Virus record (IMG/VR): IMGVR_UViG_3300005842_000006
Coordinates: 1-37,410 of that record
Source: a virus
Direction: 5' to 3' (one strand)
Length of the DNA: 37,410 nucleotides
The notes below the pieces were generated by a model, which worked only from the letters and a program-made list of their open reading frames with translations, was not told the DNA's origin and did not search any database. Below, in pieces: positions 1 to 37,410 of this stretch (positions are counted from its first letter, which is position 1; the number at the start of each line of letters is the position of its first letter). The translations under genes were made by a program, and so were the position numbers.

Positions 1-120
1 TGTAGGGAATACAAATTGGATTTTTCCAACCGCAAGGCTTCTCTATAATTATGAGAATGACTCATGGGCAATATTCAATGATTCGTTAACTACATTGGGA
101 ACTTTTCAATTACAAACTAG
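1..120. repeat. Terminal direct repeat, copy 1 (circular overlap)
   Basis: These 120 bases are identical to bases 37291-37410. A coding frame enters the window here already open and continues exactly the frame that leaves at the right end, so the two ends are the same DNA. The simplest reading is assembly overlap of a circular or circularly permuted genome. A true 120-bp terminal repeat cannot be excluded. Confidence 0.95.
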
Positions 121-988
121 CCCTAACTGGCTTCAAATTTCTGTGCCATGGATTGAATATGAAAAAACATGGTTAGATGATGACGCTGGTGATCCTGTCA
201 TTGTGGGAGGAAATCAACAAGGGTTTATTGAGAAACTTGATCAACTTACTATTAATGACCCCAGTCTTTTTATCTCAAATATTGTCAATAATGCCAGCGG
301 GATTGCTGAAATCACTAGTCCAAATCACAACATACAAGACAGTGTCAAAAGCGATCAACAAACAGTAAATGTAATTAGTATCTCTGGAATTCCTTCAGGA
401 ACACCATTTTCAGATCTTAACGGTGGTATCTACGCAATCGTAGTGATAGATGCGAATAATTTTACACTCAGATCATTTAATGCTGTTACGAATGAATTTG
501 ATATTGAAGTGGTCGGCTCTCCAGCAGGAACTTATGTTGGTGGGGGAGTAATTAGCGTTCGAGATAATTTTTTCATTAACAGCAAGAAGTTTAACTTTCT
601 TGACGAAGGTCAAAATATCCAAATGGGATATTTAGACATTTTGATGGCAGCAGTTCCAGGTGGTGAAATTTCTCTTTACGTCTATCTAAACTATGATGAT
701 GAAACGCCATCAAATACTCTTTATAGCAATCAAATTGTTGGTGCTACTCCTGAAGTTCCAGACACATTCTTTAATTCTATCATCCCAACAGCACCTTCTC
801 AATATGCCGTAGCCAAACAAGGCACTAAGTTTTGGCAGCGTGTTTTCTGCGCCACTAGAGCGAATTTCCTGACTCTTCAATACACATTTTCGAATCTTCA
901 AATGTCAGGTGATCCTCAGCAGAAAGAAGTACAGATAGACGCTCAAATATTATGGTTACGAAAAGCGGGTAGGATTACCCAGTTATAG
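2..988 (+). CDS. Tail nozzle / tubular protein B-like, C-terminal part (continues from 35864)
   Basis: This is the 3' part of the gene that starts at 35864. Joined through the repeat it makes one protein of 804 aa, close to the roughly 790 aa of T7 gp12 (tail tubular protein B). There is no start codon with a ribosome site here, and the frame is open from base 2. Around 280-540 lies a beta-rich insert resembling modules in the proteins at 32652 and 33878. The last 150 residues are beta-rich. It ends 8 bp before the fibre-tip gene at 997, which is preceded by TAGGAG. The role is inferred from position and size, not from catalytic motifs. Confidence 0.7.
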   Translation, partial: VGNTNWIFPTARLLYNYENDSWAIFNDSLTTLGTFQLQTSPNWLQISVPWIEYEKTWLDDDAGDPVIVGGNQQGFIEKLDQLTINDPSLFISNIVNNASGIAEITSPNHNIQDSVKSDQQTVNVISISGIPSGTPFSDLNGGIYAIVVIDANNFTLRSFNAVTNEFDIEVVGSPAGTYVGGGVISVRDNFFINSKKFNFLDEGQNIQMGYLDILMAAVPGGEISLYVYLNYDDETPSNTLYSNQIVGATPEVPDTFFNSIIPTAPSQYAVAKQGTKFWQRVFCATRANFLTLQYTFSNLQMSGDPQQKEVQIDAQILWLRKAGRITQL

Positions 989-996
989 GAGTTTTT

Positions 997-1626
997 ATGT
1001 CATATCAGCCAGGCGTACCAACAGGCAGCGTGCCTTTGAATCAGGATTATTTGAATCTTCAAACAAATTTTAGTCAGATCAACACACAATTTCTTGTAGA
1101 TCACGTGCCATTGACTAGTACGTCAGGAACTCCACCTAATGGTTATCATACCGCAGTTCACTTAGTTCCTGTTTCAACGACAGCATCCAATCCACCTAAT
1201 AATCAACCGATCAATGGATATACAGCGACTACTGGATATGGACAAGTTTTAAATGCGCAGATAAATGACGGTATCAATACAGATGAGGCGCTTTTCTTTT
1301 TATCTGGTGGAAATAGATTAATGCAATTGACAAGGAATTTTGTCCCTGTCGCTGCAACCAATGGATACACCTTCTTACCAGGCGGCTTGATCCTTCAATG
1401 GGGAATTAAGACTGTAACTGCTTCAAGTACAACTCCATTACTTTTTGCCACAAATAACATTGCTTTTCCTACCTCGTGTTTCAATGTAAGCGTTACAGGG
1501 ATTAGGGCTAACTCTGGGGGAGATGGAATATTTGTTTTGACTGGATCTGTAAGTAATACAGGATTCACGTTTAGAAACGGATCTGGAAGCATCGTACAAG
1601 CTTATTGGATGGCAATAGGTATATGA
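997..1626 (+). CDS. Tail-fibre tip protein with gp53-like C-terminal domain
   Basis: A 209-aa protein, probably a receptor-binding or fibre-tip component. The C-terminal 90 residues follow the pattern of the gp53-like tail-fibre domain: GGLILQWG at about residues 128-135, a following FP..CF element and the terminal YWMAIGI. The N-terminal half is low in charge and rich in N, T and P. The start has TAGGAG 6 bases upstream. The stop overlaps the next start as ATGA, so the two genes are probably translationally coupled. Receptor binding is inferred from the family. Confidence 0.7.
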   Translation: MSYQPGVPTGSVPLNQDYLNLQTNFSQINTQFLVDHVPLTSTSGTPPNGYHTAVHLVPVSTTASNPPNNQPINGYTATTGYGQVLNAQINDGINTDEALFFLSGGNRLMQLTRNFVPVAATNGYTFLPGGLILQWGIKTVTASSTTPLLFATNNIAFPTSCFNVSVTGIRANSGGDGIFVLTGSVSNTGFTFRNGSGSIVQAYWMAIGI

Positions 1627-2111
1627 CAATTCCTATAGATAGCCAGAATTTAGAAAGTTATGTGCCTGTTTATGATGTGGCCCCGAAGACATGGGAAGAG
1701 GGAATGCCATTCATTGTCGAGCAGTTAAAAAAGTTGGCTAATGCTGTTAATGCAAGAGAGATAGGATTTTTTTTAGACCAAGAATTGCTTTCAGGGAAAT
1801 CATTCATTCCAGGAGTGAATATTGCCAGTGGCGGAGGATCCTCGCAGCAATTTCGTACAATCTTGCGCAAGGTGATCACATTTCCAGGACTGACAGTAGG
1901 TCTTAATACGCAGCCACACGAAGTGACTGTTGATGCAAATTTTAGTTTGATTCAGATGTTTGGGGCGGCAACAAATGCAACGGCACTGACTGGAGAGCCT
2001 TTACCAAATGGATCGGATACTATTACTTACGATGCGACAAATATTTATGTAACTGTCGGAGCGGCATACACGAGAGCTTGGGTCATTATGGAGTATATCC
2101 AAGAACTGTGA
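1623..2111 (+). CDS. Small beta-rich virion protein, unknown
   Basis: A 162-aa protein with no recognised family. The ATG at 1623 overlaps the upstream stop (ATGA) and is preferred to an in-frame TTG at 1605. Residues 1-60 are partly helical; a GGGSS linker at about residue 66 leads to a beta-rich C-terminal half ending in an aromatic segment (RAWVIMEYIQEL). The two-domain plan and position suggest a fibre or tail-tip accessory protein. This is inference from context only. Confidence 0.75.
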   Translation: MTIPIDSQNLESYVPVYDVAPKTWEEGMPFIVEQLKKLANAVNAREIGFFLDQELLSGKSFIPGVNIASGGGSSQQFRTILRKVITFPGLTVGLNTQPHEVTVDANFSLIQMFGAATNATALTGEPLPNGSDTITYDATNIYVTVGAAYTRAWVIMEYIQEL

Positions 2112-2121
2112 TGGGGCTTGC

Positions 2122-2288
2122 GTGAATAAAGAATATATTTTAAACAAAATTAAGATAGATGGAAAAGGCTGTTGGGTGTGGAGAGAAGGAAAAGACAGAA
2201 AACCTCCGCCTCCAATCAAAAGAAAATATTATTTATCCCACAAATTATGTTGGGAGAAATTCCTGAAGGATTAACAGCAGGAAATTAG
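2122..2288 (+). pseudogene. Remnant of an HNH homing endonuclease
   Basis: A GTG at 2122 opens 50 codons that read like the N-terminus of small phage HNH nucleases: NKIKIDGKGCWVWREGK, a basic stretch, then YYLSHKLCW. That frame stops at 2274. In another frame, bases 2253-2288 encode GEIPEGLTAGN and stop. In intact relatives a GEIPEGL element follows the HxL(S/C)(Y/W)E helix and precedes the H.CDN zinc/HNH core, so the reading has slipped frame and the catalytic part is missing. The remnant fills the only gap between the virion genes here. Confidence 0.5.
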
Positions 2289-2314
2289 AAAAAATTAGCC
2301 CAGGAGTTTTAATT

Positions 2315-3037
2315 ATGCCTAAATTTAAAGATTGGATAAATCCTTTCAGTAAAAAAAACCCTCTTCAGAATTCAATTAGGGATTTTACTTTTGGAACTCC
2401 GGAGAAAAGAGAAAATGTTTCTACGTTACGTCCTGAACAAGAAGATCTTTACAGACAAGCTGTTAATGCTGGAATGAATCCAGGAGCGGGAGGAGCTTTC
2501 GGTACAGCTGCAGATTATTATCGCAATCTATTAAGCGATAATAGTGCTGATTTCGACGCTTTTGCAGCTCCTCAACTCCGTCAATATAATGAAGATATAG
2601 TTCCTGGGATATCCGAGCAATTCGCTGGCATGGGGTCTGGAGGATTATCCAGTTCTGGATTTAGAAACGCTCAAATTCAAGGGGCTACTGACCTATCTGA
2701 AAGACTTGGTGCTATTAGAGCTAATCTACGGCACTCGGGCGCTCAGGGGTTGCAAAATATAGGGGAAGTAGGATTACGCAACTACAGCCAAAATATGGTT
2801 ACTGAACCAGGAACCGAAGGTTTTTTATCTCAAGCAGCCCCATTAGTTGGAGCTGGAATAGGATTTTTAGGTGGTGGCCCTGCTGGGGGCGCAGCTGGAT
2901 ACCAGGCAGGCAGTTGGTTAAAGAACTCTTTCGGTGGGAATAAAGTTGGAGCCAATTCAGGGCCTTATGGGTCTGGTGCGCCTAAAGCGAGTCCAACAGG
3001 CGGCGGTTTTCAATTACCTAACTTTATGCAGAGGTAA
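2315..3037 (+). CDS. Candidate internal virion (DNA ejection) protein, small
   Basis: A 240-aa protein with a basic N-terminus (PKFKDWINPFSKKNP), a helical middle, and a Gly/Ala-rich hydrophobic segment at about residues 173-202 that could enter a membrane. The C-terminus is disordered and Gly/Pro-rich. It is the first of four tightly packed genes after the tail nozzle and fibre tip, the place where P22- and T7-like phages keep ejection proteins. An AGGAG site precedes the ATG. The role is inferred from position and composition. Confidence 0.7.
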   Translation: MPKFKDWINPFSKKNPLQNSIRDFTFGTPEKRENVSTLRPEQEDLYRQAVNAGMNPGAGGAFGTAADYYRNLLSDNSADFDAFAAPQLRQYNEDIVPGISEQFAGMGSGGLSSSGFRNAQIQGATDLSERLGAIRANLRHSGAQGLQNIGEVGLRNYSQNMVTEPGTEGFLSQAAPLVGAGIGFLGGGPAGGAAGYQAGSWLKNSFGGNKVGANSGPYGSGAPKASPTGGGFQLPNFMQR

Positions 3038-3039
3038 AT

Positions 3040-4434
3040 ATGGTTCAATACATAAAACAAGGTAACATTTTTGGAAGAATAGGAACTGGTATCGGGAAAG
3101 GATTAGCCGAGCAACTACCTAAAGAGATCGAAAGAAGCCGACTTGCTTCGGGGTTACAAAATTTTGAGAAGGAATCTGGAGATCTTACCCCTATACAACA
3201 ATTGGCTAGACTTTCCTCTATTCCTGGAATTACGCCACAGATGATTCAGTCATTTTCTGAATTAGCAAAGGTTCAGAATCAAGGAAATGCTTATCGAAAA
3301 GGCGCTGGTGGTAATCCACGTCCAGGACAGCAGGCAGCAGGAATGCAACCGCAAGCTTCTCCTAGTGGGGCTCCTGAAATAAGAGATGTTCAGTTTGCTA
3401 ATTTACAGCCTCAACAAGGTGGTCAACAAAGACAAAACATGCCACCTGTCGGACAGGTAAACAATCAGCAGCAAACACCCAATGCACCCCCTAATCAAAA
3501 CGTTCCTCAAGTAGCAGAGGGGAATGCTTTGAATCGACAGAATCTTACACGTCTACCATGGACGCCACAACAGAGACAGGAAACTATAGCCAATTACATT
3601 GATCAAGGGTTTTTGCCTGATCAAGCAAGAGATTTGCAACAAGATGATGAATCACGAGATTTGGCAGAGCCTGGGGCTTACAAGCAACGTCAAGCAGATA
3701 TCAAGGAAGCAAAAGGAGAAGTCAGAGACACATTAAAACGTCATCTCGAAACAAAACTGCAGAAGGCAGGAGAAAACGTCTATAAGGATGTCGAAGGGCC
3801 TATGATTCTTGCTGCAGAAAGAGGGATGATTAGAGATTTAATCAAAAATCCAAAGGCAGACATTGATAATGTAGCCAACGATTGGTCTGAGCGGCTTTAT
3901 AGGACTGCTATTGCTAAAGATAAAATGAGAACATTAGGAAAAACAACAGGGCTGGAAAACTTCCTTAAAGGAGATTCTTCTCATAAAAAACTCAAGGAAT
4001 ATCAAGAAATATTTAAAAGATCAGGAAATCTTGAGGAATTTCAGAATATTCTTAAAGGGGAAGATTTTGGAATGTCTGCCCAGGCGGCAGCCAGCGTGGC
4101 TTATCCTCCTAATCAGAAAATAAATAAATACTTATCATATTATAAATCTTCAACGCCTACAAATTATCAACCCGAAACTAAACTTCAGGAAGCCAAGAAA
4201 GCGGCTATCGAAATTGAAAATGATATCGGCCCTGATGATAGTGTTCTGGCAATAGTGAGAAGGCTTTCTGAAAGAGATCCCTATTTTGATCAACAATCTT
4301 TTCTGGATCAAATTTCCGAAGACAAAGACCAATTAGGATTGAATGAAAGACAGAGGTTGGAATTGGCCGAGGGGGCGAAAGGCATTCTTCCTAACTGGGC
4401 AGATCTTCTTTACCTTCCAATTTTTAGGAGATAG
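3040..4434 (+). CDS. Candidate internal virion (ejection) protein, large, Q/P-rich
   Basis: A 464-aa protein with a helical N-terminus containing a short Gly-rich amphipathic segment (FGRIGTGIGKGLAEQLPK). A long low-complexity Q/P/N-rich linker follows at about residues 85-165, then a mostly helical charged C-terminal half. No enzymatic motif is visible, in particular no lysozyme or transglycosylase signature. It begins 2 bp after the previous stop and ends 2 bp before the next start. Ejection protein is the best contextual guess. Confidence 0.65.
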   Translation: MVQYIKQGNIFGRIGTGIGKGLAEQLPKEIERSRLASGLQNFEKESGDLTPIQQLARLSSIPGITPQMIQSFSELAKVQNQGNAYRKGAGGNPRPGQQAAGMQPQASPSGAPEIRDVQFANLQPQQGGQQRQNMPPVGQVNNQQQTPNAPPNQNVPQVAEGNALNRQNLTRLPWTPQQRQETIANYIDQGFLPDQARDLQQDDESRDLAEPGAYKQRQADIKEAKGEVRDTLKRHLETKLQKAGENVYKDVEGPMILAAERGMIRDLIKNPKADIDNVANDWSERLYRTAIAKDKMRTLGKTTGLENFLKGDSSHKKLKEYQEIFKRSGNLEEFQNILKGEDFGMSAQAAASVAYPPNQKINKYLSYYKSSTPTNYQPETKLQEAKKAAIEIENDIGPDDSVLAIVRRLSERDPYFDQQSFLDQISEDKDQLGLNERQRLELAEGAKGILPNWADLLYLPIFRR

Positions 4435-4436
4435 TC

Positions 4437-5129
4437 ATGGTTTTAAGATCAGATGAACAGGCAAATGAAGCAGAAATCGAGAGAGACAAAAGATTTAGAG
4501 GAAATGTGTCAAAGGGAATAGCCACCGCAGCCAGTCTAGGAACGGCAGCTATAGCAAGTCCTCTTGCATCAAAAATCATGCCCTTTCTCAATGAATATAT
4601 TCCATCTGCATTGGCTATGAAAGGAATAAATAAGATCAGTCCAAAGCTTGGATCTTTTCTAAAAAAGGGCCAAGAGATGGGTTTGAACGTTGAAGATGGA
4701 CTTAATTTTATCAAAGACAAGTTGAGCAGCGAAGGTTCTAAAGAAGAGCCTAAGGAACACAGAAATATCATCAGTCAATATTCCCCAGAACTGCATCAAT
4801 TTCTTAAAGGAGAGATTTCAAAAGGAAGAGGTGTTTTAGAAGCCGGAGCCGACGCGGAAAGAAATAAAAATTTCAAGAACATCATTTCGATGATCAAAAA
4901 AGATCATAAATCACCATGGTCAGCCATTCTTAAAACGGTTTATGGAGAAGGTTTAACGAAAGAACAAGCTGTTAAAGAATTTAATAAACACAAGGAAAAG
5001 AAGTCCCTAGTCGAGCAAGAAACTGAACGTTTTGAAAAAGGTTATGGGAAACAGCAGCAACCAGGACAAGGACAGGCAGCTCTAATGGCAATTCTTCAAA
5101 AGATTCAACAAGCTAGGGGCGGTCAGTGA
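4437..5129 (+). CDS. Candidate internal virion protein with amphipathic segment
   Basis: A 230-aa protein. Residues about 25-60 form an Ala/Ile-rich stretch (IATAASLGTAAIASPLASKI) that could associate with a membrane. The remainder is highly charged and helical with a Gln/Gly-rich tail. GGAGATAGTC precedes the ATG. The stop overlaps the next start (GTGA). It forms part of the same block as its neighbours and is likely packaged with them; no family was recognised. Confidence 0.65.
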   Translation: MVLRSDEQANEAEIERDKRFRGNVSKGIATAASLGTAAIASPLASKIMPFLNEYIPSALAMKGINKISPKLGSFLKKGQEMGLNVEDGLNFIKDKLSSEGSKEEPKEHRNIISQYSPELHQFLKGEISKGRGVLEAGADAERNKNFKNIISMIKKDHKSPWSAILKTVYGEGLTKEQAVKEFNKHKEKKSLVEQETERFEKGYGKQQQPGQGQAALMAILQKIQQARGGQ

Positions 5130-5794
5130 ATCCAGAGCAAGAGATTGAATTACTTGAACAATTAATTGATGAATTGCTGGCAGGAATACAGGATGCTCTG
5201 CAATCAGGAGAGTCGTTATCCGATGAGTTTCAGGGTGCTTTGGCTCAAGAATTAGAGGCGACCACACAACGTATTGATCAATTAAGAAGCGAAATTGGAC
5301 AGCGTCAACCTTCCGGCCAAGTCCAAACAACTCCCTCTAATGACGCGCAACTTCTTTGGATTTTATCAGGACAGCAAGAGCAAGCATTTATCTCATACCT
5401 GAGGGATTTTCCTAGCAATGAAACTCAAGCATTGCTTGCTAATCCCACACTGTTAAGCCAGACAATCAATCAGCTTAATCAAATGATGCCGGCTGGACAG
5501 CAGCCCTATATCAATGGAATTAAACACGCAGACCTCAATAGCTCGAATATTTGGGGAACTGCATACGATCCAGAGAGTGGAAAAATGAAAGTGCGATTCC
5601 AAGGCGGATCAGAATATGAATATGATGGTATTCCTGAAAATATTTATCGAGCGTTTGCTAAAGGGAATGCCAGTGCAAAAACTAAAGGAAAAAATGAATA
5701 TGGCGAGTGGTGGGTTGGAAAGAACCCAAGCATGGGAGCTGCTATGAATCAATATATCAAAGCAGGCAACTTTAATTATCGTAAAATAAGATAA
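5126..5794 (+). CDS. Virion-associated protein with C-terminal KTSC domain
   Basis: A 222-aa protein starting at a GTG that overlaps the previous stop. Residues 1-60 form an acidic coiled coil (EQEIELLEQLIDELLAGI). Residues about 135-222 match the KTSC domain pattern: SSNIWGTAYDPESGKMKV, then FQGGSEYEYDGIPENIYRAF, then a small-residue/Lys-rich turn and a closing NYRKIR. KTSC is a small domain of unsettled function, often found in phage and bacterial accessory proteins. Its fusion to a coiled coil at the end of the ejection block suggests a structural or host-interaction role. Confidence 0.75.
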   Translation: MNPEQEIELLEQLIDELLAGIQDALQSGESLSDEFQGALAQELEATTQRIDQLRSEIGQRQPSGQVQTTPSNDAQLLWILSGQQEQAFISYLRDFPSNETQALLANPTLLSQTINQLNQMMPAGQQPYINGIKHADLNSSNIWGTAYDPESGKMKVRFQGGSEYEYDGIPENIYRAFAKGNASAKTKGKNEYGEWWVGKNPSMGAAMNQYIKAGNFNYRKIR

Positions 5795-5946
5795 ATTTTT
5801 TTTGCTAGTGTTTAAAAAAATAATTTGATAAATTGTGATTAGCGTAGGTGGAGTCGCTCTCCACGGGCTGTTGTACGAGATCGCCGTCGTATTAGTTATT
5901 TTTTCCTCAATAGGATTATTTCTTTTTAACTATATATGGAGACATT
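5795..5946 (+). promoter_or_regulatory. Non-coding leader of the fibre operon with GC-rich hairpins
   Basis: This 152-bp gap is AT-rich except for a GC-rich core at 5841-5894. The core has a perfect stem GTGGAG/CTCCAC (5848-5853 with 5859-5864, loop TCGCT) and a second stem TACGA/TCGTA nearby, followed by a T-rich run. It could end transcription from the ejection block, form a 5' leader for the long fibre gene, or both. ATGGAGAC supplies the ribosome site for 5947. No confident promoter hexamer pair was found. Confidence 0.45.
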
Positions 5947-8313
5947 ATGACAGCAGCTCTAGGTAATACTGCCGGTGGAACCCCTTTTGCAACCGGCGTG
6001 GATGGATTTGTTTATCCTCAATTCATTGGATATGCTCAAAGAGCACCTACCTCACAAGATATCTACAACCCAGGAACACGTTGGCAAGATAATAGCGTAA
6101 ACCCACCGATAATTTATGAAACAAGCGGCGCTGGAAATTGGGATACAGGTGGAGTTGAGCCAGCCACAACTACAACTTACGGAACTGTAATCTTAACTGA
6201 CAATCATGAACCTGTTGCCACTAAATTCTATGCTGATAACTTGGCAATCGCTGGATCCCCAGATGCTTCTACTGTCACTAAAGGTATTTCCTACCTAGCA
6301 ACAAATGCGGATGTCGTCTCTCCTTATGGAACCCCATTAGGAGCAAATACTGTCCTTACTCCTGCAAATATCACAACAATATTTGCTTCTCCACCTGCAT
6401 CAGGAGGCACCACACCAGCAGCAGGTAAATTCACAACATTAGAAGCTACCGGATTATTCACCGCAGATGCAAGCGCAGTGATTGACACAGCAGGTACAGC
6501 GCTAAACTTAGCCACGGATAATGATACGTCAGCAGTAAATCTAGGTACTGTAGGAGCTAGAACAATCACTGTTGGTAACATCACTGGGGCTACAGCGTTA
6601 GTTTTAAATTCTGGGACTGGTGGGATCGCTTTAGTTTCTACTGGTGCTGGAGATATCACTGCAGCTTCCTCAGATACTCTTCTTTTAGATTCGGCTGGGG
6701 TGTTAGAATTAAATAGCTCGGCAGGTGTTATCTCAATTGGTAATGATGCAGTATCTCAAAATATTAATATAGGTACCGCAGGAACTCGTGCGATTGCCAT
6801 TGGTAATAGCACGTCAACAACAAGCGTTTCTTTAAACGGTGGTACCGGTTCAAGCATAAATATCGGTACAAATGCGGTTGCGCATACCGTATCCATAGGT
6901 AACGTCACATCTACAACAGCAGTTGCAATAAATTCAGGGACAGGGGCAATCAATATTGGTACCTCTATTGCTAAGATTATCACTATTGGTAACGTCACTG
7001 GTGCTACAGCAGTTAACATAGATACAGGTACAGCAGGATCAACATACACCACCACAAACGGTATCTTTACACTAGCTACAGGAACCGGTGTTATTACAGT
7101 TTCTGGAGATGCAGCAGCTACGACAGTAAATCTATCCACTGGAGCCGGCGTAAAAACAACAACGTTGGGCTCTACAAACACCACAAGCACTACTACAGTC
7201 CAGTCAGGCTCTGGAGCGTTGAATGTAACAGCAACAGGTGGTGCTTTAACTGTTAATTCTGGCGTAGGTGCTCTAGGCATCTCCACAGACGCTTCAGCAA
7301 CAGCTGTATCTTTAGCCACTGGAGCAGCAGTAAAAACACTTTTAATCGGCTCAACAAACTCCACTTCATCAACAGCTATCAGATCTGGAAGTGGCGCTCT
7401 AAGTCTAACATCAACAAATGGTGCATTAACAATAAATTCTGGGACTGGTGCATTAGGAATATCTACCGATGCAGCTGCCACAACTGTCTCTTTTGCAACA
7501 GGGGCCGCAGTAAAAACAGTAACTCTAGGGAGTTCAAACTCCACTTCATCGTTAGCATTAGTGGCGGGATCGGGTGCTTCATCTTGGACATCTAGTAACG
7601 GGACATTCGGTCTTGTTACAGGAACTGGAACTATTTCCATTTCAGCAGATGCAGCAGCAACAACCTTGAATATCGGGACAGGGGCTGCCGTTGTAAAAAC
7701 AATTAGCATCGGTGGAACTGGTGCAAACGTAATTGCGATCGCCAATACACAGACTGCTGGCAGTCTTTCAATCGGCGATGCGATGACTTCAGGTACGATT
7801 GCAATTGGTGGATCTGGTGCCCATGTTGGTACTATGACAATTGCAGGAGGAACTGGCGCACAAACCATTAATATCGCTAATTCTACTGGTGGAAAAACAG
7901 TAGCAATTGCAACTGGGGCTGGCGCAAATACAGTTAGCCTCGGCTCAACAAACAGTACAAGCACAACCACAATTAATTCTGGCTCTGGAAACGTAAACAT
8001 AACAGGCGGACATTTATCTATCGCAACTGTCGCTAAAACGCTTCTTGTTAATGGTGGCGCGGTTACAGACTTCATAGGAACAGGAGTTTTGACTGCTGGC
8101 ACTCAGACAATTGCCAATACGAATATTGCTGCAGGGGATGTAATTATACTTACAAGAACAGGTGTTGCAGCTTCAACAACATTGGGAGTATTAACTTATA
8201 CCATAAGTGCAGGAGCTAGCTTCACTGTTACAAGTGTGATATTAGGAACCCCAGGTTCAACTCAAACAGGCGATGTCAGTACTTATGCATACTTTATCGT
8301 GAGACCTACTTAA
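5947..8313 (+). CDS. Long tail fibre with tandem 60-residue repeats
   Basis: A 788-aa fibre. The N-terminus (residues 1-150) looks like an attachment region. Residues about 160-690 are a Gly/Thr/Ser/Ala-rich beta-solenoid-like shaft built from short units of the form INIGT...TVSIGNVTSTT. Residues 381-560 are three 60-residue units of equal length, starting GVITVSGDAAATTV, GALGISTDASATAV and GALGISTDAAATTV. The C-terminus (TYTISAGASFTV...YAYFIVRPT) looks like a folded tip. The likely role is host adhesion. The repeat DNA also leaves a long open frame on the other strand, which is a compositional shadow. Confidence 0.8.
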   Translation: MTAALGNTAGGTPFATGVDGFVYPQFIGYAQRAPTSQDIYNPGTRWQDNSVNPPIIYETSGAGNWDTGGVEPATTTTYGTVILTDNHEPVATKFYADNLAIAGSPDASTVTKGISYLATNADVVSPYGTPLGANTVLTPANITTIFASPPASGGTTPAAGKFTTLEATGLFTADASAVIDTAGTALNLATDNDTSAVNLGTVGARTITVGNITGATALVLNSGTGGIALVSTGAGDITAASSDTLLLDSAGVLELNSSAGVISIGNDAVSQNINIGTAGTRAIAIGNSTSTTSVSLNGGTGSSINIGTNAVAHTVSIGNVTSTTAVAINSGTGAINIGTSIAKIITIGNVTGATAVNIDTGTAGSTYTTTNGIFTLATGTGVITVSGDAAATTVNLSTGAGVKTTTLGSTNTTSTTTVQSGSGALNVTATGGALTVNSGVGALGISTDASATAVSLATGAAVKTLLIGSTNSTSSTAIRSGSGALSLTSTNGALTINSGTGALGISTDAAATTVSFATGAAVKTVTLGSSNSTSSLALVAGSGASSWTSSNGTFGLVTGTGTISISADAAATTLNIGTGAAVVKTISIGGTGANVIAIANTQTAGSLSIGDAMTSGTIAIGGSGAHVGTMTIAGGTGAQTINIANSTGGKTVAIATGAGANTVSLGSTNSTSTTTINSGSGNVNITGGHLSIATVAKTLLVNGGAVTDFIGTGVLTAGTQTIANTNIAAGDVIILTRTGVAASTTLGVLTYTISAGASFTVTSVILGTPGSTQTGDVSTYAYFIVRPT
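7087..7626 (+). repeat. Three in-frame 180-nt repeats in the fibre gene
   Basis: Units begin at 7087, 7267 and 7447, each exactly 180 nt (60 codons), and a fourth, partial unit begins at 7627. Each unit encodes a G(A/V)(L/I)xIS(T/G)DAAATTV segment, then TGAAVKT, an IGSTNSTS-type segment and an INSGTG-type end. Identity is partial at DNA level, so these are old duplications that can still recombine and change fibre length. Confidence 0.8.
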
Positions 8314-8332
8314 AAAACAAAGGAAATTATAG

Positions 8333-8515
8333 ATGAAACTCGACAATCAAGTAGTATTAAAGTTAGAAGAATTAAATAAATGTCATCTAACTTGCGATGC
8401 AGATTGCCCTCTTGGTCAGCTATATGATTTTTCTTGTGCATTGCAAAGTTTTGTTATGCAGAAGATGAAAGAGGCAGAAGAGGCTAAAAAACAGGCTCAA
8501 GAATCTAAGGAATAG
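8333..8515 (+). CDS. Small Cys-containing helical protein
   Basis: A 60-aa protein beginning MKLDNQVVLKLEELNKC. Four cysteines lie at about residues 17, 21, 25 and 35, followed by a Glu/Lys/Ala-rich helical tail. It follows the long fibre and has AAGGAAATT ahead of its ATG. It may be a fibre chaperone or adaptor, but nothing in the sequence proves a function. Confidence 0.65.
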   Translation: MKLDNQVVLKLEELNKCHLTCDADCPLGQLYDFSCALQSFVMQKMKEAEEAKKQAQESKE

Positions 8516-8517
8516 AT

Positions 8518-8838
8518 ATGTCTGATTACATACTTTATCAACAGATGCTTCCTGCTCCTGAGCTTATTACAGCCATGACAGGAAGTTCTGTGTTAATTGG
8601 GACGCTTTTACATACACCAGTTAAACTTATTTTAGACAATCAAAGCACGACTGCAGTCGTGCTTTCTATTTCTTTGGATGGTGGTAATAGTAAAACACAA
8701 TGGAAAACTTTTTCTGCTGGAGAAGCATTGGTTTTAGATGATGATCTTTATACGTTTCCTAAGGGAACAAGTTTTTATGGAAACGGAGCTGCAAACGGTA
8801 GCTTTTCAATTGCCTACACATTTGTAAACAATTTTTAG
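8518..8838 (+). CDS. Small beta-rich tail/virion protein
   Basis: A 106-aa protein with alternating beta strands (VKLILDNQSTTAVVLSISLDGG, shortened here to its first strands) and the pattern W..FSAGEALVLDDD, typical of small phage beta-sandwich decoration or fibre-accessory proteins. It lies 2 bp after the preceding gene and 6 bp before the next. No enzymatic motif is present. The role is inferred from the adhesion cluster around it. Confidence 0.65.
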   Translation: MSDYILYQQMLPAPELITAMTGSSVLIGTLLHTPVKLILDNQSTTAVVLSISLDGGNSKTQWKTFSAGEALVLDDDLYTFPKGTSFYGNGAANGSFSIAYTFVNNF

Positions 8839-8844
8839 GTAAAA

Positions 8845-9393
8845 ATGAGCCAAATCATAAAAAATCTAGCGTCTGGCCCAGTTCCTCCGCCAGTGGCGAC
8901 ATCCTATGTAACTGATGTCAATTCTCCAGCAATCCCAGCAGCCAATATATTGGATGTTTTTGGAGGACAAACCACCACTAATAATGATAAGGGAGTTCAA
9001 ACTGATGGTAGTTCTGGATCGAATATATTGACGGTTCAGCTTACTAATAGGACAACAAGCACCGTAACAACAGCTGACGCAACCCTAACAACAATTATAA
9101 CATTTCCCTTGGGAGCAACACCAGCTACATTTTATTTCAATGGGAATGTCCAGGCATTTAATTCTTCTACTCCAGCAGGCGCAAGTTATGGGTACTCTGG
9201 TGCAGTACGCACAGATGGTGCTAGCGCCACATTAATTTCAGCTGCATATCATGATGAGTTCGAAGAGCCAGCTCTAGCAACAGCAGATATTTTTCTTGCA
9301 GTTAGCGGTAATAATGCTCTTTTACAAGTCCAAGGAGTGGCAGCAACAAGCATCAATTGGAATTCTCTTTTAGAATATAGGATGGTGGGCTAA
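8845..9393 (+). CDS. Beta-rich fibre or receptor-binding protein, unknown family
   Basis: A 182-aa protein rich in T, A, S and N with a Pro-rich N-terminus (SGPVPPPVATSY) and a jelly-roll-like strand pattern in residues 60-182, ending in WNSLLEYRMVG. Its stop overlaps the start of the beta-helix protein (TAATG), so both are probably made together. The resemblance is to small phage receptor-binding or decoration proteins; no named family was recognised. Confidence 0.65.
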   Translation: MSQIIKNLASGPVPPPVATSYVTDVNSPAIPAANILDVFGGQTTTNNDKGVQTDGSSGSNILTVQLTNRTTSTVTTADATLTTIITFPLGATPATFYFNGNVQAFNSSTPAGASYGYSGAVRTDGASATLISAAYHDEFEEPALATADIFLAVSGNNALLQVQGVAATSINWNSLLEYRMVG

Positions 9394-10952
9394 TGGGATT
9401 TAGTTTTATCACAGGCCAACAAACTATAATGCACGCTGATAACGCGTCATTTGATGGTACAGAAAGGGCTGGCGCATTAAGTGCAAACGGCCAGTTATGG
9501 ATAGGTTCTGGAAATTCTCCACATGTAGTAAAAAATACTCTAACAGCTGGAACTGGAGTTTCAATAACGAATGGCCCAGGAACAATTACAATTGGCTTAG
9601 CTGGTGGGGGCGTTGCTGTTGAGCATTTAACTGGAGACTCTGGGGGGCAACTCAACCCTGACATAAGCAATAATTTTAATTTATTGGGTCAACAAGCTGG
9701 AACTATTCAAGTTTTTGATACCATAGGCTCTGGAAGTACGATAAGTTTCGAAGATAGAACTTGGACTACAGCTTTTGTGGTAGATCCTTCTTCAACTGTT
9801 GGTTTAAGAGGAACTTTTACCACTATTACCTCAGCTCTTACAGCAGCAGTTTCTGGACAAACCATATTTATAAGACCAGGAACATATACAGAAACTGTAA
9901 CACTGAAAGCAGGAGTCAATCTAAGTGCATTTGTATGTGATGCTCAGGATGCTCAGGTAATAATTGCCGGTCGTGTTAATGCAACATATTCAGGATCTTG
10001 TAGCATTTCAGGAATACATTTTCAACATAACGGCGCAGCAACAGGTATCCTAGTTGATGGATCAAACGCAACTGTTGTAAATTTTACAAACTGTTTTTTT
10101 AAAAATACAAATTCCCCAGGCACTACAATACAAAATAATGCTTCTAATACGGGAGCTATCATCAATATTTTATCTTGTCGTGGTGATGTTTCATTATCGG
10201 GGGGAACGGTTTTATATCAAAACACGGGAACAGGAAGCATTAATTTTTATTCTTCCTATTTTACGAATTCCGGAAACTCACTAAGTCTTAGTAACTGTGC
10301 CTCTGGAAACGTAAATATTTTTTCAAGTTTTTTTAGTAATGGTATAGGATCCACTGTTACTGGAACAACATTCATTTCTGATTCTTCCATAATAACATCT
10401 GCTATTAATGTTAATTGTTTGTTAGTTACTAGCGTAGCTACAGCAAGCATAACTTGTTCAAATTGCTACTTAGATTCTGGAACAGATTCTGCAATAACTT
10501 TAGCATCAGGTTCTGGAACAGTAAATATCTTGAATTCTACGATTAAAACCTCGAATGCAAATGCCATCACAGGGTCTGGGACAATAAAATTTGGTAATCT
10601 ATCTTTCCTCGGAACCTCTTCAGTTATCGATCCTGTATTAACTCAAGTTCCTTTCGTAAGAACAAATGATGCTGTAAAAATTAAAACTCCAAGTAGTTAT
10701 CCTTATACAACGATACCACAAGATAATGTAATTTTGGTAGACACATCAAGCGCAAGAACAATCACTCCTTTAGCATCTCCTACAACAGGGCAAATTCACA
10801 GAATCAAAGACAATGTAGGCTCAGCTGCGGCCAATAATATTACAATTACTCCTAGTGGAAAAAATATTGATGGATCTGCTTCTTTCGTAATCGGGACAAA
10901 TTGGGGAAGCGTAGATATAGTCTATAATGGCACTCAATGGAATGTATTATAA
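9393..10952 (+). CDS. Tail spike/fibre with pectin-lyase-like beta-helix
   Basis: A 519-aa protein. Residues about 125-400 read as a right-handed beta-helix. The entry segment ITSALTAAVSGQTIFIRPGT with TYTETVTLKAGVNLSAF is the classic start of pectin-lyase-like phage spikes. It is followed by repeated short strands rich in N, S and C, including many cysteines (SNCASGNVNIFSS, CSNCYLDSGTD). The C-terminal 100 residues form a separate beta domain ending NGTQWNVL. Such proteins bind, and sometimes cleave, surface polysaccharide. No catalytic residues can be assigned from sequence alone. Confidence 0.75.
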   Translation: MGFSFITGQQTIMHADNASFDGTERAGALSANGQLWIGSGNSPHVVKNTLTAGTGVSITNGPGTITIGLAGGGVAVEHLTGDSGGQLNPDISNNFNLLGQQAGTIQVFDTIGSGSTISFEDRTWTTAFVVDPSSTVGLRGTFTTITSALTAAVSGQTIFIRPGTYTETVTLKAGVNLSAFVCDAQDAQVIIAGRVNATYSGSCSISGIHFQHNGAATGILVDGSNATVVNFTNCFFKNTNSPGTTIQNNASNTGAIINILSCRGDVSLSGGTVLYQNTGTGSINFYSSYFTNSGNSLSLSNCASGNVNIFSSFFSNGIGSTVTGTTFISDSSIITSAINVNCLLVTSVATASITCSNCYLDSGTDSAITLASGSGTVNILNSTIKTSNANAITGSGTIKFGNLSFLGTSSVIDPVLTQVPFVRTNDAVKIKTPSSYPYTTIPQDNVILVDTSSARTITPLASPTTGQIHRIKDNVGSAAANNITITPSGKNIDGSASFVIGTNWGSVDIVYNGTQWNVL

Positions 10953-10961
10953 GAGGCTAAC

Positions 10962-11984
10962 ATGTCAGATATAGGAACAGCAGCAGCAGGAAAGGTATTA
11001 CAGGGAGGAGGAACAGGAGTATCTCCAACTTTCTCAACATCTACTTTTCCATCTACAGCTACGAGTACTGGGACATTATTGAGAGCAGATGGTACGAATT
11101 GGGTGGCAACAACTTCTACTTATCCGGATACCAATGCTGTGAGCACGCTGCTTTATGCATCCTCAACAAACGTCATGGCAGCATTGCCAACAGCTAATAA
11201 TAGCGTTGTATTGACAAATGCATCAGGCGTTCCTTCTTTAGGCGTTAGTCTAATAAATGACTTTACTTATACAAGTTCTACCGCAGCTACAGTTCGCACG
11301 CTTACAGTGACTAATACAGACAATACAAATGCTAGCTCGGGGGCTTTGATTAAAGCAGTATCAGGAGGAGCCTCTGCCGGGGATGGAGTGTTCCAAGCTT
11401 CTACAACAACCACAACATGGTCTTTTGGAGTAGATAATAGTGTAACATCTCCTACAGCAGACCCATTTGTTATTTCCCAAGGAACCGCCCTTGGTACGAA
11501 TAACATCATGAGTGTAGCAACATCTGGAGAAATTAACTATCCACTTCAACCAGCCTTTTTTGCATGGCTCTCCTCAGGTGTAGCAGATGTAACTGGAGAT
11601 ACTACAGCGTATACGATTATTTATGACACTGAAGTATTTGATCAAAATTCAGACTTTGATCTAAGCACTAGTATTTTTACTGCTCCTGTAACAGGTAAAT
11701 ATCAATTTGACGGTCAATTATCTTATACTGTGGACACTTCTGTACCAACTAGCGGTAGTTGGACTATATTAACATCAAACTTAACAATTAGATTTTGTAG
11801 ATTATTAGGAGCAACAGATATCTCACAAACAACTAGTAGATCAGGAAGTGTAATTTGTGATTTAGATGCAGCAGATACAGCAAAACTCGTTTTCCAGTTA
11901 AATGGTTCGACAAAAGCAGTTGATATGGTTGCAGCTTCTAGTGGAGCGCCAAACAATCATTTCTCTGGATTTTTAGCATGTTAA
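10962..11984 (+). CDS. Fibre protein with C1q/TNF-like C-terminal domain
   Basis: A 340-aa protein. Residues 1-190 are a Thr/Ser/Ala-rich shaft. Residues about 198-340 follow the C1q/TNF-like jelly-roll pattern: PAFFAWLSSGVADVTGDTT, then YDTEVFDQNSDFDLSTSIF, TAPVTGKYQFDGQLSY, and a closing hydrophobic strand (HFSGFLAC). C1q-like domains trimerise and bind ligands, so a receptor-binding tip is likely. An AGAGGCTAAC site lies just before the ATG. Confidence 0.75.
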   Translation: MSDIGTAAAGKVLQGGGTGVSPTFSTSTFPSTATSTGTLLRADGTNWVATTSTYPDTNAVSTLLYASSTNVMAALPTANNSVVLTNASGVPSLGVSLINDFTYTSSTAATVRTLTVTNTDNTNASSGALIKAVSGGASAGDGVFQASTTTTTWSFGVDNSVTSPTADPFVISQGTALGTNNIMSVATSGEINYPLQPAFFAWLSSGVADVTGDTTAYTIIYDTEVFDQNSDFDLSTSIFTAPVTGKYQFDGQLSYTVDTSVPTSGSWTILTSNLTIRFCRLLGATDISQTTSRSGSVICDLDAADTAKLVFQLNGSTKAVDMVAASSGAPNNHFSGFLAC

Positions 11985-11997
11985 AATAAGGGACAAT

Positions 11998-12300
11998 ATG
12001 AAAATTTCAGTAAATGATGAAGAATTATTTTCACTAAGTGAAGTACAAAAAAAAGTCATTAAGAATGATATACATCAAGAAGTATTTGACGAAGACATGA
12101 AAAGACGCTTGAAATACATCCTCATGCATAAGTATGAAGAGTGTTTTAAACGTCTTAAATCTGAATGGGAGCCAAAATTGAAGGCAAAAGGGATTGCAAT
12201 GATTCCAACTGATGATGATGCCTTTGCTGAATTAATATTCTCTCAAACTGAATATAAAAATAGATCTCAAAGAGATGCAGAAATTAGTCATATGGGGTAA
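11998..12300 (+). CDS. Conserved-looking hypothetical protein after the fibre genes
   Basis: A 100-aa charged helical protein (SEVQKKVIKNDIHQEVFDED, then RRLKYILMHKYEECFKRLKSEW). It starts after GGGACAAT, 13 bp behind the C1q-like gene, and ends 17 bp inside the 3' end of a gene on the other strand. No catalytic motif was recognised. A fibre assembly chaperone is possible from position, but this is only a guess. Confidence 0.7.
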   Translation: MKISVNDEELFSLSEVQKKVIKNDIHQEVFDEDMKRRLKYILMHKYEECFKRLKSEWEPKLKAKGIAMIPTDDDAFAELIFSQTEYKNRSQRDAEISHMG

Positions 12301-12541
12301 CCGATGGTCTAATTAAGTGAATGGTCTCTTTGACATTTCCATCATCTCCATAAATGACGCCTCCCCACATGGAATCGCATCTGCAATCTGGATCGTGAAT
12401 GTAGAATTTATTGTCAAAGCAGATATAGGAATGTGTTTCAAAAAACACTCTAGTGATGGCTGTTTTGCAAGATTTATCTTTTTCTTTAGCACACAAGAAT
12501 GCAGAGGAAAAAAGAATCATCAGAAATAAAAAGAATTTCAT
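12284..12541 (-). CDS. Exported small Cys-rich protein
   Basis: An 85-aa protein on the minus strand. The start at 12541 is chosen because it gives a clear signal peptide (MKFFLFLMILFSSAFLCA) and has GGAG 9 bases upstream; a longer frame to 12577 would bury the signal. The mature part has cysteines in SCKT, SYICFD and DPDCRCDS, probably disulphide-bonded in the periplasm. It is convergent with the preceding plus-strand gene. A lone minus-strand exported gene among late genes looks like a moron. Function unknown. Confidence 0.7.
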   Translation of the reverse strand: MKFFLFLMILFSSAFLCAKEKDKSCKTAITRVFFETHSYICFDNKFYIHDPDCRCDSMWGGVIYGDDGNVKETIHLIRPSVTPYD

Positions 12542-12595
12542 TGTGCTGTTCTCCAAATGTTCATCAAAAAACATCAATTTACTTAAGGAAATTTT

Positions 12596-12793
12596 ATGAT
12601 ATACCCATTCTTTTATTTTATTTTTCTCACATCGTGCACTGCCCTTCCACAGCTATATCAAGCGGCTGAAGACATCGCTGACGACAATGCTATCAAACTT
12701 GAGATATCCCGTGAGGCCATTAACAAACAAACTGATGTGAATGTCGTTATCGAGGTGAAAAATAATCAAGAGGTAGTAAAGAAAAAAAAATAG
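12596..12793 (+). CDS. Small lipoprotein
   Basis: A 65-aa protein with an 11-residue hydrophobic leader and a lipobox LTSC at residues 11-14, so the mature lipoprotein would begin at Cys14. The remainder is acidic then basic and ends in KKKK. AAGGAAATTTT precedes the ATG. Small phage outer-membrane lipoproteins can act as outer spanins in lysis or as exclusion factors. No matching inner-membrane spanin was identified, so this stays a hypothesis. Confidence 0.65.
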   Translation: MIYPFFYFIFLTSCTALPQLYQAAEDIADDNAIKLEISREAINKQTDVNVVIEVKNNQEVVKKKK

Positions 12794-12839
12794 GGTAAAC
12801 ATCATTTTTATTTGTGTCAAAAAAATATTTTCTTTATGG

Positions 12840-12864
12840 TCACATCAGAACCCTAATGATGTGA
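12840..12864 (+). promoter_or_regulatory. Hairpin just upstream of the ribosome site of 12875
   Basis: A perfect 8-bp inverted repeat, TCACATCA (12840-12847) with TGATGTGA (12857-12864), loop of 9 nt. AGGATCAT and the ATG at 12875 follow directly. It may stabilise the 5' end of the short mRNA or serve as a protein operator. Confidence 0.4.
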
Positions 12865-12874
12865 GGATCATATT

Positions 12875-13027
12875 ATGCCATTGGTAAAAAGTAAATCAAA
12901 AAAAGCAATCGGAGAGAATATAAAGAGAGAAGAGGCTGCTGGAAAGCCAAAGAAACAAGCAGTAGCAATTGCTCTTAATGTTGCACGACAGGCTGGCACA
13001 AAAATCCCAAAAAAAGGAAAAAAATAA
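12875..13027 (+). CDS. Small basic protein (DUF6496-like)
   Basis: A 50-aa protein of very basic composition. The segment KQAVAIALNVARQAG (residues 27-41) matches the pattern KQAIAIALS.AR.AG of the small phage and bacterial proteins called DUF6496, whose function is unknown. AGGATCATATT precedes the ATG. Its stop overlaps the start of the next small basic gene (TAATG). Nucleic-acid binding is plausible from charge alone. Confidence 0.6.
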   Translation: MPLVKSKSKKAIGENIKREEAAGKPKKQAVAIALNVARQAGTKIPKKGKK

Positions 13028-13161
13028 TGGACAAGAAAATCAAAAAGCTCGAGAAGGGCACATCTAAATTGATGAAAGAAGAAAAGTCGCTCATGAAAGC
13101 AGACAAAAAAAGAGATAAGCTCGTCGAGAAAGGTCGCATGGCGAAGAAAAAAGGTTGCTAA
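13027..13161 (+). CDS. Very small Lys-rich helical protein
   Basis: A 44-aa protein, mostly Lys/Glu/Met and likely one long helix (MDKKIKKLEKGTSKLM and onward), ending KKKGC. The start overlaps the previous stop. The two small basic genes are the last plus-strand genes before the terminator at 13251. They may be packaged DNA-binding peptides; this is inference from charge. Confidence 0.55.
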   Translation: MDKKIKKLEKGTSKLMKEEKSLMKADKKRDKLVEKGRMAKKKGC

Positions 13162-13250
13162 TTCAAAAAAAAATTAGCAGAAAAAACATGGGTATGATAA
13201 AAAGAAGTTGACCTAGTTTTTTTCATGGACGCACGTTTTTTTAGGTTGCT

Positions 13251-13290
13251 AAAGGGAGGGGATTCATTGCTCCCTCCCTTTACTTTTTCT
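13251..13290 (+). terminator. Intrinsic terminator of the late plus-strand operon
   Basis: A perfect 10-bp stem, AAAGGGAGGG (13251-13260) with CCCTCCCTTT (13272-13281), followed by ACTTTTTCTTTATT. It sits between the last plus-strand gene (ends 13161) and the 3' end of the minus-strand operon (13291). The T-run lies on the plus-strand side only, so it mainly stops rightward transcription. Confidence 0.85.
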
Positions 13291-13482
13291 TTATTCTCTA
13301 TATCCTATTCCGTGATCATGTAACTTTTGTTGTAGGACAAAGATCTTTTTTCGGTATGCACATTCCATTTTATTGATACTTTCACTGTAATTTTTACACT
13401 GACACATCAACGAAACATTACAAATCATAGAGATTACGAAGATAACAAATATAATTTTTTTTACGCCAGTATCTAATTGCAT
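13291..13482 (-). CDS. Small single-span membrane protein at end of recombination operon
   Basis: A 63-aa protein on the minus strand with a hydrophobic segment at about residues 9-26 (KIIFVIFVISMICNVSLM) and a charged C-terminal tail. The ATG is preceded by the strong site GGAGGATCAC. It overlaps the end of the exonuclease gene by 10 bp. Inner-membrane topology is inferred. A holin or spanin role is possible because no other lysis gene is visible, but there is no direct support. Confidence 0.65.
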   Translation of the reverse strand: MQLDTGVKKIIFVIFVISMICNVSLMCQCKNYSESINKMECAYRKKIFVLQQKLHDHGIGYRE

Positions 13483-14336
13483 GTGATCCTCCAGCTACTT
13501 ATAGAGTCTTTTCTGTATTTATCAAGATCAACTTCTTTTAACTCTGGAATCTTTGAATAATCAACACTTCCCTTCCTGACTACTTGGCAAAGTGATATAC
13601 CCGCTCCCTTTGAGTTTGATTCTCCACTTAAGAATATGAGTTCTTTTCTCAACTCTTCTTCTTGCTTCTGTAATTCTTTTATAGATTCTGTTAGGGATTT
13701 CCATTTTAAAGCACATTCTTCCCATAGTGGGTCATTCCTTTCTATATAATCTCCCTCAGCTGGTTCAGGAGGAATTTTATTCATTAAGCATTCGTAGAAT
13801 TTTTTCTCTTCTTGGATCATTTTTTCGATATACTCATCGTCTCTTTTAACTTCAACAATGATTCCGTCAACACCATCAAAGCTGAAATAATAGATCAACT
13901 GTACGCCGGCAACGTACATTTGATGTTGTAATTGAGGATAATAGTGTTCTGGAACCTTTCCAGATATGGCTACAGCATGATCTCTTTCACCAGGGCATTT
14001 GATTTCAACAATTACAGTACCATAAGCATTCATTCCATCTAATGATGCCATGGCCCAATCTTTAACCAAGACCTTGGGACTCATCTTTTGGCCCGTTTTT
14101 AAACAGAAAAGATCTCTAGCGATGGGTTCTAAATCAATACCTCTCTGCATCCTTTCGTTTACAATAGAGATAGGCGCATCAGATAACTTTTCATGATAAA
14201 GCTGTACTCTAGTCTTCCAATGAGAGACTCCCATGATGATAGGAGCGTCTGTGGCAGTTATCTTTTTCTTTCTCAAAGCCAGCCATTCCGGTGTGCCTTG
14301 AACTAAATCTAATATCTCAAAAGTGTCTGCTGACAT
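13473..14336 (-). CDS. YqaJ-family (lambda exonuclease-type) recombination nuclease
   Basis: A 287-aa nuclease of the PD-(D/E)XK fold. The N-terminal motif GTPEWLALRKKKITATDAP (residues 14-32) is diagnostic of YqaJ/lambda-exo enzymes. Likely metal ligands are Glu70 (RGIDLEP), Asp100 (ASLDG) and Glu111 with Lys113 (VEIKCPG). YYPQLQHQMYV follows as the usual Gln motif. The family digests one strand of dsDNA ends 5' to 3' and hands the 3' tail to the annealing protein. The partner, RecT/Bet, is encoded just upstream in the same operon. GAGG lies 8 bases before the ATG. Confidence 0.9.
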   Translation of the reverse strand: MSADTFEILDLVQGTPEWLALRKKKITATDAPIIMGVSHWKTRVQLYHEKLSDAPISIVNERMQRGIDLEPIARDLFCLKTGQKMSPKVLVKDWAMASLDGMNAYGTVIVEIKCPGERDHAVAISGKVPEHYYPQLQHQMYVAGVQLIYYFSFDGVDGIIVEVKRDDEYIEKMIQEEKKFYECLMNKIPPEPAEGDYIERNDPLWEECALKWKSLTESIKELQKQEEELRKELIFLSGESNSKGAGISLCQVVRKGSVDYSKIPELKEVDLDKYRKDSISSWRITCN

Positions 14337-14490
14337 GCTGTAACCTCTTTTCTAAATATTGGATATGATCTAATGCAGCAGACAACTTGTTTGCTAATAT
14401 AGCCACGAGTAAATCTCGTGGCTCTTTCACCTCTTGCATATACTCGGAGGCGTTATTCTGAACTTCTCTGATAATGTCTTCTGCAGTCAT
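14317..14490 (-). CDS. 57-aa protein between RecT and exonuclease
   Basis: An unrecognised small helical protein (MTAEDIIREVQNNASEYM and onward, with a second helix DLLVAILANKLSAALDHI). Its start overlaps the RecT stop as ATGA, and its end overlaps the exonuclease start by 20 bp, which shows strict operon packing and supports it being real. It may assist the recombination pair. An inverted repeat, AGCCACGAG/CTCGTGGCT (14401-14409 with 14415-14423), lies inside it. Confidence 0.65.
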   Translation of the reverse strand: MTAEDIIREVQNNASEYMQEVKEPRDLLVAILANKLSAALDHIQYLEKRLQHVSRHF

Positions 14491-15341
14491 TGTATCTCCG
14501 CAGTGAGTAGTTCAGGAGACTTTTCAGATTCTGCTCTTTGACGTGTGTGATTAGCTTCCATATTTTTTACAGCAGCATCTCTCATACGCTGGTATATGTC
14601 AGCGGGCAAATCAGAAAGGTTATCCGTCTTATATTTCTTCTTAAGGAAATCCATAACCCATGTTCTATATGCCTCATCACATTCACCAAGGATCATCTCT
14701 AGTTCAGAAGCCTGCTCTAGACTGATTTTAGAGACTACTTCAACTGGATCTGCTTGTTGCATCTCTTCTTTTGTGTAGACCCCAGACATTTCTGCAGGAA
14801 ACGCTTTTCTTAAAGCTTGCGCTTCAGCACACTTTGCAAGCATTGTTCTGGGCATGTTTCCCCACATTCCCATTGGTTTCTTTTCTCCTGTGCTTTTATC
14901 CACAAATGTTTGCATATATTCATCCACATATGCGCTAGCAGAGACTGTGTGCCAAGTACCATCTCTCGTTTGCTTTTTGATGTAAGCAGTAGCCGATTGT
15001 ATGTTCCCTGATCCATCGTGAGTATATGTTGGTTCTGGCCCTGGAGCATAACATCCAGTCCTTTCAGCAATTAAGCGGTAGCCATCTATTCCTGTTTGAA
15101 TAGTCATGGTTTCTCCCCATGTACCATCTGGTTTTTTAGCCTTTCTCTTGACCGCATAGATCTGGCGCATGAATGGGTCTAGCTGCGTTTTTACACAGGC
15201 CATTAAGAATATCTCAAACTCTTCATTGGAAACGCCTTTGCATATGGAGTTTTTCAGTATTTCGATTTGCTTAGAGTTAAAATGTTTTGAAGGGACACAA
15301 TTCGATTCCTCAGTCAAGGCTAAGGCAGTAGATTTATTCAT
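14487..15341 (-). CDS. bet: RecT/Bet-family single-strand annealing protein
   Basis: A 284-aa recombinase. The family pattern is clear: SNEEFEIFLMACVKTQLDPF then MRQIYAVKRK, MTIQTGIDGYRLIAERTG and RTMLAKCAEAQALRKAFPAE. These proteins coat single strands and anneal complementary DNA, working with the exonuclease encoded downstream. The start at 15341 is chosen because AAGGAAG lies 6 bases upstream; an in-frame ATG at 15392 lacks this. The C-terminal 60 residues are charged and likely a protein-interaction tail. It is the first gene of the minus-strand recombination operon, read away from the regulator at 15659. Confidence 0.9.
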   Translation of the reverse strand: MNKSTALALTEESNCVPSKHFNSKQIEILKNSICKGVSNEEFEIFLMACVKTQLDPFMRQIYAVKRKAKKPDGTWGETMTIQTGIDGYRLIAERTGCYAPGPEPTYTHDGSGNIQSATAYIKKQTRDGTWHTVSASAYVDEYMQTFVDKSTGEKKPMGMWGNMPRTMLAKCAEAQALRKAFPAEMSGVYTKEEMQQADPVEVVSKISLEQASELEMILGECDEAYRTWVMDFLKKKYKTDNLSDLPADIYQRMRDAAVKNMEANHTRQRAESEKSPELLTAEIQ

Positions 15342-15658
15342 ATTTGCTTCCTTTGGTGTTAAAATCTCATTGATAAAAACCATCAGCAGCAATAAGATAT
15401 TTGCTGCAGCGGCTTGAGTTAAGTCTTGGCAGACTACACATTACGAATTCTTGACGCTGCTATTTCTATAAACTGGATCTTACCATTTAAAGAATTTTCT
15501 TCAATCAGCATCCATCACTTTTTGATTACGTTAGAAATGTTAACAAGTTCACTATTTTAGATCAAGTAAAAAAAATCACAGATTGCAAATAAGCAAAATA
15601 TGTTGCTGAAAATTCACTATTTAGGTACACATGTGGCCTGGGAATTTTTGGAGGCTAT
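15342..15658. promoter_or_regulatory. Divergent control region between recombination operon and HTH regulator
   Basis: These 317 bp hold no gene. Candidate operators are a direct repeat TTCACTATTTTAG (15548-15560) and TTCACTATTTAG (15613-15624). Between them are alternating TTGC/GCAA half-sites at 15583, 15593 and 15603, spaced 10 bp, which is one helical turn. A GCAGC/GCTGC hairpin lies at about 15385-15410. The region feeds recT leftward and the HTH gene rightward, the place of an immunity-type switch. No clear -35/-10 pair was assigned. Confidence 0.5.
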
Positions 15659-15877
15659 ATGAAATTGAAATCCTATTTGGCAGAAATTGGAATGAGTGTT
15701 AAAGATTTTAGTTCTCTTGTTGGATGCAATTACCGCTATATGTCTAGGATTATGAATGGTCACACTATGCCAGGAAAGAGATTAAAGAAAAATATTGAGG
15801 ACTTAACTTGTGGCCAGGTGGAACTAATTTACAAAAACAAAAGGATAAAACAGGCCCAACAGGATTCCAAGGATTAA
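15659..15877 (+). CDS. Small helix-turn-helix regulator (Cro/XRE-like)
   Basis: A 72-aa protein. Residues 1-45 read as a lambda-repressor-type HTH: LKSYLAEIGMSVKDFSSLVG then CNYRYMSRIMNG, followed by a basic tail. The length suits a Cro-like protein without a cleavage or oligomer domain. TTTTTGGAGGCTAT gives the ribosome site. It is transcribed away from the recombination operon across a repeat-bearing control region and is the best candidate to bind those repeats. DNA binding is inferred from family, the targets from position. Confidence 0.7.
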   Translation: MKLKSYLAEIGMSVKDFSSLVGCNYRYMSRIMNGHTMPGKRLKKNIEDLTCGQVELIYKNKRIKQAQQDSKD

Positions 15878-15942
15878 ATAATAAATGGCGGTGCGTCCAT
15901 TTCCGTTTGGAGGCCTTGGAAGCTTAAATCTTCCCCCACACA

Positions 15943-16062
15943 TTAGCTCAAGAGCCAAACAGTCGTAAAAACGATTATTGTCGCTATTATGGGAAACGCG
16001 AGTGCCACATAGATTGTCCATTCTGGAAGTCCTTGGTATATTTCTTGCCATACTTTTTTCAT
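15943..16062 (-). CDS. 39-aa single-span membrane protein
   Basis: A short minus-strand gene: MKKVWQEIYQGLPEWT followed by a hydrophobic span at about residues 16-38 ending in WLLS. The strong site GAGGTGATC lies just before the ATG, which supports translation. It sits alone between two plus-strand genes. Longer minus-strand frames here lack a ribosome site. A small inner-membrane effector or holin-like protein is possible; no family was recognised. Confidence 0.6.
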   Translation of the reverse strand: MKKVWQEIYQGLPEWTIYVALAFPIIATIIVFTTVWLLS

Positions 16063-16187
16063 ATGATCACCTCATCTTCTTGGTACTACAGCAGGCAAAT
16101 ATTGACAATACATTTTTTTAATTAAAAATTTATTGTTATAATTTAAGAAATTTTGATACACATACCTCGAACAACCAAGGATGTGTT

Positions 16188-16463
16188 ATGATTATACGCC
16201 AAGACTTTAACCAGCTGCCTCCTAAAATGTTTATGATGCAGATTATGAATGATCTCCTAAAAGCCTACTGCTTCTTGTGGGAGAAAAAAGACAAGCTCAA
16301 CAGAATTCGGATGACTTGGAAAGATTTATCCAGGTATTATCACAAAAACGCCTTCCGCACGAATCTTAGGAAGTTGTGCAACGAAGGACTATTGAATTAT
16401 GATGAGTCAGAAGAAGGAGTCGCAATCGAATTAGTCGGTTGGGACGAAATGATGGATGCTTAA
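16188..16463 (+). CDS. Small winged-helix-like protein ahead of the origin
   Basis: A 91-aa basic protein. The segment RMTWKDLSRYYHKNAFRTNL followed by RKLCNEGLLNYDESEEGV resembles a winged helix-turn-helix with its wing. An AT-rich leader with a TATAAT box (about 16137-16142) lies upstream, and a strong terminator follows 5 bp after the stop, so it is probably a one-gene transcript. It may regulate early genes or the neighbouring replication region. Confidence 0.7.
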   Translation: MIIRQDFNQLPPKMFMMQIMNDLLKAYCFLWEKKDKLNRIRMTWKDLSRYYHKNAFRTNLRKLCNEGLLNYDESEEGVAIELVGWDEMMDA

Positions 16464-16467
16464 AATG

Positions 16468-16496
16468 AGACTGCGGCTCAACACCGCAGTCTTTTA
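16468..16496 (+). terminator. Intrinsic terminator after 16188-16463
   Basis: A perfect 9-bp GC-rich stem, AGACTGCGG (16468-16476) with CCGCAGTCT (16484-16492), 7-nt loop, then TTTATTTG. It separates the small winged-helix gene from the origin-like region. Confidence 0.85.
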
Positions 16497-16515
16497 TTTG
16501 CCACTTAATTACCAT

Positions 16516-16645
16516 AAGGGCTAGACACACAAGGAAGGACTAGACACAAGGGCTAGACACTTCACTTTATAGGATATTGGTGGATCCCATTGCATAGACA
16601 CCAGAATCTTACAATATCCTATCATTTAGTGTCTAGCCCTTTGTG
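16516..16645. repeat. Origin- or operator-like region: TAGACAC iterons in a long inverted repeat
   Basis: Three direct copies of AAGG(G/A)CTAGACAC lie at 16516, 16535 and 16548, and one inverted copy, AGTGTCTAGCCCTT, at 16628-16641. A lone TAGACAC lies at 16595. Between copy 3 and the inverted copy sits a perfect 11-bp inverted repeat, ATAGGATATTG (16569-16579) with CAATATCCTAT (16612-16622), so the arms form one large imperfect palindrome around a 32-nt centre. It lies directly before the replication initiator, fitting an initiation site or an autoregulatory operator bound by that protein. Confidence 0.7.
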
Positions 16646-16678
16646 AGTTAAATTAATAACTTTACAAAGGAGTTTTCC

Positions 16679-17644
16679 GTGACGCAGTCAGAAATAATCT
16701 CAGGATTTAATTTAAGCGTAGATCAAGGAATCGCACAAGCTCTTGGAATAGAGGCGGCCTTCATTTTTAATCATATTATTTATTGGCTTAGGATAAACGC
16801 CGACAAGCGAGATGTAGAAAAAATCGAAGGCAAATATTGGATGTATGAGACCCAGAAAGAAATGGCGGAATTTTTTGGCTTTTTGGATGAAGACAAAGTC
16901 TGTAGAGGAATAAAAAAGTTGATCGAATCAGGATTGTTAATAAAAAAATGTTTGAGTAAAAATCCTTTCGACAGAACCTACTCTTATACAGTGACAGATC
17001 AGGGGTTAATCAAAAAAAGCTTACGAAACCCCCCAATTTGCGGAATGCAGACCCCCCAATTTGCGGAATCTGATACCCCCCAATTTGCGGAATGTATATA
17101 TACAACAGAAGACCAAGAGAAAACCAATATAACAGCAGCAGCAAAACTACCTGCTGCTGCTCTTTCCAAAGACAAAAATAAAACACAGACAAAGCAGTTG
17201 CTTGAAAAAACCGAGCAAAAAAAAAAGAAGCCGGCTCACTTTCCCATATACGAATGCTTGAAAGATTTAGACCTTAAGCATCACGAAAAAATTCAGCTTA
17301 CACGACTTAATGCGGAAGAAAGAATGATAGAAGCGGTTAAACTTTCAAAGTCTAAGAAGATCCCACCAGATAATTTGGCCGGATTCCTTCATTGGGCGGC
17401 CACCAATGGAATAAAATGCCCATCACCAAGGGAGGATACAGATCGAGAAAATAAAGAGCTTGCTGAGCTCGTAAAGAAGAAATTCAGCCATCCTAATATT
17501 TTCATTGAAGTGCTCAGCAAAAACGTTGAGTTTGTGTTTTGTGCAGCCCAAAAAGATCCTATTGTGATAAATTACTCTGAGCGCGGGTTTAAAGATAAGC
17601 TAGATAACTGCATAAAAACTCTTTGCTTCAAGGAAGTGAAATGA
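16679..17644 (+). CDS. Phage replication initiator, winged-helix N-terminus
   Basis: A 321-aa protein starting at GTG (AAAGGAG 7 bases upstream). Residues 1-110 follow the winged-helix pattern of phage and plasmid replication proteins: LGIEAAFIFNHIIYWLRINA, GKYWMYETQKEMAEFF, IKKLIESGLLIKK and the wing FDRTYSYTVT. Residues 110-190 are a low-complexity linker whose DNA carries three iterons. Residues 190-321 form a helical, charged domain that may recruit host replication proteins, as lambda O does through P. No helicase or primase motif is present. Lambda-O-like architecture is inferred from the iterons and domain order. Confidence 0.75.
   Translation: MTQSEIISGFNLSVDQGIAQALGIEAAFIFNHIIYWLRINADKRDVEKIEGKYWMYETQKEMAEFFGFLDEDKVCRGIKKLIESGLLIKKCLSKNPFDRTYSYTVTDQGLIKKSLRNPPICGMQTPQFAESDTPQFAECIYTTEDQEKTNITAAAKLPAAALSKDKNKTQTKQLLEKTEQKKKKPAHFPIYECLKDLDLKHHEKIQLTRLNAEERMIEAVKLSKSKKIPPDNLAGFLHWAATNGIKCPSPREDTDRENKELAELVKKKFSHPNIFIEVLSKNVEFVFCAAQKDPIVINYSERGFKDKLDNCIKTLCFKEVK
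17029..17093. repeat. Three identical 18-bp iterons inside the initiator gene (candidate origin)
   Basis: CCCCCCAATTTGCGGAAT occurs exactly at 17029-17046, 17052-17069 and 17076-17093, periods 23 and 24 bp (about two helical turns). The first copy is read in a different codon frame from the other two, so it is the DNA and not the protein that is conserved. A palindromic GTATATATAC follows at once, then an AT-rich stretch and a hairpin AGCAGCAG/CTGCTGCT. Lambda has its origin iterons and AT-rich side in the middle of gene O in the same way. Confidence 0.85.
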
Positions 17645-17931
17645 TTACAGAGGAACAAAAGTTAATTTTTGAAAAAGGAAATGATCTGATAGAATCTGGA
17701 GAGTGTGAACACTTGACTATTACTCAGATATTTCAAATTAATGGTGATAATTTTTACATGGTAAGGTATGAAGGTCACTTCGTAGATAATGATGAACGAA
17801 TGACGCACTATAAATATTCCTGTTTTTTTGATAGTTATGACAAAGCAAATGTTTGGGAAACAGAATTAGCTGCAGAGTTAGATGCATTATGCCTTTATCA
17901 GAAAATGACGGGGAAAAAATTGCCACAATAG
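17641..17931 (+). CDS. Hypothetical protein coupled to the initiator
   Basis: A 96-aa acidic protein. The ATG at 17641 overlaps the initiator stop (ATGA) and has AAGGAAG upstream; an earlier in-frame start lacks this. The sequence alternates helix and strand (LTITQIFQINGDNFYMVRYE, then a C-terminal helix). No family was recognised. Its 3' end overlaps the RusA-like gene by 43 bp. Confidence 0.65.
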   Translation: MITEEQKLIFEKGNDLIESGECEHLTITQIFQINGDNFYMVRYEGHFVDNDERMTHYKYSCFFDSYDKANVWETELAAELDALCLYQKMTGKKLPQ

Positions 17932-18353
17932 TTTGGGAACTTCCACTCAAAACAGTAGACGAGACCAACAGCTATGAGCATCATTGGGTAAAAATAAAAA
18001 GACACAAACAGCAGCAGTTCTTCATTAAGCAGCTATTTTTGAAAGAGAAGAGGAAGATCGTGTTGCCCTGCATAGTGAAGTTTATACGCCTGTCTTCTCA
18101 ATTTATGGACGAGGAAGACAACCTGCGCATGACTTTTAAATGGATAAAGGATCAGGTCGGCGCGTGTCTGTTTCCTGATAAGTCTGTGTTCTATCTCAGT
18201 AAAAAAGGAAAACTCCTAGAGAATCGAGGACACGCAGACTCGGACAAGCGCGTCACCTGGGAATATGGTCAAGAAAAGAGCAAGACGCTTGGTATCAGGA
18301 TTGAGATTTCATTTGCAGTTCCAGACAAACCTCTCTCCATTGACCATGGATGA
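17889..18353 (+). CDS. RusA-like Holliday junction resolvase candidate
   Basis: A 154-aa protein. The pattern DEEDNLRMTFKWIKDQ (about residues 76-91) resembles the D.DN...K...D core of RusA resolvases, and the later SDKRVTWEYGQEKSKTLGI resembles their closing acidic and basic strand. RusA-type enzymes cut four-way junctions made in replication and recombination, which suits the neighbouring initiator and the RecT system. The spacing between motifs is wider than in E. coli RusA, so the call is tentative. The ATG at 17889 is the most likely start; an earlier in-frame one lies deeper in the upstream gene. Confidence 0.5.
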   Translation: MPLSENDGEKIATIVWELPLKTVDETNSYEHHWVKIKRHKQQQFFIKQLFLKEKRKIVLPCIVKFIRLSSQFMDEEDNLRMTFKWIKDQVGACLFPDKSVFYLSKKGKLLENRGHADSDKRVTWEYGQEKSKTLGIRIEISFAVPDKPLSIDHG

Positions 18354-18429
18354 TTCTTATGGCCTCTACTGGATTTTCTAGTGCCAGCTTATCTATATCA
18401 GCCACAAGCTTCTTGACGTTCTCTGACAT
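18295..18429 (-). CDS. Possible 44-aa helical protein on the minus strand
   Basis: A short frame MSENVKKLVADIDKLALENP continuing to a C-terminal helix. It overlaps the 3' ends of both the RusA-like gene (opposite strand) and the minus-strand coiled-coil gene (same strand, other frame), from whose transcript it would be read. Only a distant GGAAG lies upstream, so translation is uncertain. Confidence 0.25.
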   Translation of the reverse strand: MSENVKKLVADIDKLALENPVEAIRIIHGQWREVCLELQMKSQS

Positions 18430-18685
18430 CAAAGAGGCTATCTTCCGTCGTGTATATCCATTCTGTTTTTTCATTATTTATCTCCTTTAACTTCATTCTT
18501 AACCTTTCGTTTTCAACTTTCAACTCTTGGTAAAGCTTTTTCACTTCACCCATCTCAGAGAATAGCTTGCGCCTTACTTTGCCCATACTCTCATGCATAT
18601 CATTAATCTGCTTTTGCATCAGAGAAAATTTAAGCTCATCATCTGATTCATTCTTTATGTTGAATTCTAGCTGTATTACATTCAT
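18398..18685 (-). CDS. Coiled-coil protein on the minus strand
   Basis: A 95-aa protein: a beta start (MNVIQLEFNIKNESD), then a long heptad-like helix (MQKQINDMHESMGKVRRKLF, continuing through LYQELKVENERLRMKL) and a short tail WIYTTEDSLFDV. A near-perfect AGGAGGTG lies before the ATG. It is transcribed against the surrounding early genes from the gap 18686-18790. No function was recognised; the fold suggests a dimeric scaffold or antagonist. Confidence 0.75.
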   Translation of the reverse strand: MNVIQLEFNIKNESDDELKFSLMQKQINDMHESMGKVRRKLFSEMGEVKKLYQELKVENERLRMKLKEINNEKTEWIYTTEDSLFDVRERQEACG

Positions 18686-18790
18686 CGCCCACCTCCTTAG
18701 GCGAAGAGTGTGAGCGAATGTACAAAAAAAAACAAGTGAAGTAAAACTTATACATCTGATAAAAAGAATTATTTTACAAGGAGAAGCAGC

Positions 18791-19261
18791 ATGATCAATT
18801 GGACACTACAAGCAATTCCTATCAAGGAACTGAAAGAACATTCAAAAAATCCTAGGTACATAACGAAAGAGCAAAACCAGCATCTCACATCATTGATTTC
18901 TAAGTTTGGTCTGATCGAAAAACCCATTGTGAATCTAGATCGCACAATCATCGGCGGCCACCAGCGCATCAAGATTCTAAAGAAGATGAAAACAAAAGTA
19001 GTGGAATGTTGGGTACCAGATCAACATCTATCTGAGGATGATATAGATCACTTATGTATTGGCCTCAACCTAAACCAGGGGGAATTTGATTATGATATCC
19101 TCGCAAACGAGTGGAATCCAATAGATCTCCTTAAGTACGGATTTTCTGAAAAACAACTTCTAGGAACATGCAAAGAGGCAGAAGATATTTTAAACGAAGA
19201 AGAAAAGAGAAGCAGCAGCACCAAGAAAAAAGAATGTCCTAATTGTGGGCATGCATTCTAA
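18791..19261 (+). CDS. ParB-like nuclease-domain protein with C-terminal zinc ribbon
   Basis: A 156-aa protein. Residues 7-95 follow the ParB/sulfiredoxin fold: IPIKELKEHSKNPR at the start and the nucleotide-binding motif GGHQR at residues 55-59. Residues 149-152 (CPNC, in CPNCGHAF) are half of a zinc ribbon. In many phages this ParB-like domain heads a DNA methyltransferase; here no methylase motifs follow, so it is either a stand-alone DNA-binding/NTPase protein or a stripped version. CAAGGAGAAGC gives a strong ribosome site. A partition role is not supported, as no ParA partner is seen. Confidence 0.7.
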   Translation: MINWTLQAIPIKELKEHSKNPRYITKEQNQHLTSLISKFGLIEKPIVNLDRTIIGGHQRIKILKKMKTKVVECWVPDQHLSEDDIDHLCIGLNLNQGEFDYDILANEWNPIDLLKYGFSEKQLLGTCKEAEDILNEEEKRSSSTKKKECPNCGHAF

Positions 19262-19686
19262 TGACGAGAATCCCAAGGAAATGCGTATACTGCGATGAGG
19301 TCTACTGGTGGGACATAGATAACAGATATCATGATCATGAATGCCTAACAGATAAGGAAGTTCTAGCTACAGTTCTTAGAGACTTGGATTATGTTCCTGC
19401 GCCTATCCAAGAAAAAAAACCAAAAGAGAAAAAGAAGCCAAATCAATTTACTTGTAAGAAATGCAATACGATATTCGAGAGTAACTCCCCGCATAGAGTC
19501 TATTGTTCACCCAACTGTCATCGAGACGATCAAATAAAGATGGCAAATGAGAGATGGCTCAAGCGTGATATAAACAAAGTAAAAAAGCAAAGAGTACCAG
19601 GCTATAAAGTGAATGAGATTTTGGAGAAGAAGAGGGTTTATTATTCAGATAAATTGATGAAAAAGTTTAAGGCAGTAAGAGGATAA
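19261..19686 (+). CDS. Double zinc-finger protein
   Basis: A 141-aa protein starting at the ATG that overlaps the previous stop (TAATG). Two metal sites are visible: CVYC with later HDHEC (residues 8-30), and CKKC with YCSPNC (about residues 63-85). A Lys-rich linker joins them and the C-terminus is strongly basic. This suggests nucleic-acid binding. The second finger resembles those in small phage HNH-type proteins, but no HNH core is seen. Confidence 0.65.
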   Translation: MTRIPRKCVYCDEVYWWDIDNRYHDHECLTDKEVLATVLRDLDYVPAPIQEKKPKEKKKPNQFTCKKCNTIFESNSPHRVYCSPNCHRDDQIKMANERWLKRDINKVKKQRVPGYKVNEILEKKRVYYSDKLMKKFKAVRG

Positions 19687-19714
19687 ACTAAATTACTAAC
19701 ATACAGGAACTTAA

Positions 19715-19960
19715 ATGAAAATTACACCAAAACAAGGATATGTCTTAGCGTCTAATTTCAAGCTTCCAATAGAGAAGAAAGGATTGCTCATTCTTAAGTA
19801 TCCAGAAGAATGTAAGGGTTACATGAAGATTGAAAGCCCAGGAGTATCGTACGAAGTGGGACAGATAGTTCTGCCTCACCAATATAAACCAAAATTACTT
19901 GTAGGTGAGAATCTATATCTCATAGAAGAGTGTGATATCATTGCAGTCGTTGAGGTTTGA
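19715..19960 (+). CDS. GroES-like co-chaperonin
   Basis: An 81-aa protein with Cpn10 features: an N-terminal strand ITPKQGYVLA, a mobile-loop-like segment ending KKGLLIL (compare the I-V-L tripeptide by which GroES grips GroEL), a later YEVGQIVLP strand (GroES: VKVGD.V) and the C-terminal LIEECDIIAVVE (GroES: ..ESDILA.VE). It is a little shorter than E. coli GroES (97 aa). Phage co-chaperonins such as T4 gp31 replace GroES to fold the major capsid protein, a plausible role here. The match is by pattern, not by search. AGGAAC precedes the ATG. Confidence 0.6.
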   Translation: MKITPKQGYVLASNFKLPIEKKGLLILKYPEECKGYMKIESPGVSYEVGQIVLPHQYKPKLLVGENLYLIEECDIIAVVEV

Positions 19961-19964
19961 GGAT

Positions 19965-20180
19965 ATGAATTTCCCTACTCAATGCCAGAATTGCCATAAA
20001 GCACATGACTTTAGAAGGGAATGTTTTGGGTCTTGCCATACATGTAAGAAAGACGACATGTGTGAAGCATGTTGCTATTCTCATGAATGCATTCCTGGAA
20101 AGGCAAGACAACTAAGAATAATTACGAACCCAGCATGGATATGTAACCTAGTGGAGAGCATGAGCCGTAATAAGGTTTAA
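19965..20180 (+). CDS. Cys-rich zinc-binding-like protein
   Basis: A 71-aa protein with nine cysteines and several histidines between residues 7 and 53 (CQNCHKAHDF, CFGSCHTCKKDDMCEACCY, HEC). This arrangement would hold two zinc ions. The ATG at 19965 sits just behind GAGG and is preferred to an upstream GTG inside the co-chaperonin gene. The C-terminal part (RIITNPAWICNLVESM) is helical. Function unknown. Confidence 0.6.
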   Translation: MNFPTQCQNCHKAHDFRRECFGSCHTCKKDDMCEACCYSHECIPGKARQLRIITNPAWICNLVESMSRNKV

Positions 20181-20200
20181 AAGATTTGAGAGGTTAAGCA

Positions 20201-20533
20201 ATGAATGATTTATTTGGAGGTATAGACCCTCCTGCTGGTTTGATAAATCCAGATTATAAGCAGCAGCCTGGAAATTCAAGAAAATGCGTTGAATGCGGAA
20301 AGCAACACGACACCATAGTTGAAGATACCCGAACTGGAGAAAGACTAAGTGAGATAGACAAGTGCAAAGATTGCTTGATGAGTGGGTGCAAGTTTAACTT
20401 CCGAACAGATCAAGTAGAGTTGAAATCGGAATGGGGTGGAACAGCTAGGTGCATGACCTCGGATGGTCGAAACGTAAACATGGCTGAGGAACTTAATAGA
20501 TTGGAAAGAGAGATGATCGATGGAGTGGATTAG
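20201..20533 (+). CDS. Zinc-finger-like hypothetical protein
   Basis: A 110-aa protein with CVECGKQH (about residues 29-36) and CKDCLMSGC (55-63), spaced as a zinc-binding pair. A disordered N-terminus (GGIDPPAGLINPDY) and an acidic helical C-terminus flank them. GAGAGG lies 8 bases before the ATG. It overlaps the next gene by 14 bp. No named family was recognised. Confidence 0.6.
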   Translation: MNDLFGGIDPPAGLINPDYKQQPGNSRKCVECGKQHDTIVEDTRTGERLSEIDKCKDCLMSGCKFNFRTDQVELKSEWGGTARCMTSDGRNVNMAEELNRLEREMIDGVD

Positions 20534-20774
20534 TGTTGATGAGAAACCTATCACAAAAAGCGGCTTCTACAAAGTTTGGCTCAAGTCAGGAAATATTCAT
20601 TATGCCAAATATGTAAAACCTGGATGTTTTAAAAGCGGATATGGAAAAGATTATAGAAATGGAGGGACTTATCCAATTAAATGGCCCCTTAAATACATTT
20701 ATCTTTTTGGTCTGAATAATAAATGGGAGCCAGATGAAAGTGTTAAAGAAGAAAATTGGCCCGAAGGTATTTAG
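20520..20774 (+). CDS. DUF551-like small protein
   Basis: An 84-aa protein beginning EWISVDEKPITKSGFYKVW, the opening of DUF551-type phage proteins (W(I/V)S.D.R.P...G..V), rich in aromatic residues and Gly. It lacks the usual final HW..LP, so the call is weaker than for the gene at 22723. It overlaps the end of the previous gene. Function of the family is unknown. Confidence 0.5.
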   Translation: MEWISVDEKPITKSGFYKVWLKSGNIHYAKYVKPGCFKSGYGKDYRNGGTYPIKWPLKYIYLFGLNNKWEPDESVKEENWPEGI

Positions 20775-20807
20775 GTGTCACAATAGGGTACTCTCCTGTG
20801 ACACCTA
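20772..20807. promoter_or_regulatory. 11-bp perfect palindrome at the end of an operon
   Basis: TAGGTGTCACA (20772-20782) and TGTGACACCTA (20797-20807) pair perfectly around a 14-nt loop. No T-run follows on the plus strand, so it is not a standard intrinsic terminator. A half-site TTGTCACTAT follows at about 20825. It lies 48 bp upstream of a strong promoter and may be an operator, or a Rho- or processing-type 3' end. Confidence 0.5.
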
Positions 20808-20854
20808 TCGTTAAAAAAAATACTTTGTCACTATCATCTTTGATTACATACTAC

Positions 20855-20884
20855 TTGACATAATGTAAACATAAGTCCTATACT
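20855..20884 (+). promoter_or_regulatory. Strong sigma70-type promoter
   Basis: TTGACA (20855-20860), an 18-bp spacer and TATACT (20879-20884). The expected start of RNA is about 7 bases further, just ahead of the GAGGTC ribosome site of 20908. It would drive the resolvase operon. Confidence 0.75.
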
Positions 20885-20907
20885 TGAGTCTATCAAATGA
20901 GGTCAAA

Positions 20908-21291
20908 ATGAGCCAAAGCAACAGTATAGAAGAAGCTATCAGCCATGGCGACCATAATTATTGGGATGAACAAATATTAGCCAGTGGAAGATCAGGTGGA
21001 ACAAGATGTCCTAAATGTAAAAAATGGACACAAACACCACGAAAAAGAAAAAATCCTCAGCCTGTCTATCTTAGTGATTGCGAATTGTGTGAGATAAAAG
21101 ACCCTTTTGAAAGAATGTGGCATGAATTCAATAGATGTTGTGATGATGATGAAAGGAAAATTCATAACCAGTGGCTCGCAGAGGTGATAGACCTTGCAGG
21201 CAGTCTTGAATTTCTTCCAGACGGTCATTCTCCAAAGAAAATGAAGCTTTATAAATTATTACAGAAAATCCCATTCTTTTATGGTGTGTAG
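20908..21291 (+). CDS. Zinc-ribbon-like protein upstream of the recombinase
   Basis: A 127-aa protein. CPKC (about residues 34-37) and CELC (about 60-63) probably bind one zinc; the remainder is helical (DPFERMWHEFNRCCDDDERK). The ATG at 20908 has GAGGTC 5 bases upstream and follows the strong promoter; an in-frame TTG further up lies within the promoter -10. It abuts the serine recombinase gene without a gap, so the two are co-expressed. Function unknown. Confidence 0.65.
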   Translation: MSQSNSIEEAISHGDHNYWDEQILASGRSGGTRCPKCKKWTQTPRKRKNPQPVYLSDCELCEIKDPFERMWHEFNRCCDDDERKIHNQWLAEVIDLAGSLEFLPDGHSPKKMKLYKLLQKIPFFYGV

Positions 21292-21873
21292 ATGACAGGT
21301 AAGAGAATAGGATATATAAGAGTCAGCACGTCTGATCAGAACCCAGATAGGCAACTTGAAGGAATAAAATTAGACAAGAAGTTTATAGACTATGCATCTG
21401 CCAAATGCACGAATAGACCGCAACTTAAAAACATGCTTGAATTTGTGCGAGAAGATGACACGGTAATAGTCCATAGCATGGATAGGTTGGCAAGAAACCT
21501 ATTTGACTTAAGAAATCTAGTTGACTCATTAGTCAAACAAAAGGTTCAGGTTCAATTCATAAAGGAAAATCTCCAGTTTAATGGATCCGATTCCGCCATG
21601 TCTAATCTATTACTTTCTCTTATGGGCGCGTTCGCTGAGTTCGAATATGCCTTCATTAAAGAAAGACAGAGAGAAGGTATTGCTGTCGCAAAAAAACAAG
21701 GAAAGTTTAAGGGATCTAAACACAAACTGAACCATGAGAAAATTGAGCTTCTAAGACAGAGAATGCAATCACGCGATAGCAAAAGCAAGATTGCTGAGGA
21801 ATTTGGAATTTCTCGCTTTACTTTATATAGATATTTGGAAAAAATGCAAAACCAGGTGAAAAATGACGGATAG
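21292..21873 (+). CDS. Small serine recombinase (resolvase/invertase family)
   Basis: A 193-aa recombinase of the normal length for Hin/Gin/TnpR enzymes. The catalytic Ser12 lies in YIRVSTSDQ, active-site arginines in R10 and SMDRLARN (R65, R68), the E-helix region at about 100-135 and a C-terminal HTH (SKIAEEFGISRFTLYRYL, residues about 165-182). It could resolve multimers of a circular genome, invert a segment such as the fibre genes, or integrate. It lacks the long C-terminus of phage large serine integrases. No flanking crossover sites were recognised. Confidence 0.9.
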   Translation: MTGKRIGYIRVSTSDQNPDRQLEGIKLDKKFIDYASAKCTNRPQLKNMLEFVREDDTVIVHSMDRLARNLFDLRNLVDSLVKQKVQVQFIKENLQFNGSDSAMSNLLLSLMGAFAEFEYAFIKERQREGIAVAKKQGKFKGSKHKLNHEKIELLRQRMQSRDSKSKIAEEFGISRFTLYRYLEKMQNQVKNDG

Positions 21874-22084
21874 ATACTATGCTTTAACAGTTGTTCTGGA
21901 GAAGGACATCCGAGATGATGACGCAGAGCCAATCCTGAATGCTATCATGATGATAAAAGGAGTTCGAAGCGTTGAAGGAAATATCTCTACCCCTGAAACA
22001 TGGATGGCGGAAGAAAGAGCAAGAATGGAACTTGGGAAAAGACTTTTAGCGGTTATCTTTCCAAAAAAAGATAATGAAAAATAA
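21863..22084 (+). CDS. Hypothetical protein, phage-conserved pattern
   Basis: A 73-aa protein: YYALTVVLEKDIRDDDAEPI, then AIMMIKGVRSVEG, which looks like a beta-alpha-beta fold (ferredoxin-like) with a helical C-terminus rich in Arg and Lys. It overlaps the recombinase stop by 11 bp. Function unknown. Confidence 0.75.
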   Translation: MTDRYYALTVVLEKDIRDDDAEPILNAIMMIKGVRSVEGNISTPETWMAEERARMELGKRLLAVIFPKKDNEK

Positions 22085-22284
22085 ACGTCCCGCAGAGACT
22101 TTAAACCTGCCGTGACTCATGACGTAATCTGAGTGAGCCAGTCCTAGGCAACTGAGCAGTATACGCACTTTGATCCTCATAAAGAATAGTGCCGTGGGGT
22201 GTATCAACTTCGTTAGGCTTGATATAGGTCGCTTGTCGCCTGGTCGCTACGAAGACAAGCAGTTTTATCATTAGGAGTTTTAAG
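22085..22284 (+). ncRNA. Structured non-coding stretch with a predicted pseudoknot
   Basis: A 200-bp gap in an otherwise packed cluster, more GC-rich than its surroundings. Stems visible by eye: ACTCA/TGAGT (22115-22119 with 22130-22134), GCACT/AGTGC (22165-22169 with 22188-22192), ATACGC/GTGTAT (22161-22166 with 22199-22204, an alternative). At the 3' end CTTCGT (22208-22213) pairs with ACGAAG (22249-22254) and GCTTGT (22231-22236) with ACAAGC (22255-22260), an H-type pseudoknot with stacked 3' arms. A direct repeat GGTCGCT lies inside. The next gene starts 24 bp later. A cis-acting leader or a free RNA are both possible; no known family was recognised. Confidence 0.5.
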
Positions 22285-22518
22285 ATGAAAGAAATACGTC
22301 CTCCACAAGCAAGCGACCAAGAAAATACGGAAAAAGCCTACGAATTGATTATAAATTTGATTAATGAGAATGAAGAAATTGAACGAACCCTATGGGTTGG
22401 TGCTATCTGGAGTGTCTTAGTAAATGGATATCATCAGTGTGATTTTTCATATAAAGATTTTTGTGAAGAAGTGAAAATGGTATCGAAGCATTATAAATCT
22501 TGGTGGGAGGAAGAATGA
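22285..22518 (+). CDS. Hypothetical acidic helical protein
   Basis: A 77-aa protein, acidic and largely helical (TEKAYELIINLINENEEIER), with aromatic residues in the middle (LWVGAIWSVLVNGYH). TAGGAGTTTT precedes the ATG. It is the first gene after the structured stretch at 22085-22284. No family was recognised. Confidence 0.7.
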   Translation: MKEIRPPQASDQENTEKAYELIINLINENEEIERTLWVGAIWSVLVNGYHQCDFSYKDFCEEVKMVSKHYKSWWEEE

Positions 22519-22730
22519 CAGAAGAATATGTAAAGAGGCTTCCTGATCTGAAACGATTAATTAGTGGGTTGGTGAGTCGCTCTGACGAGCCCTTATCTGA
22601 AGGTCCTATATCATTCATCTATCAATACAGCAAAGAAGATTCAAGATATAAAATAACAGTGGAACTTCTAGAAGAGGATTTCTATATCGATTCAAAAGGT
22701 CGCAAGTGGATAAGAGCTAAAGATGAATAA
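22515..22730 (+). CDS. Hypothetical small protein
   Basis: A 71-aa protein: a charged N-terminal helix, then beta strands (ISFIYQYSKEDSRYKITVEL). The ATG at 22515 overlaps the preceding stop (ATGA) behind GGGAGGAAG, preferred to an upstream TTG. Its end overlaps the DUF551 gene by 8 bp. Function unknown. Confidence 0.7.
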   Translation: MTEEYVKRLPDLKRLISGLVSRSDEPLSEGPISFIYQYSKEDSRYKITVELLEEDFYIDSKGRKWIRAKDE

Positions 22731-22956
22731 TATGACATGGATCAGCATTGATGACAGACTACCACCCATACACGTCGATGTCCTAGTCTATAATGGAATC
22801 AAGTGCAGTGTATCATTCTATGAACCACCAATGAATAGTCCTTTTCAAGCAATTAATGCCTCTAAAGGATGGCGATGGGATTGGTCTGAAGAAGATTATG
22901 AATATGATAAGATTACTCATTGGATGGAATTGCCAAAAACTCCTAACGAGGATTAA
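22723..22956 (+). CDS. DUF551 family protein
   Basis: A 77-aa protein matching DUF551: it opens TWISIDDRLPP...VDVLVY and ends ITHWMELPKTP, the two signature ends of this small phage family of unknown function. Several Trp and Tyr residues lie between. It overlaps the previous gene by 8 bp, and its stop touches the next ATG. Confidence 0.85.
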   Translation: MNNMTWISIDDRLPPIHVDVLVYNGIKCSVSFYEPPMNSPFQAINASKGWRWDWSEEDYEYDKITHWMELPKTPNED

Positions 22957-23223
22957 ATGAGACCACTTAGAGAAGACGAAAGAGACGAGATCGAGGCATT
23001 AAAATATTTAATTAAACATGTTAATACAAAGCCAAATGTCGAAGGGTTCAGGATTTGGGAAGCTATGCTTGAGGTTCAACGCATTGGAAATAAATATGTC
23101 ATGAGTAAAATTGTGACAGAAGAAGAACTCGGTGAGCTTCTAGACCTTGATGACATGAAGGAACTGCTATCAAAACTCAGCGGCAAGATTAAAAGTTACA
23201 TTGAAACTGGTGATACAACATGA
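22957..23223 (+). CDS. Hypothetical helical protein
   Basis: An 88-aa strongly charged protein, almost entirely helical (EDERDEIEALKYLIKHVNTK, then MKELLSKLSGKIKSYIE). It follows the DUF551 gene without a gap and overlaps the next start (ATGA). No family was recognised. Confidence 0.65.
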   Translation: MRPLREDERDEIEALKYLIKHVNTKPNVEGFRIWEAMLEVQRIGNKYVMSKIVTEEELGELLDLDDMKELLSKLSGKIKSYIETGDTT

Positions 23224-23396
23224 GTGGTGAATGCGACAAGCCTCATCCATGGGGAGAATTCTTAAAAGTTAGATTAGATGTTATTTTCTGGATGCGAGAA
23301 GAAATGAAAAGAACGGATTCTGAAATAGCCGATCAGTTATCTATGGATGAAGAACAGGTGTATTTGATTAGAACTAATCCTAGCAACAGGAGATAA
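23220..23396 (+). CDS. 58-aa protein with a possible helix-turn-helix
   Basis: A short gene starting in the stop of its neighbour (ATGA). The second half, RTDSEIADQLSMDEEQVYLI, has the spacing of a homeodomain-like or sigma-type helix-turn-helix. The N-terminus MSGECDKPHPW recalls the N-terminus of the next gene (MSGECSQC). It may be a DNA-binding regulator. Confidence 0.55.
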   Translation: MSGECDKPHPWGEFLKVRLDVIFWMREEMKRTDSEIADQLSMDEEQVYLIRTNPSNRR

Positions 23397-23397
23397 C

Positions 23398-23673
23398 ATG
23401 TCAGGTGAATGTTCTCAATGCGGCGAGCATGCTTTGGAGTGTCAGTGTATAATAGACCGCAATCAGTTGGCTATCGCAATTTTCCAATGTATTTTGGAAT
23501 TTGATCCACAAGCTTTGAGACATCTTCCAGATGCCTTAATTCAAGTATTTGTTCATTTGGCTCACAAAAACCAGTGGACAGCGGAAAGGACTCAACGAGA
23601 AGTGGCATCTGCAATAAGCTATTATTATTCACATGAACAAAAAATGGACAAACAAAATGAAAAAACTCGGTAA
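23398..23673 (+). CDS. Hypothetical protein with N-terminal Cys cluster
   Basis: A 91-aa protein with four cysteines in CSQCGEHALECQC (residues 5-17), likely a metal site, followed by a helical body (NQLAIAIFQCILEFDPQALR). ACAGGAGATAAC gives the ribosome site. It is the last recognisable gene of the early plus-strand cluster apart from the short membrane protein that follows. Confidence 0.65.
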   Translation: MSGECSQCGEHALECQCIIDRNQLAIAIFQCILEFDPQALRHLPDALIQVFVHLAHKNQWTAERTQREVASAISYYYSHEQKMDKQNEKTR

Positions 23674-23741
23674 AGTTGTTACGCCACCGTCCTGTAATAT
23701 AACAACTTCAATGGAAAATTTATGAATTTATGGATGAAATA

Positions 23742-23849
23742 ATGTCAAAAGAAACAGCTAGAGACTTATTTATTTTTATTTCTGTATATGGATTAGCTCT
23801 TGTTTTGTGGGGGCTGCTTCAATTGGTTCATTTTCTATTCGATATTTAA
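23742..23849 (+). CDS. 35-aa membrane protein
   Basis: A short hydrophobic protein, MSKETARDLFIFISVYGLAL, continuing LVLWGLLQLVHFLF, with one transmembrane span (residues about 9-33). The ribosome site is weak, so translation is not certain. It ends one base before the tRNA-like element on the other strand. It could be a holin-like or other membrane effector. Confidence 0.4.
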   Translation: MSKETARDLFIFISVYGLALVLWGLLQLVHFLFDI

Positions 23850-23850
23850 A

Positions 23851-23945
23851 GCGCCAGGTGGGATTTGCACCCACGACCTCCGAGACATATATGTAATATC
23901 TGATTTTAAAAAATCTCGTTGCTCCCTCTGCTAAGCTTCTGGCGC
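23851..23945 (-). tRNA. tRNA-like cloverleaf with a 28-nt anticodon loop
   Basis: Read on the minus strand: acceptor GCGCCAG (23945-23939) pairs fully with CTGGCGC (23857-23851). The D arm is GCTT/GAGC with an 8-nt loop; the anticodon stem is CGAGA/TCTCG; the variable part is GAGGTC; the T arm is GTGGG/CCCAC with loop TGCAAAT. The loop between the anticodon stems is 28 nt instead of 7, AT-rich, so no anticodon can be assigned with confidence. Position 55 is G instead of T. CCA is not encoded. It may be a tRNA with an intron-like insertion, a decayed tRNA, or a processing signal. The first 15 nt overlap the end of a minus-strand gene. Confidence 0.6.
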
Positions 23946-24116
23946 ATTTTTATTTTTCTCTTCCAGTCTTTCTAACAAGTCTATCTTCTCTTCTAGATAC
24001 TCATAAAAAGCAGCTACCATCTCTGTGAATACTCTTAAACTCTCGAATACCTCTACATTTGGATGTAGACTATCACGTGTCTTTTCAAACAACTTTTTCA
24101 TCTCATCTTTCTTCAT
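23931..24116 (-). CDS. 61-aa acidic coiled-coil protein
   Basis: A minus-strand protein: MKKDEMKKLFEKTRDSLHPN, then a heptad-like acidic helix (FYEYLEEKIDLLERLEEKN). The start at 24116 sits behind TTGAGGAAAG, a good ribosome site; a longer frame to 24158 has none. It is transcribed away from the terminase promoter, and its stop codon lies in the D arm of the tRNA-like element, so both may be on one transcript. Function unknown. Confidence 0.6.
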   Translation of the reverse strand: MKKDEMKKLFEKTRDSLHPNVEVFESLRVFTEMVAAFYEYLEEKIDLLERLEEKNKNAPEA

Positions 24117-24202
24117 CGCTTTCCTCAATAAATAGCTATCGATTTTTAAGTTTATCACCTTTCATATTGTCATTTTTACGCGTCAAGATCAATATAAATT
24201 TC

Positions 24203-24231
24203 TTGAATACCTATTGGTATTAGGGTATAGA
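24203..24231 (+). promoter_or_regulatory. Promoter of the terminase/virion operon with a palindrome in the spacer
   Basis: TTGAAT (24203-24208), a 17-bp spacer and TATAGA (24226-24231). The spacer region holds the palindrome AATACC-TATT-GGTATT (24206-24221), a natural repressor or activator site. The small terminase ATG follows at 24249. Late-gene control at this point is inferred. Confidence 0.65.
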
Positions 24232-24248
24232 TTATAAATAAAACTTGA

Positions 24249-24650
24249 ATGGATATGGGCGTAAAAAAAGAAATCAACTGGGACATGGTCGAATTATACG
24301 TTAAGGCTGGATGTAAGCAGATTGACATTTGCAAAAAATTTCACATTGATGAAGACACTTTACGCGCAAGAGTGAAAGAAAAATATGACATGGAATGGTC
24401 GGCTTTTTCGGCTTCTTTGCTCAGTGAAGGGGACATGTTAATTCAAGCTCAACAGTTTCAAAAAGCAATGAAAGGATTTTGGCCTGCATTGCATTGGCTT
24501 GGCAAGACGAGGTTAGGTCAGCGGGAACCAGAAATGCTTAATCAATTAGCAGCGAATCAGACTCAGCTAGACCAGTCTCATCGCATTATGCAGCTAGAGC
24601 ATGAAATTGCGGAGTTAAGGGCAAATGGCAACAAGTCCGAAACAGAATAG
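24249..24650 (+). CDS. terS: Terminase small subunit
   Basis: A 133-aa protein with an N-terminal helix-turn-helix (VKAGCKQIDICKKFHIDEDT, residues about 14-33), a middle ALHWLGKTRLGQRE typical of small terminases, and a C-terminal coiled coil (HRIMQLEHEIAELRAN) for oligomerisation. It recognises packaging DNA and feeds the large subunit, whose gene overlaps it by 26 bp. No clear ribosome site precedes the ATG. Confidence 0.75.
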   Translation: MDMGVKKEINWDMVELYVKAGCKQIDICKKFHIDEDTLRARVKEKYDMEWSAFSASLLSEGDMLIQAQQFQKAMKGFWPALHWLGKTRLGQREPEMLNQLAANQTQLDQSHRIMQLEHEIAELRANGNKSETE

Positions 24651-25899
24651 AAGCTTTTGCGAGGCTACTCATCGATTCAACATCTGGGTAGGTGCAGTTA
24701 GTTCAGGAAAGACCTATTCAAGTCTCGAAAGATTCATGTATGATCTAAAGAATGGACCACCTGGCGATGCAATGATTATCGGCGTTAACAGGACATCAAT
24801 ACAAAGAAATATTCTTACACATCTATACAGAAGGTTAGGTTTCCCATGTCCAACAGAGAAAGCACAGATGAGCCGCCTATATGGAAGAGATGTCTGGTTT
24901 GTGGGAGCTCCGGACGTGTCGGCAGTATCTACGATACAAGGCTCAACTTTGGCCCTTGCGTACGTGGACGAAGCCACGAATTTACCCGAGCCTTTTTGGA
25001 AGATGTTGGAGAGCAGATTGAGGGTCCCGGGAGCAAAGCTTCTAGCAACTTGCAACCCTGAAGGCCCAGCACATTGGCTTAAGAAAGACTACATAGACAA
25101 ACCTGGTTTAGATCTCGCCTGTTGGAATTTCTCACTCGAAGACAACCCTATCCTTGATGAAAAGTATAAGCAGCAGCTCAAAGCTTCCTATACTGGTATG
25201 TGGTATAACCGATATATCCTTGGAGAGTGGGCATTAGCACATGGAGCTATTTATGACTGTTACGATAAAAACAACGAGTATGAAAATCCATTCCCTGCCC
25301 CCTCTTATTATATTGTGGGAGTTGACTACGGTACAACTAATGCTACGGCAGCTGTACTATGCGCTATCACGCCGAACAAATGGCCCCAGATTAGAGTGGA
25401 GGCGGAATATTACTATGATTCTGCCAAGAAAGGGAGATCAAAAACAGACCAGGAATTGGTTCGAGATATCAAAGATTTCATTGGTTATAAGAACGTGTCA
25501 GCTGTTTATGTCGATCCTGCTGCCGCATCTCTTAAAATCGCCCTCAGGCAGGCCGAGTTACCAGTTCTCGATGCCAATAATGACGTACTCTTGGGGATCA
25601 AAATCTGTTCTAAGTTCATCGGAGGAAAAAACATCGTCATCCAAAAGGGATGTACTACTCTAAGAGAATGTCTTCAATCCTATGCTTGGGATTCTAAGGC
25701 TGCTGATAGAGGAGAAGATAAGCCAGTCAAGAAGAATGACCACATATGTGATGCGTTACGCTACGCAGTCTGTTCTGCTTTTCCTCAGGGCGAATTTAGT
25801 CATCCTGATGAAAATATTTCTTATGATCAATATCGTAGAAAAATATTCGAAGATGATGCCTGGGGACCAATAGGCCCAGGAACAGGAGGGTATTTCTAA
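24625..25899 (+). CDS. terL: Terminase large subunit
   Basis: A 424-aa packaging motor. The ATPase has Walker A GAVSSGKT (residues 23-30), Walker B LALAYVDEA (109-117) with catalytic Glu116, and the coupling motif ATCNP (141-145). The nuclease domain has Asp234 in VGVDYGTTN, Asp297 in VYVDPAAAS and Asp372/Asp376 in NDHICDALRY. The pattern fits the Terminase_3/Terminase_6 group (PBSX-like). It cuts concatemers and drives DNA into the prohead. The stop overlaps the next small gene (TAATG). Confidence 0.93.
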   Translation: MATSPKQNRSFCEATHRFNIWVGAVSSGKTYSSLERFMYDLKNGPPGDAMIIGVNRTSIQRNILTHLYRRLGFPCPTEKAQMSRLYGRDVWFVGAPDVSAVSTIQGSTLALAYVDEATNLPEPFWKMLESRLRVPGAKLLATCNPEGPAHWLKKDYIDKPGLDLACWNFSLEDNPILDEKYKQQLKASYTGMWYNRYILGEWALAHGAIYDCYDKNNEYENPFPAPSYYIVGVDYGTTNATAAVLCAITPNKWPQIRVEAEYYYDSAKKGRSKTDQELVRDIKDFIGYKNVSAVYVDPAAASLKIALRQAELPVLDANNDVLLGIKICSKFIGGKNIVIQKGCTTLRECLQSYAWDSKAADRGEDKPVKKNDHICDALRYAVCSAFPQGEFSHPDENISYDQYRRKIFEDDAWGPIGPGTGGYF

Positions 25900-26066
25900 T
25901 GGAAGACGTAAAAAATATCGAATTTTGGAGAATAAAAGCGCATGATTGGGAATGGCTTTACAAGGAACAAAAAGATGCTTGTGAAGTGTATAAAAAGATC
26001 ATCTATGAATATAGATTGATTTTAGGAGTGGAGAATAATGAGGGTGATGCCCAAGATGATATATAA
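25899..26066 (+). CDS. 55-aa hypothetical protein after terminase
   Basis: A short acidic helical protein rich in Trp and Tyr (MEDVKNIEFWRIKAHDWEWL, then a second helix). It starts in the terminase stop codon (TAATG), which supports translation by re-initiation. It ends 33 bp before the hairpin ahead of the portal gene. Function unknown. Confidence 0.55.
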   Translation: MEDVKNIEFWRIKAHDWEWLYKEQKDACEVYKKIIYEYRLILGVENNEGDAQDDI

Positions 26067-26098
26067 AATTTGTTAACTTAAAAATTTAAATATGATAT

Positions 26099-26128
26099 GA
26101 ATATCTTTATACATACATAAAGGTATTC
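26099..26128 (+). promoter_or_regulatory. Hairpin that contains the portal ribosome site
   Basis: GAATATCTTTAT (26099-26110) pairs with ATAAAGGTATTC (26117-26128) over 12 bp with one G-U, loop ACATAC. The ATG of the portal gene begins at the very next base, and the only Shine-Dalgarno match (AAAGG, 26119-26123) is in the 3' arm. The stem would hide it until opened. Confidence 0.6.
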
Positions 26129-28165
26129 ATGGGCAGTTATGAATCCGGCGAATATTCCTTAGGATATATCGACCCTTCAGATATCCAGGCAAAAGATTTA
26201 AAGCAGATGCAGGATTGGTTTTATCAAACCAATTACACCACCAACTCTACCTACTGGCTCCAAGGAGCTATCGATAAGAGATTTAAGGTTGGAGACCAGC
26301 AACTGTACAATCAAGTATATGGGCAGAACTCACAAAATGTCCAGAAGTTCTTTTTCAACCTCATCCGTCGTCATATCAATATGATCTGCGGATTTCAGCG
26401 CAAGAATAGAAAATCTACAATTACAATTCCACTTAGCGATGGCGATGACCCTCTTGCTGATGATTACAATAAAGTCATGCGATGGTGTGATGATCGGGAT
26501 GGTTTCCAGGAGTATTTGTCCCAGTCATTTGAGGGAGCATGTGATACTGGTGAAACACTCCTGCACTTATACCCAGACTTTACATTTGATCCAATCTCTG
26601 GTGACCTATTTACGGACTCGGTTCAGTATAATAATTATTTGATTGATCAGTACACGAGGAAGCAAGACTTAAGTGACTGTAACGGGATTTGGCGAAGACG
26701 CTGGACAAGCAAACAAATGGCTAAAATGCTACTTCCTGGCTATTCAAAAGAGATAGACAAGATGAAGCCAGGAGGCATGAAAGATGGTCGTTTTCCTATG
26801 CAGGCCGAATTGCAGAACGTCGCAATCAACAACTTATTTACCTACGATGAATTCTATTATCGAACTACTAGAAAGGGTAAAATCATATTAGATCCTATCT
26901 CTGGAGAAGCTGTGGAATGGGAAGATGATGAAACAGCTGAAAAAGATGAGATGGAAAGAGTGCTCTATCAGCAACCATGGCTTAAGGTCAAAGAGGTTGA
27001 TATCCCTACTGTCAAGCTAGTGATAAGCCTTTCTGGAAAAATAGTATACCACGGAAAAAATTTACTTGGCATTGACGAATACCCCTTCATTCCGACACAG
27101 TGCTATATAGAACAAGACATCCAGGCATATGCGTGGAGGAAACAAGGCATCATCAGAAACCTAAGAGATAGCCAATTCCTTTATAATATGCGCAAAGTTA
27201 TTGAGCTTCAGCTACTTCAGTCTAGTTTGAATGCCGGATGGATTTATCCAGTAGATGTAGTCCCAGACCCAAAATGCTTTAGACAAACAAGTGGTGGAGA
27301 TGGATTCCTAATACCTCTTAAAGCAGGTAGGCAGCCTAGTGAAATACAAAGAATTGAGCCTGTGGCTATACCTCAATCTCTACTTGAGCTTTCAAATAGC
27401 CTGGCAGAGGATATTACTAAAATTTCAGGTGTGAATGAAGAGCTTCTGGGAGCAGCGACGGACGACAAATCTGGTATCTTATCAATGTTACGACAAGGCG
27501 CAGGTCTTACAACTTTACAAACAATTTTCGACAAGCTCGACTATACACAGCGATTATATGGAAAAATACGGTTACAAGCCATACGAAAGAACTTCTCGAA
27601 AGGTAAAGTGCGGAATATTTTGGGTCATGATGCTGATCCACGCTTCTGGACTTCCCACTCACAAAAATATGCCGTCTCCGTCGAAGAGGGTAATTATTCT
27701 ACTTCCCAACGGCAGATGGAACTCCAGCAGCTTCTCCACTTTAAACAGCTTGGCATGCAGATTGCTGATAAATCGATCATACGAGCCGCCTTTATCACGA
27801 ATAAACGACAAGTTATCGCTGATATGGAAGAACAACAACAGCAACAAGTACAACAGTCTCAAGCAGAGGCTCAGAAACAAGAGAAGATGGATAATGCCAA
27901 GATTATGGGACTCTTCGCAAAGGCTAAAGTCGATATGGCACGGGAACAAGACGTCCTAGCTTCTGCTAATGAGCGTATGGCTAAGATTGAAGATATTCAT
28001 GCCGGAGCAGTCCATAAGCAATCACAAGCAGACTTAGAAATGGTTAAGACAATGATAGAACTTGAAGATATGGATTTACAGAACTTTAGGAATAACCTAG
28101 AGCTTGCAGAGTATATTAAAGGGGTTAATAACACCTCTCAACAACAACCAGCGATAGCTGGATAG
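26129..28165 (+). CDS. Portal protein (P22-like)
   Basis: A 678-aa protein, close to the P22 portal (725 aa) in length and plan. The N-terminal helical part contains VQKFFFNLIRRHINMICGFQ then RKNRKSTITI. The core contains LGIDEYPFIPTQCYIEQD and RNLRDSQFLYNMRKVIE, typical of the portal clip and crown region. SGVNEELLGA (about residues 434-443) follows, and a long Gln-rich coiled coil closes the protein (EEQQQQQVQQSQAEAQKQEK) like the P22 barrel. Twelve copies form the DNA channel where terminase and tail dock. Family assignment rests on pattern, length and position behind the terminase. Confidence 0.85.
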   Translation: MGSYESGEYSLGYIDPSDIQAKDLKQMQDWFYQTNYTTNSTYWLQGAIDKRFKVGDQQLYNQVYGQNSQNVQKFFFNLIRRHINMICGFQRKNRKSTITIPLSDGDDPLADDYNKVMRWCDDRDGFQEYLSQSFEGACDTGETLLHLYPDFTFDPISGDLFTDSVQYNNYLIDQYTRKQDLSDCNGIWRRRWTSKQMAKMLLPGYSKEIDKMKPGGMKDGRFPMQAELQNVAINNLFTYDEFYYRTTRKGKIILDPISGEAVEWEDDETAEKDEMERVLYQQPWLKVKEVDIPTVKLVISLSGKIVYHGKNLLGIDEYPFIPTQCYIEQDIQAYAWRKQGIIRNLRDSQFLYNMRKVIELQLLQSSLNAGWIYPVDVVPDPKCFRQTSGGDGFLIPLKAGRQPSEIQRIEPVAIPQSLLELSNSLAEDITKISGVNEELLGAATDDKSGILSMLRQGAGLTTLQTIFDKLDYTQRLYGKIRLQAIRKNFSKGKVRNILGHDADPRFWTSHSQKYAVSVEEGNYSTSQRQMELQQLLHFKQLGMQIADKSIIRAAFITNKRQVIADMEEQQQQQVQQSQAEAQKQEKMDNAKIMGLFAKAKVDMAREQDVLASANERMAKIEDIHAGAVHKQSQADLEMVKTMIELEDMDLQNFRNNLELAEYIKGVNNTSQQQPAIAG

Positions 28166-28173
28166 GAGACAAT

Positions 28174-28368
28174 ATGGCACATAGTAAAGAAGCCCATGGA
28201 AAGCATGCAGCAATGCCTCAGTTTAACGAAGGGCATTGGGAAAAGAAAATGCAAGATGTAAGCGTTGCAGATGGCAAATATTCTTCTGAAATGAATCAAA
28301 GTGAAGAATACAAAAAATCTGTTGATGCATTAGCTTCCTATGCTAAAAAGCATAAAGCTCAACATTAA
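28174..28368 (+). CDS. Small basic protein after portal
   Basis: A 64-aa His/Lys-rich protein (MAHSKEAHGKHAAMPQFNEG) with a C-terminal helix. TAGGAGAC precedes the ATG. It lies 8 bp behind the portal and just before the tRNA-like element at 28376. It may be a minor virion or assembly protein. Confidence 0.65.
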   Translation: MAHSKEAHGKHAAMPQFNEGHWEKKMQDVSVADGKYSSEMNQSEEYKKSVDALASYAKKHKAQH

Positions 28369-28375
28369 CAATTTA

Positions 28376-28458
28376 AGTCCTATAGCATCAATTGGAAGAG
28401 CATCTGGATAGGGGTAAAGCTCAGCCAGAAGAGTGTTGGTTCGAATCCAACTAGGACA
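28376..28458 (+). tRNA. tRNA-like cloverleaf with bulged D arm and 17-nt anticodon loop
   Basis: Acceptor GTCCTA (28377-28382) pairs with TAGGAC (28452-28457). The D arm is GC(A)TC/GAGC with a bulged A and loop AATTGGAA holding the usual GG. The anticodon stem TCTGG/CCAGA (28403-28407, 28425-28429) encloses 17 nt instead of 7. The T arm is perfect: GTTGG-TTCGAAT-CCAAC (28435-28451), loop on consensus. The bases GCTCAGCCAGAAGAGT can also fold as a second D-like arm, so the middle may be a duplicated 5' half. No anticodon can be named. It lies in the gap between two virion-operon genes. Confidence 0.6.
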
Positions 28459-28486
28459 ACTTTATTTTCAAACAGTAAGAGGTTTT

Positions 28487-28702
28487 ATGGCTAAAAAAAC
28501 GCATCATAATCCTGACTATGCCAAGAACAGGACAGCAGATGTCATTAAGAAAGGCAGTGGCAGAGCTGTTCCTAATGAGCAATGGGAAAAGAACATGGAT
28601 TTAACTCCTAGAGGAGAAGATAATTCATGGGGTGCCTTTCTTCCCAGAGAAGGAAGGATGAGACCTACTCCACACACAAAAACAAACGAGTGTGATCACT
28701 GA
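28487..28702 (+). CDS. Small hypothetical protein of the virion operon
   Basis: A 71-aa basic protein (MAKKTHHNPDYAKNRTADVI, then a Gly/Pro-rich part EDNSWGAFLPREGRMRPTP). The ATG at 28487 follows AGAGG; a longer frame would run through the T arm of the tRNA-like element and is rejected. The stop overlaps the next start (TGATG). Function unknown. Confidence 0.6.
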   Translation: MAKKTHHNPDYAKNRTADVIKKGSGRAVPNEQWEKNMDLTPRGEDNSWGAFLPREGRMRPTPHTKTNECDH

Positions 28703-29028
28703 TGGATAAATATATTTTTGATGGAGAACCGCATGCTCTAGACAAGGAGTATGGGTATATTATAACAAGAATTTATGAGAAAGAAACTGATCAAGAAAAT
28801 TTACAAGATCAAATTCATATTCATGTAAAAAAATTCGCTGAATATCTTTATCAAAATGATAAGGAAAGAACAATTGAATGCTTGCTTGATGGATTATCAT
28901 ATAATGACTATGAAGTGATCTATCGGCCGGCTCATATTGTGAGTGTTTTGGCTCAGTTTTCTACTCTAGCGATCAAGTTTAAACGTTCTAAAAATGACAA
29001 CTTGGATATAAAAAGTGACAAAGATTGA
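28702..29028 (+). CDS. Hypothetical protein
   Basis: A 108-aa acidic protein with mixed helix and strand (KEYGYIITRIYEKETDQENL, IHIHVKKFAEYLYQND). It is coupled to the previous gene by a TGATG overlap and overlaps the next gene by 14 bp. It lies in the portal-to-scaffold interval, where small head genes are common. No family was recognised. Confidence 0.65.
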   Translation: MDKYIFDGEPHALDKEYGYIITRIYEKETDQENLQDQIHIHVKKFAEYLYQNDKERTIECLLDGLSYNDYEVIYRPAHIVSVLAQFSTLAIKFKRSKNDNLDIKSDKD

Positions 29029-29302
29029 GAATTTATACATAGATGGCACTCCGACAGAAGAAGACTTTCTCAGAGAAAAACATCCATCTATTGAGAGACC
29101 AGACAATTCATGGTTTCTGTTCACAGATTTGCCAGCTACTGAACCACCTCCAATCCCTATGAAATTAGATATGCCAATTTTAGAGAAACAAATTGCTGAA
29201 AAAGGAATGCACCCAAATGAGAAAAGTAAGAGCAAAACTTCTAAGAAAAAACCTAATAAAGTTCATTCCAAATCCAACAGGACAGCAGTGGAGAAAGTAT
29301 AA
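29015..29302 (+). CDS. Hypothetical protein with basic tail
   Basis: A 95-aa protein from a GTG at 29015 (no alternative ATG in frame). The first 65 residues are Pro/Glu-rich (GTPTEEDFLREKHPSIERPD, TEPPPIPMKLDMP) and the last 25 are strongly basic. It resembles small phage head-morphogenesis proteins only in composition. Function unknown. Confidence 0.55.
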   Translation: MTKIENLYIDGTPTEEDFLREKHPSIERPDNSWFLFTDLPATEPPPIPMKLDMPILEKQIAEKGMHPNEKSKSKTSKKKPNKVHSKSNRTAVEKV

Positions 29303-29333
29303 GAAAAATTATATGTGTGGTCTTGTCTAATTT

Positions 29334-29395
29334 TTGACAAATAAATATTTTATTGATATTCCTGTGTAAAGAAATTTTTTACACACAGGAATATC
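29334..29395 (+). promoter_or_regulatory. TTGACA element and hairpin flush against the start of 29396
   Basis: TTGACA lies at 29334-29339, with a weak -10-like TATTCC 17 bp downstream. A perfect 13-bp inverted repeat follows, GATATTCCTGTGT (29355-29367) with ACACAGGAATATC (29383-29395), ending exactly at the ATG. The ribosome site AGGA (29388-29391) is in the 3' arm and would be hidden in the folded mRNA. Confidence 0.6.
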
Positions 29396-30049
29396 ATGTC
29401 TCAACGTGTCACCGCCGGTGAACTTTCAAAAAAAGCCCTCGCAGACAACACGAAATACAATGCTCTAGAAGTAGGTCATGCTCTCGCGGATGAGATCATG
29501 CCTCATCTTAGACAGTGCATTGAGAATCATAAGACAATCATAGATGAGAATGAATTTTGTATCGTGATGCTTATTGCAAAAGATCCATTGATTAAAAATC
29601 TAATGCGCAGGAAATTTTATGCATGGCCTTATCTACCAAAGCCTCGTCCTAATCAGTCGGTTTTCCTGTATAATAAAGCAAAAGATGCCATTACTCATCG
29701 TCTTTGGATTTTACCTTCTGATGTTGTTATGGCGGAGCTTCATGAATTGCCTCATGTAGATAAAAGATACCAAACAATGAAAGCTTGGTCAGATGCCTTT
29801 TACAAGGGTTGGAAATACGACAAAATCACCAATAAATTCTACAATTCAGATCCATGCCACTTCTGGAATTATGTGAGAGCAGATCAAAAGATTAATATGC
29901 CCTCCGAGCACGAATACTTCTTAGAGCATCGAGAAGAACTTATCAAGGCAGGATGTCAACTCCCCAATGCGACGGACACCGAGCCCTTTGACTTCAGTAA
30001 AATCGCAATCGAAAAGATCGTAGATACGCATCAAGCCGTGAGCGAGTAG
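29396..30049 (+). CDS. Hypothetical virion-operon protein
   Basis: A 217-aa protein of mixed helix and strand (RVTAGELSKKALADNTKYNA, KDPLIKNLMRRKFYAWPYLP, RLWILPSDVVMAELHELPHV). It has no recognised motif. Translation probably depends on opening the hairpin ending at 29395. Its last 129 bases are overlapped by the antisense gene 29921-30238. It could be a head or assembly protein from its place before the scaffold. Confidence 0.7.
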   Translation: MSQRVTAGELSKKALADNTKYNALEVGHALADEIMPHLRQCIENHKTIIDENEFCIVMLIAKDPLIKNLMRRKFYAWPYLPKPRPNQSVFLYNKAKDAITHRLWILPSDVVMAELHELPHVDKRYQTMKAWSDAFYKGWKYDKITNKFYNSDPCHFWNYVRADQKINMPSEHEYFLEHREELIKAGCQLPNATDTEPFDFSKIAIEKIVDTHQAVSE

Positions 30050-30238
30050 GGCATTTTCAATTACTGTAGGAAGGCAAAGTGTTCCAATGGGTGCATCTGC
30101 TGCCATGTAAGCTAGAGTTTTCCTATAGTCGTTGAACTTTTTAGCAACTTCTTCACGAACTTTTCTCATTCTTTCCTCATATTCAAAATTTTCCTTTACT
30201 CTCTCTTGGTTTTCAATTAATTTGTTTACGTCAGACAT
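29921..30238 (-). CDS. Antisense gene: protein with RNA polymerase alpha-CTD-like domain
   Basis: A 105-aa minus-strand protein. Residues 1-45 are a charged helix (MSDVNKLIENQERVKENFEY). Residues about 52-103 follow the helix-hairpin-helix pattern of the bacterial RNAP alpha C-terminal domain: IGTLCLPTVIENALLAHGL, RIYDLFDCDFTEVKGLG, VRRIGELTSCLDKFF (alpha: I..L.L..RA.NAL...G, .....L......GLG.KSL.EI). The start at 30238 sits behind GGAG; the frame continues to 30316 without a ribosome site. It shares a palindromic GGAGACTCC with the scaffold gene that diverges from it 14 bp away. It may influence host transcription; this is inference. Confidence 0.5.
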   Translation of the reverse strand: MSDVNKLIENQERVKENFEYEERMRKVREEVAKKFNDYRKTLAYMAADAPIGTLCLPTVIENALLAHGLMRIYDLFDCDFTEVKGLGVRRIGELTSCLDKFFSML

Positions 30239-30252
30239 AAGGAGACTCCAAT

Positions 30253-31053
30253 ATGACGGTTGATACCCCAGACAATAAGCAAGAAAATATTTTAAATACA
30301 GAGAAAGTTGAAACAAATCCGGCCCAAAAAAAACCTGAAACTACCACATCTCAGCAGCCACAGCAAAAATCTCAAGAAAGTAAAACAGAAGAAGGCACTC
30401 AAGAAGATCCAAATTGGCGCGCTTTCAGAGAAGCTCGTAAGAAAGATAGAGCCGATAGGGAAGCTGCGGAACGTAAAGCAGCAGAAAAGGAAGCAGAGGT
30501 GTCTGCTCTTAAAGCAGCAATGGAAGCAGCCTTTGCAAAGTCAGCCCCCACTCCACAAGCCTATCAGCAATATTATGGGATGAATGCTCCTACAGAACAA
30601 GAGGAGACAGAAGATGAAAGGATAGAGAGGAAAGTACAGGCTGCTCTTGCAGTAAGAGAAGCAGCAGCACAAAAGGAAAGGGCTGAAAGGGAACAACAAG
30701 AATACCCTAATCGCTTATCTCAAACTTACCCAGATTTTAACAATGTTATTTCACAGGAAAATCTTGATTATCTCGATTACCACTATCCAGAGGTGTCCCG
30801 CCCGCTTCAGAGGTTAAGAGATGGTTATGACAAATGGTCAGATATCTATCAAGCAGTAAAAAAATTTGTTCCAAATACGACAACAGCAAAGAAAGATGCT
30901 GCTAAAGCCGAGGCTAATTTCAATAAGCCAAAGTCTATTTCAAGTACAGGAGTCACTCAACCAGGAGAAGCTGTAGGAAGTGCAAGGCTGACAGAGGAAA
31001 GGCGTGCTGCCAATTGGGAACGCATGCAGAAGATTCTGAAAGGGGTTAGCTAA
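30253..31053 (+). CDS. Capsid scaffolding protein
   Basis: A 266-aa protein with the usual scaffold composition. The N-terminus is disordered and Q/E/T-rich (residues 1-50). A long charged coiled coil (REARKKDRADREAAERKAAE onward) follows, then a conserved-looking middle with YPDFNNVISQENLDYLDYHY, and a basic C-terminus (NWERMQKILKGVS) that would dock on the capsid protein. It lies between portal and major capsid genes, the expected place. AAGGAG precedes the ATG. Its stop overlaps the next gene (TAATG). Confidence 0.75.
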   Translation: MTVDTPDNKQENILNTEKVETNPAQKKPETTTSQQPQQKSQESKTEEGTQEDPNWRAFREARKKDRADREAAERKAAEKEAEVSALKAAMEAAFAKSAPTPQAYQQYYGMNAPTEQEETEDERIERKVQAALAVREAAAQKERAEREQQEYPNRLSQTYPDFNNVISQENLDYLDYHYPEVSRPLQRLRDGYDKWSDIYQAVKKFVPNTTTAKKDAAKAEANFNKPKSISSTGVTQPGEAVGSARLTEERRAANWERMQKILKGVS

Positions 31054-31280
31054 TGGTCCGTCTAAGAGATATAGCAATTGAATTAGTAGGAGAGGAGGAT
31101 GCGGATTCTTTTGCTTTATGGGCATTTGGAAAAGATTATAAGGCACTCAATAAACCAAAACGTTTTGCTGATACTTGGAATGAAAGACATGGGGATCTTC
31201 ATCAGATTGACTTATCTTCTCCAATTTTAAAAGACATGGTAATAATCACTGATTTATGGAGAAACCGTGGTGGAATATGA
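31053..31280 (+). CDS. Small hypothetical protein after scaffold
   Basis: A 75-aa protein (RLRDIAIELVGEEDADSFAL, then WAFGKDYKALNKPKRFADTW). It starts in the scaffold stop codon, so it is translated from the same message. Mixed helices with a few Trp; no family was recognised. It could be a minor head protein. Confidence 0.6.
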   Translation: MVRLRDIAIELVGEEDADSFALWAFGKDYKALNKPKRFADTWNERHGDLHQIDLSSPILKDMVIITDLWRNRGGI

Positions 31281-31512
31281 TTACAAAATTGAAACTTTAG
31301 GACGCACTTTTTCAAGCAACGCAGAGATTGCGAATAAACGTCGTCAAGAAAACATTAATAACTTCAAGGAATTTTATCCAGATGCAAATGTTCCTGAACA
31401 TTTAAGAGATGATTTTAATGTCGATATGGCTTTATCCGTGATGTGCTTCGAAATCCAACAATTGAAGATGCAACTTAAAGGTCACCTAAAGAATGAACAC
31501 CCATACATGTAA
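31267..31512 (+). CDS. Small hypothetical protein before the capsid gene
   Basis: An 81-aa helical protein (FSSNAEIANKRRQENINNFK, LSVMCFEIQQLKMQLKGHL). It begins at one of two adjacent GTG codons behind GGAGAAACC, overlapping the upstream gene by 14 bp. The tRNA-like element at 31563 follows its stop. Function unknown. Confidence 0.6.
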   Translation: MVEYDYKIETLGRTFSSNAEIANKRRQENINNFKEFYPDANVPEHLRDDFNVDMALSVMCFEIQQLKMQLKGHLKNEHPYM

Positions 31513-31562
31513 AATTTTTTGTTGGAATTAAATAAATTACTTGATAGAGTGAATTTAGCACC

Positions 31563-31648
31563 AAAAGTTAGGTTGGCGACCTAGCAAAGAGCCTACGCCT
31601 CTTTAACGTAAGCATGAAAGTAGTTGGTTCATATCCAACGTAAATTTT
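31563..31648 (+). tRNA. Degenerate tRNA-like structure just upstream of the major capsid gene
   Basis: An 86-nt stretch that can fold like a class II tRNA. The acceptor-like AAAAGTTA (31563-31570) pairs with TAAATTTT (31641-31648) with one mismatch. There is a short D-like hairpin at 31570-31582. The anticodon-like stem AAAGAG/CTCTTT (31586-31591, 31599-31604) has a true 7-nt loop CCTACGC, then an 18-nt variable region, then T arm GTTGG-TTCATAT-CCAAC (31623-31639). The loop lacks T33 and the T loop lacks A58, so a charged tRNA is unlikely. The capsid ATG is 22 bp away. Confidence 0.4.
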
Positions 31649-31669
31649 CAACTTACTAAAGAGGCTAAT

Positions 31670-32638
31670 ATGTCATTTTCAACAGGCATAACAGGCATTC
31701 AGAACATGGCTCCTGAGCTTCCAGTTCAGGCATCTGAAGACCTTTTGTCAACTCCAATGTTTAACTTGATCCACTCTTTTGGAGTCGATCTACACCATGC
31801 CGAAAGTTATATCGGTAAAACAACTCGTATGTCTCGCTTTGAGCGTCTATCTACTGATGGCGGTCAACTTGATGGTTCGGGTATTGATCCTGCTTCGGAA
31901 GTTCCAGTTCGTACCGATATCGATGCGACAATGGAAATCTATGCTAAATCTATCGTCACTAACGAACAAGTCGTTCTGTGGGAGAACTCTAAAACATTAA
32001 CCAAATTCACAGCGCTGCTGGGCCAATGGTTACGTGAAAAAGAGGATCTTCTAATGAGAGACCTATTCGCAAGCTCCGTCTCCTATATCAACGCTACAGG
32101 CGGTTTGAACGGGGATCAGCCAAGTAACATCAGCTTGAACGACGTTAATAACATCGAAAACATCCTACTTGGCAATGACGCTCGCTCAATGCTAACTAGC
32201 TTGGAAGCCACCCTAAAATTTGCGACCGGCGGTGTACGAGACGCTTTTATAGCACTCGCAAACACTAACTTGGCTGCTGATCTTCAGAAAGTTCAAGGCG
32301 TATTGCTCAAATCAGCTTATCCCACTCAAGAAGGGATTCGTCCAGAAGAGTATTGCTCGATTTCTAGATTCCGTTTCTTTGTTTCCTCTAAAGCTGCAAA
32401 GACTCCAGGAATCTCTCTAAGAGGCAACACAGTTTACACAATTCCTATGTATGGCTTAGAAGCTGCCGCAAAAATCGAGCAGAACAACTACACAGCTGTC
32501 ATCGGATACCGTCCACCTTGGGTGGTTTCTTCTGTTGCTCAAAACAGCCAACTCTACGCCAAGTTTGCCATCGCTCGTGCGATTACAAACCAAAACTGGA
32601 TCTCTGGCTTGAATGTAACCACATTCCAACCATCATAA
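31670..32638 (+). CDS. Major capsid protein, N4-gp56 family
   Basis: A 322-aa capsid protein of HK97 fold as judged by the N4-gp56 pattern: GKTTRMSRFERLSTDGGQLD with GSGIDPASEVPVRTDIDATM near residues 48-87, TNEQVVLWENSKTLTKFT after it, and the C-terminal GYRPPWVVSSVAQNSQLYA. Its codons are visibly cleaner than those of its neighbours (more CGT, GAC, AAC), as in strongly expressed genes. AAAGAGGC precedes the ATG, with a tRNA-like element upstream. Scaffold precedes and head proteins follow. Confidence 0.88.
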   Translation: MSFSTGITGIQNMAPELPVQASEDLLSTPMFNLIHSFGVDLHHAESYIGKTTRMSRFERLSTDGGQLDGSGIDPASEVPVRTDIDATMEIYAKSIVTNEQVVLWENSKTLTKFTALLGQWLREKEDLLMRDLFASSVSYINATGGLNGDQPSNISLNDVNNIENILLGNDARSMLTSLEATLKFATGGVRDAFIALANTNLAADLQKVQGVLLKSAYPTQEGIRPEEYCSISRFRFFVSSKAAKTPGISLRGNTVYTIPMYGLEAAAKIEQNNYTAVIGYRPPWVVSSVAQNSQLYAKFAIARAITNQNWISGLNVTTFQPS

Positions 32639-32651
32639 GGAGATTTTCAAT

Positions 32652-33698
32652 ATGCCTTTTACAATCGTTACTCAAGGGACTTTCACTCAGCCAGCAACGG
32701 CAGTGAATCAAATCATTCCATTACCAAGTGGGGCTGATTATTTTGTTACTACTAACCTGACTCAAATGGCAACAACTCAGGCAACTGGGCGTGTAGTCAG
32801 AGGGGAATGGTATGGTGGTGGATTAACAGCTGTTAATGACGGGTTACGTTGGAAAAAAACCGACAGTACTAGCGCCATTAACATTGATAAATTTTCAACA
32901 TCAACCGCCTCCAATGGCTTTACCTATGTTACAAGTTTCCCTGCTCCGCAGGCAGCTTTAACAGGTACTACCATAACCCAAGCTAACGGCGCTGTCGCCA
33001 CTGTAACTAACACATATTCCGAAGGGGATACTGTTATTATTTACAATGCTGTTGGGATGCAACAAATTTCAGGCATGACATTCACAATTTCGTCTGTGTC
33101 AGGATCTGGATTTACCTTGTTAGGGTTAGATTCCTCTGGGTTTGCTGCTGCTGCAACTGCTTTCTCTGTAAGACGAGTTAATCAGTTCACCCCAGTAGAA
33201 CCAAGTTTCTTGTATGTGACCGCAATCACTCAAGCGGCTCAAGCGCAAGTTACTGTTTCTCAAGCAAACAGTGTGTATCTTGGTCAAAAACTGGAATTTA
33301 CAATTCCAGGGTCTTTCGGAATGGTACAGTTAAATAACTACTACCAAGTTCAAAACTTACCTGCTGTTGTCACTTCAATTGTTGATGCATACAACTTTAC
33401 TATCAATGTAAACACAACAAACTTTACAGCATTTGCTTTCCCTGCAAGCTCTGGTTCGCCAACAACTCAGTTGTTTGCAACTGTAGCTCCTGCTGGGCAA
33501 TCGACTCAGTTTAATCCTATTAGTGGGGTTCAAACAGGGTATAACTTCACACAGATTCCTTTCCATTCAGGCGTATTTATTCCTTATATGTACGTTCCTG
33601 CAGGCGCTCAGTCTCCAGGTGGATCGGCATCAGATGTGATTGTATGGGCAGCTTACAAAATGGAAACAGGCACGATTAATGCTCCTGTTCCTAGCTAG
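32652..33698 (+). CDS. Head decoration or structural protein with repeated beta modules
   Basis: A 348-aa protein with no charge clusters, rich in T, A, V and F, as in virion surface proteins. Two beta modules are seen: about residues 105-170 (YSEGDTVIIYNAVGMQQISG then FTISSVSGSGFTLLGLDSSGF) and 190-280 (LGQKLEFTIPGSFGMVQLNN then VVTSIVDAYNFTINVNTTNF). Both resemble the small beta barrel (FCCH-like) found in phage structural proteins and recur in the gene at 33878. ATAAGGAGATTTT precedes the ATG, 13 bp after the capsid gene. Probably made in large amount with it. Confidence 0.65.
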   Translation: MPFTIVTQGTFTQPATAVNQIIPLPSGADYFVTTNLTQMATTQATGRVVRGEWYGGGLTAVNDGLRWKKTDSTSAINIDKFSTSTASNGFTYVTSFPAPQAALTGTTITQANGAVATVTNTYSEGDTVIIYNAVGMQQISGMTFTISSVSGSGFTLLGLDSSGFAAAATAFSVRRVNQFTPVEPSFLYVTAITQAAQAQVTVSQANSVYLGQKLEFTIPGSFGMVQLNNYYQVQNLPAVVTSIVDAYNFTINVNTTNFTAFAFPASSGSPTTQLFATVAPAGQSTQFNPISGVQTGYNFTQIPFHSGVFIPYMYVPAGAQSPGGSASDVIVWAAYKMETGTINAPVPS

Positions 33699-33745
33699 TA
33701 TGTGGATCATTTTCCTGGCGTCAGGCAAATGGTCGAATTAAAAAC

Positions 33746-33865
33746 AATTGCCTTTTGGAGAATCTACTTTCTCTAAAAGGCAATTTACATGGGTGGAGAC
33801 ATTTTATCACCACCCTTTAATGTAAATTGGTTTTTTTAAAGTTCAATCCTTAAAAAAACCAATTT
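33746..33865 (+). promoter_or_regulatory. Chain of three hairpins with shared arms
   Basis: Hairpin 1: 33746-33761 with 33770-33785, 16 bp, one G-U, loop of 8. Hairpin 2: CAATTTACAT-GGGTGG (33781-33796) with CCACCC (33810-33815) and ATGTAAATTG (33820-33829). Hairpin 3: 33824-33839 with 33850-33865, 16 bp, loop AGTTCAATCC, which contains the T-loop consensus TTCAATC. Each 3' arm overlaps the next 5' arm by 5-6 nt, so neighbouring hairpins compete. No T-run follows, so it is not a standard terminator. It separates the capsid pair from the following head genes. Confidence 0.75.
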
Positions 33866-33877
33866 AATTGAGGGAAG

Positions 33878-34267
33878 ATGGCTAATCAATATTTGCCTCC
33901 AGTCATCCAGATACCCTCTAGCTTGCTCATTACAAGCATTTCGCAGTCTTCCCCTATGGTGATAGGGGTGGCAGTACAAAACACCACCACAGAGGCTAAT
34001 ACATACATTGTAGGCATGGCGGTTAGATTGATGGTTCCTCAGACTTATGGAATGTATCAGGCCAATAATCTAATAGGAACAATCACGGAAATCAATGGAT
34101 TAAATTTTACATTGAATCTTGATTCATCTCTATTCGACGCGTTTGTTGTTCCTTCAGGAAACGTGGAACAGCCAGCAACTATTGCTCCTAATGGCTCAAG
34201 AAATTTGCAATACAACAACAGCACCGGCGTGGTGCCTTTTCAATCACTAAACAATATAGGAAATTAA
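33878..34267 (+). CDS. Small structural protein with one beta module
   Basis: A 129-aa protein. The segment YIVGMAVRLMVPQTYGMYQA followed by TITEINGLNFTLNLDSSLFD is the same module as the second one in the 32652 protein, so it is probably a head or neck decoration protein. TTGAGGGAAG precedes the ATG, behind the hairpin chain. The stop is 2 bp from the next ATG. Function inferred from shared module and position. Confidence 0.65.
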   Translation: MANQYLPPVIQIPSSLLITSISQSSPMVIGVAVQNTTTEANTYIVGMAVRLMVPQTYGMYQANNLIGTITEINGLNFTLNLDSSLFDAFVVPSGNVEQPATIAPNGSRNLQYNNSTGVVPFQSLNNIGN

Positions 34268-34269
34268 AT

Positions 34270-34704
34270 ATGACCCAACAATTAATGATGGCTACAGCTT
34301 CAGGAGAGCTTCACGGTTTGATCAATACTCTAACTAACAGTGTTCCATTTGATGAGTTCAAAAATTTCAAACCAGAACATAAGAAAGAATTGGAAAGACT
34401 TAAGAAAGATGATGCCAAAGTAGTTAAGGTCGAATACATGAATAGTCGCGGACGGCATGAACGTTTGACAAAGCCCTATTGCAGATATAGCGGAGATCCC
34501 ATCCAAGTATGGCATTTCATCCCAGGTAAAACTTATGAAGTACCTATGGGTTTGGTTAAAGAAGTTAATGATTCTATGAAACACATTCCTAAACGCTCTG
34601 GGCTAGTTAGCATTGATGGAGAAGCAATCAGAAAAGATGAAGCTCCACTTGACAAAGATGAAGCGGGCGATTGGTTGCATAAGATGGTACCTGTTTCTTT
34701 TTAA
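34270..34704 (+). CDS. Head completion or structural protein, unknown family
   Basis: A 144-aa protein. The middle KVEYMNSRGRHERLTKPYCR then GDPIQVWHFIPGKTYEVPMG reads as a small beta domain common in phage head operons but without a named function. The C-terminus is acidic. It lies directly between the head decoration gene and the neck protein, suggesting a capsid-neck or capsid surface role. Confidence 0.65.
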   Translation: MTQQLMMATASGELHGLINTLTNSVPFDEFKNFKPEHKKELERLKKDDAKVVKVEYMNSRGRHERLTKPYCRYSGDPIQVWHFIPGKTYEVPMGLVKEVNDSMKHIPKRSGLVSIDGEAIRKDEAPLDKDEAGDWLHKMVPVSF

Positions 34705-34718
34705 ATTAAAGGAATGTT

Positions 34719-35864
34719 ATGAGCTCAGTAGCACAAGCCGACTCAACGTATACTTTCATTGAAAAGAAAGTAAGGCGCTTAACAGCTTCCGCTAGCGAAG
34801 CAGCTCTTACCAGCTTTGATATCCAACAGGCTGTTAATACTTTTTATAATAATGATTTTCCATATGCTATTAAGATCGACCAGCAGCGTTCTGTCTACAA
34901 GTTTCTTACGATTCCAAACGTCGATAGATATCCTGTCGATGTAAACAATCTACAGGGGTTCCGAGCCCCTGTATATTTTGAAGGGATTCCAGGAAATTTC
35001 TTCAAAAATCGTGACCAACTTTACAATTTATATCCACGCTATCCCACTCAATTTCAGCCAGTAGGTGGAGATGGCGTGACAACAAGTTTCACATTCACCC
35101 TATTTGGTAATAACCAGAATCCCTTTCCCCAACCAAACTTTGGTATCCTAAGTACCCAACTCGTTATTGGAGGAATAGACAAAAATGGCAATCCAATACG
35201 AATAATTGACGATGGGGGAGCTGTTGTTGATGCCTTCGGAATTGGATCTAATACTACTACAGGACAATTGCTTTTCATTAATCAGAATAATGTTGGTAAT
35301 AACGTCTATCTGGATTCATTGAATCAACAGAAGCCAGCCATCCCTCCATTATCTCCTCTTCCAGTTCCCTCTCCTCCACTTTCTTTAACTCCTCAATATT
35401 GCGGGACAGTGAACTATGTAACCACGCAAATTACAGTAAATTTTCCTGTTGCTCCAGCTGCAGGAACAATGATTAACGTATGGGCGGCAACCTATCAAGT
35501 AGGACGACCTTACAATCTTCTCTTCTGGAATAACGAACTTACAATCCGTCCAGTTCCAGACAATGTTTATCTATGTGAAGTAGAAGTTTATCAGACTCCA
35601 GCTCAATTTATGCAGACTACAGATAATCCTGTTCTTAATCAGTGGGCCCAATACATTGCATATGGTGCTGCATGTGAGATACTTAGAGATAGACAGGATA
35701 TGGAAGGAGTGCAGAATTTACAAGAAGGCTTCATGCGTCAAGAAGCCTTAGTCCTAGAAAGACAAGCCGTAGAAGAAATCGGTCAACCCAATATCACTCT
35801 ATTTAACACTACTCAGACAGGTTATGGATATGGCACTGGATGGGGAATTGGGCAGGGATTCTAA
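34719..35864 (+). CDS. Neck / tail tubular protein A-like adaptor
   Basis: A 381-aa protein. The N-terminal helical part (FIEKKVRRLTASASEAALTS, then FDIQQAVNTFYNNDFPYAIK) and the C-terminal helices (WAQYIAYGAACEILRDRQDM) are typical of podovirus portal-tail adaptors such as P22 gp4 and T7 gp11. A beta domain, residues about 100-270, is inserted between, making it longer than those (166 and 196 aa). Its stop overlaps the nozzle gene start (TAATG), the order adaptor-nozzle being that of T7. Adaptor role inferred from pattern and order. Confidence 0.65.
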   Translation: MSSVAQADSTYTFIEKKVRRLTASASEAALTSFDIQQAVNTFYNNDFPYAIKIDQQRSVYKFLTIPNVDRYPVDVNNLQGFRAPVYFEGIPGNFFKNRDQLYNLYPRYPTQFQPVGGDGVTTSFTFTLFGNNQNPFPQPNFGILSTQLVIGGIDKNGNPIRIIDDGGAVVDAFGIGSNTTTGQLLFINQNNVGNNVYLDSLNQQKPAIPPLSPLPVPSPPLSLTPQYCGTVNYVTTQITVNFPVAPAAGTMINVWAATYQVGRPYNLLFWNNELTIRPVPDNVYLCEVEVYQTPAQFMQTTDNPVLNQWAQYIAYGAACEILRDRQDMEGVQNLQEGFMRQEALVLERQAVEEIGQPNITLFNTTQTGYGYGTGWGIGQGF

Positions 35865-37410
35865 TGGCTGGCTATTCTCCACTAAAGATTACTGGAATGA
35901 CGACTGGCTTGGTTCAGGAAAGAGAAAATTTTCTTTTGCCTGATGATGCCTATCCAGTTTTACAAAATGCCTATGTCTGGCGTGAACGTATCAAACGAAA
36001 GAAAGGTTATCAGCTTCTTGGAAGACTTCAAAGATCTATAACTGGAATTTCTTTAAGTGCTGGGGTTTCTGGGACTACTGGATCTTACGCAGATATTTTA
36101 AACGATCCAAATATAGATATTAGATCTTCTCAACCCAACGCCTCAATTAAACCAGGAACAGTAAATATAACAGTTGGAGCCATTACATTCTCGGATAGCA
36201 CAACTCAAAATGGCATATTAGTTGGAACACCTGGAACAAATAGTGGAACTATAAATTATTCTACAGGGTTCTTATCTTTTTCATTTTCTCCTGCTGTTGG
36301 TGTTACGGCTGTAGTAATAACACTTGAGTATTTTCCCTCTCTTCCTGTGATGGGAATTAGAACTCGAGAACTTCAAAATAGCGCTCAAGATCAGACCATC
36401 TTTTTTGATCAAATTTACGCTTATATCTATAACGGCACAGCGGGAGCGTTTCAAGAATTTATTCCAGGAACCACATGGAATGCAGCAGCTGTTGGTGTCG
36501 ATGGCACTGACTTCTTTTGGTCTACTAATTATTGGATAAGCTCTAATCCTCCATTTACCACATCTGGACAAAAACTCTTTTGGGTGACGAATGGAAGCGG
36601 AGGAGAAACAGGAGGGGGAGATCCACCAAGAATCACAGATGGAACTACCTGGGTAGATTTTACATCCAGCACTTGGAACCAAATTGATGCGACTACCTCC
36701 TTATTCAATTGGTTATGCAACTTACCTTATCGCGGTCGCATGGTTGTTTTCAATACCTATGAAGGCGACACAATGGCAGGGCCTACAAGCGCCCAAAACT
36801 TTTCTAACAGGATTAGATGGTCAACAATCGGAAATCCTTTTATTCCTTTTGCAGCCGGCCCTCCATCTACTGGCTCGTGGAGAGATGACATCAGAGGACA
36901 GGGAGGATTTCTTGATATTCCAACTAGTGAAGATATTATATCTGTTGGCTTTGTTAGGGATAATCTCGTTATTTATTGCGAGCGATCGACTTGGCAACTT
37001 CGTTATACAGGTCGCAGCATTGCTCCTTTCCAAATCGAAAAAGTCAATAGTGAATTGGGTGCGGAGAGTACATTTGCAGCTATCCAATTTGACACCTCTT
37101 TGGTGAGCGTGGGAGATAAGGGAATTATTGAGTGTGATAGCTATAAAGCAGAGCGCATCGATATTAAGATTCCTGATTTCGTTTTCCAATTCAATACTCT
37201 AAATAATGGCGTTTCTAGAGTGCAAGGAATCAGAGACTTCCCAAATCGCTTGGCCTATTGGACAATCCCGTTAGTTAGTTTTTATCCCAATGTAGGGAAT
37301 ACAAATTGGATTTTTCCAACCGCAAGGCTTCTCTATAATTATGAGAATGACTCATGGGCAATATTCAATGATTCGTTAACTACATTGGGAACTTTTCAAT
37401 TACAAACTAG
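35864..37410 (+). CDS. Tail nozzle / tubular protein B-like, N-terminal part (continues at 2-988)
   Basis: Starts at the ATG that overlaps the adaptor stop. It is open to the end of the window; bases 37291-37410 repeat 1-120, and the frame continues to 988, giving 804 aa. The N-terminus FLLPDDAYPVLQNAYVWRER with KKGYQLLGRL is a signature of podovirus tail tube/nozzle proteins. The middle has repeated Trp-containing beta segments (RIRWSTIGNPFIPF, STWQLRYTGRSIAPF) that fit a beta-propeller. It would form the distal tail tube through which DNA leaves. The split is an effect of where the circle was opened, not a mutation. Confidence 0.75.
   Translation, partial: MAGYSPLKITGMTTGLVQERENFLLPDDAYPVLQNAYVWRERIKRKKGYQLLGRLQRSITGISLSAGVSGTTGSYADILNDPNIDIRSSQPNASIKPGTVNITVGAITFSDSTTQNGILVGTPGTNSGTINYSTGFLSFSFSPAVGVTAVVITLEYFPSLPVMGIRTRELQNSAQDQTIFFDQIYAYIYNGTAGAFQEFIPGTTWNAAAVGVDGTDFFWSTNYWISSNPPFTTSGQKLFWVTNGSGGETGGGDPPRITDGTTWVDFTSSTWNQIDATTSLFNWLCNLPYRGRMVVFNTYEGDTMAGPTSAQNFSNRIRWSTIGNPFIPFAAGPPSTGSWRDDIRGQGGFLDIPTSEDIISVGFVRDNLVIYCERSTWQLRYTGRSIAPFQIEKVNSELGAESTFAAIQFDTSLVSVGDKGIIECDSYKAERIDIKIPDFVFQFNTLNNGVSRVQGIRDFPNRLAYWTIPLVSFYPNVGNTNWIFPTARLLYNYENDSWAIFNDSLTTLGTFQLQT
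37291..37410. repeat. Terminal direct repeat, copy 2 (circular overlap)
   Basis: Identical base for base to 1-120. With it removed the genome unit is 37,290 bp. Confidence 0.95.

Follow-up and report, generated by a model that had tools for sequence, protein, structure and literature searches.

The replication initiator locus

The window analysed here comprises all 37,410 bases of an IMG/VR virus record. The presence of RecE- and RecT-like recombination genes, of a terminase gene and of a P22-type portal gene marks it as a tailed phage. The portal protein has matches of only about 22% identity, and these lie in phages of several proteobacteria and one cyanobacterium. The replication initiator gene was recognised through PHROG matches and is laid out as follows.

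16679..17644, + strand: replication initiator gene, 321 amino acids, GTG start
16679..17026, + strand: winged-helix DNA-binding domain in the AlphaFold2 model, residues 1-116 (fold about 15-116)
17029..17046, + strand: iteron 1, coding NPPICGM, starting in codon phase 3
17052..17069, + strand: iteron 2, coding TPQFAES, starting in codon phase 2
17076..17093, + strand: iteron 3, coding TPQFAEC, starting in codon phase 2
17094..17103, + strand: GTATATATAC, adjoining iteron 3 and identical in the closest relative, L002
17033..17242, + strand: linker predicted to be disordered, residues 119-188 (pLDDT below 50 in the full-length model)
17243..17641, + strand: C-terminal domain, from about residue 190, moderate-confidence model

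The N-terminal domain belongs by profile to the phage replication initiation proteins of PHROG 11233 ('replication initiation protein', E 4e-18, residues 13-132). The initiator also matches PHROG 6493, a DnaD-like helicase loader (5e-13), and PHROG 678, 'replication initiation O-like' (8e-8), where 'O-like' is only the label of that family. A Pfam search with the initiator gave nothing at E<=0.01, and the N-terminal part alone gave nothing up to E 1. When genomes were scanned with a narrow alignment of the initiator, 21 loci were found at 27-38% identity, none of them close. Searches with the C-terminal domain of phages, IMG/VR, Pfam, PHROGs and the sequences of the PDB found no relative, and a fold search with the low-confidence full-length model gained nothing for it.

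Elsewhere in the window we observed a ParB-like protein at 18791-19261 (PHROG 620, 1e-24), and Pantoea phage AH07 likewise has a ParB annotation near its initiator. There is also a serine recombinase of the resolvase/invertase type at 21292-21873 (PHROG 125, 6e-57). An Rfam tRNA match of 40.6 bits, not reported by ARAGORN, lies 3' of the portal gene at 28376-28459.

An iteron array within the coding sequence

The 18-bp sequence CCCCCCAATTTGCGGAAT occurs exactly three times in the window, each time inside the initiator gene. An earlier note on this DNA had described three exact copies with periods of 23 and 24 bp, the first in a codon frame different from the other two, which divide the winged helix from the C-terminal domain. 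All of this was borne out: the copies start at 17029, 17052 and 17076, iteron 1 is in phase 3 and iterons 2 and 3 are in phase 2, and in the predicted models the array separates the winged helix, which ends at residue 116, from the C-terminal domain. The array spans codons 117-139 and encodes part of the disordered linker. With the preceding A, the exact identity is 19 bp in all copies, and it reaches 20 bp between copies 1 and 3. Each unit contains the imperfect inverted repeat CCCCAATTTGCGG, in which 5 of the 6 pairs are complementary.

No further copy of CCCCCCAATTTGCGGAAT was found in the window with up to 3 mismatches, and 100 dinucleotide shuffles gave none. In 300 trials of synonymous-codon shuffling that kept the protein, the longest repeat was at most 16 nt (mean 9.2), compared with the 20 observed. 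Scanning the entire window for repeats with periods of 12-59 bp revealed no second array of comparable strength. Because the DNA is identical across codon phases, selection, or copying, acts on the DNA itself. Outside the window, an IMG/VR scan for the exact iteron gave as its only other hit an exact 16-bp match in L001, but this is a single copy in a long unrelated open frame and we regard it as chance. A search for a double-iteron pattern retrieved an already known relative and nothing else.

Arrays across the initiator family

Relatives of the N-terminal domain were collected by a profile search of IMG/VR and from phage and plasmid records. This gave 77 non-redundant genes, and the survey set consists of the 75 among them whose winged-helix end allowed an alignment. 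Strong short-period repeats, defined as at least 11 of 14 positions matching, occur at 0-100 nt past the winged helix in 59-70% of the 75 genes, fall to 31% in the following 50 nt and are lower beyond, with 0-8% in bins away from the winged-helix end. In a chain search, 62 of the 75 genes have an array above the 99th percentile of shuffles (49 at a stricter cut-off), while control stretches upstream and downstream score at most 4 and 5. The remaining 13 relatives have no array above the cut-off. The earlier note had proposed checking whether related phages carry repeats at the corresponding position, and the answer is strongly positive.

The spacings are also regular. Among 154 of them, 95 are 22 bp, 34 are 23 bp and 17 are 24 bp. 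The usual periods, 22 and 23, cannot be divided by three, so that successive copies fall into different codon frames, and 57 of the 62 arrays occupy more than one frame (three frames in 38, two in 19, one in 5). The letters of the iterons differ greatly among phages, while the place, the spacing and the half-palindromic form are kept; commonly, the iterons are inverted repeats around an A-tract. Contigs of named bacteria, for example of Clostridia and a Hyphomicrobiales bacterium, have the same pattern. Our survey of about 75 relatives shows an intragenic array design which, judged from these sequences, most of the initiator family appears to use. In the open-access literature we found no cross-phage survey of intragenic iteron architecture.

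Linkage of the array to the DNA-binding domain

In 1,378 pairwise comparisons, the similarity of the iterons tracks that of the N-terminal domain (partial rank correlation, rho, 0.22) and not that of the C-terminal domain (-0.01). The former correlation is modest, and it is descriptive, since pairs share members and are not independent. The clearest single comparison is with the closest relative, L002, found in a different metagenome. It shares about 91% identity with the window in the N-terminal domain and has an unrelated C-terminal domain, the similarity ending shortly past the array. In L002 all three iterons differ from those of the window by C in place of T at unit position 10 and by nothing else, while 45 of 387 positions differ in their surroundings. 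Copy 1 still encodes the same residue, and copies 2 and 3 each exchange F for S. A second such case is seen between L062 and the L055 group, where every one of the three copies differs by one base. Copies do not always change together, as other related pairs (L063 and L064) have changes in single copies. As a separate observation, L002 has a DnaC-like helicase loader gene after the initiator (3807-4358) and the window has none there; the C-terminal domain of the initiator differs in step with this gene.

DNA beside the array

The earlier note also stated that the iterons are followed by GTATATATAC and AT-rich DNA. The first part holds, as GTATATATAC directly follows iteron 3, and it is possible that this is the start of an unwinding element. 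The second part is weak: measured over 40 bp, the AT content after the array is 57-65%, compared with a window mean of 60%. For the family overall, AT content is 8 to 12% higher just after the array. The check by GC skew that had been suggested was uninformative, as no inflection is seen in the window at 17 kb. No DnaA-box cluster was found. Like the local AT content, these two results speak neither for nor against an origin. In many relatives, including L045, L053, L061 and L090, we observed AT-rich in-frame repeats of 12 or 24 bp after the iterons, which resemble ACCAGATAATAA or CCAGATATAAACA (coding PIPDINTD). These are a possible unwinding element of the initiator family.

Relation to lambda O and RepA_N initiators

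The AlphaFold2 model of the N-terminal domain has a mean pLDDT of 87.5. In a Foldseek search its best PDB match is 4pql (E 4e-4, TM-score 0.57), followed by 4pt7, 5kbj and 4pta, though TM-scores of about 0.57 are moderate and general winged-helix proteins rank close behind. From the entry titles, we take 4pql and 5kbj to be RepA_N initiators of staphylococcal plasmids. The entries 4PTA and 4PT7 are RepA_N initiators of such plasmids (PMC7145576). The N-terminal model thus has the winged-helix fold of RepA_N. By profile search, the window protein has no RepA_N match, and this domain is absent from the 25 Pfam families listed for 63 relatives. Likewise, when profiles of 11 and 63 members were compared with lambda O by hhalign, there was no meaningful match. 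Since no sequence homology to lambda O was detected and the N-terminal model is nearest to RepA_N, the term 'lambda-O-like' used earlier is apt for the architecture and not for demonstrated descent. The plan is common to lambda O and RepA_N, and without sequence support filing the protein under either family is unjustified.

Intragenic iteron origins are textbook knowledge for lambda and are known for RepA_N plasmids. The window has the layout of such an origin, with repeats inside the initiator gene and between the DNA-binding and C-terminal domains. Lambda has 18-bp iterons in the middle of its gene as well, the first at codon 117 in both, with a spacing of 20-24. Each lambda iteron is an imperfect inverted repeat (PMC7466680), like those of the window, and in other phages the N- and C-terminal parts have separate matches, as under module exchange. 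However, in lambda there are four iterons and the AT-rich tract is clear (78% AT over 40 bp), whereas the window has three and no distinct tract. Beside the initiator of the window, no lambda P-like gene was recognised.

The Rep protein of pSK41 (319 aa) is composed of a binding domain (1-120), a linker coded by the origin (121-199) and a C-terminal domain (200-319); its first 120 residues bind four boxes in the centre of the gene, its last 120 contact primase, and the linker can be deleted when the origin is supplied elsewhere (PMC5703833). Like the window, the staphylococcal multiresistance plasmids pSK41 and pTZ2162, of the RepA_N type, have an N-terminal winged-helix fold, a protein of about 320 aa and sites inside the gene that code a linker, dispensable in pSK41 and predicted to be disordered in the window. 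The RepA_N iterons are semi-palindromes around an A-tract (PMC7145576), as in the present family, and in both the C-terminal domains vary between groups (PMC5703833; PMC7145576). The differences are that RepA_N belongs to plasmids and the window to a phage, that the C-terminal domain is another one and that the window has no RepA_N Pfam match. By analogy, the array would work like both the lambda ori and a RepA_N origin.

Two further systems bear on the linkage of domain and sites. In hybrid initiators of the pPR9 type, an HTH_36 N-terminal domain is joined to the pSK41 C-terminal domain; the N-terminal domain and the origin are exchanged as a single block, and these initiators have been described as relatives of a phage replication protein carrying pfam13730 (PMC5703833). 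HTH_36 (pfam13730) is weakly matched by 20 of 63 relatives of the window protein, but the window protein itself has no match. In RepA of the PLE satellite of Vibrio cholerae, the RepA_N domain and the iterons co-vary and the C-terminal domain does not (PMC8263062). PLE differs in that its iterons are non-coding, about 30 bp long and outside repA.

Interpretation as a probable replication origin

We suggest that the three 18-bp iterons inside the initiator gene are very probably the replication origin of this phage, with the initiator as their predicted ligand. This builds on an array whose copies shift frame, which keeps its place across the family and is linked to the N-terminal domain, and on the fold predicted for that domain. 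On the sequence evidence, and supported by the family comparison, the array is best read as an iteron origin inside the gene, to which the N-terminal domain would bind. In such a mechanism the winged-helix domain would bind each imperfect-palindrome iteron, and the spacing of 23-24 bp, about two helical turns, would bring the copies to roughly the same face of the double helix. Once assembled, the complex would strain and open the adjoining DNA on the GTATATATAC side. The C-terminal domain, held on the disordered linker that the iterons encode, may then bring in the replicative helicase, its loader or primase, the recruiting role that we take it to have.

Alternatively, the repeats could be operator or incompatibility sites, at which the initiator or another DNA-binding protein of the phage controls expression or copy number, with the origin elsewhere. 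Plasmid iterons are known to play control roles too, and the leader of the initiator gene has a conserved hairpin which suggests layered control. This long hairpin (16549-16641, z -6.0) is just 5' of the ribosome-binding site of the initiator and may control its expression. L002 has a hairpin at the matching place (about 2812-2963, z -4.5), with the outer stem TAGACAC/GTGTCTA kept and a completely different loop. Before the hairpin, at 16516-16561, there are three direct AAGGGCTAGACAC-like copies, with an inverted copy at 16628-16641; L002 seems to retain only one direct copy. However, the iteron array is within the gene and far from its start, it is tied family-wide to the initiator's own DNA-binding domain, and the window offers no other array, so we consider control sites improbable.

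It is more doubtful still that the array serves chiefly as a recombination joint at which C-terminal modules are swapped. The loss of similarity between the window and L002 shortly past the array would fit, but a joint needs no 22-24-bp spacing, no inverted symmetry and no sequence specific to the N-terminal domain, and the exchange of C-terminal modules is more readily understood as a consequence of the binding domain forming a single unit with its sites. Least probable of all is a proline-rich tandem-repeat linker with a role in the protein and none in the DNA: the segment does encode protein, and its product is predicted to be disordered, but identical DNA in different codon phases gives different peptides, 57 of 62 family arrays use more than one frame, synonymous shuffling fails to yield the array, and in L002 one base is altered in all copies together although this changes the protein in two.

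Returning to the origin bound by its own initiator, we tentatively propose that the binding domain and the intragenic iterons could form one travelling, co-evolving specificity unit. Its copies would change together at single positions, which might keep origins distinct or escape rivals that target the origin, and C-terminal modules would be exchanged beyond the array. The simultaneous change of all iteron copies offers a ready test of the co-evolution of initiator and origin. The array also has to be read as protein while its frame rotates, which makes it a clean natural example of DNA that is selected both through and against coding. Origins of this kind are known and the present one is a new member, and a rule that holds across the family is more useful than a single case. 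An array with a 22-24-bp period just after the winged helix would make the origin predictable from sequence across a large initiator family, mostly of uncultured phages.
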